This document shows positions 1 to 64,000 of a DNA stretch of 64,000 bases, piece by piece. The DNA lies in NCBI GenBank assembly GCA_019429225.1, contig JAHYJK010000001.1, positions 1 to 64,000 on the forward strand. Reading direction: 5' to 3'. Made by a program: the position numbers and the translations under genes. Numbering within the stretch: position 1 is the stretch's first letter; every line of letters starts with the position of its first letter. Source of the stretch: Anaerolineaceae bacterium (lineage in GTDB: Bacteria > Chloroflexota > Anaerolineae > Anaerolineales > Anaerolineaceae). Under the pieces are notes generated by a model, which was not told where the DNA came from, searched no databases, and saw only the letters and a list, made by a program, of their open reading frames with translations.

Positions 1-1
1 T

Positions 2-421
2 CATGATTTTGATTGGGAGATTCATCCAACGCTTGAAGAACATCCCCTGGCAGGAGTTCCAATCTTAAGAGATAGAAGCGTACCAGTACATTGGATTAAA
101 GCCATCCTCAGTCATGCAGATCACACCAATGTTCCCAGAGAAACATTAATGGAAAAAGCTTTATTTGCCTGTGATGAAATAACTGGTTTAGTGACAGCCG
201 TTGCCCTGGTCAGACCTTCCCGCTCCTTGTATGATCTGGAAGCAAAATCAGTCAAGAAAAAGTGGAAGGACAAAGCTTTTGCCGCTGGCGCTAACCGTGA
301 CGAGATCGAAACTGCCGCAAAAGAATTCGGTGTAGATTTATGGGAACACGTTTCCAACGTTATTGTGGCTATGCGTAGTATCGCCCCTCAATTAGGCCTG
401 GAAGGTCAATTAAATCAATAA
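2..421 (+). CDS. HD-domain phosphohydrolase, C-terminal part (5' truncated by window)
   Basis: Frame open from base 2 (HDFDWEIHPTLEEHPLAGVPILRD...VHWIKAILSHADHTNVPRE...) continuing into the listed 149..421 ORF; resembles HD-superfamily hydrolases. Confidence 0.7.
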   Translation, partial: HDFDWEIHPTLEEHPLAGVPILRDRSVPVHWIKAILSHADHTNVPRETLMEKALFACDEITGLVTAVALVRPSRSLYDLEAKSVKKKWKDKAFAAGANRDEIETAAKEFGVDLWEHVSNVIVAMRSIAPQLGLEGQLNQ

Positions 422-436
422 GGAAGAAAAGGTGAA

Positions 437-1540
437 GTGATGAGCCTAAAAGGAAAAGGATTTTTCATCTGGAAGATTATCAACAGTGAAAAAGGGGATC
501 CAAAAGCTATTGCCAGAACAGCCAGGGATGCCCAATTAACACATGTCATACTTAAAATTGCTGATGGCGCTTTTCCTTATAATGTCAATCGTCAAACCAA
601 CGAAGATTATGTTGGTCCAGTTGTTGACGCATTACGGAATATTGGCATCGAAGTATGGGGATGGCATTATGTGTATGGTGATTATCCAACCAGTGAAGCA
701 AATATTGCTGTAAAAAGAATGAAGGAGTTTGAATTAAGTGGATATGTAATCGATGCTGAAATCGAATACAAAGAACCAGGCAAGAAAAATGCTGCATTAG
801 CGTACATGAAAATTTTACGAAAAAATCTTCCGAATATTCCTTTAGCACTCAGTTCTTACCGCTTTCCATCTTTTCATCCTCAATTACCCTGGAAAACTTT
901 CTTAGATTATTGCGATTACAATATGCCGCAGGTATATTGGGAACAATCTCATAATCCAGTAGCTAACTTAGTCCGCACTGTCAAAGAGTTTCAATCTATC
1001 ACACCATTTCGCCCTATCATCCCAACCGGTCCGACCTACCGTGCTGGTTCCTGGCTACCTGCTGTAGAAGATTTACAAAAATTCCTGGATACCAGTAAAG
1101 AACTTAAACTGGAGGGGGCAAATTTCTTTAGTTGGGATGAATGTCGACCAGCCTACCCTGATTTATGGAAGACAATATCAGAATATGCCTGGGAAAAGCC
1201 ACAACAGGTAAAAGATATCACTGAATTATGGATTGAAGCTCTTAACTCAGGAAATCCTGAGCAAGTTGCCAGGTTATATGCGCCTAACGCAGTCCACATA
1301 ACCTCGACCCGATCCATCCAGGGAACAACAGATATTCAAGATTGGTACAAATATCTTCTAAAACAATTATTACCAAATGGAAAATTTACAATTACAGGAA
1401 TTTCTGGTGCTGGAAATTCCCGAAGCATTAATTGGATATGTAAATCTGAAAAAGCAAATGTGAGCAATGGTAGAGATACATTTGGAATAATAAATGAAAA
1501 AATCGCTTACCATTATTCATTTTTTTCCACAAAATCCTGA
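437..1540 (+). CDS. TIM-barrel glycoside-hydrolase-like protein with C-terminal SnoaL/NTF2-like domain
   Basis: N-terminal (beta/alpha) hydrolase-like pattern (VWGWHYVYGDY, YVIDAEIEYK, YNMPQVYWEQ); C-terminal ITELWIEALNSGNPEQVARLYAPNAVHITS is NTF2/SnoaL-like. Confidence 0.55.
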   Translation: MMSLKGKGFFIWKIINSEKGDPKAIARTARDAQLTHVILKIADGAFPYNVNRQTNEDYVGPVVDALRNIGIEVWGWHYVYGDYPTSEANIAVKRMKEFELSGYVIDAEIEYKEPGKKNAALAYMKILRKNLPNIPLALSSYRFPSFHPQLPWKTFLDYCDYNMPQVYWEQSHNPVANLVRTVKEFQSITPFRPIIPTGPTYRAGSWLPAVEDLQKFLDTSKELKLEGANFFSWDECRPAYPDLWKTISEYAWEKPQQVKDITELWIEALNSGNPEQVARLYAPNAVHITSTRSIQGTTDIQDWYKYLLKQLLPNGKFTITGISGAGNSRSINWICKSEKANVSNGRDTFGIINEKIAYHYSFFSTKS

Positions 1541-1552
1541 TCAATTGGGCAT

Positions 1553-1590
1553 AAAAAAAACTCCGAAATAAATCGGAGATTTTTTTTATT
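1553..1590. terminator. Bidirectional rho-independent terminator between convergent genes
   Basis: AAAAAAAA-CTCCGA-aataaa-TCGGAG-ATTTTTTTT hairpin between the 437..1540 CDS and rpoC. Confidence 0.85.
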
Positions 1591-1600
1591 CGATATCTAT

Positions 1601-4600
1601 TTATTCTTCAGGTGTCAATGATGGATAATCATCCATATGAACGATTGATTCAAGGTTACCATCTTCAGTTTCAGAAAAGCGTCCATGAGTAAATCCAGAA
1701 CCAGCTGGAATTAATTTACCAATAATGACGTTTTCCTTAAGGCCAAACAAAGGATCTTGATCACCAGCAATAGCTGCATGAGATAAAACTTTGATCGTAT
1801 GTTGGAATGAAGCTGCAGAAAGGAATGAATCGGTGCTGAGTGAAGCTTTTGTTACACCTAAAAGCACCTCAGAATACTTGGCGGGAACTTTTCCTTCTGC
1901 TTGTAAACGATCATTGATGTGTTGAATCTCCAGACGGTCCACAAGGTCCATGGGCAAATAGGGCGAATCACCAGCGCGAATAACCTGAACACGTCCTAAC
2001 ATCTTGCGAATGATGACTTCGAAGTGCTTGTCATTGATATTTTGTCCTTGTGCGCGGTAAACTTTCTGAATTTCCACTAACAAATACATCATACAGGCAT
2101 CGCGACCTTTGATCTTCAACACGGTGTGAGGATTCAAGGAACCTTCTGTCAATGGTTGTCCGGCTTCAACGTGCTCGCCATCTTTAACCATGATTCTTGA
2201 TGTGGTCGGGATCTCGTACTCTTCCATGTCACGTTGCTCATAACTGACAATAACTTTGTTATCTTCCACACGAATGCGACCTGCATGCTGGGCAGAGATT
2301 TCAGAGTCATTTAATGTAGCCAGTGTATCACCGAGAGAAACAGCATCTTCATCCGAAACACGGATGGTCCACTCTTCCGGGATATCATAAGTATCACTCA
2401 GCATTTCACTATGTTCTACTCTCACCATTCTCTGTTCGCTATAGCGATCACTTTGAAGTATTTGAGCAACTCCAGAAATCTGACTGACAACAGCTTCACC
2501 CTTAGGTGCACGACGTGCCTCAAACAACTCTTCTACACGAGGAAGACCGGTTGTAATATCACCACCTGCTGCAACACCACCGGTGTGGAAAGTTCGCAGT
2601 GTTAATTGTGTACCAGGCTCGCCGATGGATTGCGCAGCAACGGTGCCAACTGCTGAGCCAAGCTCAACAATTTTTCCTCTACCTAAATCCATACCGTAAC
2701 AGGTTGCACAAATGCCATGAATTAATTCACAGGTCATTGGAGATCGGACTTTGACTTCTTTGATACCATGTTTCTCAATTTTTCGGATGCGATCATGATC
2801 AAGAATGTCGTTGTGTTCAACCACTACTTCACCCGTTTCAGGATCAACAATCCTTTTCGCAACTACACGACCATATAATCGGGTGCCAAATGGTTGGCCG
2901 GCTACATCATCTGACTCTCGCATGTAGATACCAGAATCAGTACCGCAGTCATGTTCATTGATGATCACATCCTGGGCGATATCAACCAGACGACGGGTCA
3001 GATAACCAGCATCTGCAGTACGCAAAGCGGTATCAGCGAGACCTTTTCGAGCACCGTGTGTCGAAATAAAGTACTCAAGCGCTGTAAGACCTTCACGGAA
3101 GTTCGATTGAATAGGAAGGCGAATAATACGCCCAGCAGGGTCGGCCATAAGACCACGCATACCTGCTAACTGAGAAATTGGTCCAAATCCACCTTTTGTT
3201 GCTCCAGAATTAGCCATGGTTGAGAGATTACCATTCGGATCCATATTATCACGCACAGCAGTGGCAACATCTTTTGTAGTCTTTTGCCAAATTTCAATTT
3301 CGCGTTCATTTCGTTCTTGTTCAGTGAGTAAACCACGCCGGAATGATCGTTGAACTCCTTCAACTTCACCCTGGGCTTTTGCTAAAATTTCAGACTTTTT
3401 AATTGGCATAGAAATGTCAGCAACAGCTAAGGTCGATCCAGATCGCATAGCAAATTCAAATCCTATATCTTTGATATTGTCTGCAGTCCTGGTAGTGGTT
3501 TCTTCTCCATAAACCTCATAAACTTCGGCAATCAGATCTTTTACACCACCTTTTTCCAATTCGCGGTTAATAAACTGAACTTTTTCGGGAAGAATTCGAT
3601 TAAATAAGATTCTTCCTATCGTAGTATCGATGATTGTCTTGCGTGGTGTACCAAGGCGAAGGCCATTTTCATCGTACCATGTATCAGTCTGCAATTTCAC
3701 CTTGGAGTGTACTTCAACCTGATCTAATGTATAAGCTAATTCTGCCTCATCCATACTGGCGAAGATTCTGCCGTCACCTTTATGTTGCAAATTGTCATAA
3801 TTGGTTAGATAGTAAACACCCAGAACCATATCTTTGGCAGGACTGACAATCGGTTCACCATCTGCTGGTTTTAATAAGTTTTTGGAAGAAAGCATTAGAT
3901 TTCTTGCTTCCCAAACCGCTTTGTCAGATAATGGAACGTGGACAGCCATCTGATCACCATCGAAGTCAGCATTGAAAGCGGTTGTCACCAAAGGATGTAG
4001 CTGGATCGCACTCCCCTCAATAAGAAGCGGCTCGAATGCTTGAATACCAAGACGATGTAAGGTAGGAGCACGGTTCAACAAAACCGGGCGTTCGCGAATT
4101 ACTTCTTCCAAAACTTCCCATACTTCTGGTCTGTTTCGTTCAATGAATCGACGGGCACCTTTCACATTGGCTGCGTAGCCATGGTGTACCAAACGTGAAA
4201 TCACGAAAGGTCTGTAAAGTTCTAAAGCCATATTCTTTGGCAAACCACATTGATAAAGCTTTAGTGTAGGACCGACCACAATCACCGAACGTCCTGAATA
4301 ATCAACACGTTTACCCAACAGGTTGCGGCGAAAACGTCCTTTTTTACCTTTCAACATATCGCTTAATGATTTTAATTCACGACGGCCACGACGTGATAAA
4401 GCTTTTCCTCGCTGAGAATTATCAATCAATGAATCTACAGCTTCCTGTAACATACGTTTTTCATTACGTACGATAACATCCGGAGCCCCTAACTCTAACA
4501 ATCGTTTCAGTCGATTATTGCGGTTGATCACGCGTCGATAAAGATCATTTAAGTCAGAGGTAGCAAATCGCCCACCATCCAACTGAACCATTGGACGAAG

Positions 4601-5848
4601 ATCTGGAGGAATAACGGGTAAAACAGTCATGATCATCCATTCAGCACGATTCTTGGATCGTCTGAAGGCTTCAACAACTTTCAATCGCGTAGTGGCCTTT
4701 TTCCTTTTTTGTTTACTCTTCGATGTGCGAACTTCTATCCATAATTCTTCGGATAATTTGTCGAGATCAAGACGTTTGAGAATGTCGTAATACGCTTCAG
4801 CGCCCATGTCGGCTCTGAAAACCTGTCCCCAGCGCTGTTTTAATTCACGGTAGCGCGTTTCACTTAAGAAAGTGAATGGTTTTAAATCCTGTAATTCATC
4901 TCGAAGACGGGAATTTTGATTCTGTGAAACTGTCGATTGATCTTCAAGATTATTTCTCAAAGATTCCATTTCAAGATCAGCTTGTGCTTTCACTTGATCA
5001 ATTTCCATCTTGATCATCTCAATGTCGCGAACAATCTGATCACGAGTTTGGTTTTCTAACTCTTCAAGATGCTCTTTGACAGCTTTTTGAACCATGCTAA
5101 TATGTTGATTGGAAATCGTCTCACCAGCTTTGACAATCACAATGTTGTTGATTTTTGCAAAGATAATATCGGTTCTGGCTACATTTCCAATTTTTTCCTG
5201 TAATTCCCGTTCGAGTGTTTGACCATCGCGCATGACTGGCGCTAATAGATTGGCAATTTGTTCTTCACGACGATCCTGAATTTCTTTTTGTTGTTTCTTT
5301 AATTCTTCAATTTTCCGATCGCGTGCTTGTTTAACTTCCAGAATTCTGGCGTTAATCTGCGTTGCTTGTTCACGCTCTGAAAAACTAATTTCATCTTCCA
5401 ATCGTTTTAATGCCTTTTGCCGTGCATCTTCATCTACAAAGGTAACGATGTATTGAGCAAAATACAAAACACGATCAAGATTTCTTCTGGAAATATCAAG
5501 TAACAAACCTAAATAAGAAGGTATTCTACGGGTATACCAGATATGAGCAACTGGAGCAGCTAATTCAATATGCCCCATCCGTTCTCTACGAACGGCTGAA
5601 CGTGTGACTTCTACACCACACTTATCACAAACAATACCTTTGTAACGTGGATTCTTGTATTTTCCACAATAACATTGATAATCTCGGGTTGGACCGAAAA
5701 TAGCCTCACAAAACAAACCATCTTTTTCTGGCCGGAGCCGCCTATAGTTAATTGTTTCTGGCTTGAGTACTTCTCCATATGACCAACTGCGAATAGTTTC
5801 TGGCGAAGCAAGACTGATACGTAATGCGACAAGACTCTTGGTTTCCAC
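1601..5848 (-). CDS. rpoC: DNA-directed RNA polymerase subunit beta'
   Basis: 1415 aa; [12 protein letters not shown] catalytic motif, N-terminal [20 protein letters not shown] zinc finger, second Zn site [14 protein letters not shown]. Confidence 0.99.
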
Positions 5849-5957
5849 TAAAAAGCCTCCTTATAAATGTCCCTGAAAACAACAAAGATAAGCGATAGAT
5901 AAATTTCTACGCTTACCTCAAAATCGACAAGAAAAAACCATATACATGCAAACGAAT

Positions 5958-5963
5958 ATTATA
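5958..5963 (-). promoter_or_regulatory. Candidate -10 element (TATAAT) upstream of rpoC
   Basis: Perfect TATAAT on the minus strand in the 5849-6053 intergenic region; no convincing -35 element. Confidence 0.35.
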
Positions 5964-6053
5964 TCACAAAAAAATCTTTTTTATGCTTAATTTCTGACCA
6001 ATTTCTTACCAATATTCTACGAATTTCACCCAATTTTCTTCAGTATTTATAAT

Positions 6054-9000
6054 TTATCCCTGTCTGATAGGCAGTTGCAGGTAAAAACTACTTCCACGAC
6101 CTAATTTGCTCTCGACCCAAACCTTTCCATTATGTTTTTCTATAATTGTTTTTACAATGGCAAGACCTAAACCTGTTCCCCGTTGATTATAAGCTTCTCG
6201 CCTACCACTTCGATAAAATTTTTCAAATAAGTGAGGTAGATCTATTGGTGCTATACCAATGCCGTTGTCGGTTATTTCAAGCATTGCATGACTTTCATTT
6301 GAACTCACATTAACCTTTACGGATCCACCTAAAGAGTTGTATTTCAATGCATTTTCTACAACATTATAAAGTGCCTGTTGCACCAGAGCAGAATCTGCCT
6401 CAATATATGTATCGCGATTTATTGAATATTCCAGAATTAAATCAATATTCTTTTGGTTTGCATGTGGTTGTAATTCAAGAACTACTTGTTCAGCAAGGTT
6501 AATGGGGTTAGTTCTTTCTAACTTCAAACCTATACCAGCTTCAATTCTACCTAAATCCAGCAAATTGTTAACCAGTTTCGACATACTATCTACGCCGGAA
6601 ACAATTTTCGCAATATAGGAACGTTGTTGTTCGTTGATCTCACCTACCATTTGCAGCATGGACGCATATCCCCGCATTAACGTAAGGGGTGACCTGAGAT
6701 CATGGCTAACGGTTGAGACAATATCCGATTTAAATGTATCAACCTCTTTAAATTGGGTGATATCTCTCAATAAGCACACTTTTCCAACCAGTTGTTCATT
6801 GCGGATAACGGGTGAAACAGTTGTGAAAAAAACTCGTCGATTGGTTAACTGGATTTCCCTGGATGTATCCCGATTAATGGTGTCTTTCTTTAATAGTTCC
6901 AACAACTCTTCATGTTCGATAACTGCATCAATCTTTAATCCTGGCGTAGTTTCTTTGAAAAGACCACCTAATTGTTTTGCAGCTGGATTGATAAGAATTA
7001 AATAATTGGCATCATCGAAAACCATCACTGGATCAGGGGTCGAATTTAATACTGCTTCGAAGCGCTGGCGGCCTAATTCTGCTGTTGCATACAATTCTGC
7101 ATTTGCTGCAGCCATAGCAGCCTGACTGGCAAGCGTTTTAAAATACCTGATTTCCTCTTCTTTGAACGTTCTGGTATGGTTATAAGCCAACCAGATCACA
7201 CCGAAATATTGATTCTCCTGGGTGAGAGCGATCGCCAAAATTGACCCAGGTATGACATTTCCTGGAATCACAAACCGTTTAAATCTGGATAAATTTGGAA
7301 TTGGAAGTACTTCCTGTTTCCTCATCATCTCAAATAATTGCCGGTCTAAAGCAGTTGTGGCATCGTTTTCCTGACCAATTCCAATCGATAAAAATGGGGA
7401 AGTAAGTTGATCTGCAGTTACTTGCCGAATTAGAATTGCTCGAGCATGGGACGCATCTTTACCCATCATCGCCTGTAAAATCGGTTGGATGGCTGCATAA
7501 ATATCGAGATGCCTGGATACGCTCTGACTGGATAATAAAAGTTGTTTCAGCTCTTCCAATCGATCTCTTAATCGAATGCGCATTTGTTCAAATGAATAAG
7601 CTAATTGCCCTAATTCATCCACACTATTAATGCTCATGGGACTTTCTAAATTACCTTGCGAAATGAGTCCTGCCTGGTATGAGAGTGATCTTACCGATTT
7701 GGTGATTGGTTTTATTCCACTTCGCAATGCCAACACAACCAGGATGATTACCAATCCTAATACACCTAATAACGGCGCTGCAATTTTAAGAGCTAGTTCC
7801 TGAACTTCAGTGGATGGTAAACCTACCAGAACTGACCAGGACCTGCCTGTGAGTGGTTGATGGTAAACCAATTGCTGACCTCCACTTATGGAGGAATTTT
7901 CAAATAAATTTGCCGCTATGGGTATTTCTTGTGGATACGTAGACCACAACAACTGCGGGTTCATATTCGAATGAAAGATAATTCTTCTTTGATCATCCAG
8001 AATAACACTTTCACCCAAAGATTTTGTAAAATTATTTAAGGTTGATATGGTGGGTTGAACATATGGGTTTGTAATGAAATCAGTTCTGCCAATAAGAACA
8101 CCAATCGGGCTTCCCTGATTGTCTGTTATGGAAGTAATGAAAGTGACCAGAACAGATTTATCTGATATTTTCGGTGGAGAAGTGTAAATCTGAAAATGCA
8201 CTCCCTTTAAAGCGAGATCGATCCCGGTTCTTTCTTCCATTGATAATTGAAGTTGGTCAACATCTCGAATAGGGTAGCCATCCTTAGGATTCCCATTTTG
8301 ATCAAATAAAAATAATTGCGAGAAGAATGGAATCACTTGAATCTTTTCGGAAAGGTCAGCCCATACATCGACATTCTGTTGTAACAATTTTTCATCTGCC
8401 AGACTGATGATTAGATTTTGCCCTGATTCGAAAAAATATGGCAAACTCTCAGATGCAATTTCAGCGGTCCCCCTGAGTCTGGATTCCACTAAATCTTCGG
8501 CTGCTTTGCTGGCAACGTTCCAATCGACATACACAACAAATAGAACCACAAACAGAATGACCGGTAAGGTGGTCATTAAGAATCGGTATTCTATACGTTT
8601 CTCCATAGGCGTGGGTGAAAGGAATTTTGGTGTAAACCATGATTTATGTTTCGCTATATAAAACACACTACAAAATAGTCCACCAAATATAAGCTCTACA
8701 AATCTAAAAATGGATAGTGAAAATGTCTGGGTCAAACCATAATCAAGACGTACTGCCAATGATCCACTCGAGTTTAAAATTTGATTCAGAATGAAAATTG
8801 GTATAAATAGTAGACCAGTGAAAACTGCTGCAACAACGGGAATTCTTAATAAACCAAACAATTGTGTTCTGTATTTTTGACGGACAAGAAAAGCGAAAAA
8901 CACAGCCATTCCAATTGTTTCTACAATCGTAAAAATATTATGCGTTCCCCACCAGGCCATGGATATCCCGCTGATTAATCCAATGATTACCGCAGGAAAT

Positions 9001-9314
9001 AAACCATAAAATCCTGCTGCCATCTGCCAGGGGATTGTGATAAAAAGAAATAAGAGAAAACCGGATGCGACCACCCCAGGCTCTAAATTTGTGAATTCAA
9101 TCCCACCAAGAATAACTGAAAAGGGTGCCAGAATTGCCAGCCCATAAAAAAGCCACCAATTTTTTTGTTGCCGGCTTGGAAGCGGTTGCCAAATCCTCTT
9201 CACAACAAGAATAATCAGAAATAAAAATACAAACCACGCAGCAAAACCAAGAAAATCTTTCGGCGGGTTTAAATAGGGTCTTGAGGGAAAGAGAACAGTG
9301 TAAGAAATAGGCAT
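6054..9314 (-). CDS. Multi-domain membrane sensor histidine kinase (TM region, extracytoplasmic Cache-like domain, HAMP, GAF, PAS, HisKA, HATPase)
   Basis: SHDLRSPLTLMRGYASML H-box, DNGIGIAP and GTGLGLAIVK N/G boxes; HAMP-like LSYQAGLISQGNLESPMSINSVDELGQLAYSFEQM. Confidence 0.92.
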   Translation of the reverse strand: MPISYTVLFPSRPYLNPPKDFLGFAAWFVFLFLIILVVKRIWQPLPSRQQKNWWLFYGLAILAPFSVILGGIEFTNLEPGVVASGFLLFLFITIPWQMAAGFYGLFPAVIIGLISGISMAWWGTHNIFTIVETIGMAVFFAFLVRQKYRTQLFGLLRIPVVAAVFTGLLFIPIFILNQILNSSGSLAVRLDYGLTQTFSLSIFRFVELIFGGLFCSVFYIAKHKSWFTPKFLSPTPMEKRIEYRFLMTTLPVILFVVLFVVYVDWNVASKAAEDLVESRLRGTAEIASESLPYFFESGQNLIISLADEKLLQQNVDVWADLSEKIQVIPFFSQLFLFDQNGNPKDGYPIRDVDQLQLSMEERTGIDLALKGVHFQIYTSPPKISDKSVLVTFITSITDNQGSPIGVLIGRTDFITNPYVQPTISTLNNFTKSLGESVILDDQRRIIFHSNMNPQLLWSTYPQEIPIAANLFENSSISGGQQLVYHQPLTGRSWSVLVGLPSTEVQELALKIAAPLLGVLGLVIILVVLALRSGIKPITKSVRSLSYQAGLISQGNLESPMSINSVDELGQLAYSFEQMRIRLRDRLEELKQLLLSSQSVSRHLDIYAAIQPILQAMMGKDASHARAILIRQVTADQLTSPFLSIGIGQENDATTALDRQLFEMMRKQEVLPIPNLSRFKRFVIPGNVIPGSILAIALTQENQYFGVIWLAYNHTRTFKEEEIRYFKTLASQAAMAAANAELYATAELGRQRFEAVLNSTPDPVMVFDDANYLILINPAAKQLGGLFKETTPGLKIDAVIEHEELLELLKKDTINRDTSREIQLTNRRVFFTTVSPVIRNEQLVGKVCLLRDITQFKEVDTFKSDIVSTVSHDLRSPLTLMRGYASMLQMVGEINEQQRSYIAKIVSGVDSMSKLVNNLLDLGRIEAGIGLKLERTNPINLAEQVVLELQPHANQKNIDLILEYSINRDTYIEADSALVQQALYNVVENALKYNSLGGSVKVNVSSNESHAMLEITDNGIGIAPIDLPHLFEKFYRSGRREAYNQRGTGLGLAIVKTIIEKHNGKVWVESKLGRGSSFYLQLPIRQG

Positions 9315-9361
9315 TGTATTCCAAAAAACAACTATAAAAATTATAGCATTGCTGTTTCAGC

Positions 9362-10669
9362 TTAAGGCATTTTGGCTAATTGATTATTTTTCTTCCAGAT
9401 ATGCCTGTAAAGAAAATTGGTTTTATCCTTACTTGCTTCGTTTTGAAATTCCTCAATCCACTTTTTTTGCAGGGTGAAGGCATCATCAAAACAATCCGCA
9501 ATAAGCTCAATTTGACCTTCAAATTCCCTCATCCTGCCAACAAAAACTTTCTCAAGATCATTCAAATCTTGTATGTAATCATGGCTTAATGCTGGATAAT
9601 TTTGCAAAATCTTACGATGAATTCTTTCCTGTTGCCACCAATAAGATTGACTATCGTACTCCAATTCAGGTGATTGACCAAAATAATTCAATTCCTGATC
9701 TAAAGACATTGGTTTAAATATACTCAGGCACGGTGCTGATGAACCTGTGACCCAAACGATGAGTCGATCATCACCTTGTTCAACAACCATTGATCCGGTA
9801 GTTTGACTGACACGAATGGGACCAAAGCCAGAGTGCATACAGATATCTGCTCCAGTTATTCCTTTATCCGGTCGATAATTTTCTTCAACTCTGTGACTTC
9901 TCAGTGTCTCAAATACATCTTCAAGCTCAGTCTTTGGACCTGTTTCATTAATTTTCCTTATTGAACACGAACGGCGTTGTTTTGAATCACTAAAAGTAGT
10001 GATCAGCCAATCCGAAATTGATTCCCGAAAATTAAATTTACTCTCCTTTTTTAGCCAACCTTTTTCTTCAGCAAACGTAATAAGGTTTGGTGAAATTAAA
10101 TCCCATTTATCTTCAATGGAGTAACCATTGGAGATTGCTCCAAAACCATCTATTTTTTCTGCTATCCAATGTTTTTCAACTGTCTCTAATTTCCAGGCTT
10201 CATGTTTGTCTGCAATAATAAAGCTGTTATGATAATAAAATGGATGCATAAACCCACAATTACCAGATTGACCATATTCCTCCAATAATGCCGTAATAAC
10301 ATTCAATGCCTCTCTGGCATTGTTCCCCCGTTCCAGACCTAAACGAAGATAATCCATCCCGATTAAACCTGGTTCTTTTCCTGCCGGAATTTTTGAAAAA
10401 ACAGCTTCATTTCCAATAACTACGCCGTATTCGTTCACCCCCATCTCTGCTCCCCAAATCCATACTGGTTTACCCAAAAGGATTTTGTTCGTTTTTTCTA
10501 CCTGGGGAATCGAGATATAAGTACATTTTACCAATTCACCTTTTTCATATTGTTTTTGAGGCACAATTAATACTTCATGAGCCTCATTCGGATCCCGGTC
10601 GGAATTTTTTCCAAAGTAAAATTTTTTATTTTCTGTAAAGTCTGGCATTAGAACAAAAGTGTCGCACAT
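9362..10669 (-). CDS. C69 family (secernin-like) dipeptidase / Ntn hydrolase
   Basis: Starts MCDTFV with Cys2 as putative N-terminal nucleophile; FGKNSDRDPNEAH and GAEMGVNEYGVVIGNEAVF motifs. Confidence 0.8.
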   Translation of the reverse strand: MCDTFVLMPDFTENKKFYFGKNSDRDPNEAHEVLIVPQKQYEKGELVKCTYISIPQVEKTNKILLGKPVWIWGAEMGVNEYGVVIGNEAVFSKIPAGKEPGLIGMDYLRLGLERGNNAREALNVITALLEEYGQSGNCGFMHPFYYHNSFIIADKHEAWKLETVEKHWIAEKIDGFGAISNGYSIEDKWDLISPNLITFAEEKGWLKKESKFNFRESISDWLITTFSDSKQRRSCSIRKINETGPKTELEDVFETLRSHRVEENYRPDKGITGADICMHSGFGPIRVSQTTGSMVVEQGDDRLIVWVTGSSAPCLSIFKPMSLDQELNYFGQSPELEYDSQSYWWQQERIHRKILQNYPALSHDYIQDLNDLEKVFVGRMREFEGQIELIADCFDDAFTLQKKWIEEFQNEASKDKTNFLYRHIWKKNNQLAKMP

Positions 10670-10746
10670 TTTGATTCCTTCCTGATCGATTGGATTATTG
10701 TGAAAATGAAATATTAATTTTTATTCTTCCGATAATAAATGTCCTT

Positions 10747-11445
10747 CTATACTTGAAGATTCTTTTTCTCTTCTACCAACTTAAAAATATACTGGAAAAC
10801 TTCTTCAGCATTCATGTGATCTGAATCAATCATGATCGCGTCCTCAGCTGGACGTAATGGAGCGATTGCTCGAGAAGAATCAATTTTATCTCTGCGCTTT
10901 AAATCATCCAGCACGCTTTCATAGGTCGCTTGTTTTCCACGATTTATTAGTTCCAGATACCGGCGTTTTGCGCGTTCTTCAACAGATGCATCCAGATATA
11001 ATTTGATTTCAGCATCAGGCAATACAACCGTGCCTATGTCTCTACCAACCATTACGATACCCCCACGATTTCCAATCTCACGTTGTTTTTTAGTCATAGC
11101 CACTCGCACTCCTTTGTAGGCAGAAACTTGTGAGACATTTGATTCTACATCGGGTAATCGAATTTCCCAGGTGACATCTTCCTGCTCGAGAATTACATCA
11201 TTGCTGCGACCATCATCAATTGTCGCTGGATGAATATCAAGATCTATCTCTTCAGCGACTTTGGTAACCAGACCTTCATCATTTACATCAACATTTTTAT
11301 TTAATACCGCTAATGTTACTGCCCGATACATGACCCCTGTATCCAGATACATAAAATCCAACGACTCTGCCAACCTTTCTCCTAAAGTTGATTTTCCAGA
11401 AGCAGCTGGGCCATCCAATGTGATCGTAAATGATTTTTTTTCCAT
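10747..11445 (-). CDS. cmk: Cytidylate kinase
   Basis: ITLDGPAASGKSTLGERLAESL, YLDTGVMYRAVTL, VGRDIGTVVLPDAEIKLYLDAS. Confidence 0.96.
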   Translation of the reverse strand: MEKKSFTITLDGPAASGKSTLGERLAESLDFMYLDTGVMYRAVTLAVLNKNVDVNDEGLVTKVAEEIDLDIHPATIDDGRSNDVILEQEDVTWEIRLPDVESNVSQVSAYKGVRVAMTKKQREIGNRGGIVMVGRDIGTVVLPDAEIKLYLDASVEERAKRRYLELINRGKQATYESVLDDLKRRDKIDSSRAIAPLRPAEDAIMIDSDHMNAEEVFQYIFKLVEEKKNLQV

Positions 11446-11459
11446 ATATCTCCTTTTAG

Positions 11460-13175
11460 TTATTGAGTATCAACGCCTGGAAACAAACTATTACGTATCC
11501 AGATAATGATAGATTTTTGATAAAGCATATCCTGGGGAGCTCGCCTGGTTAATAACCATCGAGTAGTTTCATTGGCATTCATTGAACCCCAGGCTGGTTT
11601 CGATGTCCACAAAATATCCTGTCCTCTAAATGAATCAGCCTGTACCAGATTCTGATCAGCATTGCTTATAATGGCATCAATCTCCTGATCCAAAGGTATA
11701 ACATCCCCCTTCGAAATATTGTCAAAATTTCTTAATGCCCAATACATGGATGGTGGTTGATTCCCCAGAATGTGGATGTTTATAGATTTTTTGTCTCCAA
11801 AATTCCATTCAGAATAATTTTCCAAAGTTTGGATTAACAAGTCATGCTCTATGGGTACTGGATTGATACTGAGAATTTCATTTTGATATGGGTATCGCAA
11901 TCCAGATGCATTCACAGACGCCGATATAGTGAAAATTAAAAAATAAGAAATGGACAGTAATAAGAAACTTTTGCCAGCAATTTCCCAACTGATTGCCCAC
12001 CCAGCCAGTAAACCTGCACCGATAATTAATGCAAAACCGGCAATAATAAAAAATATTCGCAGGGTATTTTCCTGTTCTCCTTGATATGAATTTGCAAACA
12101 TGCTCATAAAAGCCAGACTGATGAAGAATAAAATAGCCAGAGCAATCAAAGCCACAATGATGATTTTCATTTTTAGCTGCCCTGGAATGTAAATAAATAG
12201 GTTCATAAAAAATGATCCTGCAATCATTAACGAGAAGACAATGATTGCATTCATAACAATGGTCTTCTCAGACATGAGAACTATTTGAACGATACTGAAT
12301 GTAATTAAACCCGTGATGAATAACCCGGCAATCTGATTTTTACGAATGATGTAAATAGTCCCGATCACCCCAAATAGAATTGCTGCAATTTCATAAAATA
12401 ACAACCCACGAACCAGATCTGATAAAGTCACGATTGAAAGTTGTGAGAAACTATTGAAGTAAGCATATATGCTATATCCGACTCCAGATAATTGACCTGG
12501 AAAAATGAAACCAAAAGTACTCAGAAGAACGTATGCGCCAATCGAATATAAACTAAATTTTTTCCATTGGAAGGATTTAATTAACTGAATGATCTGGTCA
12601 TAAATGGAATTATTTTGTTTATTTAGAAATAAATAGACATACAACAATGAAATCAAAATCGGGACTAAAAGCATTAAGAAAACTTTTCCACTCAATATGC
12701 TAATAACAAAAAATACCGCACTGGGGATAACGGATTGCTTAATAAAAAAGTAGATAAATATGGAAATTGAAAAAAGGAATAATATCGTGCTATCAACCTG
12801 CCTGGATAAAGAAATAAAAGTCGGACTCAAAGCAATCCAAAAAGACAAAATAATCATCATTTTTGGATTAACATAGTTCCTGAATAAAAAGGGAATAAGA
12901 ATAAATAAGACTCCTGCAATTGCAGGAAATAATCTCGCAATTAAATTGCTATTTCCAAATAAAAAGAATAAAACCGCCTGGATATTGGATAAAAAAATCT
13001 GATCCGAAAAGCTTGTTCCTTGCTCTCCAGATATCAGGCTTAAAGCATGCAATGATACCGAGCTTTCAACATCCGAAAGTGGCAAACCACCTAAATTAAT
13101 AAATCGAAAAGCAATTCCTATAATAAGAATCAGCCCATAGATCAAGTATTCAATCGTAAATAATTTTTTTTTCAT
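11460..13175 (-). CDS. Polytopic membrane protein, GT-C/GT39-like glycosyltransferase
   Basis: About 12 hydrophobic segments; N-terminal IAFRFINLGGLPLSDVESSVSLHA resembles PMT/ArnT-type first loop. Confidence 0.6.
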   Translation of the reverse strand: MKKKLFTIEYLIYGLILIIGIAFRFINLGGLPLSDVESSVSLHALSLISGEQGTSFSDQIFLSNIQAVLFFLFGNSNLIARLFPAIAGVLFILIPFLFRNYVNPKMMIILSFWIALSPTFISLSRQVDSTILFLFSISIFIYFFIKQSVIPSAVFFVISILSGKVFLMLLVPILISLLYVYLFLNKQNNSIYDQIIQLIKSFQWKKFSLYSIGAYVLLSTFGFIFPGQLSGVGYSIYAYFNSFSQLSIVTLSDLVRGLLFYEIAAILFGVIGTIYIIRKNQIAGLFITGLITFSIVQIVLMSEKTIVMNAIIVFSLMIAGSFFMNLFIYIPGQLKMKIIIVALIALAILFFISLAFMSMFANSYQGEQENTLRIFFIIAGFALIIGAGLLAGWAISWEIAGKSFLLLSISYFLIFTISASVNASGLRYPYQNEILSINPVPIEHDLLIQTLENYSEWNFGDKKSINIHILGNQPPSMYWALRNFDNISKGDVIPLDQEIDAIISNADQNLVQADSFRGQDILWTSKPAWGSMNANETTRWLLTRRAPQDMLYQKSIIIWIRNSLFPGVDTQ

Positions 13176-13235
13176 TTGTTTATCTTATCTACTTTTAGTA
13201 TCTATTAGGAAAATTTTGAGTATCAATTATTAATA

Positions 13236-13586
13236 TCAGTATCCCTCAGACCAAAACAACTTGTTATTTTCATCTTTCAAGATTTGGAACACGCCAACAA
13301 CAGCATCCAGGTTTAACTTTCCATAAAGATGAGGAAATAATCCAGTGTCCGGAACCTTTTCAAGCAGTAAATTTGATTTTAACTTATTAACATCAACCTT
13401 TATCACTAACAAACCTGTTTGATTCTTGTAGAACCGGTCAATGACACCTGGAATTTGATCCTTATATGAAAAATGGATAAATCCTTCACTCGTTAAAGAA
13501 TCAGGAGCATAGAATTCAGATTCTGAAATTTGATTCCAGTCAATTTGTGAAATTACATGATAGATAAATTCTTTGTTATTTGTCAT
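13236..13586 (-). CDS. DUF952 domain-containing protein
   Basis: 116 aa; IYHVISQIDWNQISESEFYAPDSLTSEGFIHFSYKDQ...LLVIKVDVNKL...FPHLYGKLNLDAVVGV matches the DUF952 pattern. Confidence 0.8.
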   Translation of the reverse strand: MTNNKEFIYHVISQIDWNQISESEFYAPDSLTSEGFIHFSYKDQIPGVIDRFYKNQTGLLVIKVDVNKLKSNLLLEKVPDTGLFPHLYGKLNLDAVVGVFQILKDENNKLFWSEGY

Positions 13587-16500
13587 TGATCACCTGATAT
13601 ATTGTAGTACTTCCTAATGAATAAACAGAATTCCAAAGCTTGCCATCTAATTGTTGGAATTTACCAAGACCATCACCAATGTATTTTGCTTTCTCCATTT
13701 GACCCACAATGATATATGAAACACCAAATTTCTTAATGAAATCTTCCGTTTCCAGAATATCTGTTGTCAGGTAGAAATTATTGACTGCGTCCACCCGATC
13801 AGTAATCCAGGTTGAAGGAACGACTGCCCTTTGTTGACGTTGATGCCAATTCCAACCTACAACACCCGGTAATCCTGTGTAAATGGAATATCGGCTTCCC
13901 CAGCGATACTCAACTGTGTTGGCTTCAACGATAACTGGCGATCCAATCACATTTTCCTGCATCCATCGGATAGCTTGATAATCCTCATCAAGACTCATAT
14001 TTACACCCTCATCATAGTAAGATGAGTGTTTCATATATTCCATGCCATCCAGTGTGAGTGGTATGTTCTCACTCATACGATCATCAATTTTTTCAGTGGC
14101 AGCAGTTATTGGATACAACGCTGCACAGGCGAACAGTGTAATCAGTATAATCTGCCAGGTAGTTTTCACTTCCGGGAACCAATGTTTGATTATTTCAGGG
14201 ATACTCCAAATGAGTGCAGCACCACTGCTGATAGCAAATAATATCCAGGCTTGTAGATAAAACTTGAATACTGTATTCATTCTGCCAATATCGCCTTTAA
14301 GCACAATCAACTCAACCATCAAAGTCAAAACCAGGGCAGTACCGGTCAGGAAAAGAACAAATCTTTTTGCATCGGATTGATCTTTTCTTAATATCAATAA
14401 TCCAGCCCATACTGCCATGGGAAAAACCAACCAGGCTGTCGTAATTCCTTTTATCAATAAAAAGATGGTGATTGAAAGTATAGTTGCCATCGCCAACCAT
14501 ATCCAGAAACGATACTTGAGCAATTTTTTCGCTTCAGATAAAGGCGTACTTGCCAGCCAATGAATGGTTTCGGTGATGAACCAACCAATTAGAATAAACA
14601 GGAATAGTCCCCAATGCGTGAAATAAGACCAGAAAGGAGAATGACTGCCTGTCCAGGGCTCTATTTTCGTATATGCCTGCCCAAACCATTCCGAAAACGG
14701 ATAATACAAAAGAAAGGCAGCTGCAACAAATACGCTCAGAATCATGATCGTTTCAACAACCCTGGCAACGAAACTGCTTAAATGATAAGCTGTGCGAAAG
14801 CCTTTCCCATATCGAAGAATTGTATAAAGAATGACTACCCCACCCAGTATCAAATAAGTTGGAAAATCCCATGTGTTTGTGGGTCTTAGTGCGCCAATCG
14901 TGACAGCGCCAACCAGAATCAATATGAATTTTACAAACCAACCTGGAAGATTCTCACTAAATTTCCATTTACCGAAAACAATGGAAAGAGACCAGGCAAT
15001 CGCCATAACAGTGACCGGCATGGCAATTACATGTGCATGTGGGTCAGCATAAATAAATGAAAAGAATGGGAATTCTGTAATCGGTTCTTGTGGTAATGCA
15101 CGGCTGGGGACCCAATACCAATCTCCTGGGTAAAAAGGAAGATTTTGTCCACTAAAAAATCCGCCTAATCCTTTGATGGTCCATAACCAGCGTTCAAAGA
15201 ATCTTGCACCTTCGATGACACCATCCGGAGAACCGATTTTTTGTAACCCATGCCAAATCATCCTTATGGTACCAAGATTTCCCAGGATTAATGTTAATAA
15301 TACTCCTGACAATCCAGCTTTTCCTTCAGTGGAATTGAAGATTTCTTTTATTGATTTTGGCGAGATATAGTCAGGATCATTTTCTTTTTTGTAAAATGAA
15401 ATCAGATTCCAGACTACACTGAATGCCCCAATTCCAACAAAACTGAACAGGGTTGGCAATACGATGTTGTAAGCAATCGAGGGCACGATACCCAGCCATT
15501 TAATGAAAATTCCAATGATCACAAATCCATAATAGTAATAATTGATATATCCGCCTGCGTACCAGGGATCATAGGGCGGAAAAGTAGTACTTTTGATTAC
15601 TGCATTCAAGTAGGAGAAATCCATCGGTTTTTCTCCACCTTTTCCAGGATGCCATAAATCAGGATTTCCTAAACGAACAAATAAGAAGGCTACGAACAAT
15701 ACCAAACTGACAATTTCAATCCAGATGAAGAGATTTTTTAATTGTTTTATATCTGTAAAGATTGCTTGCTTTGTTAAATATCCGATCAATAGACAAACAA
15801 GCACGACAAATCCGATGACTATCCAGATAAAGCTCTGAGTTACCGAAACTCCATAAGATCCACCAATCCAGACGATTAATGAAACAAAAAGCATCCCAAA
15901 CAGCTTGCTGAATGCATACCCTTTATCCACAAGACCATTGAAACCTAAACGAACAATCGGGTAAAACACCAAGCCCAAAACACTTATTGCCAGATACCAG
16001 AGTATCACTGCAAGGATAGGATATTGATTGATAATATTTGAAGTATCAAAAATCTCTGACCATGTACCTCCGGTTTGCTGTATTTCTAATTGTTTTTCAG
16101 AAAGTTCCAAATCAGCTGGATAATCAGGAAATTCACCCGGTGTGTAGTAAATTACCTTGCTTAGATCAACTTCACTGAGAATTTGTATAACTGAGACTGG
16201 ATCATAATCACTAGATTTTTTGAAAATAAGCACCTTCGGGTGATCATAAACAGTAAACGCTTCGTCAGCATGCTGGTCATTGATTTCAAAATTACCAATT
16301 TTTGGATACGACTCAAACACCTTTACCAGTTCAAAACCCAGATTCCCCTGATACATACCAGGTCTGGCAATACTGTAACACTCATATATTTGTTCCTCAG
16401 TTGGACAACCCATCAATTCTTGGTAAAACCGGGTGGTCAATGGGTAACGTTCTGGAACCCTGGTTGTGGTTCCCCACTGCCGGTTAGAAGAAATGAAAAT

Positions 16501-18483
16501 ATAATCACTTTTATACAATGTTGAGATAAATCTATCGAGTTTCTCCTGATTGTCTTCCCAGTACATCTCAAAGGTAAGATCTTTTTGATAAATACCACCA
16601 TAGGCATCATATCCATCCGTACGCAAAGGTAGACCATCATCCCAAACCGATTCATTCGCGGTGGCACTGCCCACTAATGAGATAACACCTGCACCTTTAT
16701 TTTCCAGGATGATTTGATAAGTATGGTTAGCTTCCAGAATTAACGGAGGATCAATCTTCACAGAATATTGATTGATTTTAATTGAGTCATATTGATTAAA
16801 TGGGCCAATCAACTCAGATCTCGACAGAAATTGTCCGGAATTTTCCAGATCGAAAATTGAAACGGATAGCTTCTCATCCGCTTGACCAATATTCTCTTGT
16901 TGAATAATTCTTACAAATGTGATTTCATCCAGAAGACCAGCTTCATCAACACTGAAATGAGAGGAAAATGAATTTCCCTGTGAGAGTTGAAAATCATATG
17001 GATAGGAGATGATTTTTTGATATTTTTCTCCATCCTGCTGAATCATCAGATTGATCGGACCTGGCACATTCTCATAAATCCAGCGAGAGGCTTCAATCCT
17101 GGTGACGGGTTCTACATAAATTGAGCTGAACATATACGCCCAGATAAATGTGCCAACAAGGGATACAACAGATAGGATTCCACCAGTGATTTTTAATGGA
17201 TTAGACCATCCTGATTTTTCAGGTTTATAGGTAAAAAGAAAATAGATCATCCAGGCAGCGATCAATGCAAACATCGGGTAAACAGGCATTTGATAGCGCA
17301 TCACTGAATTTCCCAATGATGACTGCCAGAGGAAATAACCCATCGTCCAGACCCACAGTAACAGATATTTTTTCCACTCACCTCGTAAAATTCGCCAACC
17401 CATTGTTAGTACACCAGACCAGGCAACAATGCTGAGTGGTAAACCTAACCCCCACAAAGAAAGGTTCTTTCCTGAAAAAAAGAAATTTCTACGTGCCCAT
17501 TGCAAAGCAGGAGGGAAATCTACTTTTCCGCTGGATTGTGCGCTCACCTCCCGTAAGTTGTCCAACCATAAAGAATTAAGCTGAATGCCAAAAAATCCTG
17601 GTCCATCAAAGGCATATGGCTGAAAAATTCGAAAAGATAATAAAGCAAAAAATCCACCGATGACCAGATCTCTTAGAATGAGCTCGCCTTTTCTCCCTGA
17701 ATCCTCTACTGGAATTTTTTCCCAAAGGATTAAGAAAGATAATGGAAGTAATAGTGCAATCGTAACTGTATTAATTTTCGATGCTGCAGCTAAACCGACC
17801 ACAATACCGAAAATAATTGAAAATAAGAATGTTTTCTGACTCGGAAGCCAATTTTTCTTTTTGCTACTACCTTCAATATCCTCACCTTCATCTTCGGTTG
17901 CTGAATTTTTTCCTCGGGTAAAATCATGTTGGGATATGATGACAGCAATATAAACAGCCAGCGTTGTGAAAAACGTGGCGAATGTGTCTACGGTAAAGAA
18001 ATGTGATTGTTGAATTTGCAATACAGCCATGCCCGCAAATGCAGCTGCTAATAACCCGACCCATTGATTAAACAACTTCTTTCCGATAAAAAATAAAAGA
18101 ATGACACTCCCTAAATCGAAGAGACTGGATAAAACCCTGCCAACCTGTGTAATTTCATTCCAACCGACGAAATCGAATATTCCTTCCGTGACATACCTGG
18201 TGAGGATAACCGGAAAATCTCCATAGACAAAGAAACCGTGTCCGCGATTGTGTGGATTTAAGGAGGATATGTGGGTGTTGAAATAGCTACCAATGGAATC
18301 TACAGAATCCAAACTCGCTCCAACCCAGATTAAGAAGCGCTCATCTGGATGCAAGTACATGTATTCACCCCAAAAAATACCTCTGATGCGAAAGAAAACA
18401 CTTCCTGCAAGAACAACTAGAAAAAGTATGGGTACCAGGATTGTTAAAATTTTATTGTTTTTCGAGTTTTCAATGTTATTCAT
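13576..18483 (-). CDS. Giant membrane protein: N-terminal GT39/PMT-like half fused to C-terminal Chlor_Arch_YYY (DUF2298) half
   Basis: 1635 aa; N-terminal YLHPDERFLIWVGASL and many TM segments; C-terminal YINYYYYGFVIIG with YADPHAHVIAMP and RMNTVFKFYLQAW, characteristic of the DUF2298/YYY family. Confidence 0.8.
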   Translation of the reverse strand: MNNIENSKNNKILTILVPILFLVVLAGSVFFRIRGIFWGEYMYLHPDERFLIWVGASLDSVDSIGSYFNTHISSLNPHNRGHGFFVYGDFPVILTRYVTEGIFDFVGWNEITQVGRVLSSLFDLGSVILLFFIGKKLFNQWVGLLAAAFAGMAVLQIQQSHFFTVDTFATFFTTLAVYIAVIISQHDFTRGKNSATEDEGEDIEGSSKKKNWLPSQKTFLFSIIFGIVVGLAAASKINTVTIALLLPLSFLILWEKIPVEDSGRKGELILRDLVIGGFFALLSFRIFQPYAFDGPGFFGIQLNSLWLDNLREVSAQSSGKVDFPPALQWARRNFFFSGKNLSLWGLGLPLSIVAWSGVLTMGWRILRGEWKKYLLLWVWTMGYFLWQSSLGNSVMRYQMPVYPMFALIAAWMIYFLFTYKPEKSGWSNPLKITGGILSVVSLVGTFIWAYMFSSIYVEPVTRIEASRWIYENVPGPINLMIQQDGEKYQKIISYPYDFQLSQGNSFSSHFSVDEAGLLDEITFVRIIQQENIGQADEKLSVSIFDLENSGQFLSRSELIGPFNQYDSIKINQYSVKIDPPLILEANHTYQIILENKGAGVISLVGSATANESVWDDGLPLRTDGYDAYGGIYQKDLTFEMYWEDNQEKLDRFISTLYKSDYIFISSNRQWGTTTRVPERYPLTTRFYQELMGCPTEEQIYECYSIARPGMYQGNLGFELVKVFESYPKIGNFEINDQHADEAFTVYDHPKVLIFKKSSDYDPVSVIQILSEVDLSKVIYYTPGEFPDYPADLELSEKQLEIQQTGGTWSEIFDTSNIINQYPILAVILWYLAISVLGLVFYPIVRLGFNGLVDKGYAFSKLFGMLFVSLIVWIGGSYGVSVTQSFIWIVIGFVVLVCLLIGYLTKQAIFTDIKQLKNLFIWIEIVSLVLFVAFLFVRLGNPDLWHPGKGGEKPMDFSYLNAVIKSTTFPPYDPWYAGGYINYYYYGFVIIGIFIKWLGIVPSIAYNIVLPTLFSFVGIGAFSVVWNLISFYKKENDPDYISPKSIKEIFNSTEGKAGLSGVLLTLILGNLGTIRMIWHGLQKIGSPDGVIEGARFFERWLWTIKGLGGFFSGQNLPFYPGDWYWVPSRALPQEPITEFPFFSFIYADPHAHVIAMPVTVMAIAWSLSIVFGKWKFSENLPGWFVKFILILVGAVTIGALRPTNTWDFPTYLILGGVVILYTILRYGKGFRTAYHLSSFVARVVETIMILSVFVAAAFLLYYPFSEWFGQAYTKIEPWTGSHSPFWSYFTHWGLFLFILIGWFITETIHWLASTPLSEAKKLLKYRFWIWLAMATILSITIFLLIKGITTAWLVFPMAVWAGLLILRKDQSDAKRFVLFLTGTALVLTLMVELIVLKGDIGRMNTVFKFYLQAWILFAISSGAALIWSIPEIIKHWFPEVKTTWQIILITLFACAALYPITAATEKIDDRMSENIPLTLDGMEYMKHSSYYDEGVNMSLDEDYQAIRWMQENVIGSPVIVEANTVEYRWGSRYSIYTGLPGVVGWNWHQRQQRAVVPSTWITDRVDAVNNFYLTTDILETEDFIKKFGVSYIIVGQMEKAKYIGDGLGKFQQLDGKLWNSVYSLGSTTIYQVINDK

Positions 18484-18491
18484 TTAAATTC

Positions 18492-20669
18492 CTATGGAGC
18501 CATGATGTTCTCTTCTTGAATTATTACTGGAGGAATATGATAAATATAAAAATCCTTTCCTTCAAATCCTGAATCATAGTTGTAAAGAATTCCATTTGGA
18601 AACATTGTCTCTAATAATGAAAGTGCATCCTGATTATCCGATTTTAAAATAACCAGTTTTTCACCGTCATCAATATTCAGTTGATTGAATTGTTCTGGCC
18701 ATAAAGCATAATCTTTTGTTGGATAGCCAGCATTAATGCCAACCAACCTCGTGTCCACCCAATGCGGAGAAGGAACGACATATGCTCGATCAGCATTTCC
18801 AGTCGATCCAGCAAAATTTCTAATAATTGATCCAATCTGACTTGTATTCCACGCCCCAGCCATAAATTGTTTGTCAAATTGATTAAATACCAGATCATGA
18901 TTAATCAATGTAGAAATCAAAAACAAAACGATTCCAGCGAAAGAAACACCAAACTTGTATCTATTTCGCCTGGCTACACGCCAAATGCTATAAAAAACAC
19001 GCTCAAAACCTATGGCTACAAGAATAAAAACTGGAATTATTGCCCCTGCCGTTCTGTTTAAACTCGGATTTTCATCTGGAAATGCCAGCGACAAAATCGA
19101 TGGCATCATTAACAAGGGCACTGCGAGTATAAGAAATAAATCTTCCCAATTGCGATACTTCAAGTATTGAATGAGAACAATAATACTTCCCAATAAATAC
19201 AAACCTGCACTGACCATATCCAACGCAGGCCGGTTGGGAATGGAATGCACCCAGGTTCCCCCATTTGAGTAAAAGAACATAGTCTCGGCTTTCCATAAAT
19301 TTTTCAGGAAAATTTCGCCTGCAGGTTCAGTGATTGCTCTTTCACTCGATGTTAACCGGGTCATCATTCGGTAACTCACCGCGTCTGGATTCACCATGGT
19401 GTATTTGAAAAGCGGTAAGAATATTATAAAACTGGCAATTACCAGAATGATGAATGCATTGACGGTTTGATTGCGTATCCCTTTGGACTGTTTGTGGATT
19501 AAGAATAAAATGACAGCAATTACCACAACAACAGGAAGAAATCTGGTTGAACTGTATCCATGTAATCCCAATCCTATGGCAATCCCTGAATAAATAAAAT
19601 CATTTCTTCGCTTCTGTCGTAATCCCCTGATCAAATAGAATAAAGCAGGTGCAGCAAACATTGGATAAAACGGAAATCGTAATCCTACTCTGGAAATAAC
19701 GTTCGGCCAATATGCGATGCCTGTAAATAAAAAGGCTAAAATACCAACCCATTTATTTCGTAATTCTTTGCCTAATAAATAGATATATGGCAAGGTTAAA
19801 AATCCGGCCAAAGCGGTTCCAATTTTCAAACTCATAAAAGAGATACCCGTGTTACAAACGATTGCCAGGAAAGCAGTCCAATAAAATTGGAAAAATTCTC
19901 GCCCGGTATTGCGAATGAAAAATACAGGAAATTTTCCATTCAGAACATCATACACATCTAACAGTTTTTCCGCATGGTCACTGAACATTTCACCCAGAAC
20001 TTCATTCAACCTGTAAAAACGAAAATAAAACACCAGAATTGTTGCAACGCTGATGAATATTAACCAGGGTGTGATTTTAATGAAGGTTTGCTTATTATTG
20101 ATAGCTCGTTTGAAATTTTCAAGTGGGATTTTGATTTGATCAGCTTCAAACACAGCAAGCAGAAATAAAATGAGAGATCCTATCCATAAACCTAAGTTCA
20201 AACCATTAAATAGAATTTCATTTGCGGTATTCTTTCGAAATGCAAAAAAAGCCAAAACAAGCAGCAGTCCACTGGCAGCTAACAAGTAAAGTTTTTTGGT
20301 TGATAATTCAAAATCTAATTGTTTTGCATTCGTCACATTTTGATAATCAAAGATCGAATCTTTCGAAATGGCAGACCAAATGATCAAACCAAAACTTGCT
20401 ATGAAGAACATGATAGCCACAGATACATTTCGTTCTGGTGGTTCCATAAAGAACTGCCCAATGATTGCCAAAAATAGTGCAAGAACTAATCTATATTGCC
20501 CCCAATTTGTCAATAAGCTGACAGGCATTTCCTTAATTTCACCATCTTCAACCTTGTCGATGGATATATCTTCTTCTACTATTAAATTAATGAGATACTC
20601 CTCAGAAATTGAATATTTCCAAGGCATAATTTTTGCTTTGATAAAATCTAATAAACTGGGTTCATTCAT
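18492..20669 (-). CDS. GT39-family (PMT-like) membrane glycosyltransferase
   Basis: 725 aa polytopic; FYFRFYRLNEVLGEMFSDHAEKLLDVYDVLNGKFPVFF ... KIGTALAGFLTLPYIYLLGKEL. Confidence 0.7.
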   Translation of the reverse strand: MNEPSLLDFIKAKIMPWKYSISEEYLINLIVEEDISIDKVEDGEIKEMPVSLLTNWGQYRLVLALFLAIIGQFFMEPPERNVSVAIMFFIASFGLIIWSAISKDSIFDYQNVTNAKQLDFELSTKKLYLLAASGLLLVLAFFAFRKNTANEILFNGLNLGLWIGSLILFLLAVFEADQIKIPLENFKRAINNKQTFIKITPWLIFISVATILVFYFRFYRLNEVLGEMFSDHAEKLLDVYDVLNGKFPVFFIRNTGREFFQFYWTAFLAIVCNTGISFMSLKIGTALAGFLTLPYIYLLGKELRNKWVGILAFLFTGIAYWPNVISRVGLRFPFYPMFAAPALFYLIRGLRQKRRNDFIYSGIAIGLGLHGYSSTRFLPVVVVIAVILFLIHKQSKGIRNQTVNAFIILVIASFIIFLPLFKYTMVNPDAVSYRMMTRLTSSERAITEPAGEIFLKNLWKAETMFFYSNGGTWVHSIPNRPALDMVSAGLYLLGSIIVLIQYLKYRNWEDLFLILAVPLLMMPSILSLAFPDENPSLNRTAGAIIPVFILVAIGFERVFYSIWRVARRNRYKFGVSFAGIVLFLISTLINHDLVFNQFDKQFMAGAWNTSQIGSIIRNFAGSTGNADRAYVVPSPHWVDTRLVGINAGYPTKDYALWPEQFNQLNIDDGEKLVILKSDNQDALSLLETMFPNGILYNYDSGFEGKDFYIYHIPPVIIQEENIMAP

Positions 20670-20769
20670 AAAGCATCATGGGTCAAAAATTTCTACAATT
20701 ATATCCCATCCAACTTTCAATAATTTTATGTATTTATTGTACTAATTATTATTTAGATACAGAAAGATG

Positions 20770-21588
20770 CTATTTTTTATATGTTATGTAAAAAGAATAA
20801 GATCCCTTTTCTTGATTTGGTTCTTCATTGTAAATTCTTCTGGTAAGTGCTTCAGTAAAAAATAAATTCCACTTTTTAGGGATGAGGATCCATCTTCTGA
20901 ATAGAAAATGGCTTATTAATGAAGGTAATCCAAAATAATGACCCCATTCTAAAACGTGCAAAGCTTTTGGAGAAAAATAATGCCACCACTTTTCGATTGA
21001 AAATCCTGCTTCAGATAAACGGTTTTCCCATACATCCGGGGAATCACAATGATGATGTCTCGAGATCCAATTAAAGAATTTTCTGTATAGGTTTCCTAAT
21101 CCAGTTAAATGAATTCTATCGAACCAAGTAGAAATAGATAGATTTTCAAGAAATAAATGGTTGGGTACACAAAAAATAAATATCCCGTTTGGTTTTGTTA
21201 CCCGGGCAACTTCCTTGATAACTGCATCAAGATCTTCTATATGTTCCAAAACAGAATTACTGACAATACTACCAAAATACTCATCCGGAAAAGGTAACTG
21301 GTTTCCCAATCCATTGATAACCTGTTTATAACATCCTTGTTTTGCAGCTAATTTGACAGGACCTGACCAGGGATCAATGCCTATATCAACAGGATGGTCA
21401 AAAGTAATCGATGCAAAATGCCCATCCCCACATCCTAAATCTAAAATCGGTTCTTCTAAGATGATATCCTGATATGCACGTGCTTCCACAGCACGTAATA
21501 AACCTCTGAAATATGGCATTTCCTTTATCTGCAACCATAAGTAATCTTTTTTCTCAGTTTCACCGGGATTTTTTGTTAATCCATTCAT
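20770..21588 (-). CDS. Class I SAM-dependent methyltransferase
   Basis: PILDLGCGDGHFASITF motif I, VSNSVLEHIEDLDAVIKEVARVTKPNGIFIF. Confidence 0.88.
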   Translation of the reverse strand: MNGLTKNPGETEKKDYLWLQIKEMPYFRGLLRAVEARAYQDIILEEPILDLGCGDGHFASITFDHPVDIGIDPWSGPVKLAAKQGCYKQVINGLGNQLPFPDEYFGSIVSNSVLEHIEDLDAVIKEVARVTKPNGIFIFCVPNHLFLENLSISTWFDRIHLTGLGNLYRKFFNWISRHHHCDSPDVWENRLSEAGFSIEKWWHYFSPKALHVLEWGHYFGLPSLISHFLFRRWILIPKKWNLFFTEALTRRIYNEEPNQEKGSYSFYITYKK

Positions 21589-22754
21589 GAATGAGAACTT
21601 TCCTTTGTAATCGATGCAAACAAATTTTCGTATTCCTTTGCCACCATATCAGGTATGTATTTCTTTTTGATCGTATTAAAATCATTTTTATATTGAGTAG
21701 GGTTCCGAAGAATTCTGATCAAAGCATCTGCCAAAGCATCAGAATCTCCAATCGGAATAATTTCTCCCATTTCGTGCATTTTCACAGGTTGCCTTACCCC
21801 TGGTAAATTAGAAGCAACACAGGGTATTCCATTGATCATTGCCTCAATTTGCACCAAACCAAATGCTTCGGTCGAATTCAAACTGGGTAAAACCAAAACA
21901 TCCAGATTAGGGTAAAACGCTGACATTTGATCTGGATTTAACACCCCAACAAAATTCCAATTCCCCGATTTTTCGTATGCCTCAATCCTGGCATGTAATC
22001 GCTGGAAATAATTTTCCTCACCGATAATATTTTTGTATGGGCCAGCGAATTGAACCTGTGCATCAGGGAACTCTTTAAGCACCTTTGGCATGGCTTTTAA
22101 CAATACTTCGACACCTTTTTCAGTCGCAAATCTAGCCGCCATGCCAATAACCGGTGAATGATTCTCAGGATTGTTCTCAACTCGAAATTCTTCTATCTTC
22201 TCTGTGGAAATCTCGGGTAAAACTACAGGTGGTAGGGCTACACTTAACTTTCGTAAATATCGTCTTAGGTAAGTCGAATTTTCTGCGTAATCCCTGGTAT
22301 AGGTCACAATTTTATGTGCAAATATGGCCGCCAATTCATTCATCATCAATACAGCTTTATTTGCAAACCACGCCACCACTCCGGAGGGCATAATTAAATC
22401 ACAATGGTATGTGATGATGGTTGGCTTATTAAATAACCTTCCCCTCAGCGCTACACCTGCAGCGTCGAATTGTGGCAAATGTAATTGAATGACATCGTGT
22501 TCCAGCACTAATTTTGTTGCCAGATATCCAAAAGCAGGCATGATTACGCCTTTACTTAACCGAAACAAAACGGGGACACGAACGATTTTTACGCCATCAA
22601 GAATTTCTTTCCTGGGTAATGATTTTTCAAACTGAGAAGTCAATACTGTCACAGAATGCCCACGTTTGACCAGCGCTTTCGCTAATCTTTCTGCGTAAAT
22701 TGTGAGTCCACTTGTGTGGGGACGATAATATGTCAATACAATTAATATCTTCAT
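21585..22754 (-). CDS. Glycosyltransferase family 4
   Basis: TYYRPHTSGLTIYAERLAKALVKRGHSVTVLTS; VIGMAARFATEKGVEVLLKAMP; STEAFGLVQIEAMINGIPCVASNLPG. Confidence 0.93.
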   Translation of the reverse strand: MKILIVLTYYRPHTSGLTIYAERLAKALVKRGHSVTVLTSQFEKSLPRKEILDGVKIVRVPVLFRLSKGVIMPAFGYLATKLVLEHDVIQLHLPQFDAAGVALRGRLFNKPTIITYHCDLIMPSGVVAWFANKAVLMMNELAAIFAHKIVTYTRDYAENSTYLRRYLRKLSVALPPVVLPEISTEKIEEFRVENNPENHSPVIGMAARFATEKGVEVLLKAMPKVLKEFPDAQVQFAGPYKNIIGEENYFQRLHARIEAYEKSGNWNFVGVLNPDQMSAFYPNLDVLVLPSLNSTEAFGLVQIEAMINGIPCVASNLPGVRQPVKMHEMGEIIPIGDSDALADALIRILRNPTQYKNDFNTIKKKYIPDMVAKEYENLFASITKESSHS

Positions 22755-22764
22755 AGTACTTAAC

Positions 22765-23793
22765 CTATGTAGTAAACAGGTTTACATTTTCTTCGGCCCA
22801 ATTAAATAATTGTTGTAAACCGTTACGTACCGAAACTTTGGGTTGCCAGTTTAATTCGTCAAACGCTTTCTGAATATCAGAAACATAGATTTTTTGATCC
22901 CCAGGACGCCAATCCCCCCACACAACTGGAATCTTTTTATTCAGCATTTCCTCCAAAATCGGAGAAAATTCCTTCCACACCGAGATCATCTGGTCAGCAC
23001 CACCACCAATGTTGTAAACCTCACCAGCCGCGATATCAATATTCTCGATACAGGCGTCATATACATCCAGTAAATCTTCGACGTATAACACATCTCTTAC
23101 TTGTTTTCCATTCCCATAAATGGAAATTTGTTTCCCGGTTAAGACAGCAATAATAAACCAGGCTAACCAGCCTTGATCTTCAACACCAAATTGGCGCGGT
23201 CCATAAATGCAACTCTGGCGCAATATCACAGTTGGGATTCCGTAGATCCGGTGATAATCGCGCACGTATTGATCCCCAGTACCTTTTGAGCAACCATAAG
23301 GAGAATGAAAATCCAAAGGAAACTTTTCTGAAATCCCTTGCGGAAAATCCAGATAACGATAATTGGTCTCATTTTCAATGACTTCAATGTCCTCCATACC
23401 GCCATAAACTTTATTAGTGGAAGCATAAAGAACAATTGGATTTTTGTTGGAATTTCTTGCAGCTTCCAGGACATTAAAGGTGCCGTACGCATTGATCTCG
23501 AAATCTTCTCGTGGATTAACGACAGAAGTGGTTACTGCTACCTGTCCAGCAAGATGGACAATTACATCCATATCACTCACAGCGTTGTAAATTGATGCCT
23601 GATCTCTAATATCAGCTTCAATGAGGTTGAAAGAGTCTTTTTTGATGGATTCCAACCAGTTCAAATTTAACGTAGAACCTGGACGTGATAGATTATCATA
23701 AATAGTAACTTGCTCACCTCGTTTTATTAATCGGGCAACATAATTAGACCCAATGAATCCAGCACCACCCGTAATTAAATATTTTCTAGTCAT
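22765..23793 (-). CDS. NAD-dependent epimerase/dehydratase (CDP-tyvelose/paratose 2-epimerase-like SDR)
   Basis: KYLITGGAGFIGSNYVARLIKRGEQVTIYDNLSRPGSTLNLNWL; SPYGCSKGTGDQYVRDYHRIYG. Start placed at MTRKY (better Shine-Dalgarno GGAGAG) rather than the upstream Met at 23817. Confidence 0.88.
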   Translation of the reverse strand: MTRKYLITGGAGFIGSNYVARLIKRGEQVTIYDNLSRPGSTLNLNWLESIKKDSFNLIEADIRDQASIYNAVSDMDVIVHLAGQVAVTTSVVNPREDFEINAYGTFNVLEAARNSNKNPIVLYASTNKVYGGMEDIEVIENETNYRYLDFPQGISEKFPLDFHSPYGCSKGTGDQYVRDYHRIYGIPTVILRQSCIYGPRQFGVEDQGWLAWFIIAVLTGKQISIYGNGKQVRDVLYVEDLLDVYDACIENIDIAAGEVYNIGGGADQMISVWKEFSPILEEMLNKKIPVVWGDWRPGDQKIYVSDIQKAFDELNWQPKVSVRNGLQQLFNWAEENVNLFTT

Positions 23794-24838
23794 GCATCTC
23801 TCCACTTCTTTGTTCATCTTTTAATTGATCTTTAAATTGGACAAGTTGTGAAAATAGATTTTTCAGTGAATATCCATCCCGGATTAATGCATATATTCCA
23901 AGAATGCCTATCAGAACAAATTGGGATACATGCATGATCAACGCGAATGCAAGCGCTATTGATTCATCGATATTAAACAACTTCAATCCTGCCACAATGG
24001 ATGATTCATAAATACCCAATCCAGCAGGAGCAGAAGGTAAAGCGATCCCCAATGCTAAGGTTGTGTTGGCAAATGCCCCCCACCACCATTCAGACGTACC
24101 TGTAAGAATAAATAAAAATAAAGAAAACTGCACAAAACTCACCAACCACGAAGCCAGAACCCCCAAAAAACCAGCTGCGAATTGTTTTGGGTTTCTGAGT
24201 GTTTTGAAACCTTCTAACAATGAGAGAAAGAAAGGAACGATCAATTTGGCTAATAGATTTGATTTCTTGCCAATTCTGCTTAATAGATTTTCAAACGGTC
24301 TTGAATTTCGAATAACAAAAAACAAAACGATTAATCCAATAACCATTATTCCTAAAATTAACCAGGCAGTGGTTTTAATCCAGGCCATACCTACAACATA
24401 GGGTAACATGATCAGTAAGAAGAAAGCCAGAATGATCAAGTCAAGCACCCGTTCGATAAAAATCGAGGAAAGAATATGTCCCGGATTTGCGTTTAAGGAT
24501 GCCCCCATGAATACTGCCCGGCTTATTTCACCTAACCGGAATGGAAAGATGTTGTTGATAAAATATCCCAAACATAATTTCAGAAAAGTGTTCTTGTAAG
24601 TTGGACGGAATCCAAGGAGTGCCCGCCAGCCAAGTGTTCTGACAAGCAAAAACAATAAAGTAAACAGCGCAGCCAATAAATAATATGAAAATGGGGTGCT
24701 CTTTAAAAGATCAAATGCCCGATCTACCGGGACAAGTTTGACCAGGGCAAAAATGGCGATGAAACTCAATAAAAAACCTGGAACCCATCGCCAAATAATA
24801 TTGATGTTAAAAGAAGATTTTTGGCTTTTTAATTTCAA
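23786..24838 (-). CDS. Lysylphosphatidylglycerol synthase TM region / UPF0104 flippase-like membrane protein
   Basis: 350 aa polytopic; LGYFINNIFPFRLGEISRAVFMG and ALPSAPAGLGIYESSIVAGL motifs of the LPG synthase TM family. Confidence 0.85.
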   Translation of the reverse strand: MKLKSQKSSFNINIIWRWVPGFLLSFIAIFALVKLVPVDRAFDLLKSTPFSYYLLAALFTLLFLLVRTLGWRALLGFRPTYKNTFLKLCLGYFINNIFPFRLGEISRAVFMGASLNANPGHILSSIFIERVLDLIILAFFLLIMLPYVVGMAWIKTTAWLILGIMVIGLIVLFFVIRNSRPFENLLSRIGKKSNLLAKLIVPFFLSLLEGFKTLRNPKQFAAGFLGVLASWLVSFVQFSLFLFILTGTSEWWWGAFANTTLALGIALPSAPAGLGIYESSIVAGLKLFNIDESIALAFALIMHVSQFVLIGILGIYALIRDGYSLKNLFSQLVQFKDQLKDEQRSGEMHD

Positions 24839-26637
24839 TCACCCTCCAAACGCAAAACTGCCATGAATGCATCTTGTGGGATTTCTACATTTCCCACCAT
24901 CTTCATGCGCCGTTTACCGCGTTTTTGTTTCTCCAACAATTTCTTTTTTCGGGTGATGTCTCCACCGTAACATTTCGCTAAAACATCTTTCCTTAATGCC
25001 TTTACATTCGCCCTGGAAATAATTCTTCCGGCTGCAGATGCCTGAATAGCAACATCAAATAATTGTCTGGGAATTAATTCTTTTAATTTTGTTACCAGAG
25101 CCTGACCTTTGTGATAAGCGTCTTCTTTATGCACAATGGCAGCCAATGCATCAACCGGCTCACCACCCACCAAAACTTCAAGTTTTACCAGATTTTCAGG
25201 TCGATATTCAGCAATGGAATAATCCATGGATGCATATCCTCTGGTTTTGGATTTTAAATCGTCAAAGAAGTTGATAATCAGTTCTGATAATGGAATTTCA
25301 AATGATAATTGAACCCGGTTTGCGGCTGGGTATTCCTGTTCTTTGTAAATTCCCCTGCGCTTTCTTACAATATCCATCACCGTACCATAATATTCTGTCG
25401 GGGTGATGATTTGTAAATTCATCCAGGGTTCTAATATTTCGGATATTTCGCCTTCATCTGGAAGCATGGCCGGGGAATCGATAAAGATTTTTTCTCCATC
25501 TTTCATGACAACCTGATACTCAACAGATGGGGCTGTCACGACAATATCAAGGTCGTACTCTCTTTCCAATCGCTCCTGGATGATCTCCATATGGAAGAGC
25601 CCGAGAAAACCACACCGGAACCCAAAATTTAATGCCTGAGAAGTTTCTGGTACAAATTCTAGTGCAGCGTCATTAAGCTGTAGTTTCTCAATGGAATCCC
25701 TTAAATCCGGGTAATCCTCGCCATCCACCGGATAAATACCAGCAAATACCATTGGTTTGGGATGTCGGTATCCTGGCAAAGGTGTTGTGGCTGGATTTTT
25801 TGCCAGGGTAATCGTATCCCCAACCCGGCACTCAGACACCGTTTTTAAGCCGGTAGCAATATAACCAACCTCTCCATCAGATAAGTCCGTGACAGTTCGC
25901 ATATCAGGAGCGAACACACCAATTTCAACCGGTCTTAAATCAAGTCCATTTGACATGATTCGAATGACATCGGTATTGGTCATTTTGCCTTCCATGATTC
26001 GAATGTAAGCAACGACGCCCTTATAAGAATCATAATGCGAATCAAAAATCAGCGCCTTCATCGGAGCTTCCGCATCTCCAATCGGTGCAGGAACATTTTT
26101 TACAATGCTTTCTAATACTGATTCAACATTTATCCCGGATTTTGCAGAAATCTTGATGACATCATCTGGATCCGTACCTAATAAATTAGAAATTTCCCGG
26201 ACGATCTCATCCGGTCTGGCAGATGGCAAATCAATCTTATTGACCACGGGAACAATCGTCAAATCTGATTCCAGTGCCAGATATAAATTGGCCAAAGTCT
26301 GCGCTTCAATTCCTTGAGATGCATCCACAACCAATAATGCACCTTCGCAAGCTAATAACGCGCGACTTACTTCATAGTTGAAATCCACATGCCCAGGTGT
26401 ATCGATTAAATTCAATTCATAAATTTTTTGATCATTGGCTTGATATTTCATCCGCACAGCAGAAGATTTTATGGTGACACCTTTTTCACGCTCCAAATCC
26501 ATACTATCCAAAACCTGTTCTTTCATATCCCGATCTGAGATGGTGTCGGTTAATTGGAGCATGCGATCTGCAAGTGTGGATTTACCATGATCAACATGAG
26601 CGATAATACAAAAATTTCGAATAAACTCATTTTCCAT
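24835..26637 (-). CDS. lepA: Elongation factor 4
   Basis: NFCIIAHVDHGKSTLADRMLQLT; DTPGHVDFNYEVSR; GFRCGFLGLFHMEIIQERLEREYDLDI. Confidence 0.99.
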   Translation of the reverse strand: MENEFIRNFCIIAHVDHGKSTLADRMLQLTDTISDRDMKEQVLDSMDLEREKGVTIKSSAVRMKYQANDQKIYELNLIDTPGHVDFNYEVSRALLACEGALLVVDASQGIEAQTLANLYLALESDLTIVPVVNKIDLPSARPDEIVREISNLLGTDPDDVIKISAKSGINVESVLESIVKNVPAPIGDAEAPMKALIFDSHYDSYKGVVAYIRIMEGKMTNTDVIRIMSNGLDLRPVEIGVFAPDMRTVTDLSDGEVGYIATGLKTVSECRVGDTITLAKNPATTPLPGYRHPKPMVFAGIYPVDGEDYPDLRDSIEKLQLNDAALEFVPETSQALNFGFRCGFLGLFHMEIIQERLEREYDLDIVVTAPSVEYQVVMKDGEKIFIDSPAMLPDEGEISEILEPWMNLQIITPTEYYGTVMDIVRKRRGIYKEQEYPAANRVQLSFEIPLSELIINFFDDLKSKTRGYASMDYSIAEYRPENLVKLEVLVGGEPVDALAAIVHKEDAYHKGQALVTKLKELIPRQLFDVAIQASAAGRIISRANVKALRKDVLAKCYGGDITRKKKLLEKQKRGKRRMKMVGNVEIPQDAFMAVLRLEGD

Positions 26638-26684
26638 AGGCGTAAGAAGTATACCGCAAATTGAATTATTCCTGAAAATTTGGT

Positions 26685-27476
26685 CTATTCTAAATCCGAA
26701 ATTATTGAATTAATGGCTTCTTCAATTTTTTCTCTTGCATCTTCCTCACCAAGCGATAAATGAGCCAAAAACTCAATATTTCCTTTAGGACCTTTTAGTG
26801 GTGAAATTATGAGCCCCTCAAACCTAAATCCATTCATAATCGCAAAATCAAGCGTTTCTTGTAAGATTTTTCGATGAATATTTGTATCCCTGATCACACC
26901 AGCCCCTTTAGCGGCATCTTTTCTTCCCGCTTCAAATTGGGGTTTGATAAGCATAACAATTTGGCTTTCTTCATGAATCCAATTTTTGATGACAGGTAAT
27001 AATACTTTTAAAGATATAAAAGAAGCATCTACGGTGACTAAATCAATAGCATCTGGTAGTGATATTACATTTCTGGCATTGGTACGTTCCATGACCACAA
27101 CACGTGGGTCATTCCGCAACTTCCAATGTAAAATCCCAAAACCTACATCAATTGCATAAACTTTTTTTGCCCCATTCTGTAACAAACAATCAGTAAATCC
27201 CCCGGTTGATGAACCAACGTCAACACAAATTTTATCCGCTAAGTTCACCAACCCAAAACTTATAAGTCCACCTTCTAATTTTTCTCCACCTCTTGATACA
27301 AATTTTGGGCCTTTTATGATTTCTACTTTTGCCTTGTCATCGATTTGTTGCGAAGGCTTCAGGACCTTTTCACCATTGACTATGATCTCGCCAGCCATGA
27401 CCAATCTTTGTGCCAGGCTGCGTGATTCCACCATTTTGTGTTCATATAAATAAAGATCCACACGAATTTTTGACAT
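26685..27476 (-). CDS. tlyA: TlyA family rRNA (cytidine-2'-O)-methyltransferase
   Basis: S4 domain RVDLYLYEHKMVESRSLAQRLVMAGEIIVNG plus KICVDVGSSTGGFTDCLLQNGAKKVYAIDVGFGIL. Confidence 0.95.
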   Translation of the reverse strand: MSKIRVDLYLYEHKMVESRSLAQRLVMAGEIIVNGEKVLKPSQQIDDKAKVEIIKGPKFVSRGGEKLEGGLISFGLVNLADKICVDVGSSTGGFTDCLLQNGAKKVYAIDVGFGILHWKLRNDPRVVVMERTNARNVISLPDAIDLVTVDASFISLKVLLPVIKNWIHEESQIVMLIKPQFEAGRKDAAKGAGVIRDTNIHRKILQETLDFAIMNGFRFEGLIISPLKGPKGNIEFLAHLSLGEEDAREKIEEAINSIISDLE

Positions 27477-27572
27477 TCTTAAGATTTTACCCTACCTTTG
27501 ATCAATTGTTTCAGACAAAAAAATGATATTCAAAATTTCTTCATATTTTTACAGATATGATAATATTGATAC

Positions 27573-28442
27573 ATGCTTAAAGCGATCCTTAAAGAAATGC
27601 GCGTACATCAATGGATCAAGAATATTTTCGTTCTCATTCCATTGGTTTTTGACCGCCAATTATTTTCGATTGAGCCATTGTCCAGAACCATAATAGGATT
27701 TTTTCTGTTCTGTTTTGTTTCATCCAGTGTCTATTTGATCAACGACATTATGGATGTTGAAGCAGATCAAAAACATCCCAAAAAGAAATCCCGACCAATC
27801 GCTTCTGGTTCTTTACCCATTCCGATCGCAATTATTACTGCCATCATTCTTGTTTCGATATCCGTCATCGGGGGATTTTTTTTATCCAGATCGTTTTTAC
27901 TCATTTTGACCATTTACTTCCTGATCAACTTGGCGTATTCCTTAAAACTTAAACATATTCCTTTGCTGGATGTATTGATAATCGCGACTGGTTTTGTTTT
28001 ACGGGTTGCTGCAGGCGTATCGATTATTCAGGTGGAAAGATTTTCTCCCTGGTTATATGTTGTTACAACGGTATTGGCATTGTTCTTTGGACTCGGAAAA
28101 AGGAGAGGTGAATTAGCAACCATCCAGCAAAACAATAATGAACAAAGAAAAGTACTGGATGGTTACACGATACCGCTTTTGGATCAATTAATCACAATCA
28201 TTTCTGCAACAACCCTTATTTCCTACAGTCTTTATACTTTTTCTGCCCCAAACCTGCCGGATAATCATGTCATGATGTTGACAATCCCGTTTGCAATCTA
28301 CGGAATATTTCGATATCTATATTTAATTCAGGTAAAAAATGAGGGTGGCGCTCCGGATGAGTTGGTTTTGTCTGATTGGCCATTACAAGTCACATTCCTT
28401 TTGTTTGCAGTATCGGTTGTAATAATTTTCTATTTATTTTGA
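27573..28442 (+). CDS. UbiA-family prenyltransferase, decaprenyl-phosphate phosphoribosyltransferase-like
   Basis: MRVHQWIKNIFVLIPLVF; NDIMDVEADQKHPKKKSRPIASG matches the NDxxDxExDxxHPxKxxRPIAxG motif of DPPR synthases. Confidence 0.85.
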   Translation: MLKAILKEMRVHQWIKNIFVLIPLVFDRQLFSIEPLSRTIIGFFLFCFVSSSVYLINDIMDVEADQKHPKKKSRPIASGSLPIPIAIITAIILVSISVIGGFFLSRSFLLILTIYFLINLAYSLKLKHIPLLDVLIIATGFVLRVAAGVSIIQVERFSPWLYVVTTVLALFFGLGKRRGELATIQQNNNEQRKVLDGYTIPLLDQLITIISATTLISYSLYTFSAPNLPDNHVMMLTIPFAIYGIFRYLYLIQVKNEGGAPDELVLSDWPLQVTFLLFAVSVVIIFYLF

Positions 28443-28444
28443 TT

Positions 28445-29401
28445 ATGCCAGCAACAGTATCAACTGCCCCAGGTAAAACAATTCTTTTTGGTGAACATGC
28501 TGTAGTGTATGGTCAACCAGCCATTGCTGTTCCGGTTAATGAAAGACAAGCCAAAGTAAAAATATTTCCTTCAATCGGGTCTCAAACTGGTCAAATTCAA
28601 TTCATAGCACCTCAGATCCAACTTGAGCAGAATTACGTTGAGTTGGATAAACATCACCCATTCCGAGTTGCACTGGAGCAGGTGAAGAATTTTCTGGATA
28701 TATCTCACTACCCTGCCTGCAAAATCCATCTCACCTCAACAATCCCAATTTCATCGGGTTTGGGATCCAGTGCTGCCATTTCGGTTGCTTTAATCAATGC
28801 TTTATTTGGTTTTGTTGGCTACCAGGCTTCGGATAGCCTTTTGTCAGAATTGGCATACAAAGTTGAGATCGAATTTCATGGCACCCCTTCTGGTATCGAT
28901 AATACAGTCATTGCGTATCGAAAACCTGTTTTTTTCCAAAAGGGAAAAGATATCCAATTTATCAACCCGGGAGGCGATTTCACAATCATCATTGCGGATA
29001 GCGGAATAAGAGGGAATACAAAAGTTGCAGTCGCTGGTGTGAGAGAACGCTGGCTGAACAACACAAATTTATTTGAGGAATATTTCCAAAAAATTGGTGA
29101 AATTGCCTCTCACGCAAAAATTGCCCTGGAAAATGGAGAGCAAGAAAAATTAGGTCATCTCATGAATGCAAACCAGGAACTCCTAAGAAAAATCGGGGTT
29201 TCTCATCCATCTATCGAAAATTTAATCGATATCTCAATCAAGCATGGTGGATTGGGCGCAAAACTTTGCGGTGGTGGTTTGGGTGGGAATATAATCATAT
29301 TATCAGATAAAGAAAGAGCTGAGAACATATCCGAATTATTATTAGCCAATGACGCGTCCCAGACAATAATAATGACTTTATCGAAAGAAATCATAAAATG
29401 A
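28445..29401 (+). CDS. mvk: Mevalonate kinase
   Basis: TAPGKTILFGEHAVVYGQPAIAVPV; IPISSGLGSSAAISVAL; FHGTPSGIDNTV (GHMP kinase motifs). Start set at MPATVS. Confidence 0.95.
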   Translation: MPATVSTAPGKTILFGEHAVVYGQPAIAVPVNERQAKVKIFPSIGSQTGQIQFIAPQIQLEQNYVELDKHHPFRVALEQVKNFLDISHYPACKIHLTSTIPISSGLGSSAAISVALINALFGFVGYQASDSLLSELAYKVEIEFHGTPSGIDNTVIAYRKPVFFQKGKDIQFINPGGDFTIIIADSGIRGNTKVAVAGVRERWLNNTNLFEEYFQKIGEIASHAKIALENGEQEKLGHLMNANQELLRKIGVSHPSIENLIDISIKHGGLGAKLCGGGLGGNIIILSDKERAENISELLLANDASQTIIMTLSKEIIK

Positions 29402-30198
29402 ATGATTTGATTATGATCAAATGGGGTGGATCACTGATAACGGAAAAAGACAAACCCTTCACCCCCCGCCTTGAAATCATTCAGTCTTTAGCTAAACAAA
29501 TAAAGAAGTTAACAGAAATCAAACCAGATCTAAAAATAATCCTGGGACATGGTTCTGGATCTTTTGGTCACGCAGTGGCTTCTAAATACCAAACCCGCAA
29601 TGGAGTTAAAACGGAAGAAGATTGGATTGGATTCTCCCAGGTCTGGCACGCAGCCAGAAGTCTGAATGTCATCGTCACCCAGGCTTTACATGATCAGGGT
29701 CTGCCTGCTGTGACTTTTTCCCCTTCATCTTTCATCTCCGCATCAAATGGCAAGGGTTTTGAATTTTTTCGATTTCCATTTGAGAGAGCCTTATCTTCAA
29801 ACATTTTACCGGTCATTCATGGAGATGTTATATTCGACCATCTGCTAGGGGGTACGATATTATCGACGGAAGATATTTTTCTATACTTGACAGATTATTA
29901 CCAACCGAAAAAGATTTTACTGGCTGGTATTGAAGACTTTATATGGGCTGATTTTCCAAATAAAAAAATCCCAATCAAATCAATAACCACCAAAAACTTT
30001 GACAATATTAAAAAGGTAATAGGAAAATCTTCCAGTGTTGATGTAACCGGTGGCATGCTTGAAAAGGTAAAATTAATGATGGAATTAGTCAAGAAATATC
30101 CCAATACCAAAATTAGCATTTTTTCCGGATTATCATCAGATAGTTTAATCCAGGAATTGCTAAGTGAACCAACAGGAACATTAATAGAAATGGAGTAA
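29398..30198 (+). CDS. ipk: Isopentenyl phosphate kinase (amino acid kinase family)
   Basis: MIKWGGSLITEKDKPFTPR; ILGHGSGSFGHAVASKY; VTGGMLEKVKLMMEL. The glycine-rich GHGSGSFGH motif is typical of IPK. Confidence 0.93.
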   Translation: MNDLIMIKWGGSLITEKDKPFTPRLEIIQSLAKQIKKLTEIKPDLKIILGHGSGSFGHAVASKYQTRNGVKTEEDWIGFSQVWHAARSLNVIVTQALHDQGLPAVTFSPSSFISASNGKGFEFFRFPFERALSSNILPVIHGDVIFDHLLGGTILSTEDIFLYLTDYYQPKKILLAGIEDFIWADFPNKKIPIKSITTKNFDNIKKVIGKSSSVDVTGGMLEKVKLMMELVKKYPNTKISIFSGLSSDSLIQELLSEPTGTLIEME

Positions 30199-31356
30199 AT
30201 GATGACTATTAATTCTCTCAATGTATTGGAAAGAAATGAAGATAAATATTTAGCACCTTATGGATCAAAAAGCAAAGATTCAAAAGGCCGGCTATATCCA
30301 GATAGTGAACCGGCTTACAGAACACGATTCCAAAGAGACCGTGATCGGATCATTCACACTTCTGCTTTTCGAAGGCTTGAATATAAAACCCAGGTTTTCA
30401 TTAATTATGAGGGAGACCATTACCGAACAAGATTGACTCATACATTAGAAGTAACCCAGATAGGTCGTTCTATTGCCCGTGCTTTAGGTGCAAATGAAGA
30501 TTTGATCGAAGCAATCTGTCTGGCACATGATCTGGGTCACCCACCATTCGGACATTCAGGCGAAACAACGCTTAATCGCCTGCTGATCGACCAGGGTGGA
30601 TTTGACCATAACAAACAATCTTTTCGGATCGTCACCAAACTGGAAAATCGCTATCCAGATTTTCCTGGATTGAACCTCTCCTGGGAAGTACTGGAAGGAA
30701 TTGTGAAACATGAATCAGAATATGATGTTTCCGATGCAAAAGATTTTAATCCCGATTTGCGTGGAAATATTGAGACACAAATAGCAAATGTTGCAGATGA
30801 ATTAGCCTACACAGCTCATGACCTGGACGATGGGTTGAGATCCAGGATGATTTATCCTCAAATGTTATCCGGGATTGAATTATGGGAAATTCTATGCGCT
30901 GATGTAAATTGGTCTGGTGGAGAATTAGATGACCTATCCCGCCACACAATGATACGTCAATTGATTGGGATGGAAATTGATGACGTTTTGAGTCATACAG
31001 AATCACTTCTGAAAAATCACTCGATTCGATCAGTAGAAGAAGTACAACGTTTGCCATTCAATATTGTTGGATTCAGTGAAGAAATGCATAGAAGAAATCG
31101 TGTATTAAAGGATTTTCTTTTTAATAATTTATATCGACATTATCGAGTACAAAGAATGTCGTTTAAAGCTGATCAAATTTTATCTGAATTATTTAAAACC
31201 TATATGCTGGAACCAAGTGTTTTACCAAAACATGTCCACGATCGTATGGGAAAAAGCGTTCCAGAAAGAGTAGTTTGTGATTACATTGCGGGAATGACAG
31301 ACCGTTTTGCAATTGATGAACATCAAAAGTTATTTGATCCAACCTTATTACCATGA
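30199..31356 (+). CDS. dgt: Deoxyguanosinetriphosphate triphosphohydrolase-like HD protein
   Basis: RFQRDRDRIIHTSAFRRLEYKTQVF; THTLEVTQIGRSIARAL; CLAHDLGHPPFGHSGE; ANVADELAYTAHDLDDGL. Confidence 0.95.
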   Translation: MMTINSLNVLERNEDKYLAPYGSKSKDSKGRLYPDSEPAYRTRFQRDRDRIIHTSAFRRLEYKTQVFINYEGDHYRTRLTHTLEVTQIGRSIARALGANEDLIEAICLAHDLGHPPFGHSGETTLNRLLIDQGGFDHNKQSFRIVTKLENRYPDFPGLNLSWEVLEGIVKHESEYDVSDAKDFNPDLRGNIETQIANVADELAYTAHDLDDGLRSRMIYPQMLSGIELWEILCADVNWSGGELDDLSRHTMIRQLIGMEIDDVLSHTESLLKNHSIRSVEEVQRLPFNIVGFSEEMHRRNRVLKDFLFNNLYRHYRVQRMSFKADQILSELFKTYMLEPSVLPKHVHDRMGKSVPERVVCDYIAGMTDRFAIDEHQKLFDPTLLP

Positions 31357-31433
31357 TAAAATTCAACCTCTTCTTAAATTGAGGAAATTATTGAGTGCAA
31401 TTAATAACAAGTGAATTTTAGGATGGTAAATTT

Positions 31434-31901
31434 ATGACAGAAACATCATATTTAACTGCAGAAGGTCTGGAAAAATTACAAATAGAACTCTCTCACTTGA
31501 AATCTACAGTGCGGGATGAACTTTCTAAACGATTACGTGCTGCCATTCAAATGGGAGATCTATCGGAAAATGCTGATTATATTCAGGCAAAGGAAGAACA
31601 GGGTTTTTTAGAAGGTAGAATTCAGGAATTAGAAAATCTATTGAGTAATGTTAAGATAATTGAAGAGAAAGATCATCGAGATGGGAAAGTAGATATCGGT
31701 TCCATTGTCACCGTTCAGGAAGGAAATTACCCTGAAGAAACTTACTATCTTGTGGGACCCAAAGAAGCTGATCCACCCAATGGTAGAATTTCGTATCAAT
31801 CCCCTATCGGTAAGTCTTTAATTAACCATCAATTAGGGGATGAGGTCAATATTGAGACACCTGGTGGAAAACTAAAATTAAAGATAATCAAAATCGAGTA
31901 A
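31434..31901 (+). CDS. greA: Transcription elongation factor GreA
   Basis: YLTAEGLEKLQIELSHLKS; GDLSENADYIQAKEEQGFLEGRIQELE; SPIGKSLINHQLGDEV. Confidence 0.97.
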   Translation: MTETSYLTAEGLEKLQIELSHLKSTVRDELSKRLRAAIQMGDLSENADYIQAKEEQGFLEGRIQELENLLSNVKIIEEKDHRDGKVDIGSIVTVQEGNYPEETYYLVGPKEADPPNGRISYQSPIGKSLINHQLGDEVNIETPGGKLKLKIIKIE

Positions 31902-31905
31902 AGTC

Positions 31906-31942
31906 AAAAAAACCGGAGGAATAAATTCCATCCGGTTTTTTC
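31906..31942. terminator. Bidirectional rho-independent terminator downstream of greA
   Basis: AAAAAAACCGGAGGAA-taaa-TTCCATCCGGTTTTTT, between convergent genes. Confidence 0.88.
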
Positions 31943-31957
31943 TTTATCATTCAAAAT

Positions 31958-33031
31958 TTATTTGGGCCAAACTGCCAATTCGAGCGTCAAACGATCAAAA
32001 AAGCTGTTCTCGGGTAAAGCTCCCTGTCCGTAATTCATGTCTACGACGCGAGCCTCGAGTACTAATGTTGCAGTCTCTAAGAAAACTTTTCCACCGGGTT
32101 CTAATAAAACCGGTTCACCTTTAGACGCCAGTCGATTTGCAATCGCGGCATCATCATAAGCGTGTTGACTCATCAAGACTTTGGTGACCGTCTGTATATC
32201 GTTTTTATCAAACAACCAAACTTCAAAAGCTGTGATTTTCTTTGGTTCACCCACACCAATGGTTTCGGATATACCAACGCCACACTCTCCTAAGAATTCT
32301 CCGGTTGGTGAATCAATGCTGAATGAGTCGTCAAACAGATCATCTCCGCTGACATAAGTACTCATAAATTGAGTGATCGGTACATCCTGTTCTGGGGTTG
32401 AAAATTCAGCAGGAATGCCTTCATAAGAATCCACATCGGACTCTGAAACTTCAGGTTTCGATCTTACTGGAAATATTTCACTTATATTACGTTTTCGAAT
32501 AAAGAAGATGTAAGCTAATGCACCACCAATGATCAAAGTAATTAGACATAAGACAATGACCAGGACAAAAGGATTGAAGTCTGATTTCTTTTCTTCAGTT
32601 TCATCCCCGGGCATTACTTCTTCTTCAGCTGCAGTTGCTTCTCCAGGTGCTTGAACTTCCTCTGAAGGAGGTTCTTCTGCTGGTAATACAACTTGTGCCA
32701 ATCCCAACGCAGTCCGGAATTGATCGATATCTGTAATGGATAATCCACAATCGCCAGGCATTAAACCGGCTAATTTTTCTTCACTTACAGACCCTAATCC
32801 TTCCAAACGTTCTTTTGCTTGAAGAGAATCGCCGGTTTTCATGAATGAATGAACAACCATGCAGAAGTAATCTTCCTGCAAGTCGGCTCTCAGATAAGAA
32901 GGATCTGCATCAGTCCATCTAACCGGCATTAATCCCCAACCCAAAATTGGCAGCCCGATAATCAAACCAATGAGAAATCCGATTCCGGCTGTAATCAATG
33001 GTCTCTTTAAGTATTCTTGGATCTTATCCAT
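31958..33031 (-). CDS. Hypothetical membrane protein, two TM helices flanking an acidic linker
   Basis: TM near N-terminus (LITAGIGFLIGLIIGLPILGWGLMPV) and TM FNPFVLVIVLCLITLIIGGALAYIFFI; Glu-rich segment between them; no family recognised. Confidence 0.7.
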   Translation of the reverse strand: MDKIQEYLKRPLITAGIGFLIGLIIGLPILGWGLMPVRWTDADPSYLRADLQEDYFCMVVHSFMKTGDSLQAKERLEGLGSVSEEKLAGLMPGDCGLSITDIDQFRTALGLAQVVLPAEEPPSEEVQAPGEATAAEEEVMPGDETEEKKSDFNPFVLVIVLCLITLIIGGALAYIFFIRKRNISEIFPVRSKPEVSESDVDSYEGIPAEFSTPEQDVPITQFMSTYVSGDDLFDDSFSIDSPTGEFLGECGVGISETIGVGEPKKITAFEVWLFDKNDIQTVTKVLMSQHAYDDAAIANRLASKGEPVLLEPGGKVFLETATLVLEARVVDMNYGQGALPENSFFDRLTLELAVWPK

Positions 33032-33140
33032 TTTTCTGCTCCTGGTGATTTGTCATAATATTTGGATTATTACATTTAGATTTTAGAACAAAACGTCTAA
33101 ATATGCAACAATTCCAACCTTTTCTCTCTAGTTGCAGATT

Positions 33141-35459
33141 TTATGCCAATTCTTCTTTTTCTCCACGAAGAATATCCGATTGTAAAAATGTTTCTTCACA
33201 TTTTAAACATTGCAGGTCCCGTTTATTAATGACTACCAGGGTACCATTACAATTCGGGCATGGTTCCGAAACTGGTTGTTTCCAGGAAGTAAATTGACAT
33301 TCCGGATAATTTGAACAGCCATAAAAAATTCGTCCTTTTCTGGTTCTACGGATGACAACTTCACCGGTTGAACAATCTGGACACTTAACGCCAATTTTTT
33401 CTAATATTGGCTCTGTATAGCGGCAAGTCGGGAAATTACTACAACTGATAAATTTTCCAAATCGTCCAAAACGAATAACTAATTCATGACCACATTTTGG
33501 ACAGTCTCGACCAATCTTTTCCAATTCGGTTTTCGTCTCCGGCATTTCTTCTTTTGCGCGGTTCAAGTGGACAGAAAAGTCCTGATAAAAATCTGTTATT
33601 ACAGTATTCCAAACTTTTTCACCAGACGCGACTTGATCTAAAGAAGTTTCCATTGAGGCAGTAAAACCAGGGTCCACGACTTCATTGAAGTGACTCACTA
33701 GCAAATCATTTACGATCATGCCTGTTTCAGAGGGGATTAAGCGTTTCTTCTCCCGTTCTACATACCCTCTTTCTTGAATAGTTGAAAGTATAGGAGCATA
33801 AGTTGAAGGTCTGCCAATTCCAAATTCTTCCAATAGTTGAACCAGCGATGCTTCTGTAAAACGCGGCGGCGGAGTTGTAAAGTGTTGTTCCGGAATTAAT
33901 CGTACAAGTTCCTGTTTTTGTCCGTCTTCTAAATTGGATGGCAATAACACCCCGGTGTCATTTCCATTTTGTTTGTCCTCATCTTTGGCTTCTTCATAAA
34001 CAATCAAAAAACCAGAAAACCGCAACGTAGATCCAGACGCACGAAACTCATACTGATTCTCTTTACCATCTGCTTGAATCTCCACCGAAACAGTATCGTA
34101 GATGGCTGATTCCATTTGAGAAGCAACAAATCGTTTCCAAATGAGTTGATAAAGTTTGTATTGATCGCCTTTTAAAAATTTCTTTACTTCTTCTGGAGAT
34201 CGAATTACGGAAGTAGGTCTGATAGCTTCGTGTGCTTCCTGCGCTTTAACGGCTCGCGTTTTATGTTGCGGGGGGGTTGCTGGAAGAAACGTTTTGCCAA
34301 ATTTGGACATGATATAGCTTCTAACTTCTTTTTGAGCAATTTCCGAAATATTGGTTGAGTCAGTTCGCATATAGGTAATCAAACCAATTGAACCACCTTC
34401 ACCTACATCCAACCCTTCATATAGTTGTTGTGCCAAAGCCATCGTCCGCCTGGCTGTAAACCCTAATCTGCGTGATGCTTCTTGTTGTAAAGAGCTGGTG
34501 ATAAAAGGAGCTGGTGCTTTCCGCTTACGTTCACCTTTTTTCACTTTTGTGATCCAATAATTAGCCTCTTCTAAATCGCCTAAAAAGCTATGAGTTATTT
34601 CTTTGTTTTTTAATGATGGTTCTTCCCCATTGATACGGAATAATTTAGCAATATAAGTCTTTTTCGATTGATCAGGCTTAAGTTCAGCTTCAATTGTCCA
34701 ATACTCTTCTTGTAAAAAATCTTCGATTTCTCTTTCCCGTTCAACAATCAAACGTAACGCAACAGATTGAACACGGCCAGCTGATAAGCGACTACGAACC
34801 TTTTGCCACAGTAAAGGACTGAGGTTATAACCCACCAGCCGGTCCAGAATTCTGCGGGCTTGTTGGGCATTGACTAAATCCATGTTGATGGCTCTTGGAT
34901 GTCTAAATGCTGCTTCAATGGCTGGTTTTGTAATTTCATGGAAGACAACTCGATTGGTTCTATTTTCATCAATTTCTGCAGCTTCCATCAGATGCCAGGC
35001 AATTGCTTCACCTTCTCGATCCGGATCGGTTGCTAGATAAATTTGTTCAGCTGTTTTGGCTAACTGTTTTAATTCTTTTACCACAGTTCTTTTTTCATTT
35101 GGAACCCGGTATTTAGGTGAAAATTGGTTCTCAACATCCACAGATAATTCTGACCGCAATAAATCACGCACATGGCCTACAGAAGCTTTTACAATGTAAT
35201 CTTTTCCTAAATATCGCTGAACAGTCTTTGCTTTCGCAGGTGATTCAACAATCACTAATTTTCCGCTTAGTTTTGGTTCTTTTTTTACTGATGGAGGAGG
35301 TGTTAAATTTAAGTGTTCCTCAGTTCTTCCAGTTCTATATAAAGTCGTACCACAAACAGAACAAACTCCTTTCGTTACGGGGGCTCCAATTTTATTGAAT
35401 GAAGCTTCCGGGTTTTTTATCTCGCGTTTTGTTCTGCATTTTACACAATAGGCTTCCAA
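33141..35459 (-). CDS. topA: DNA topoisomerase I with N-terminal DUF5679-like zinc ribbon and three C-terminal zinc fingers
   Basis: KLVIVESPAKAKTVQRYLG; SIGLITYMRTDSTNIS; N-terminal MEAYCVKCRTKREIKNPEASFNKIGAPVTKGVCSVCGTTLYRTG; C-terminal CxxC pairs. Confidence 0.98.
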   Translation of the reverse strand: MEAYCVKCRTKREIKNPEASFNKIGAPVTKGVCSVCGTTLYRTGRTEEHLNLTPPPSVKKEPKLSGKLVIVESPAKAKTVQRYLGKDYIVKASVGHVRDLLRSELSVDVENQFSPKYRVPNEKRTVVKELKQLAKTAEQIYLATDPDREGEAIAWHLMEAAEIDENRTNRVVFHEITKPAIEAAFRHPRAINMDLVNAQQARRILDRLVGYNLSPLLWQKVRSRLSAGRVQSVALRLIVEREREIEDFLQEEYWTIEAELKPDQSKKTYIAKLFRINGEEPSLKNKEITHSFLGDLEEANYWITKVKKGERKRKAPAPFITSSLQQEASRRLGFTARRTMALAQQLYEGLDVGEGGSIGLITYMRTDSTNISEIAQKEVRSYIMSKFGKTFLPATPPQHKTRAVKAQEAHEAIRPTSVIRSPEEVKKFLKGDQYKLYQLIWKRFVASQMESAIYDTVSVEIQADGKENQYEFRASGSTLRFSGFLIVYEEAKDEDKQNGNDTGVLLPSNLEDGQKQELVRLIPEQHFTTPPPRFTEASLVQLLEEFGIGRPSTYAPILSTIQERGYVEREKKRLIPSETGMIVNDLLVSHFNEVVDPGFTASMETSLDQVASGEKVWNTVITDFYQDFSVHLNRAKEEMPETKTELEKIGRDCPKCGHELVIRFGRFGKFISCSNFPTCRYTEPILEKIGVKCPDCSTGEVVIRRTRKGRIFYGCSNYPECQFTSWKQPVSEPCPNCNGTLVVINKRDLQCLKCEETFLQSDILRGEKEELA

Positions 35460-35470
35460 AACAATTCCTC

Positions 35471-36568
35471 CTACAAATAATCATCCAAACCGTTTTCGGT
35501 CAAAAATTTTACAACATTTTTTATTTCTTGTGATTTTTCTCGATCACAAATCAAAATTGTATTCTCACTCTCAACAATTACCAGGTTTTCAATCCCTAGC
35601 GTCACAATCATGTGTTGATCAGAACGAGAGTAAACCAAAGTGTTTGAAGTGTCAAACCCAATATGGCGCGCAGCCAGATTCAAATTTCCATCCTGATCCA
35701 ATTCCATGACATCGAATAAAGATTCCCAGCTACCAACATCATACCATCCAAGATTGGAACCAGGGATCACAATTACATTTGAAGCATGTTCCATAATGCC
35801 ATAATCAATAGTCTGGGGAATAATTTTTTCCCAATAATGCGGGAGCATTTCTTTATAATTACCCTCAACCAAAGTAGTAGTAATTTCCTTAAGAATCAGG
35901 CTTAATTCTGGCATTTGTCGTTTAAATTCTTGTAAAATCGTATCCACGTGCCATATAAACATACCAGAATTCCAATCATAGCCACCTGATGAAAACATGA
36001 GTTTTGCATTTTGTGTATCTGGTTTTTCTAAAAATTTGTTAACTTTAAATGCCCATCTATCTTCAAAACATTTAACTGGTTCACCTTTGTGTATGTAACC
36101 ATAACCTGTAGCTGCAAATGTAGGTTGAATCCCTAAGGTAACCAAATATTTATCCTGTGCAGCCTGGTAACCAGATCTTAATAGATTGTGAAATTCTGGA
36201 ATATTTTGAATAAAATGGTCAGCCGTTAGAATGACTAAAATTGCTTCAGGATCGATTTGCTTGATATAGGTTGCTGCATATCCAACGACTGACGCAGTCC
36301 CCTTAGGAAAAGGTTCGATCAGAAAATTCTCTTTGGGTATCTGCTGGGTTTGTGAAGCCAATAAATCAGCTTGTTCAGCAACTGTTACGATGAAGATTTT
36401 CTCTGGTGCAAATAATCCATTCAGACGATTTACAGAAATTTGAAAAAGAGTATCTTCACCAAATATCTTTACCATCTGTTTGGGTGTTTTTTTTGTTGAT
36501 AAAGGCCAGAGACGGGTTCCACCACCACCAGCCATGATTACAGCGTAATAATGTTGAATATTATCCAT
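35471..36568 (-). CDS. manC: Mannose-1-phosphate guanylyltransferase
   Basis: YAVIMAGGGGTRLWPLSTKKTPKQMVKIFGEDTLFQ; ILTADHFIQN; FLEKPD; NSGMFIWHVDTIL. Confidence 0.95.
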   Translation of the reverse strand: MDNIQHYYAVIMAGGGGTRLWPLSTKKTPKQMVKIFGEDTLFQISVNRLNGLFAPEKIFIVTVAEQADLLASQTQQIPKENFLIEPFPKGTASVVGYAATYIKQIDPEAILVILTADHFIQNIPEFHNLLRSGYQAAQDKYLVTLGIQPTFAATGYGYIHKGEPVKCFEDRWAFKVNKFLEKPDTQNAKLMFSSGGYDWNSGMFIWHVDTILQEFKRQMPELSLILKEITTTLVEGNYKEMLPHYWEKIIPQTIDYGIMEHASNVIVIPGSNLGWYDVGSWESLFDVMELDQDGNLNLAARHIGFDTSNTLVYSRSDQHMIVTLGIENLVIVESENTILICDREKSQEIKNVVKFLTENGLDDYL

Positions 36569-37671
36569 TATAAATATTCCCCTTTTTCTTCTTTGATAAC
36601 GACGTATTTCATACCACCAACTTGTTTGGTTAATCCCTTCAATTCCATCATCGCTAAATAAGAACTGACTTGAGAAATTGGTAACTCCGATAAATTAGTG
36701 ATCTCATCAACATGTAAAGGTTCATTCGATAAAACACTTAAAATTTTTTCTTCAAATAAGTCAATAGGATATTCTTTTCTAAATGATTTTCTTTCCTGAA
36801 TGAGTTCTACCTGAATATCCTGTAAAACCTCTCGAATATCCAACAATGGTTTTGCGCCTTGTTGGATTAATTTATTTGTACCTTTGCTTTGAACATTGTA
36901 GATGCTGCCAGGAACAGCGTATACATTTCTTCCCTGGTTAGTGGCAAATTCAGCCGTGATCAATGCTCCGCTGGTTTGACCTGCCTCAATCACAATTGTA
37001 GCTCTGGATAATCCAGAAATAATTCTATTTCTAGGTGGAAAATTATTCGCTTCAGGCGCAGTACCCGGCGGATAATCACTGATCACCGCTCCAGCATTAG
37101 AAATGTCTGCGGCTAATTTTCTATGTTCAGCCGGATATATTCGATCTACCCCACTCCCAAGAACAGCAATTGTTCTTCCGCCGGATTCCAATGCTGACTT
37201 GTGCGCAATACCATCCACACCTCTCGCCAGACCGCTCACAACTGTTATTTTATGGTCTGCCAGGACGCGTGAGAATTCTTCAGTAATCTGTTTCCCATAA
37301 TGGGTAACTTTTCTCGTTCCAACGATTGCAACCGCCCATTCATCTTCTAAAGATAAATCTCCTTTTATGTACAAAACCGGTGGAGGTTGATCAATCTCTT
37401 TGAGATATCTGGGATATTCGATATCATCTTTGATCATTATTTTTATACCAGCAGATTGAATTCGTTTGATATATTGATTAAGATCGAAGTCTTTTCTGAT
37501 TCGTAAAATCCGCTCACAAATCTTTTCAGATAGACCAGTTTCCTTTAATGATGAAATCGGTGCATTCCAGGCTGTTTCAAGATTACCAAAGTAATCTACC
37601 AATGCTTTCATCCTGACTGCACCTATCCCCTTTATTAAGCTAAATCCAACCCAATAATTTCTTGGATCCAT
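36568..37671 (-). CDS. dprA: DNA-processing protein DprA
   Basis: VAIVGTRKVTHYGKQITEEFSRVLADHKITVVSGLARGVDGIAHKSAL; AVLGSGVDRIYPAEHRKLAADI; FPPRNRIISGLSRATIVIEAG. Confidence 0.97.
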   Translation of the reverse strand: MDPRNYWVGFSLIKGIGAVRMKALVDYFGNLETAWNAPISSLKETGLSEKICERILRIRKDFDLNQYIKRIQSAGIKIMIKDDIEYPRYLKEIDQPPPVLYIKGDLSLEDEWAVAIVGTRKVTHYGKQITEEFSRVLADHKITVVSGLARGVDGIAHKSALESGGRTIAVLGSGVDRIYPAEHRKLAADISNAGAVISDYPPGTAPEANNFPPRNRIISGLSRATIVIEAGQTSGALITAEFATNQGRNVYAVPGSIYNVQSKGTNKLIQQGAKPLLDIREVLQDIQVELIQERKSFRKEYPIDLFEEKILSVLSNEPLHVDEITNLSELPISQVSSYLAMMELKGLTKQVGGMKYVVIKEEKGEYL

Positions 37672-37673
37672 GC

Positions 37674-38246
37674 TTAATCCTGGTTGTAGTATTCCAATGG
37701 TTTCACAACCATAAATCTATTTTTTATGTCAACTTTTTGGATTAAACTGAGTAAAGCTGGGTACAAGATTTCTTTTCGATCTTCACCAACAATCACGTAC
37801 ACGTCATTTGCGCCTGTTTCAAGAATTTGAGTAATTTCTCCAATTTTTATATCATTGGTATCCATCACAGACAATCCTATCAATTGATGATGATAATACT
37901 CACCTTCTGGAAGATCAGGAAGTTCATTTGCATCTACAAAAACAAAATAACTTTTGAATTTTTCAACTTGTTCGATTGTAGTAAATTCGTCAAATTCAAA
38001 AATTAAACTTTTGGAATGCTCTTTGATTGATTTTATATGAGCGGGAAAGTGTTCATCACCAATGAACACTTTCCTACCTTTCTTTAATCGTTCAGGAAAA
38101 TCTGTTAAGATATAGAAGGCAATTCCACCCTCAAGGCCATGAGGTTTTCCAAGTCTACCAATAGCCAAATAGACAGGCTCGCCATGATTGGGCGAGCCTG
38201 TGCCATACTTATCAGGTTCAGACAGCACCCGATGAGTTTTTTTCAT
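37674..38246 (-). CDS. rimM: Ribosome maturation factor RimM
   Basis: YLAIGRLGKPHGLEGGIAFYILTDFPERL; GEYYHHQLIGLSVMD...GEITQILETGANDVYVI. Confidence 0.94.
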   Translation of the reverse strand: MKKTHRVLSEPDKYGTGSPNHGEPVYLAIGRLGKPHGLEGGIAFYILTDFPERLKKGRKVFIGDEHFPAHIKSIKEHSKSLIFEFDEFTTIEQVEKFKSYFVFVDANELPDLPEGEYYHHQLIGLSVMDTNDIKIGEITQILETGANDVYVIVGEDRKEILYPALLSLIQKVDIKNRFMVVKPLEYYNQD

Positions 38247-38479
38247 CGAGGTTCGACCACATCTAATGATGCTTGTTTACCTTCACGAGCAGCAGCTACA
38301 CGAAGTAAAACTCGCATCGAATTAGCTACACGTCCACCTTTTCCAATGACTCTACCCATATCTTCTTTTGCAACCCGTAACTCAACACGCGTTTTATTAC
38401 CACCACGATCGCAATTAACTTCAACCTGGGTTGGATCATCGACTAATGAACGAGCAATATATTCAATTAATTCTTTCAC
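38243..38479 (-). CDS. khpA: KH-domain RNA-binding protein KhpA
   Basis: MKELIEYIARSLVDDPTQVEV; GRVIGKGGRVANSMRVLLRVAA; located between rpsP and rimM as is typical. Confidence 0.93.
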   Translation of the reverse strand: MKELIEYIARSLVDDPTQVEVNCDRGGNKTRVELRVAKEDMGRVIGKGGRVANSMRVLLRVAAAREGKQASLDVVEPR

Positions 38480-38531
38480 GGCTTATTCCTTTCTTAAAGC
38501 AAGTTTTTGACTACGCTTAATAAGTTCTTGA

Positions 38532-38876
38532 TTAAGCCGGATTTGTCTTCTGGTTAGATGTATGTTTTGCGTAGATCTTTTCAGCTTCCTCTTTCAATAC
38601 ATCCATTGATTCACCTTTCTTAAATCGGTCGAATCTCTCCAAGAGGCCAACTGTTTTAAAGATCTGTTCTACAGAATCGCTGGGTTGAGCACCTTTAATC
38701 ATAAAATCAAAAACCCGGTCTTCCTGAATACTGATTGTTAAAGGTTCTGTCCTTGGATTGTAGAAACCTAAAATTTCTAAGAATCTGCCGTCTCTGGGAC
38801 TTTCTTTATCTGCTGCAACAATACGATATGTTGGTTGACCTTTTAATCCTTGTCTTCGTAATCGAATCCTTACCAT
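38532..38876 (-). CDS. rpsP: 30S ribosomal protein S16
   Basis: MVRIRLRRQGLKGQPTYRIVAADKESPRDGRFLEILGFYNPRTEP. Confidence 0.98.
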   Translation of the reverse strand: MVRIRLRRQGLKGQPTYRIVAADKESPRDGRFLEILGFYNPRTEPLTISIQEDRVFDFMIKGAQPSDSVEQIFKTVGLLERFDRFKKGESMDVLKEEAEKIYAKHTSNQKTNPA

Positions 38877-38985
38877 CGATTTTTACTCCTGTTTTTATAA
38901 TTTTTATTTTTGATAATCTGATCTCAATTTGATTCTGAGAGGAAACGTTGAAGGGGACGTTTTTAGAATCACACTTTCAATCAGA

Positions 38986-40308
38986 CTAACCGAATAAACG
39001 AGGTAATCCACGCCCTCCGGATTTTTGAAAAGTTTTCATTAATTTCTTTATATCACGATATTGCTTAATTAGGCGATTAACATCCTGTACTTGTGTGCCG
39101 GAACCTGAAGCAATTCTTCGTCTTCGTGATGCGTTAAGTATATCCGGAAATCTTCTTTCTTGCGATGTCATGGAATTAATGATTGCTTCAGTTTGTTTTA
39201 ATTGTTTTTCAGCATCTCTTGGATCCACTGCCCGCGCCATTTGCCCCATATTACCAGGCATCATCTCTAATATTTGAGATATTGAACCCATTTTCTTGAT
39301 CTGTTTTAGTTGTTGAAGAAAATCGTCCAGTGAGAATTCGCCACTGATCATTTTCTCAGCTTGTTTTTGTGCTTCTTTCTGATCAAAAGCCATTTCTGCT
39401 TTTTCAATTAACCCAATTACATCTCCCATGCCCAGGATTCTGGATGCGAGACGGCCTGGATCATACGCTTCCATAGCATCAATGCCTTCTCCAGTACTGA
39501 GAAATTTGATGGGAACACCCGTGACACTACGGATTGATATTGCTGCCCCACCTCTTGCATCACCATCAATTTTTGTCAGTACAAGTCCCGTAATGGAAAC
39601 TGTATCTCGGAAACCTTCAGCAATATTTAATGCTTCTTGACCAATCATCGAGTCTACAACCAGTAAAATTTCAACAGTTTTGACTCTCGCTTGAATCGAG
39701 CGAAGTTCATCCATTAAGTCTTGATCTAATTGGGATCGTCCGGCTGTATCAATGATTACAACTGTAAAACCACCTTTTCGAGCATAATCATAAGCGTGAG
39801 AACTTACCTCTGGAGGTTTCTTTCCATCTTCAGTGAAAACAGGCACATCGATACGCTCACCCAAAGTTTGTAATTGTTTTATGGCAGCTGGACGATATGG
39901 ATCTGCTGCTACCATCAAAACACGTTCTCCCTGTGATCTTAGCTTTTTGGCTAATTTTGCCGAAGCAGTTGTTTTACCGGAACCTTGTAAACCGACCATC
40001 ATGATCACGTAGGGTTTTTCTCCCGTTAGGTTGATCTTAGATGGTTCACCTAATGTCTTAATTAATTCTTCATTGACAATTTTTACAACTTGTTGACCAG
40101 GGTTCAGGGCTTTGGATACTTCAGCCCCAACGGCACGTTCACGAACCTGGGCAATAAATTTTTTTGCCACACTGAAATGCACATCAGCTTCCAATAAAGC
40201 CAACCGCACTTCACGCATTACATTGTCAACATCGCCCTCGGAGAGTTTTCCCCGTCGGCGTAATTCTTTGAATATCCCGTCTAATCTTCCAGTTAAATTT
40301 TCAAACAT
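38986..40308 (-). CDS. ffh: Signal recognition particle protein
   Basis: MMVGLQGSGKTTASAKLAKKL; VIIDTAGRSQLDQDLMDEL; TKIDGDARGGAAIS; C-terminal M domain. Confidence 0.99.
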   Translation of the reverse strand: MFENLTGRLDGIFKELRRRGKLSEGDVDNVMREVRLALLEADVHFSVAKKFIAQVRERAVGAEVSKALNPGQQVVKIVNEELIKTLGEPSKINLTGEKPYVIMMVGLQGSGKTTASAKLAKKLRSQGERVLMVAADPYRPAAIKQLQTLGERIDVPVFTEDGKKPPEVSSHAYDYARKGGFTVVIIDTAGRSQLDQDLMDELRSIQARVKTVEILLVVDSMIGQEALNIAEGFRDTVSITGLVLTKIDGDARGGAAISIRSVTGVPIKFLSTGEGIDAMEAYDPGRLASRILGMGDVIGLIEKAEMAFDQKEAQKQAEKMISGEFSLDDFLQQLKQIKKMGSISQILEMMPGNMGQMARAVDPRDAEKQLKQTEAIINSMTSQERRFPDILNASRRRRIASGSGTQVQDVNRLIKQYRDIKKLMKTFQKSGGRGLPRLFG

Positions 40309-40468
40309 AAAATTTCTTCAATTTAAATTAATATAGTTTATAGCGTGCAAGATTTTAGCTTGTTCACGAATTTTGGTCAAGGAATTCTATCACAGGTTAT
40401 TTTTAAACTGAATTATTAATTTTTTGTTATGGATATTAATAATTTAGTCTACTTCGCAACTTTTCTTG

Positions 40469-40497
40469 TTGGCAAGTGTTATCTTGATTGGTAAAAT
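40469..40497 (+). promoter_or_regulatory. Sigma70-type promoter upstream of the degV-family gene
   Basis: TTGGCA - 17 bp - TAAAAT, about 50 bp before the ATG at 40547. Confidence 0.6.
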
Positions 40498-40546
40498 GAC
40501 TTAAATCAAAAATAATCAAAAAGATAGAGAAAAATCGGAGAAAATA

Positions 40547-41404
40547 ATGGCACAGGTAGCTATAGTTACAGACAGCACAGCTTATATTCCAAAAGATCTT
40601 CAATCAGAATATAAATTCCAGATTGCACCACTGCAGTTAATTTGGGGCGAAGAACAATTTCGTGACGGGGTAGATATTCAGCCTGTTCAATTTTATGAAA
40701 AATTAGCACATGCTGAAATTATGCCCTCCACATCGCAAGCTACTCCAGGAGCTTTCAAAGAAATCTACAAAGAATTATTGAGCCAGGGTTATGATATTTT
40801 TTCAATCCATATTTCATCCAAATTATCAGGAACCATTGATTCTGCTCAACAGGCAAAAGCAATGTTAGAAGTTGATAATATTGAAATTTTTGACTCGGAA
40901 AATACAGGAATGGCATTAGGTTTTCAAGTATTAGCTGTCGCTCGTGCTGCTGCGAATGGTGCTTCTATTAAAGATTGTGTGAAGATCGCACAAAAAGCCA
41001 GAGAAAATTCAGGTGTTTTATTTGCTGTAAAAACCCTTGAATTTTTACATCGAGGAGGGCGAATTGGTGGCGGGCAGGCATTTCTAGGCACGATGCTAAA
41101 TTTGAAACCAATCCTTGAAGTGCGGGAAGGAAAAATTGAAGCAGCTGGCAAGGTACGCACCATGAATAAGGCTGTAGATAAAGTAATAGAGATTACGAAA
41201 TCAAAAGTTGGTAATCAATTACCAGTTAGAATTGCAATCCAACATGCAAATGCTTTACCTGCAGCGCAAAATTTACTTGAAAAAGTTATTCAATCATTTC
41301 CAGAAGGGGACATTGTTGAAGCATTTATTGCTGATGTGAGTCCAGTAATTGGAACTCACACAGGTCCGGGAGTGGTTGGAATAGCTTATATGGCTGGTTT
41401 GTAA
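40547..41404 (+). CDS. DegV family fatty-acid-binding protein
   Basis: VAIVTDSTAYIPKDL; MPSTSQATPGAFKEIYKEL; FLHRGGRIGGGQAFLGTMLNLKPIL; GTHTGPGVVGIAY. Confidence 0.96.
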   Translation: MAQVAIVTDSTAYIPKDLQSEYKFQIAPLQLIWGEEQFRDGVDIQPVQFYEKLAHAEIMPSTSQATPGAFKEIYKELLSQGYDIFSIHISSKLSGTIDSAQQAKAMLEVDNIEIFDSENTGMALGFQVLAVARAAANGASIKDCVKIAQKARENSGVLFAVKTLEFLHRGGRIGGGQAFLGTMLNLKPILEVREGKIEAAGKVRTMNKAVDKVIEITKSKVGNQLPVRIAIQHANALPAAQNLLEKVIQSFPEGDIVEAFIADVSPVIGTHTGPGVVGIAYMAGL

Positions 41405-41410
41405 ATGATG

Positions 41411-41437
41411 AACGTCCGCAAGGACGTTTCTTATTTT
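41411..41437 (+). terminator. Rho-independent terminator after the degV-family gene
   Basis: AACGTCC-GCAA-GGACGTT followed by TCTTATTTT; perfect 7-bp stem with GNRA-type tetraloop. Confidence 0.7.
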
Positions 41438-41532
41438 GATAAGTATCCTGGGTTATACTGACAGAGATCACAAGTCTAAGTAAATTTATTATGATATTTA
41501 TCCTTTTCCGATAAAATGAATTTGTATTATTT

Positions 41533-42882
41533 ATGTTTATTCGAAAGGATGATTTGATGAAAATTTATGAAAACCTCGGATTTCAAATCCCAGAAATTTT
41601 ATTGCCAGTTGATCATATAGACTTTCAAAAATGGGCGATTATTGCCTGTGATCAATACACATCCCAACCAGAATATTGGAAAGAAGTTGAAAATATCGTT
41701 GGATCATCCCCATCTACATTAAATATGATCCTACCAGAAGTTTATTTAGACACAGATGAAGAAATAAACCGGATCGAATTAACGAAGAACACCATGGATG
41801 AATATCTCGAAAAAGGAATTTTTCGGTCCTTTGAAGGTTTAATCTTAGTGGAGAGACTTATCGGTGATAAAACCAGATTTGGCTTGATGTTGGCATTGGA
41901 CCTGGAAAAATATGATTTCCAGAAAGGGTCACAAACCTTAATTCGAGCCACGGAGGGCACTATTATTGAACGACTTCCACCACGGATCCGCATCCGTGAG
42001 GGTGCAAAATTGGAGTTTCCACATATTCTGGTTTTAATTGATGACCCAGAAAAAACTGTGATTGAGCCACTTGTGGAGAAAAGGCTACAATTTGATAAAT
42101 TATATGATTTTGAACTGATGAAAAATAGTGGACATTTGATCGGCTACGGAATTAACCAGGAGGATTACCTTTATTCAATTCAAAATGCAATGGCTATTTT
42201 ATCAAATCCTGACCGATTTAAAAAACATTACAACGTTGGAGATGATTTTGGCGTTCTTCTTTTTGCAATGGGAGATGGAAATCATTCTCTGGCGACAGCA
42301 AAATCAATTTGGGAAAGTGTTAAATCAAAAGTTGGAATGGATCATCCATCCCGATATGCTTTGGTCGAAATTGAAAATATTCATGATGCTGGCTTAGATT
42401 TTGAACCGATCCATCGTGTATTGTTTAATATCAATGATAATATTTTGGAAAAGATGCGTGATTTCTGGAAAAGTGATTTTGACATAACGGAATACAAAAA
42501 TCAACATGAAATGATCTCAGTGGTTGACAATCAATCCGGAAAGTCTCACAAATTCGGCTTTATCTTTCGCTCTTCTTATTTTGTAGTTGATATAAAACAT
42601 CCTTCTACGAATTTGCCAGTCGGGACATTACAAAATTTTCTAGATAATTTTTTACAGAATGGCGGAGCAGAAAAAATTGATTATGTTCATGGAGGAGAAG
42701 TAACCTGTAGGCTGGGAACAAAACCAGGTAATTGTGGCTTTTATCTTCCAGCAATGGAAAAAAATCAATTATTCAAGACAGTTATTCTTGATGGTGCTTT
42801 ACCCCGCAAAACTTTCTCCATGGGAGAAGCATATGAAAAACGATTTTATATGGAAGGTCGAAGAATAACAAGAAAGGAATAA
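41533..42882 (+). CDS. DUF1015 family protein (start could be the internal Met at 41557)
   Basis: WAIIACDQYTSQPEYWKEVENIVGSSPSTLNMILPE; FAMGDGNHSLATAKSIWE; FYLPAMEKNQLFKTVILDGALPRKTFSMGEAYEKRFYMEGRRI. Confidence 0.85.
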   Translation: MFIRKDDLMKIYENLGFQIPEILLPVDHIDFQKWAIIACDQYTSQPEYWKEVENIVGSSPSTLNMILPEVYLDTDEEINRIELTKNTMDEYLEKGIFRSFEGLILVERLIGDKTRFGLMLALDLEKYDFQKGSQTLIRATEGTIIERLPPRIRIREGAKLEFPHILVLIDDPEKTVIEPLVEKRLQFDKLYDFELMKNSGHLIGYGINQEDYLYSIQNAMAILSNPDRFKKHYNVGDDFGVLLFAMGDGNHSLATAKSIWESVKSKVGMDHPSRYALVEIENIHDAGLDFEPIHRVLFNINDNILEKMRDFWKSDFDITEYKNQHEMISVVDNQSGKSHKFGFIFRSSYFVVDIKHPSTNLPVGTLQNFLDNFLQNGGAEKIDYVHGGEVTCRLGTKPGNCGFYLPAMEKNQLFKTVILDGALPRKTFSMGEAYEKRFYMEGRRITRKE

Positions 42883-42883
42883 T

Positions 42884-43231
42884 ATGTTTTCACCAGAAAT
42901 GAAAAACTTTGCCAATCCACTCCCTCCAAATGAAGTTCATTTTATTGATTTGAAAATTGAACCCTGGGAGGATAAAATGCGATTTAAGATATTTGCCAAA
43001 ATATCAGAATTTTTAGAACCCCCCAATCTAAATTTTTACATTTCAAACACAAACTCAGAAATTATTTCTGAAGTGAGCTTGATTGAAAATATTGATACCG
43101 ATATTGTATTTACGATGCACTTACGAAACGCCAGTCAACCAGATCAGTTGACATTATTGGGTGAAATTTTTTATTCAGATGAAATAGGCAAAGTTGATTC
43201 ACAGACGATCAGTTTTACTTTAAACGAATAA
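42884..43231 (+). CDS. Hypothetical protein
   Basis: 115 aa ORF immediately downstream (1-nt gap) of the DUF1015 gene, same strand; beta-rich pattern; no family recognised. Confidence 0.6.
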   Translation: MFSPEMKNFANPLPPNEVHFIDLKIEPWEDKMRFKIFAKISEFLEPPNLNFYISNTNSEIISEVSLIENIDTDIVFTMHLRNASQPDQLTLLGEIFYSDEIGKVDSQTISFTLNE

Positions 43232-43239
43232 TTAATTAC

Positions 43240-44172
43240 ATGAGAAAGAAGTATGCAGTAATCATTCTGTTCATCTTATTATGGGGATCTGTTTTATCAG
43301 GCTGTAAAACCGATATTGAAAATCAATTAAAATTGAATGAAAACGTAGAAAGCACTTCTTTTCTTACAACTGAACTTGGTCAAAACCATTCAACTCCAAA
43401 AATCACCCAAAAAACTCCAACCCTCCACCCAGATCCTCGTACTTCTTCAGTGGAGAAAGATGAACCGACATTCACTAATGACACCTCATCGTCAATTGAA
43501 ACTGAACTCATCTCTCCCCTCGAAGGAATTAAATTAGAGGAATTAACTGAGATCGTTTCAAATCCTTTTAGTTATGCGGGTGATGGAAAAGATGACGGAC
43601 ATCACGGGACAGACTTCTCATTTTATCAATACAAATCTTTTGAAAAAATTGAAAATTTACCTGTCCTTTCAATAACTTCAGGAAGAGTTAGCTCGGTAAT
43701 TCATAATCGCCCACCTTATGGCAATATGGTGATGGTTGAAACTCCGTTATCTTCATTGCCAGATTTTCTTCGAAACCATCTCCTTCACTTTCTGCCTGAG
43801 TCTGAAATCCCATTTCAAACAAACTTGAGTTGTCCTGCCTTTCAATCTGAAGAAAATTCTCAAATTTCTGACCCATTTTCACTTTACATTCTTTATGCAC
43901 ACTTATATTCACCACGAGAATTGCGGATAGATTCGCTAGTTCTTAGTGGCAATCCAATCGGTGCGGTTGGCAATTCCGGATCATCAGGGAATCCCCATCT
44001 GCATCTGGAATTTAGAATTGGTCCATCAGACCACAGCTTCGAAGAAATGGCGCATTACGACAACACAGCTTCACAGAATGAAATCTCCAATTACTGTTTA
44101 TGGCGTGTGTCAGGGCTCTTTTATCAGGTTGATCCAATGGAAATCATTAAGTATTATTTACAAAACCGTTAA
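43240..44172 (+). CDS. Putative lipoprotein, M23 family metallopeptidase
   Basis: Signal/lipobox-like LLWGSVLSGCK; HHGTDF and NSGSSGNPHLHLEFRIG M23 motifs. Confidence 0.8.
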   Translation: MRKKYAVIILFILLWGSVLSGCKTDIENQLKLNENVESTSFLTTELGQNHSTPKITQKTPTLHPDPRTSSVEKDEPTFTNDTSSSIETELISPLEGIKLEELTEIVSNPFSYAGDGKDDGHHGTDFSFYQYKSFEKIENLPVLSITSGRVSSVIHNRPPYGNMVMVETPLSSLPDFLRNHLLHFLPESEIPFQTNLSCPAFQSEENSQISDPFSLYILYAHLYSPRELRIDSLVLSGNPIGAVGNSGSSGNPHLHLEFRIGPSDHSFEEMAHYDNTASQNEISNYCLWRVSGLFYQVDPMEIIKYYLQNR

Positions 44173-44250
44173 TTGCAAAATTTGGCGAAGTTAAAATTTA
44201 AATGCTACAATCAGGAAAGAATTTTTCTGATTCTTCTTAAATTAGTTACA

Positions 44251-46131
44251 ATGAATAATAATCACAGAAATACTCCCTCTAAAGCCAATTTACTTTGGAT
44301 CACATTAGCCATTGCGAATCTGGTATTGGTATTTTATTTCATTAATAATGTCTTTTCGAGTAAAACGAATGGTCAGTCCAATCTTGTAACATCAACCTCA
44401 CCAACAGAGACTACCACCAGTACTCCTGAAACATTGCTGGAAGAATCCATTCTTAATGAAATCTCAAGCGATCTGCCAAATAAAAATCTATCTCAATCTG
44501 AAATACCGTTATTTGTAGTTTCTTTTTTTTTCAATCAAAAATCCCAATTATACGCATTTCATCCAGAAGGCATTCCGTTTACCAGGTTAATCGACGAACC
44601 ATATGAAGAAATTCACCCAAGCACGAGTCACGACAATAAAAAGATTGCTTATAGCGCAAAAAAGAATGGGTATTGGGATATCTATGTATTGGATTTGACA
44701 GACGGATCAGAGATTAGAGTTACTGATACGCCTGAGTATGATGGCTCTCCTACCTGGTCATCCGATGGTTTATACCTGGCATATGAATCTTATCATAATG
44801 GTAATTTGGATATTTTCATTCAAGATCTTCAAGATCTCAATATCAACCCGATTCAACTAACAAACGGAAATGAGCCGCAATATTCTCCTTCCTGGAGTCC
44901 TAAAGGAAGAGAAATAGCTTTTGTTTCCACACAGGATGGAAATGAAGAAATCTGGTTGGCAAAATTGGATGCAGTGGAAAATCGTTTCATCAAAGTTGCT
45001 GATCGACCTGAACAAACTGATTTAAATCCACGGTGGTCTGCCGATGGTAATAAATTGTTGTGGGTGAGTGATAATAATGGTTATCCTACCATTATGCAAG
45101 CAGATTTTTCCAATGGAAATCCAATAATTACAAAAGTTGCCATCGGCGATTTTGCATTTTTGACCTCAAATTTATTTTCTTTTATTCAATTGGAAGCTAA
45201 TCAAAATTTTTTGATTTCAAAAGATCAATCCGGACAAATGGTTTTCCCTTCTATTGAGATCCCCGGTAAGGTAAATGGTTTAACCTTAATTGATAATTAT
45301 AAAAATAACGACTTCTTAAAGTCTATTTTAGAAAAGAACTTAAAGCTCGTTGAAATTAATAATAGTTTGGAATCAGAACCATCCTCAAATTACAAAAGCG
45401 AATTGGTTTTGTTAGAAAATGTTGTAGCAGAATATCCATATTTATCAAACAAAGCATTTGGATCGTTTAATGAATTGCGTTCTTCCATTGCCATGGCAAC
45501 GGGATGGGATTTTCTAAATCAATTGGACAAGACTTTTATTCCAATCACTGATCCAGCAACCCCAGGAACTGCTGAAGAATGGCTCTATACAGGACGCGCA
45601 TTTGAATTCAACCCACTTTCTATTCATGCCGGATTAACGACTACGAGTAAAGAAGAAAGAAGTGGCCAAACATATTGGCGAGTATTCATAAAAGCCAGAT
45701 ATCAGGATGGATCTCAAGGTATGCCACTCAAACAAATGCCATTCGATCTTTCTGCTCGATTTAACAATGATCCGAAAACCTATGAATCTGGTGGAATGAA
45801 AATCCCAATCCCTGAAGGTTATTGGATTGACCTTACCGAGTTAGCTGCCAGTCATTCCTGGAAACGATTGCCTGCCATTAATAACTGGGAAAAATATTTT
45901 AATTCTGCTCGTTTCAATCAATTTGTATATTCAAATGGTATAGACTGGTATGCAGCAATGAAAGAATTATATCCAGTTGAAGCATTTCAATCACCAACAC
46001 CGATCCCAACCAACCCATTAACCCCAACAGTTAGCCCAACGATTCGATATTATCGATCCCCCACAATTTCAAGCACCCCAACAGAATCCATCATGCCTAC
46101 TCGTCGACCAACCTGGACCCCTCAACCATAA
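44251..46131 (+). CDS. Membrane-anchored TolB-like (PD40) beta-propeller protein with Pro/Thr-rich C-terminus
   Basis: N-terminal TM; repeats HPSTSHDNKKIAYSAKKNGYWDIYVLDL, SPTWSSDGLYLAYESYHNGNLDIFIQDL, SPSWSPKGREIAFVSTQDGNEEIWLAKL, NPRWSADGNKLLWVSDNNGYPTIMQ. Start chosen at MNNNHRN. Confidence 0.82.
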   Translation: MNNNHRNTPSKANLLWITLAIANLVLVFYFINNVFSSKTNGQSNLVTSTSPTETTTSTPETLLEESILNEISSDLPNKNLSQSEIPLFVVSFFFNQKSQLYAFHPEGIPFTRLIDEPYEEIHPSTSHDNKKIAYSAKKNGYWDIYVLDLTDGSEIRVTDTPEYDGSPTWSSDGLYLAYESYHNGNLDIFIQDLQDLNINPIQLTNGNEPQYSPSWSPKGREIAFVSTQDGNEEIWLAKLDAVENRFIKVADRPEQTDLNPRWSADGNKLLWVSDNNGYPTIMQADFSNGNPIITKVAIGDFAFLTSNLFSFIQLEANQNFLISKDQSGQMVFPSIEIPGKVNGLTLIDNYKNNDFLKSILEKNLKLVEINNSLESEPSSNYKSELVLLENVVAEYPYLSNKAFGSFNELRSSIAMATGWDFLNQLDKTFIPITDPATPGTAEEWLYTGRAFEFNPLSIHAGLTTTSKEERSGQTYWRVFIKARYQDGSQGMPLKQMPFDLSARFNNDPKTYESGGMKIPIPEGYWIDLTELAASHSWKRLPAINNWEKYFNSARFNQFVYSNGIDWYAAMKELYPVEAFQSPTPIPTNPLTPTVSPTIRYYRSPTISSTPTESIMPTRRPTWTPQP

Positions 46132-46135
46132 ATTT

Positions 46136-47272
46136 ATGAAAAATAAATTTTTATTATTAATTTGGCTGATAACTTTTATCGTGGTGGTGGTTTTGTTTTT
46201 GGGAAGAACTGTCCCACAAATTTCAACCACAAATCAAAATTTTAACGATTCTCAAGTCAATACCGCTCCAGCAATTTTTCCTCAAGCTTTCGAGGCTGTT
46301 ATCCCCGATAATTCCGACACAAATACCCCGAATGAGCTATTGGTGACTAATGAAGAAGCAATTGCATTGGTATTACCCATGCCGGATGATCCTCCTGTTT
46401 CTCTTTGGCGCCCTCCTTTATATCCAACTCCTTGGGCAATTTCCCCCAATGATCATTTTTATTTTTCAAGGCCAATTGCTGCAGATGAAATCAATTGGCC
46501 ATTAGCAAATTACCGTTATGGATATTTCTTTCCTGAAACGGATATTATTCATACAGGTATCGATATTACAGCCAAACGTGGTACTCCTGTTATCGCAGCT
46601 GCCCCTGGAACTGTGATTTGGGCCGGTTATGGGTTATATACTGGCTCTTACAATGAAGAAGATCCTTATGGAATGGCAGTGACAATTGAGCACGATTTTG
46701 GGCATAAAGATAAGAATTTATTGACGGTTTATGGCCATATGGATCGAATTGATGTTGAAAAGGGTCAAAGGGTGGAGACAGGAACACAATTAGGGATTGT
46801 AGGAAATACTGGATTCACGACAGGTCCCCATTTACATTTTGAAGTTCGCTATGAAACGAACAGTTATTTCAGGACCAGGAATCCTGAATTATGGTTATCG
46901 CCACCTCAGGGATGGGGAGTTTTGGTAGGACAGATAAAAACAATAGATAATTATTATATTCACCTCAAAGAGGTATATGTCCGTAGTAAAGATACCAACC
47001 AATCCTGGATGGTACTTACTTATGCAACAAATAGTATCAATCGTGATGAGTATTATAAAGAAAACCTTGTTCTCAGTGACTTACCTGCAGGTAAATATAC
47101 ACTATCATTTACAATTGATGGTATAACATATAGGCAAGAAATAACCATTTATCCAGGTGCGATTACATTCTTTTCGTTTCGAAATAATATTGGTTTTTCA
47201 TTCGAAACCCCATCAATTCAAACACCTGAAGATTGGGAAAACATAGTACTTTCTGATGATTTTCTTCCCTGA
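46136..47272 (+). CDS. M23 family metallopeptidase with C-terminal beta-sandwich-like domain
   Basis: IHTGIDITAKRGTPVIAAAPGTVIWAG; GHMDRIDVEKGQRVETGTQLGIVGNTGFTTGPHLHFEVR. Confidence 0.92.
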   Translation: MKNKFLLLIWLITFIVVVVLFLGRTVPQISTTNQNFNDSQVNTAPAIFPQAFEAVIPDNSDTNTPNELLVTNEEAIALVLPMPDDPPVSLWRPPLYPTPWAISPNDHFYFSRPIAADEINWPLANYRYGYFFPETDIIHTGIDITAKRGTPVIAAAPGTVIWAGYGLYTGSYNEEDPYGMAVTIEHDFGHKDKNLLTVYGHMDRIDVEKGQRVETGTQLGIVGNTGFTTGPHLHFEVRYETNSYFRTRNPELWLSPPQGWGVLVGQIKTIDNYYIHLKEVYVRSKDTNQSWMVLTYATNSINRDEYYKENLVLSDLPAGKYTLSFTIDGITYRQEITIYPGAITFFSFRNNIGFSFETPSIQTPEDWENIVLSDDFLP

Positions 47273-47371
47273 TAGTTTTTAAAACCTTGACAGAATATAG
47301 CAATTCAATTGAAAATCAATATTAAGTAATGATAATCGACAAAAGGAGTGTTTAATCAATTGGAGGTATCA

Positions 47372-48091
47372 ATGAATAAAAAAATTAAAAGGACCAGTTT
47401 CTGGATCTTCGTTATGTTAATAATGTCAACATCTCTGGTGGCATGCAAACCAACTGCTCCTGTAGAACCAACACTGGATCCGGATGTAATCTTCACGCAG
47501 GCGGCAGAAACTGTTGCTGCACAATTAACCCGTACAGCTCTCAGTCAACCGACGGCCACGAACACAGCACTTCCATCGCCGACGGTAACACCCACCATTC
47601 AACTGCCAACTGCGGTCACAGAAACAGATTCAGCCAATGTAACGCCTGAAGTAACATCTCAGACTGGCTCGACACCAAATCCAAACAAGATGGCCTTTGT
47701 TTCAGATGTGACAATTCCTGATGGACAGGTGATCCCACCAGGAGCAAAATTTGTAAAAACCTGGAGACTTAAGAACACAGGAACTACGACCTGGACTGCC
47801 AATTACAGAGTTAGATTATGGGCAGGTAATAGCTTTGGAGCACCAACATCATTCTTGCTAGCTCAGGAAGTAAAACCTGATGCCGAAGTTGATATTTCCA
47901 TTGAATTCACTGCGCCAAGTCAAACGGGTGAATATATTTCTCATTGGATTCTGTCTGATGATCAGGAAGCCAATTTTGGAAATACATTTTATGTCAATTT
48001 TGTTGTAGGTGTCCCGGCATCTCCAACCGCCACACAGGCCGAACCAACTGCAACACTCGCCCCAACTGAGGCTGTTGCCGCAACCCCTTAA
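47372..48091 (+). CDS. Lipoprotein with NBR1-Ig-like domain
   Basis: Lipobox-like TSLVACK; ARF VSDVTIPDGQVIPPGAKFVKTWRLKNTGTTTWTANYRVRLWAG...VDISIEFTAPSQTGEYISHWILSDDQEANFGNTFYVNFVV is the NBR1 Ig-like pattern; GGAGG ribosome-binding site just before ATG 47372. Confidence 0.88.
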   Translation: MNKKIKRTSFWIFVMLIMSTSLVACKPTAPVEPTLDPDVIFTQAAETVAAQLTRTALSQPTATNTALPSPTVTPTIQLPTAVTETDSANVTPEVTSQTGSTPNPNKMAFVSDVTIPDGQVIPPGAKFVKTWRLKNTGTTTWTANYRVRLWAGNSFGAPTSFLLAQEVKPDAEVDISIEFTAPSQTGEYISHWILSDDQEANFGNTFYVNFVVGVPASPTATQAEPTATLAPTEAVAATP

Positions 48092-49158
48092 TGAAGCGAT
48101 TTTTACAAATAGATCTGCAATTCTTAAAAGATGAAATTAAAACCGAAGCGAAAAGCCTCGGTTTTTCTCGTATTGGATTCACAAACCCTGATGGTCCACT
48201 TCATTTTGACACATTTTTTGATTGGATTAATAACGGTTATGCGGCTGAGATGGAATATTTGACCCGACCAGATACCATCGCCAAGAGAAAAGATCCAAAA
48301 CTTATTTTACCTGCTTGTAAATCAATAATTGTTGTCGCAATGCCTTATACACCTTCAGGTTTTGAAAAACGTGATAATAAATTTCCAAAAATTGCCAATT
48401 ATGCCATTGGAGACGATTACCATATTATTATTCCAAAACTATTGGATAAACTTATTAAATTCATCGTTTCAAAAGTCAATCCGGTAGAGGTAGAATATAG
48501 AGTTTACACAGATACTGGTCCAATTCTAGAGAAAGAATTAGCCCAAAAAGCTGGTTTAGGTTGGATTGGAAAGAATACATGCCTGATCATTCCTGGCAAA
48601 GGATCATTTTTTTTTCTTGCAGAGATTCTTATTAATCTTCCTTTTGACCCTGATATTAAATTTGAGAAAGATTTTTGTGGAAATTGCACCCGATGCATAG
48701 ATAGTTGCCCAACAAATTGCATTCTACAAAATCGAACGATTGACGCCAATCGATGCATATCCTATTTAACAATTGAAAACCGGGGTTCGATACCTGAAGA
48801 ATTACGAAAAAAAATAAATGGTTGGATTTTTGGGTGTGATATATGCCAACAGGTCTGTCCATGGAACATCAAGTTTTCAAAGGAACCTGACCCAAATTTT
48901 TTTCAAACAAGTGAAAGCATAAAAAAATTTGATATCGTTTCTGATTTAAAAATAGATAAATCGGAATTCAAAAATAAATATTTAAAGTCACCCATTTATC
49001 GGGCAAAATTTGTGGGGTATAAACGGAATTTATTGGTGGCAGCTGGAAATAATTTCCATCCTAAATTGGTTGAACCTATTTATAATATTTTGAATAATGA
49101 TGAAAATCCTGAACTTCAGGAATTGGCTGCCTGGGTATTGAAAAATAAATATGAATGA
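48091..49158 (+). CDS. queG: Epoxyqueuosine reductase
   Basis: YTDTGPILEKELAQKAGLGWIGKNTCLI; CGNCTRCIDSCPTNCI and CDICQQVCPWN 4Fe-4S motifs; TAATG overlap with upstream gene. Confidence 0.96.
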   Translation: MKRFLQIDLQFLKDEIKTEAKSLGFSRIGFTNPDGPLHFDTFFDWINNGYAAEMEYLTRPDTIAKRKDPKLILPACKSIIVVAMPYTPSGFEKRDNKFPKIANYAIGDDYHIIIPKLLDKLIKFIVSKVNPVEVEYRVYTDTGPILEKELAQKAGLGWIGKNTCLIIPGKGSFFFLAEILINLPFDPDIKFEKDFCGNCTRCIDSCPTNCILQNRTIDANRCISYLTIENRGSIPEELRKKINGWIFGCDICQQVCPWNIKFSKEPDPNFFQTSESIKKFDIVSDLKIDKSEFKNKYLKSPIYRAKFVGYKRNLLVAAGNNFHPKLVEPIYNILNNDENPELQELAAWVLKNKYE

Positions 49159-49210
49159 TCAATCTCATTAATTTCATAGGATTTATTTGATAATTCCTAA
49201 CTTAAATAAT

Positions 49211-49240
49211 AAAAGCCCTTCGATCAACGTTAGGGCTTTT
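49211..49240. terminator. Bidirectional rho-independent terminator between queG and the LysM gene
   Basis: AAAAGCCCT-12 nt-AGGGCTTTT, 9-bp perfect stem between convergent genes. Confidence 0.85.
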
Positions 49241-49253
49241 ATGGTCTTATAGG

Positions 49254-49943
49254 TTAAGGTGTTGGTGTAACTGTAGCTGGTAATGTCGGAACTGGTGTAA
49301 CCAAATTTACTCTAACTTCTAAAACCTGACCCGCGAAAATTTGATTGGAATTTGTCAATTCGTTTAATTCCATTATATCTTCGACGGTGCTCAGGAATTT
49401 TTTAGCAATTAAATCCAGGGAATCACCAAATTGAACAACGTACGTTAATTTTGTTCCCCGGGGTAAATTAGTTGGCCATGGTGTCGCCGTAGGCAATGCC
49501 TGATCAGGCGCTGGAATAATTATCTTATCTCCAGGTTGGATTGGACAGGTACCAGCATCAAAATTATTGATAGCCAATAAAACCAGGAGATCTACATCGA
49601 ATGTTGCAGAAATGTCATAACAAGTGTCTCGATCAACAATCGTATATTCAATCGGTCCAGAACGCGTTGGGGTTATGGTCACGGTCGGTGTTTCAGTAGC
49701 CGTGGATGTCATTGTAAAAGTTGCTGTGGGAGGAACTTCTGTTGGGGTAAATGTCGCAGTGGAAGTTGGTGTTGAGGAGGCAAAAAGACTGATTTTTGGT
49801 GTTTCTGGTCCTACCAACCACATAACTAATAAAACGATTCCAACGATTACAAGGATTAATGCCAATCCCCAAATGATAAAGGGGAGCATTTGTTGTCTTT
49901 TCTTATAAGCAGCAATTAATTTTCTTGGATCATCTCTTTTCAT
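49254..49943 (-). CDS. Membrane-anchored LysM-domain protein with Thr/Pro-rich linker
   Basis: N-terminal TM; linker STPTSTATFTPTEVPPTATFTMTSTATETPTVTITPT; LysM-like YTIVDRDTCYDISATFDVDLLVLLAINNFDAGTCPIQPGDKIIIP and YVVQFGDSLDLIAKKFLSTVEDIMELNELTNSNQIFAGQVLEV. Confidence 0.9.
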   Translation of the reverse strand: MKRDDPRKLIAAYKKRQQMLPFIIWGLALILVIVGIVLLVMWLVGPETPKISLFASSTPTSTATFTPTEVPPTATFTMTSTATETPTVTITPTRSGPIEYTIVDRDTCYDISATFDVDLLVLLAINNFDAGTCPIQPGDKIIIPAPDQALPTATPWPTNLPRGTKLTYVVQFGDSLDLIAKKFLSTVEDIMELNELTNSNQIFAGQVLEVRVNLVTPVPTLPATVTPTP

Positions 49944-50021
49944 TTTTTAGTCCTAAATCTCACGAAATCCTAAATTATTGAATCATTGTATTCTGATTTC
50001 TTTATTTTTGCAATTACCACA

Positions 50022-50030
50022 TGTTATAAT
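50022..50030 (+). promoter_or_regulatory. Extended -10 promoter element upstream of the STAS/RsbW/RsbU module
   Basis: TGtTATAAT about 58 bp before the ATG at 50089; no clear -35. Confidence 0.5.
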
Positions 50031-50088
50031 CAAAGGTACCCAAAAAATCAATCAATCTAAAATCCAAATCCAATCGGAGGCTTAAAAC

Positions 50089-50424
50089 ATGGAAATTTCT
50101 ATTGCGCAATATAAACGCTGTGATGTTGTAAAGGTTGAAGGCCGTATTGACAGCGCAAGTGCTCCCCAATTACATGAAGAATTCAATAAATTATTGGAAG
50201 ACAATCACTTTCATATCGCATTTAATATGACAGATGTTAGTTTTATTTCCAGTGCTGGTCTTCGCGTATTGATTTCAACACAAAAGAATTGTAAAAGATT
50301 TAATCGTGGTGAATTAGTGCTCTCAAATGTTCCTGAAAATATCAAAGCAGCATTGGACCTGGCTGGATTTACAGCGTTGTTTAAGATTTTTGACAGTGAA
50401 GTAGCTGCCGTAGGAAATTTTTAA
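50089..50424 (+). CDS. STAS-domain anti-sigma factor antagonist (RsbV/SpoIIAA-like)
   Basis: VEGRIDSASAPQLHEEFNKLLED; MTDVSFISSAGLRVLISTQK (conserved phosphorylatable Ser in SSAGL). Confidence 0.94.
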   Translation: MEISIAQYKRCDVVKVEGRIDSASAPQLHEEFNKLLEDNHFHIAFNMTDVSFISSAGLRVLISTQKNCKRFNRGELVLSNVPENIKAALDLAGFTALFKIFDSEVAAVGNF

Positions 50425-50440
50425 TAAATATTTCATTACC

Positions 50441-50851
50441 ATGAAAACATTGACTTTTCCTGGTAGTTATTCCAGTCTGGTGAAGATTGGTGAATTTGTA
50501 ACCCAAGCAGCAAAATCTATTGGATTTGATGGGTTTGAGCTATATAAAATAGAAACCGCTGTTGATGAAGCATGTTCTAATATTATTGAACATGCATACG
50601 GGCAGGAAGATATTGGGGATATTGTAATATCTGTTGTCACGGATCTCGACAAAATTACGATTACATTAACTGATTTTGGAGAACCATTCGATCCCAAATA
50701 TGTTAAGCAACCTAATCTAGATGCAGATCTTCAAGATCGCGAGGACCATGGATTGGGCATTTACATGATGAAACAGTGGATGGATGTTGTGGTCTTTGAT
50801 ACTCTTAAAGATAAAAATGTCCTGACTTTGGTAAAGCATTTAAAGGATTGA
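50441..50851 (+). CDS. Serine-protein kinase/anti-sigma factor (RsbW-like, HATPase_c_2)
   Basis: IETAVDEACSNIIEHAYGQ; LTDFGEPFDPKYV; REDHGLGIYMMKQWMDVV. Confidence 0.93.
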   Translation: MKTLTFPGSYSSLVKIGEFVTQAAKSIGFDGFELYKIETAVDEACSNIIEHAYGQEDIGDIVISVVTDLDKITITLTDFGEPFDPKYVKQPNLDADLQDREDHGLGIYMMKQWMDVVVFDTLKDKNVLTLVKHLKD

Positions 50852-53800
50852 CTTTGTCCTCATCAAGCGAATTGCAAGCTATTCCAGAATGGAAACAATA
50901 TCTTCGATTTGGTGAACGTCTACTGGATCAACCATCTGTAGATAAACAGTGTGCATTTATTCAGGAAACAATAAAAGATTTATTGGGCGCAGAAGCTACT
51001 GTCTGGCTATCAGAGCCTTATTTCCCATTACCTGGCGATCAGAAAAAACCAATTCTTCCAGATGCACCTGTCTCTGAATTGGTAAGAAAAACTTTTACTC
51101 AACAATTAATTAATTTTGATCAGGGAATTAATATACCCTTTATTGGAAACAATAATTCTTCAAAACCTACTCACATTGCAATCCCATTAATCAGCCAGGA
51201 TAACATGTTAGGAATTCTCGAAGTCAAACGAGAAAATAGTCATTCATTTGATCAACTTGAAATAAATTTTCTGGAGGGTTTTTCTACTCACGCAGCAGTC
51301 TCTATGCAGATCATACGACAGGTTACACTGAAAAATTGGCGCATGGAGCAACTATCTCTTGTACGAAAAGTTTCAGAACAAATAGCCAATGTACATGATC
51401 TCAAATCTCTGTGTGAAAAAATTACAAGTTTGATACAAAAAACATTTGGTTATTATTTTGTAGCAATTTTTCTCTTAAATGGGAAAACAAGATCGTTAGA
51501 ATTAAAAGCTTCAACCAGTGCTTTAGAACCTGATTTGGCTTTACCACCTTCAATTATGAGTATTGGTGAAGGCATAATAGGTTATGTAGCCCGTAATGGA
51601 AAGGAACTCATAGCACCTGATGTGACAATTGAACCTTTGTATAAACCCTATGCAAATTTACCAAACACAAAAAGTGAAGCTACTTTTCCATTAAAAATAG
51701 ACAAGAAAACGCTTGGCGTTCTTGATATTCAAAGTAATCAATTGGATGCATTCAGTGAAAATGATGTAATTGTGTTAAGTGCTCTGGCAAATTCTATAGC
51801 CATCGCTGTTCAGGATGCAGAGTTATATGGCTCCCTATCCCAACGTGCAGAGCAAATCTCTATTATTTTTGAAGTAAGTCAGGCGATCAATTCCTTCCTG
51901 GATTTAGACGAATTACTGGAAAAAATCATCCAAATTATCATTAAACGGTTTGGGTTTAAGTACGTCCATATCTTCACAGTCCATGCAGGTAGAAGAAAAA
52001 TATTTTATCAAGCTGGATCATTACCAGAAAGTAAAGATTTAGTTGAAAAAGGATTTTCTTTTGATCTGGATGAAGATGGGATTATCTCCTGGGTAGCACA
52101 AAATGGAATTATTGCTATTTCCAATGACATCAGTCAAGATGAAAGATTTGGAAAACAAACTGTTCCAACTCATGACTACTATTCAGAATTAGTCGTGCCA
52201 TTAATCTATGGTGGAGAGATTCTTGGTGTTCTGGTTATTCAAAGTGAAATAAAAAATGCCATTGATGAGCATGATTTATTCATATTTGAGGCAATTGCTT
52301 CAACAATTTCATCAGCGCTCCGAAATGCTTTCCTTTTCCGCTCAGAACAATGGCGACATCAGGTTGCAGAATCATTCAGATCCGTTATTAGTATGATTTC
52401 TGCGAATACTGCACTGGACACTTTGTTGTGTAATATTCTTGAAAAGTTAAATCAGAATTTGCCATGTGATGCCTCCGCCGTCTGGCTTCTTGATAATCGA
52501 TATGATCATCTTGATGAATTAAACCCAAAAACACTCTCACTTGCCGCTACCTGGAATATTTCGAAAGAAAAATTAATAACTGCTTTGTCAAAAGAACCTG
52601 GAACCTGGGAATTAATGGAAATTGCATTAAAAGATACCGAACCAACCATCCGATCCGAAGAACATCCATATGGTCCCTTAGGTATCGCCCTCGATTTTCC
52701 TTCTGATTATTCTTCCATTGCTGCACCTTTACGAATTGGCGACCAGATTCTGGGTCTATTAACATTAGCGCATAATACGTCCAGAAGATATGGCGATGAA
52801 GCCAAAATCATAAGTATAACTTTCGCAAATTATGCTGCTGTAGCCATAAATAACGCCAGATTGTATACCGATGCTCAGGAACAAGCCTGGATGTCGACAG
52901 TGATGTTGCAGGTATCTCAAACCTGTCAAAATAGTGAGACAACCGAAGATTTGCTGGAATCTATGGTTCGTCTAACACCTTTACTGGTTGGGGTCAAAAA
53001 GTGTGCTTTTTATTTATGGAACCCTTATGAGAATTATTTCTTTCTCAAATCTGAGTATGGTTTTAGCTCACCTCCTAACCCGGTATGGAACAAAGATGTG
53101 CCGGCAGCTTTTCAAGTACTGAATTCATATAACCCGATATATATTCAAGATTTAACAGAGGAATTGCACTTCGAGAATAATGATGAATCTTTACAAAACA
53201 GTACGATCATGTTGCTTCCATTACGTGCTCGCGGGGACCTATTAGGTTCATTCCTCGTTTTTCATGAAAATAAAAATCCTACATTGGAGAATAACCTATC
53301 CAATGACACACTTTCAATCCTTCAAGGAATTGTCCAACAGACGGCTGTTTCGCTTGATAATATGCGCTTGATTGAAGCCAGGCAAGAGGAAGCATATATC
53401 ACCGCAGTTCTGCTACAGGTTGCCCAGGCTGTTGTTACCCAACCGAATCTATCAGATACATTTGACACGATCGTTAATCTGCTACCCATTCTGATTGGTG
53501 TGAATGCCTGCATCATCTATATGCCGGATGACGACGATGATCAAAGTTTCAAAGCAGTTGGTGTCTATTCAGATAACGATGAGCACACTTCCATTTTTAC
53601 CTCTCAAGAATTCTGTGAAAAAAATCCCCTGCTTAATTTTGTCTCAAAATTCAACCAGATTGCCTATACATTCATCACAAATGAAGAATTCGAAACGGAA
53701 TGCATTAAGAATTTAAAACCATTACCTTACATTCAAGAAATGAAAATTGATGTCCCTGACCACATGTTAATTGCCTTTCCGATCAATCTCAAGGGGGAAT

Positions 53801-54681
53801 TATTAGGGATTTTATTAACAAAAGAAGATAATCTATCAGCCCAATATTTTGAGAAAAGGGTTGAACTATTAAATGGGGTATCCCAGGAAATTTCATTAGC
53901 AATTCAAAATTATTTCCTACAAAAAGATATCGTAAAAAGAGAAAAACTCGAGCAGGAAATACAACTGGCACGACAAATTCAAAAAACCTTCCTGCCTGAT
54001 TCTTTGCCTGTTCTTCCTGGATGGCAAATTCAAACACGATGGGAAACTGCTTTACAGGTTGGCGGAGATTTTTACGATATTATTTTCCTTCCAAACCATC
54101 GCGTTGGTTTGGTAATCGCCGATGTAGCCGATAAAGGTTTGGCTGCATCCTTATACATGACAGTTTCAAGAACTCTCATCCGCGCCTTTGGTCAGACGAT
54201 TGCTGATCCGGGTGGAGTACTCAACGCCGTGAATAATTTACTGGTAGGTGATACCCCCAGTGGTATGTTTGTGACAGCAGTATTTGCAATCCTGGATTTA
54301 AAAACAGGAAAATTGATCTTTGCTAATGCTGGCCATAACCGGCCAATTGTAATTCGATCTCACAAATCATTAACCGAAGAATTACCACAAGGCGACATGG
54401 CACTCGGTGTCATGGAAGATGTGCAATATAGGAACATGGAATTTTCAATTGAACCTGGAGATTTAATTTTATTCTATACGGATGGACTCACAGAAACTTT
54501 TTCGATGGATGATGAGCAGTATGGAGTAATGCGGTCAATTGAATTCTTAAAACAAAACCATCATCTCAACATTAATGAAATACTGGATAAACTTGACCTT
54601 GAATTGCATGATTTTCGGGAAGGTCAACCACCCAGTGACGATTTAACGATGATCGGACTAAAAAGAGAAGAGATGCCTTAA
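50848..54681 (+). CDS. Multi-GAF-domain PP2C/SpoIIE-type serine phosphatase (RsbU-like)
   Basis: 1277 aa; several GAF-like repeats; C-terminal ARQIQKTFLPDSLP, VGGDFYDIIFL, ADVADKGLAASLYM, FANAGHNRPIVI, FYTDGLTE, SDDLTMIGLKR. Confidence 0.95.
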   Translation: MTLSSSSELQAIPEWKQYLRFGERLLDQPSVDKQCAFIQETIKDLLGAEATVWLSEPYFPLPGDQKKPILPDAPVSELVRKTFTQQLINFDQGINIPFIGNNNSSKPTHIAIPLISQDNMLGILEVKRENSHSFDQLEINFLEGFSTHAAVSMQIIRQVTLKNWRMEQLSLVRKVSEQIANVHDLKSLCEKITSLIQKTFGYYFVAIFLLNGKTRSLELKASTSALEPDLALPPSIMSIGEGIIGYVARNGKELIAPDVTIEPLYKPYANLPNTKSEATFPLKIDKKTLGVLDIQSNQLDAFSENDVIVLSALANSIAIAVQDAELYGSLSQRAEQISIIFEVSQAINSFLDLDELLEKIIQIIIKRFGFKYVHIFTVHAGRRKIFYQAGSLPESKDLVEKGFSFDLDEDGIISWVAQNGIIAISNDISQDERFGKQTVPTHDYYSELVVPLIYGGEILGVLVIQSEIKNAIDEHDLFIFEAIASTISSALRNAFLFRSEQWRHQVAESFRSVISMISANTALDTLLCNILEKLNQNLPCDASAVWLLDNRYDHLDELNPKTLSLAATWNISKEKLITALSKEPGTWELMEIALKDTEPTIRSEEHPYGPLGIALDFPSDYSSIAAPLRIGDQILGLLTLAHNTSRRYGDEAKIISITFANYAAVAINNARLYTDAQEQAWMSTVMLQVSQTCQNSETTEDLLESMVRLTPLLVGVKKCAFYLWNPYENYFFLKSEYGFSSPPNPVWNKDVPAAFQVLNSYNPIYIQDLTEELHFENNDESLQNSTIMLLPLRARGDLLGSFLVFHENKNPTLENNLSNDTLSILQGIVQQTAVSLDNMRLIEARQEEAYITAVLLQVAQAVVTQPNLSDTFDTIVNLLPILIGVNACIIYMPDDDDDQSFKAVGVYSDNDEHTSIFTSQEFCEKNPLLNFVSKFNQIAYTFITNEEFETECIKNLKPLPYIQEMKIDVPDHMLIAFPINLKGELLGILLTKEDNLSAQYFEKRVELLNGVSQEISLAIQNYFLQKDIVKREKLEQEIQLARQIQKTFLPDSLPVLPGWQIQTRWETALQVGGDFYDIIFLPNHRVGLVIADVADKGLAASLYMTVSRTLIRAFGQTIADPGGVLNAVNNLLVGDTPSGMFVTAVFAILDLKTGKLIFANAGHNRPIVIRSHKSLTEELPQGDMALGVMEDVQYRNMEFSIEPGDLILFYTDGLTETFSMDDEQYGVMRSIEFLKQNHHLNINEILDKLDLELHDFREGQPPSDDLTMIGLKREEMP

Positions 54682-55061
54682 TTTTGGTCTGAGAAAAATA
54701 ATTCGTACCAGATTTTCCAGTTAGGCAATGGCTTGGTCTCAACAGTAGGTTGCAAAACAGGTGTTGGTGTCAATTCAGAAGAAGATAATGGAACAATTAA
54801 TACCTCGCCAGGTTTTACCATATACCCCTTTTCTCTGGCATATTCCTCCACTGCAACTTCAGATGTAGCATATCCAATCTGTGTCTCTATATGGCTGTTG
54901 GTGATGCGTAAAGAAACAACTTCGGTCTGCATTAAATTGTTCTGATCACTTAACTTGGATAATTCATTGTACCTGGCACTCAATCCCATTAATAAAAAGA
55001 AAATGACCACCAGCGCAATATATATCGAAAATTTCCGAAAATCAATTTGCAGATTTTTCAC
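54678..55061 (-). CDS. Septum formation initiator (FtsB/DivIC-like) protein
   Basis: Short N-terminal TM, coiled coil ARYNELSKLSDQNNLMQTEVVSLRITNSHIETQIGYATSEVAVEEYAREKGYMVKPGEVLIVPL. Confidence 0.85.
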   Translation of the reverse strand: MKNLQIDFRKFSIYIALVVIFFLLMGLSARYNELSKLSDQNNLMQTEVVSLRITNSHIETQIGYATSEVAVEEYAREKGYMVKPGEVLIVPLSSSELTPTPVLQPTVETKPLPNWKIWYELFFSDQN

Positions 55062-55167
55062 CTTAACTCATTATGCCTCATTTATAATTTTATCAAAGAT
55101 ACATATTCTATGCCAAGTTAAGCAATTATTTAGAAATTAATATCAATGAGTACTTAAACAAAAAAAG

Positions 55168-55251
<84 letters not shown>

Positions 55252-55492
55252 TCTTTATGAACGCTTTGAATTTTATCGGAATAATGATTTTTGTCAACCT
55301 TTTATTAAGAACCATGCTTCTCATCGAAAGTATAATAATTAGAATTGCTGAACCATTATCCTATTTCAAAAACTTAAAGACGATTTTCAAGAATTTCAAA
55401 TAGAAAAAGGAACCAATTAGCACTATACAACGTCTTAGAAAAGTGAATTTAATTTTAGATATACTTAGATTAGAGTTTACAATAATATAGGT

Positions 55493-56536
55493 TTGAGTTC
55501 TAAAAAACAAATGATTATGAAAAAAAGCGCAATTATTATATTCAGCCTAATGATTATTCTGACTGCCTGTAATTTACCAGGTTTAGGCAATTATGTAACC
55601 TTGCCATCAGGTTCTAAAGTGAAATGGGTGAAACTCGATCCAAATGGATCACCTACGGCAACTCCTTTTTTACCTATCATGGAAGAAGTGGTTACCCCAA
55701 ATCCTGAAACTGACAAAACTGAAGGTGAAATAGCTGTTCCAACTGAGTACAAACCGCAAAGGCCAGAAGGACAGGTAAACATTTTAGTTTTAGGTTCTGA
55801 CTATCGTCCGGAATCAGGATATCGAACAGATGTGTTCATGTTGCTCTCAATATATCCAAAAGAAGGTACTGCTTCCATTCTCTCATTTCCACGTGATCTA
55901 TACGTCTATCTTCCCGGTATCGGAAATCAAAGAATCAACGTAGCACAACCTTTTGGCGGTTTTGCATTAAGTAAGGCGACGCTGGAAGAAAATTTTGGTG
56001 TTACAGCAGATCACTACATCATGACTAATTTCCAGGGTTTCAAAGGAATTATTAACAGTCTCGGTGGAATTACTGTAAATGTAGGATCATATCTTTCGGA
56101 TCATTGTGAATTACCACAGGGGGATGCCTCAAAGAATTGCACTGTTTACGCCGGTCCAAACTATATGAATGGTGATACTGCACTCTGGTATGTACGATCA
56201 CGTTACACGTCCAGTGATTTTGACCGGACGAGACGTGCACAAGAAGTAATGTTTGCAATTTTTGAAAAATTAATGTCTCTGGATGCCCTTTCTCGAGTAC
56301 CGGAGTTATACAATTTATATCTGAGTTCTGTGGAAACAGATCTGGGATTAACAGACATCGTTCCACTTATGCCTGTCACCAGTCAAATTCTTTCAGATCC
56401 ATCCAGATTACGCCGTTATGCGATTGGTGAGGAACATGTCTCACATTATGTACTTCCCAATTCTGGTGCGAATGTTTTAATACCAAACTATGAATTGATC
56501 GAACAGATTATAATCGACTCAGCTTTTACACCCTGA
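55493..56536 (+). CDS. LytR-CpsA-Psr (LCP) family protein
   Basis: NILVLGSDYRPESGYRTDVFMLLSIYPKEGTASILSFPRDLYVYLP; INSLGGITVNV; GDTALWYVRSRYTSSDFDRTRRAQEVM; lipobox-like ILTAC. Confidence 0.95.
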   Translation: MSSKKQMIMKKSAIIIFSLMIILTACNLPGLGNYVTLPSGSKVKWVKLDPNGSPTATPFLPIMEEVVTPNPETDKTEGEIAVPTEYKPQRPEGQVNILVLGSDYRPESGYRTDVFMLLSIYPKEGTASILSFPRDLYVYLPGIGNQRINVAQPFGGFALSKATLEENFGVTADHYIMTNFQGFKGIINSLGGITVNVGSYLSDHCELPQGDASKNCTVYAGPNYMNGDTALWYVRSRYTSSDFDRTRRAQEVMFAIFEKLMSLDALSRVPELYNLYLSSVETDLGLTDIVPLMPVTSQILSDPSRLRRYAIGEEHVSHYVLPNSGANVLIPNYELIEQIIIDSAFTP

Positions 56537-56571
56537 TAGACAGAATTCAATTCTGAATTTTCCTGGATCAA

Positions 56572-56600
56572 TTGACAAAACCAACAAAAAAGTGTAAATT
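56572..56600 (+). promoter_or_regulatory. Sigma70-type promoter upstream of the integrase-like gene
   Basis: TTGACA - 17 bp - TAAATT, 25 bp before ATG at 56625. Confidence 0.55.
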
Positions 56601-56624
56601 CATAATATCTATACGAAATTTGAG

Positions 56625-57533
56625 GTGATTATGAAAACACAATCTGATTTTGAATCACATATCCATTCATCTACCCCCCTTAACCCCGCTATTCAAGCCT
56701 GGGAAATTTTTCTGCAAGACCAGGATAAATCCCCTTTTACCGTAAAAGCTTTTATCAATGATTTGCAATTGTTAGCCAGCTTTATTCCTCCAGATAAAGC
56801 TATCGGATCAATAACAACCAATGATTTGAATCTTTTCCTTAAATGGCTGGAAAATGGTCGTGGAGTCCCCTGTAGCCCTAAAAGTCTGTCGCGAAGAATC
56901 ACATCTATTAAAGCTTTTTTCCGGTGGTTGCATAACAATGGCAGAATTTCCATCAATCCGGCAGAAAGAGTTGTTCAAAAATCCGTCATCAGTCCATTGC
57001 CAGAGGTATTAACACCGGCAGAAACTGAATTATTATTGGAAATTGCCAATCGTTTTCGCAATTCGACCAAACCTGATACCCGATATTTCACTTTACTCAA
57101 ATTATTATTTGAAACTGGCATAAAAAAAGGTGAATGTCTGATGCTTGGGTTAAATCATATTGATTTAAGTTCACCAAATGGACCATTCATCTTCGTTCGC
57201 TACAATAATCCAAACTATCGCTATAAAGAAAGAAAAATACCTGTCTCCCCAGAATGGGTAGCAGCTTATCAGGAATATTTATCACAATTTAATCCCAAAG
57301 ATCAGGTCTTTCCGTGGTCGCCCCGTCGTTTAGAATACATATTGGAAGATTTGAGTAATGAAGCAGGTTTAGAAAAACACCTATCGTTTGACATGTGTCG
57401 TTGGACCTGCGCTGTTAATGATTACAGCTCAGAGATGGAGAAGGACGCAATCCGCCAGAAGCTAGGGATATCTAAGATTCAGTGGAGAGAGATCGGGCAG
57501 AAATTAGAGCGGTTGTCCCAAAAGTATTCTTAA
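56625..57533 (+). CDS. Tyrosine recombinase (XerC/D)-fold protein, apparently catalytically degenerate
   Basis: N-terminal SAM-like core-binding domain (AIQAWEIFLQDQDKSPFTVKAFINDLQLL...SPKSLSRRITSIKAFFRWL...INPAERV) and C-terminal domain (LLFETGIKKGECLMLGLNHIDL...KERKIPVSPE); standard catalytic residues mostly not conserved. Confidence 0.8.
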   Translation: MIMKTQSDFESHIHSSTPLNPAIQAWEIFLQDQDKSPFTVKAFINDLQLLASFIPPDKAIGSITTNDLNLFLKWLENGRGVPCSPKSLSRRITSIKAFFRWLHNNGRISINPAERVVQKSVISPLPEVLTPAETELLLEIANRFRNSTKPDTRYFTLLKLLFETGIKKGECLMLGLNHIDLSSPNGPFIFVRYNNPNYRYKERKIPVSPEWVAAYQEYLSQFNPKDQVFPWSPRRLEYILEDLSNEAGLEKHLSFDMCRWTCAVNDYSSEMEKDAIRQKLGISKIQWREIGQKLERLSQKYS

Positions 57534-58954
57534 CTGATTTTTTTCAAAACAGACATCTTAATAATTTTTTTTGTAGAATCAGTAACTCGAAATTCGTGAG
57601 CTGGACGATATCCTGGTATCCATAAGATCCTGTTATCTGAATTTGTGACCAGTGGCCATTTTTCTCTTGCTGCTTGCATTATTTTTTCATTGATAAAAAT
57701 ATCGCTGATTTTAATGCTCCCTATTTCCATTCCAAGTGGTTGAAATCTGTCACCATCTTTCCTTCCTCTCAGGAAAATATAATCGCTTATTTTTTCTCTA
57801 TCCAGCAGAACCGTGAATTCATTCTCGGTTTTAATTTGATTATTGATAGGGGCATTTATTAATTCAATTTGAAATAACCAATTTTCTGAAACTTGAATGC
57901 AATCATGCTTTCCAGTTTCTATCTTTACTGTATCCCGAATTTGTGGAAACAATAATCCCATCCAATCCTTAGATTTTGAACCAAAGAGGATCTCTTTGTT
58001 CGTAAAAATAGCCACCAAACGATCCTGAAGGTCAATTTCCCCAGTTTTGTTTTTGTCCATAAAATTCAAAAGGTTTTCAATATTCTTAAAAGACAAATCT
58101 CTCAAATCAGGGCGTAACAAGAAAGCAACAAATCGAATAATCCTTCTTTGCAATCCAAGTGGTTGTTTCTTTAATTCTGGTAAATTTAATCGAATAAATC
58201 GGCGATCTTGTTGCAAACAAATTGAATCCCAAATTTTTGATAAACGTTCCTGAATTAATTCGTCCTCACCTTGTAAGACATTAGCCATATTCAATAATCT
58301 CTGATTTAACCCGCTGTATCGTTCATTCAAAAACGGTAATATTTCATGTCTGATCCTGTTTCTTTCGTATAAATTGGAGAAATTGGTTTCATCAACAACA
58401 TAATCAAGATTGTTTTTTGTACAGTATTCCTCAATTTCATACCGCCAGAATGATAATAATGGACGCAGTATTTTGATTTCTGAATCAAATTCAGGGATAA
58501 CAGCAATATCCTTCATTCCTGCTAAACCGGACAGTCCACTCCCCCGCAACAGATGCATAAAAATTGTTTCTATCTGGTCATCTGCATGGTGACCAACGGC
58601 AATATATGGGGCTGCATTATTCCTTGCCACTCGGTAAAGAAAATCATATCTTCTTTTTCTGGCCGCTTCTTCCAGAGAAAGATGGTATTCTTTTGCAAAT
58701 TCCAAAACATCCGCTTTTTGAGAAACGAAGTCACATCCCAATTGCCTGGCACGCATCCTGGCAAATTGCTCATCTCGATCAGCATGTTTACGAATCCCAT
58801 GGTTAAAATGAGCAATAATTAATGGATTTTCCAATGTAGTAAATAGATTTAATAGACACACACTATCCATTCCCCCGGAAAAAGCGATTACTACTGGCTG
58901 AGTGTTGGTTAATTTTAAATTGTTCTTTATAATGTTAAGAAATTGTAAATCCAT
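57530..58954 (-). CDS. tilS: tRNA(Ile)-lysidine synthase
   Basis: VVIAFSGGMDSVCLLNLF PP-loop; AHFNHGIRKHADRDEQFAR; AVGHHADDQIETIFMHLLRGSGLSGLAGM. Confidence 0.97.
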   Translation of the reverse strand: MDLQFLNIIKNNLKLTNTQPVVIAFSGGMDSVCLLNLFTTLENPLIIAHFNHGIRKHADRDEQFARMRARQLGCDFVSQKADVLEFAKEYHLSLEEAARKRRYDFLYRVARNNAAPYIAVGHHADDQIETIFMHLLRGSGLSGLAGMKDIAVIPEFDSEIKILRPLLSFWRYEIEEYCTKNNLDYVVDETNFSNLYERNRIRHEILPFLNERYSGLNQRLLNMANVLQGEDELIQERLSKIWDSICLQQDRRFIRLNLPELKKQPLGLQRRIIRFVAFLLRPDLRDLSFKNIENLLNFMDKNKTGEIDLQDRLVAIFTNKEILFGSKSKDWMGLLFPQIRDTVKIETGKHDCIQVSENWLFQIELINAPINNQIKTENEFTVLLDREKISDYIFLRGRKDGDRFQPLGMEIGSIKISDIFINEKIMQAAREKWPLVTNSDNRILWIPGYRPAHEFRVTDSTKKIIKMSVLKKIS

Positions 58955-59058
58955 CTTCTTATTGTATCTGAAACATTGACAGAATTTTTCTTTAATTTTT
59001 TATTTTAAGCTATATTTATATAAGATTTCCTAATAAATTAAAAAATGAGGCATAAATT

Positions 59059-60213
59059 ATGGCAGAAAAAATCCTTATTATCGATGATGACTCCGAAACC
59101 CTACGCTTGATAGGAATGATGCTCCAAAGACAAGGATATCAAACAGTTACTGCTAATAATGGAGATGAAGGGGTAGCTTTAGCAAAACACGAATTACCCG
59201 ATTTAATCATCCTTGATATTATGATGCCAGAAGTTAATGGATATACAGTTGCGAAACATTTGCGCGCAGATCCAGCAACTTCAGAAACTCCAATATTAAT
59301 GTTTACAGCAAAAAGTCAAGTAGATGACAAAGTTGCAGGATTTGAAGCTGGCGCTGATGATTACTTAACAAAACCGGTTCATCCTGTTGAGCTGGTAGCG
59401 CATATTAAAGCCTTATTATCACGTAGAGTTTCCCACCAGACTGGTAAAGTGATTCAGAAAAACCAGGGATTCACGATCGGTGTGTTAGGGGCTAAAGGTG
59501 GATTAGGGATTTCATCTACTGCACTCAATCTTGGAATTGCTCTCAGTGAGAAAAGTGATTTAGGTGTGGTATGTGTTGAATTATCACCTGGAAATGGTAT
59601 TTGGAGCCTGGAACTCGGATTAGCAGATACCAAGGGTTTGGACAATATTCTGCTAAGTAAACCAGGTGATATAACCATCGAATTAATTGAAAAAAATTTA
59701 GTAAACACGTTATTTGGTGTGCGTTTATTGCTTACTTCTTCACTATTCTCACCGGTTCAAATGACCGAAAATTTGAAAAAAGTTGGTTTTTTGCTGGATG
59801 GTTTAACAAAAATTGCAAAGGTCACCATCCTGGATCTTGGTGTTCCAAATGAAGAATATCTGAATGAAGTAATTGATAAATGTGATCAAATTATTGTGGT
59901 AACAGAGTCTTATCCAATTGCGGTTGAAAGAACAAAGCTTATTCTGGAAGAATTAACCAACTATGGTTTTGGGAAACATAAATTGATAAGTGTTATATCT
60001 GTCAATCGTGTCCGAGCGGATATTCAATTGACCCAACCACAAATTCAGGAAAAAATAGGAGTATTACCTCTGCTAACCGTCCCTTCCGCCCCTGAACAGG
60101 CATATCAAGCAGCCATTCATTTCCAACCATTCATAAAAATACAACCTGAGAGTCTGGCATCACAACAGTTCTATCGCCTGGCAGAGCTATTATTAGTCAA
60201 TATTAAAAAATAA
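59059..60213 (+). CDS. Response-regulator receiver domain fused to CpaE/TadZ-like MinD/ParA-family domain
   Basis: Receiver: KILIIDDDSETLRLIGMMLQRQGYQ...DLIILDIMMPEVNGYTV...PILMFTAKS...DDYLTKPVHPVEL; C-terminal IGVLGAKGGLGISSTALNLGIALS deviant Walker A. Confidence 0.88.
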   Translation: MAEKILIIDDDSETLRLIGMMLQRQGYQTVTANNGDEGVALAKHELPDLIILDIMMPEVNGYTVAKHLRADPATSETPILMFTAKSQVDDKVAGFEAGADDYLTKPVHPVELVAHIKALLSRRVSHQTGKVIQKNQGFTIGVLGAKGGLGISSTALNLGIALSEKSDLGVVCVELSPGNGIWSLELGLADTKGLDNILLSKPGDITIELIEKNLVNTLFGVRLLLTSSLFSPVQMTENLKKVGFLLDGLTKIAKVTILDLGVPNEEYLNEVIDKCDQIIVVTESYPIAVERTKLILEELTNYGFGKHKLISVISVNRVRADIQLTQPQIQEKIGVLPLLTVPSAPEQAYQAAIHFQPFIKIQPESLASQQFYRLAELLLVNIKK

Positions 60214-60980
60214 TGTCCGATTTTGAAGGTAAAACTTCATTTGCTGCCAAATTAATTAATGAAGCTGACTATATTGTTGCATTAACAGGGGCAGGTATTT
60301 CTACACCTTCAGGTATTCCGGATTTTCGCACGCAAAAAACCGGTCTTTGGGAAAAGAATGATCCACTGTTGGTTGCGTCCTTGAGTACATTTCTAAATCA
60401 GCCTAAGGTTTTTTTTGATTGGTTAAAACCACTTGTCAAAGATATTTATTTTGCCAACCCGAATGCTGCACATGAATCACTGGCTAGATTAGAAAAAGAG
60501 AACAAACTTAAAGCAATCGTTACCCAGAACATTGATAATTTGCATCAAAAAGCCGGTGCAAAAAATGTTATTGAGGTACATGGATCAATTTCTGAACTAG
60601 TATGTCTCAATTGTAAGATCAAAGTTGCATTTGATGAGCATCTTGTCAACAACTTCATTGATCATTTTTTAATTCCAAAATGTGAACATTGTCAAAAGTT
60701 TTTGAAACCTTCGATTACTTTATTTGAAGAAATGCTTCCTGTTGATGCATGGGATTCTGCCTTCGACCATTTTCAAAAAGCTGACCTGGTCATCGTCATC
60801 GGTTCTTCGCTTGAGGTTTACCCGGCCAATCAACTACCCGCAATTTCTGTTTCCAATGGTGCAAAATTAATCATAAATACTTTTTCGACAACACCAATGG
60901 ACAAAGATGCTGATTTGCTGTTGCCATTTGATGTAATAGAAGTTTGGCCGAAGATTCTTCAAAAATTGAATATTAAATAA
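60213..60980 (+). CDS. cobB: Sirtuin-family NAD-dependent protein deacylase
   Basis: VALTGAGISTPSGIPDFR; VTQNIDNLHQKAG; EVHGSISELVCLNCK...CEHC; VIGSSLEVYPANQLP. Confidence 0.96.
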   Translation: MSDFEGKTSFAAKLINEADYIVALTGAGISTPSGIPDFRTQKTGLWEKNDPLLVASLSTFLNQPKVFFDWLKPLVKDIYFANPNAAHESLARLEKENKLKAIVTQNIDNLHQKAGAKNVIEVHGSISELVCLNCKIKVAFDEHLVNNFIDHFLIPKCEHCQKFLKPSITLFEEMLPVDAWDSAFDHFQKADLVIVIGSSLEVYPANQLPAISVSNGAKLIINTFSTTPMDKDADLLLPFDVIEVWPKILQKLNIK

Positions 60981-61021
60981 TCTTCAATTCATTTTTCCGG
61001 TCAGATATCAGATTCAACTTC

Positions 61022-62776
61022 TTAGAGACTTCCCTTTCGACCAAATTGTCTTTCCAGAAGATCTACCGATAAATAGATCATGGTGGGACGTCCATGGGGA
61101 CAGGTTCTCGGAGCCGCACATTGTTCCAGGTTATCTAGCAGTGTTCTTTGTTCTTCTTTAGATAAAATCTGACCACCCTTAACAGCGGCGCGCTTACAGA
61201 TCCTGGCAGCAATAATGGATTCCACCATCCCACCCAATGGTTTTTCATCATCCTCAAAATCCTCAACCACTACCCGTATGGCCTCAAGTGGATTAATTCC
61301 AATTAATAATGCCGGGATTGCCCGAACCTGAAATGTGTTTGGTCCAAACTCGCTTACTTCAAAACCTAATTTATCCAATATTTCTAATTTTTCTTGTAAT
61401 AATACTGCTTGATGTAATGGTAGCTGAACAATTTCTGGCGATAACAATGGCTGTGATGGGATCACATCACTCATTTGATTCATCATTTTTTCGAATAGAA
61501 TACGCTCATGGGCTGCATGCTGATCGATCAAATAAAGCCCATCTGGTCCTTCCGCTATAATATAGGTTGCTCCTATCTGCCCAATATGACGTAACAATGG
61601 CAAATGTTTTGGCTTTTCAAGATTTTCTTCTTTATCATCATGATCAATTACACCTTGTGATGAACGTGAAAAAACTGGCTGATCTTCTGTGTTGGTTAAC
61701 ATCGTTGCCGGAGACCACTGTGTTTCAAAATCATGGTTTACTTTAGAATCACTTTTCCAAAAAGATTGCGAAATTTCTGGCACTGGCGAATACGCTAACA
61801 ATGCTCTTCTGGCAGCTCGTTGCACCATACTGAAAACCAGTTCAGGTTTTGAAAATCTCACTTCAGCCTTGGTTGGATGAACATTTACATCCACAAAATC
61901 AGCCGGGAAATCAAGAAACAATACTGAAATTGGATAACGACCCACCATGATCATCGTGTGATATGCTTTTAATAACGCTGAATTTAAGGCCACGTCCTGA
62001 ATCCAGCGACCGTTTACAAAAAATGTTATTTCTCTTCTATTAGATCTTGTGATCGCAATCGGACTGATAAACCCATTGATGTGATATGGATGATCCTCAA
62101 ACTTCACCTCCAACATTTGCTTGGCGATTTCAACGCCATAGATTTGTGTCAGGATCTCTCGTCTATCACCATTTCCACTCGATTGAAGGAGTAATTGTCT
62201 CTCATTGTATAAATGAAATCGAATATTTGGATATGCAAGAGCTAATTTTGTTATGAGAGAACTAATTTTTTGTTTTTCAGTGATATCTGATTTTAGAAAT
62301 TTTAAACGGGCGGGAACATTAAAAAATAAATTTCGCACAATGACGGACGTTCCATCCGGACCTCCAAAACGACTTACATGAAATGCTTTTCCGTCAGTAT
62401 TTTCAAGCTTTCCACCAAGTTTCTCTTCTTTTTGTTTTGAAAGTAAAGAGAAATGAGAAACTGATGCAATGGATGCTAAAGCTTCTCCTCGAAATCCAAG
62501 GGTTTGAATCTTGAATAAATCGCTGGCTCTTTGCAATTTGCTGGTAGCATGGCGAGCAACAGCCAATTCTAACTCTTCGAATGGAATACCATTCCCATCA
62601 TCAGAAACCTCAATCAATTTTTTCCCAGCTTCACTGATTCGCACCGTTATTTGGCTTGCTCCTGCATCTATCGCATTTTCAACCAATTCCTTCACAACAG
62701 ATCCAGGTCTTTCGATCACCTCCCCTGCTGCAATCTGTGAAGCAACTTCATCTGTTAATACTTTAATTTTTCCCAT
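61022..62776 (-). CDS. mutL: DNA mismatch repair protein MutL
   Basis: IAAGEVIERPGSVVKELVENAIDAGA; DDGNGIP; TLGFRGEALASIASV; C-terminal DQHAAHERILFE and CPHGRPT motifs. Confidence 0.98.
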   Translation of the reverse strand: MGKIKVLTDEVASQIAAGEVIERPGSVVKELVENAIDAGASQITVRISEAGKKLIEVSDDGNGIPFEELELAVARHATSKLQRASDLFKIQTLGFRGEALASIASVSHFSLLSKQKEEKLGGKLENTDGKAFHVSRFGGPDGTSVIVRNLFFNVPARLKFLKSDITEKQKISSLITKLALAYPNIRFHLYNERQLLLQSSGNGDRREILTQIYGVEIAKQMLEVKFEDHPYHINGFISPIAITRSNRREITFFVNGRWIQDVALNSALLKAYHTMIMVGRYPISVLFLDFPADFVDVNVHPTKAEVRFSKPELVFSMVQRAARRALLAYSPVPEISQSFWKSDSKVNHDFETQWSPATMLTNTEDQPVFSRSSQGVIDHDDKEENLEKPKHLPLLRHIGQIGATYIIAEGPDGLYLIDQHAAHERILFEKMMNQMSDVIPSQPLLSPEIVQLPLHQAVLLQEKLEILDKLGFEVSEFGPNTFQVRAIPALLIGINPLEAIRVVVEDFEDDEKPLGGMVESIIAARICKRAAVKGGQILSKEEQRTLLDNLEQCAAPRTCPHGRPTMIYLSVDLLERQFGRKGSL

Positions 62777-62849
62777 AATTTAATCTCTTTGATCAAGTTA
62801 TTTTACATCTGATAGATGAAAGCGTCCATTTCGAGTAAAATGAAAAAGT

Positions 62850-63506
62850 ATGACTGTTGAATTACTTATTTTTGATTTAGACGACACTTTATATCCGAGT
62901 TCCTCCGGTATCTGGTCATTGATTCGTGAAAGAATTGATTCGTTCATGATCTCAAAATTAGGATACACGCATGAAAACGTTCTTTCTGCTCGAGAAAATT
63001 TCTTTCTAGAATTTGGAACAACTTTAAGAGGTTTGGAATCTGTGCATCATATCGATCCTTACGAATATTTAAAGTTTGTACACGATGTCCCAATTCATGA
63101 ATACCTGTTTCCGAATTCGCAATTGGATACAATGCTGTCCAACATTTTGCAAAGAAAAGTAATTTTCACCAATGGAGATCGGTGGCACTCAAAGCGAGTC
63201 ACAGATGCATTAAGGATTACAAACCACTTCAACGAAATTATCGATATTCTGGATGTGAGTCCTTACTGTAAACCGATGATTGAATCTTTTCAAATTGCGT
63301 TGGAAAAACTAAATGTCTCTAACGCTCAAAATATCCTGATACTGGATGATAATATCCGGAATATTCAAATGGCTGAGAAACTTGGCTTGCAAACAGTATG
63401 GGTAACAGAAAATAATCATTTTCAAAATTATGAAGGAAAGCAAATCAAGAAAGTAGAAGATTTGCTAAACATATACCCGGAAATTGCTTTAGGAAAGGTG
63501 AACTAG
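62850..63506 (+). CDS. HAD-superfamily hydrolase, pyrimidine 5'-nucleotidase-like
   Basis: LLIFDLDDTLYPSSSGIW; KVIFTNGDRWHSKRV; NILILDDNIRNIQMAEKLGLQTVWV. Confidence 0.93.
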   Translation: MTVELLIFDLDDTLYPSSSGIWSLIRERIDSFMISKLGYTHENVLSARENFFLEFGTTLRGLESVHHIDPYEYLKFVHDVPIHEYLFPNSQLDTMLSNILQRKVIFTNGDRWHSKRVTDALRITNHFNEIIDILDVSPYCKPMIESFQIALEKLNVSNAQNILILDDNIRNIQMAEKLGLQTVWVTENNHFQNYEGKQIKKVEDLLNIYPEIALGKVN

Positions 63507-63746
63507 ATGGAATTATCTACATATAAAGAGCTTTTTCTCATCTTGTTCATAGTAATGGTATTAGCCACAAATGTGTGGTTATTTTCATCTATAAAAAAAA
63601 ATAAATCCGAAAGTTCTTTTCATATCCTCAAAAAATCAGCTGATACACTGCGTGATCCATTCAAAAAAGAAAATAAGGATTTAGAAGAACTTTCATTACT
63701 GGTAAAAAATATTAAAAACGAAACTATAAATAAGGAGAATTTATGA
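63507..63746 (+). CDS. Small single-TM membrane protein
   Basis: 79 aa, N-terminal hydrophobic segment ELFLILFIVMVLATNVWLFSSI then charged tail; starts immediately after the HAD gene stop and overlaps the next ATG (ATGA). Confidence 0.65.
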   Translation: MELSTYKELFLILFIVMVLATNVWLFSSIKKNKSESSFHILKKSADTLRDPFKKENKDLEELSLLVKNIKNETINKENL

Positions 63747-64000
63747 ACTCCAGTCCCTGGAAATTTATGCTGCTGGTTATTGCCCTGATCATAATCGTAT
63801 TTGGTTCTTTTTCAGGAGGATTCCTGGTTGGACAGGCATTTCCTTTATTGAATCAAAACAAAACCACCGCAACAACTACTGCACTCACAAATTCAACATT
63901 TTCTACCTCTTCTTCAGAGGAATTGGATACACTGTTCCAGCCCTTTTGGGAAACCTGGAATTATGTAAATGATCAATATGTAGATCAACCTGTTGATCAA
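63743..64000 (+). CDS. Probable S41-family C-terminal processing protease, N-terminus only (truncated by window end)
   Basis: N-terminal TM then LDTLFQPFWETWNYVNDQYVDQPVDQ, typical of the N-terminal region of CtpA-type S41 proteases; GGAG ribosome-binding site before ATG 63743. Confidence 0.7.
   Translation, partial: MNSSPWKFMLLVIALIIIVFGSFSGGFLVGQAFPLLNQNKTTATTTALTNSTFSTSSSEELDTLFQPFWETWNYVNDQYVDQPVDQ

Follow-up and report, generated by a model that had tools for sequence, protein, structure and literature searches.

The 64,000-nucleotide stretch of Anaerolineaceae DNA analyzed here (the window) contains a gene of the Xer family of tyrosine recombinases which, judged from alignments and trees, is an ancient non-catalytic paralogue, since it is found as a single copy across its order, is under purifying selection, has fixed degenerate motifs, and forms a clade of its own with 100/100 branch support. 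Its product is probably (we would put the probability at about 0.6) a non-cleaving, sequence-specific DNA-binding protein that recognizes a motif in its own leader and represses itself; lost cutting chemistry, strong selection and a private leader signal together point to such a self-controlling protein. The gene occupies a real open reading frame at 56625-57533 (forward strand). The sequence-only reading had started it at the GTG at 56625, but the ATG at 56631 is the better start, because GAGGTGAT just upstream then acts as the ribosome-binding site. The features of the gene are as follows:

56622-56629, forward strand: Shine-Dalgarno sequence GAGGTGAT for the ATG at 56631 (from the sequence)
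56631-57533, forward strand: coding sequence of the non-catalytic Xer-like protein (300 amino acids plus stop, ATG start)
56679-56984, forward strand: core-binding (SAM-like) domain, approximately residues 17-118 (Pfam, column counts)
56985-57530, forward strand: degenerate catalytic domain, residues 119-300 (K165/K166, K199 and R257 invariant; nucleophile Tyr absent)
57114-57134, forward strand: box I, T162-G-I-K165-K166-G-E168, with Arg-I replaced by Lys (alignment, column counts)
57225-57236, forward strand: beta-hairpin Lys motif K199-E-R-K202, kept (alignment, column counts)
57384-57407, forward strand: box II, S252-F-D-M-C-R257-W-T259, both His lost and Arg kept (invariant in 81/81)
57462-57500, forward strand: remains of the LGHxxIxxTxxY motif, L278-G-I-S-K-I-Q-W-R-E-I-G289-Q290, without its His and Tyr (alignment, column counts)

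By fold the protein belongs to the tyrosine recombinase/phage integrase superfamily, as both Pfam domains score above their cut-offs (Phage_integrase, 39.3 bits against 27.1; Phage_int_SAM_1, 35.0 bits against 22.3); the second of these matches bears out the earlier claim that the core-binding domain is retained. By sequence, the solved structures closest to it are those of XerA (5hxy) and XerD (1a0p). A structural comparison, proposed as a check in the sequence-only reading, gave the same picture: the AlphaFold2 model (pLDDT 90.4, pTM 0.63) matched solved tyrosine recombinases in Foldseek, with XerA as the best match (E 1.1e-11), and lambda integrase, XerH, Tn1549 Int (6en2/6emz) and Cre also found. 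The TM-scores were about 0.41-0.68 among the matches listed, modest values for which a flexible inter-domain angle is probably responsible.

To read off the lost residues, we aligned the protein with active Xer recombinases of sister Chloroflexota lineages, and we counted columns over 81 orthologues. The losses proposed by eye from the sequence all hold in this alignment: Arg-I of box I is a lysine (K165), HxxRH of box II has become D254-x-x-R257-W258 with both histidines gone and the arginine kept, the histidine of LGH is lost (L278-G279-I280), and the nucleophile position is a glycine (G289); the hairpin lysine proposed as retained is K199. In all orthologues, only the Lys and Arg-II are left of the R-K-H-R-H/W-Y set of an active tyrosine recombinase. 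The degenerate motifs are themselves fixed: "SFDMCRWT" and "KK" are identical in 81/81 sequences, and K165, K166, K199-E-R, S252-FDMCRWT-259, G279, S281, and R286-E287 are invariant. Position 280 is I, V or L, and position 289 is variable (mainly S, G, F or H). In the core-binding domain, the DNA-facing residues K84, R88, R89, and K94 are invariant and R98 nearly so. We also considered the Tyr of SQKYS as a shifted nucleophile, and rejected it, because its column is not conserved in the 81 orthologues; none of their columns near the C-terminus holds a conserved Tyr, so this escape is unsupported.

A scan of a genome collection returned 150 relatives, of which 80 were kept, all from Chloroflexota. 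An orthologue is present in 112 of the 121 sampled genomes of the order (89 of the 91 high-quality ones), with one copy in each. One orthologue (G263:C61:6617-7543) is found as two adjacent pieces, from either a frame break or an assembly error. For the eleven closest pairs, dN/dS is between 0.04 and 0.11 and mostly about 0.05 in both domains; values above 0.25 in some less close pairs, probably caused by synonymous saturation or compositional bias, were not used. Orthologues that share the losses and are under purifying selection were thus found, as the sequence-only reading had suggested looking for, and its proposal of a non-catalytic derivative instead of a decayed gene is upheld by this selection, by the 81/81 motifs, by the presence in 112/121 genomes and by the single clade. 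Synteny with tilS and lytR is conserved within the order, and we found no recurrent operon partner outside it. In two distant genomes (L146 and L147), the gene and an scpA-like gene beside trpA/trpB are transcribed toward each other.

The family extends well beyond the order. In a profile search of 251 genomes of the phylum, scores were 408-554 bits within the order and 213-375 bits in the other orders of its class, followed by a second group at 165-207 bits and a third at 88-117, while ordinary Xer proteins stayed below about 75; the scores form a continuum down to the third group. In the first groups box I has KK, and neither LGH nor the Tyr is present; in the third, box I has KR, SR or TR and box II has PQxLRD or PQxLRH. 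Three members of the dead clade from other classes (L145, L148, and L149) have PQTLRHTF or PQLLRDTF at box II, and the two of them with the second His may be an intermediate stage of the loss. As read from these alignments, the catalytic loss is phylum-deep, which goes beyond what the sequence-only reading had expected. In a maximum-likelihood tree, 46 dead sequences were separated from 33 recombinases with a branch support of 100/100; the recombinases include XerD-like proteins from genomes that also carry the dead gene, and the dead clade still stands apart, without the grouping with XerD-like proteins that would mark XerC/XerD orthologues. We rejected a long-branch artefact, since the split is retained with the core-binding domain alone (support 0.962) and with the catalytic motifs removed (0.994); with the catalytic domain alone the support is 1.0. 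A mobile-element origin of the clade was likewise rejected: no relative was found in viral contigs scanned with two degenerate peptide patterns, and plasmid and phage matches are distant (24-30% identity among the matches listed). We found no paper on the dead Xer family in the literature. Separately, one XerD-like protein (L156, in G080:C6) has LGN in place of LGH, possibly a partial degeneration; its genome also has the dead paralogue.

Canonical XerC/XerD, which the sequence-only reading had advised looking for elsewhere, were found in none of 22 genomes of the order, where all matches to the XerD model score at most 178 bits; in most other orders and classes tested the XerD-model matches reach about 220-354 bits (exceptions, in other families, are G184, G198, G226, and G076). 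The chromosome dimer resolution of the order therefore probably relies on another recombinase. A different family of active-looking recombinases (about 330-380 aa) is found in 95 of the 121 genomes of the order, so the dead gene is the more widespread of the two. The host's own copy (G000:C85:3672-4667, corresponding to L084:1036-2031) has a complete-looking catalytic set, and this family is a candidate for the chromosome dimer resolvase. A search for dif sites with an E. coli-type consensus was unproductive: 12/151 genomes contained a match, and the three that we inspected fall inside coding sequence.

Upstream of the gene we identified two further features:

56572-56600, forward strand: promoter TTGACA-17-TAAATT (from the sequence; a similar match in 77/81 loci)
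56609-56618, forward strand: putative operator CTATACGAAA, consensus CTAYRCGMAA (the sole exact copy in the window)

The promoter had been pointed out from the sequence, and a similar pattern (TTGAC[ATC]-16/18-TANNNT) is found in the leaders of 77/81 loci. The 7-base core of the operator (CTATACG, CTATGCG or CTACACG) is found within 250 bp in 80/81 leaders, a count biased by the search expression, which imposed the fixed letters of the core; the 8-mer, 10-mer and position counts are therefore the unbiased measures. The exact 8-mer CTATACGA is found in 49/80 leaders, compared, among control leaders with many loci, with 16/62 for the best 8-mer in tilS leaders and 19/35 in those of the response regulator (a control gene that shares its divergent region with tilS). 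Of the exact 10-mer CTATACGMAA we counted 53 copies in the leaders and none outside them in 904 kb of flanking DNA. The motif is strongly oriented (116 forward copies vs 2 reverse copies), and 33 loci have at least two copies; 13 bp is the spacing in 23 of 35 cases. Start points fall mostly from 2 bp upstream to 18 bp downstream of the -10 element's end, with 2 bp upstream and 8-18 bp downstream favored, and direct repeats 13 bp apart often overlap the -10 and the early transcript. This conserved directional promoter motif is new here. It should be noted that one set of loci served both to discover and to count the motif, checked against control leaders and whole genomes, that related leaders do not give independent counts, and that many of the genomes are metagenome assemblies.

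In eight whole genomes the 10-mer occurs 76 times in total, compared with 95 for the reversed control, and in one 3.2 Mb genome the single 10-mer is at the dead Xer promoter. Among 101 genomes, double sites recur at the dead Xer gene; the other double sites that we inspected were mostly in coding sequence, in tandem repeats or without a downstream gene. The gene thus has a conserved site private to its own promoter, as expected for an autoregulated protein. Three loci in other orders of the class (L119, L121, and L123) keep the motif; leaders of the relatives in tiers 3 and 4 gave no recognizable match, so our claim of autoregulation is not family-wide. The reverse complement of the operator, TTGCGTATAG, resembles the XerC arm of the E. 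coli dif site, which we take as a lead only; we rejected the operator as one arm of a dif-like inverted repeat, such an arrangement being found in 1/61 genomes, below the reversed control. We also rejected CTATACGAAA as a site downstream of the active recombinase: it is there in two genomes and is not conserved in the rest. Another 8-mer, GCTAGACT or AGTCTAGC, is conserved in the intergenic region that tilS shares with the divergently transcribed response regulator gene, at 58955-59058 in the window and at orthologous loci (19/35 and 15-16/62 leaders).

The proposed mechanism is that an ancient Xer-family paralogue, devoid of strand-cleavage chemistry, was kept as a non-cleaving DNA-binding protein. 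A site of about 13 bp would be gripped by the core-binding domain together with the phosphate-binding pocket, which is retained (the Lys in place of Arg-I, the hairpin Lys, and Arg-II); the protein would bind the directional copies of CTATACGMAA that cover its own -10 or closely follow it, and binding would repress transcription of its own gene and hold its level constant. DNA binding and repression are inferred, as is the motif being the site of the protein, for which we rely on the private linkage between motif and gene; a motif specific to its own leader also lends indirect support to the regulatory role raised earlier from the sequence. Head-to-tail repeats cannot form an inverted recombinase synapse, and inverted half-sites are absent in 60/61 genomes. 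A counterpoint is that direct repeats differ from the usual inverted Xer half-sites. Another is that a protein with its own promoter as the sole recognizable site would need a further function, and we found none. More broadly, it is an open bet, at slightly less than even odds, that this branch of Xer proteins in several classes of one phylum has left recombination permanently and comprises core, autoregulated, sequence-specific DNA binders that read direct repeats instead of inverted recombinase half-sites and act as chromosome-organizing factors or regulators.

The protein shares with XerC, XerD and XerA the two-domain fold, the core-binding domain, the hairpin Lys and Arg-II, but lacks Arg-I, the His pair of box II, the LGH His and the nucleophile Tyr. 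It is also set apart from XerC and XerD by its own clade and by its scores of 86.0 and 85.9 bits with the NCBIfam XerC and XerD models, far below the equivalog cut-offs of 335.15 and 329.6. Streptococcal 'XerD-like' proteins (a HAMAP family) are Xer paralogues annotated as having no recombinase function. They resemble the window protein in this respect but belong to another phylum, and it has no match to a 'XerD-like' type family in NCBIfam. The R225K mutant of Tn1549 Int is inactive, yet forms a nearly unaltered DNA complex with a near-identical active-site layout (PMC5871717; 6emz, 6en2). It has Lys at Arg-I, as the window protein does, but there the change was engineered into an active enzyme, and the His and Tyr residues missing here are still present. 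In Bacillus subtilis, XerD unloads SMC, according to the passages of PMC12322038 and PMC8357415 that cite Karaboja 2021. This is a role at a chromosome site beyond recombination. The XerD of B. subtilis is itself an active recombinase, whereas the window protein is permanently without the cleavage residues.

This SMC-unloading role is the model for an alternative in which the dead Xer protein is a non-catalytic chromosome landmark protein near the terminus, with autoregulation merely setting its level. The terminus-specific activity reported for XerD in those passages favors it, as do the single-copy conservation across the order, which suits a housekeeping chromosome role, and the convergent scpA-like gene in two tier-4 loci. 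A landmark would call for repeated or clustered sites, but there are none: the genome totals of the 10-mer are at or below background, a terminus site was not found and dif-like inverted arrangements are nearly absent (1/61); the scpA adjacency, in only two distant loci, makes no operon. We consider this alternative unlikely. A little less likely still is that the protein pairs with or inhibits an active recombinase without cleaving DNA itself, in a hetero-synapse or as a dominant negative. Xer proteins usually work as tetramers, and active recombinases do co-occur, including the family in 95/121 genomes, but the dead gene is the commoner one and persists both with XerD-like proteins and without the active family of the order; its motif, moreover, lacks an inverted, synapsable arrangement. 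There is a small but real chance that the motif is read by some other regulator or acts within the mRNA leader, and that the dead Xer protein has an unrelated role. Direct repeats are common among other DNA-binding families, and the motif is in or beside the likely transcribed leader at many loci; another regulator would be expected to have targets in further promoters, but the motif is absent from the 904 kb and unenriched genome-wide.

The two remaining alternatives concern the chemistry. That the protein is still an enzyme, with its nucleophile at another position or its active site remodelled, is very improbable. Its remodelled pocket (SFDMCRWT, KK) is conserved like an active site, and within the order Y191, Y216 and Y236 are likewise conserved, but Y236 sits in the helix preceding box II in the AlphaFold2 model, there is no conserved Tyr in the C-terminal nucleophile region of Xer proteins, the box II and LGH histidines are gone, and the Arg-to-Lys change at Arg-I by itself inactivates Tn1549 Int (PMC5871717). 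A decaying pseudogene or mobile-element remnant, which the loss of catalytic residues might suggest, is already refuted by the purifying selection, the near-universal single copy, the tilS/lytR synteny in the order, the lack of relatives in the viral contigs scanned, and the 24-30% identity of the plasmid and phage matches among those listed.

Non-catalytic roles of Xer proteins have so far been proposed mainly for enzymes that are still active. Here evolution parts the two roles, with cleavage impossible or nearly so and the DNA-holding residues invariant; almost every member of a large order has the dead Xer gene among its core genes, and relatives of it exist in other classes. The gene thus offers a clean system for Xer function without recombination, and the predicted DNA site leads to a simple test. 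Elsewhere in the neighborhood, anti-anti-sigma-like, kinase-like and GAF/SpoIIE phosphatase genes lie in a row at 50089-54681 of the window, probably a partner-switching module, and a tRNA-Leu (CAG) gene is located at 55167-55251 (minus strand).
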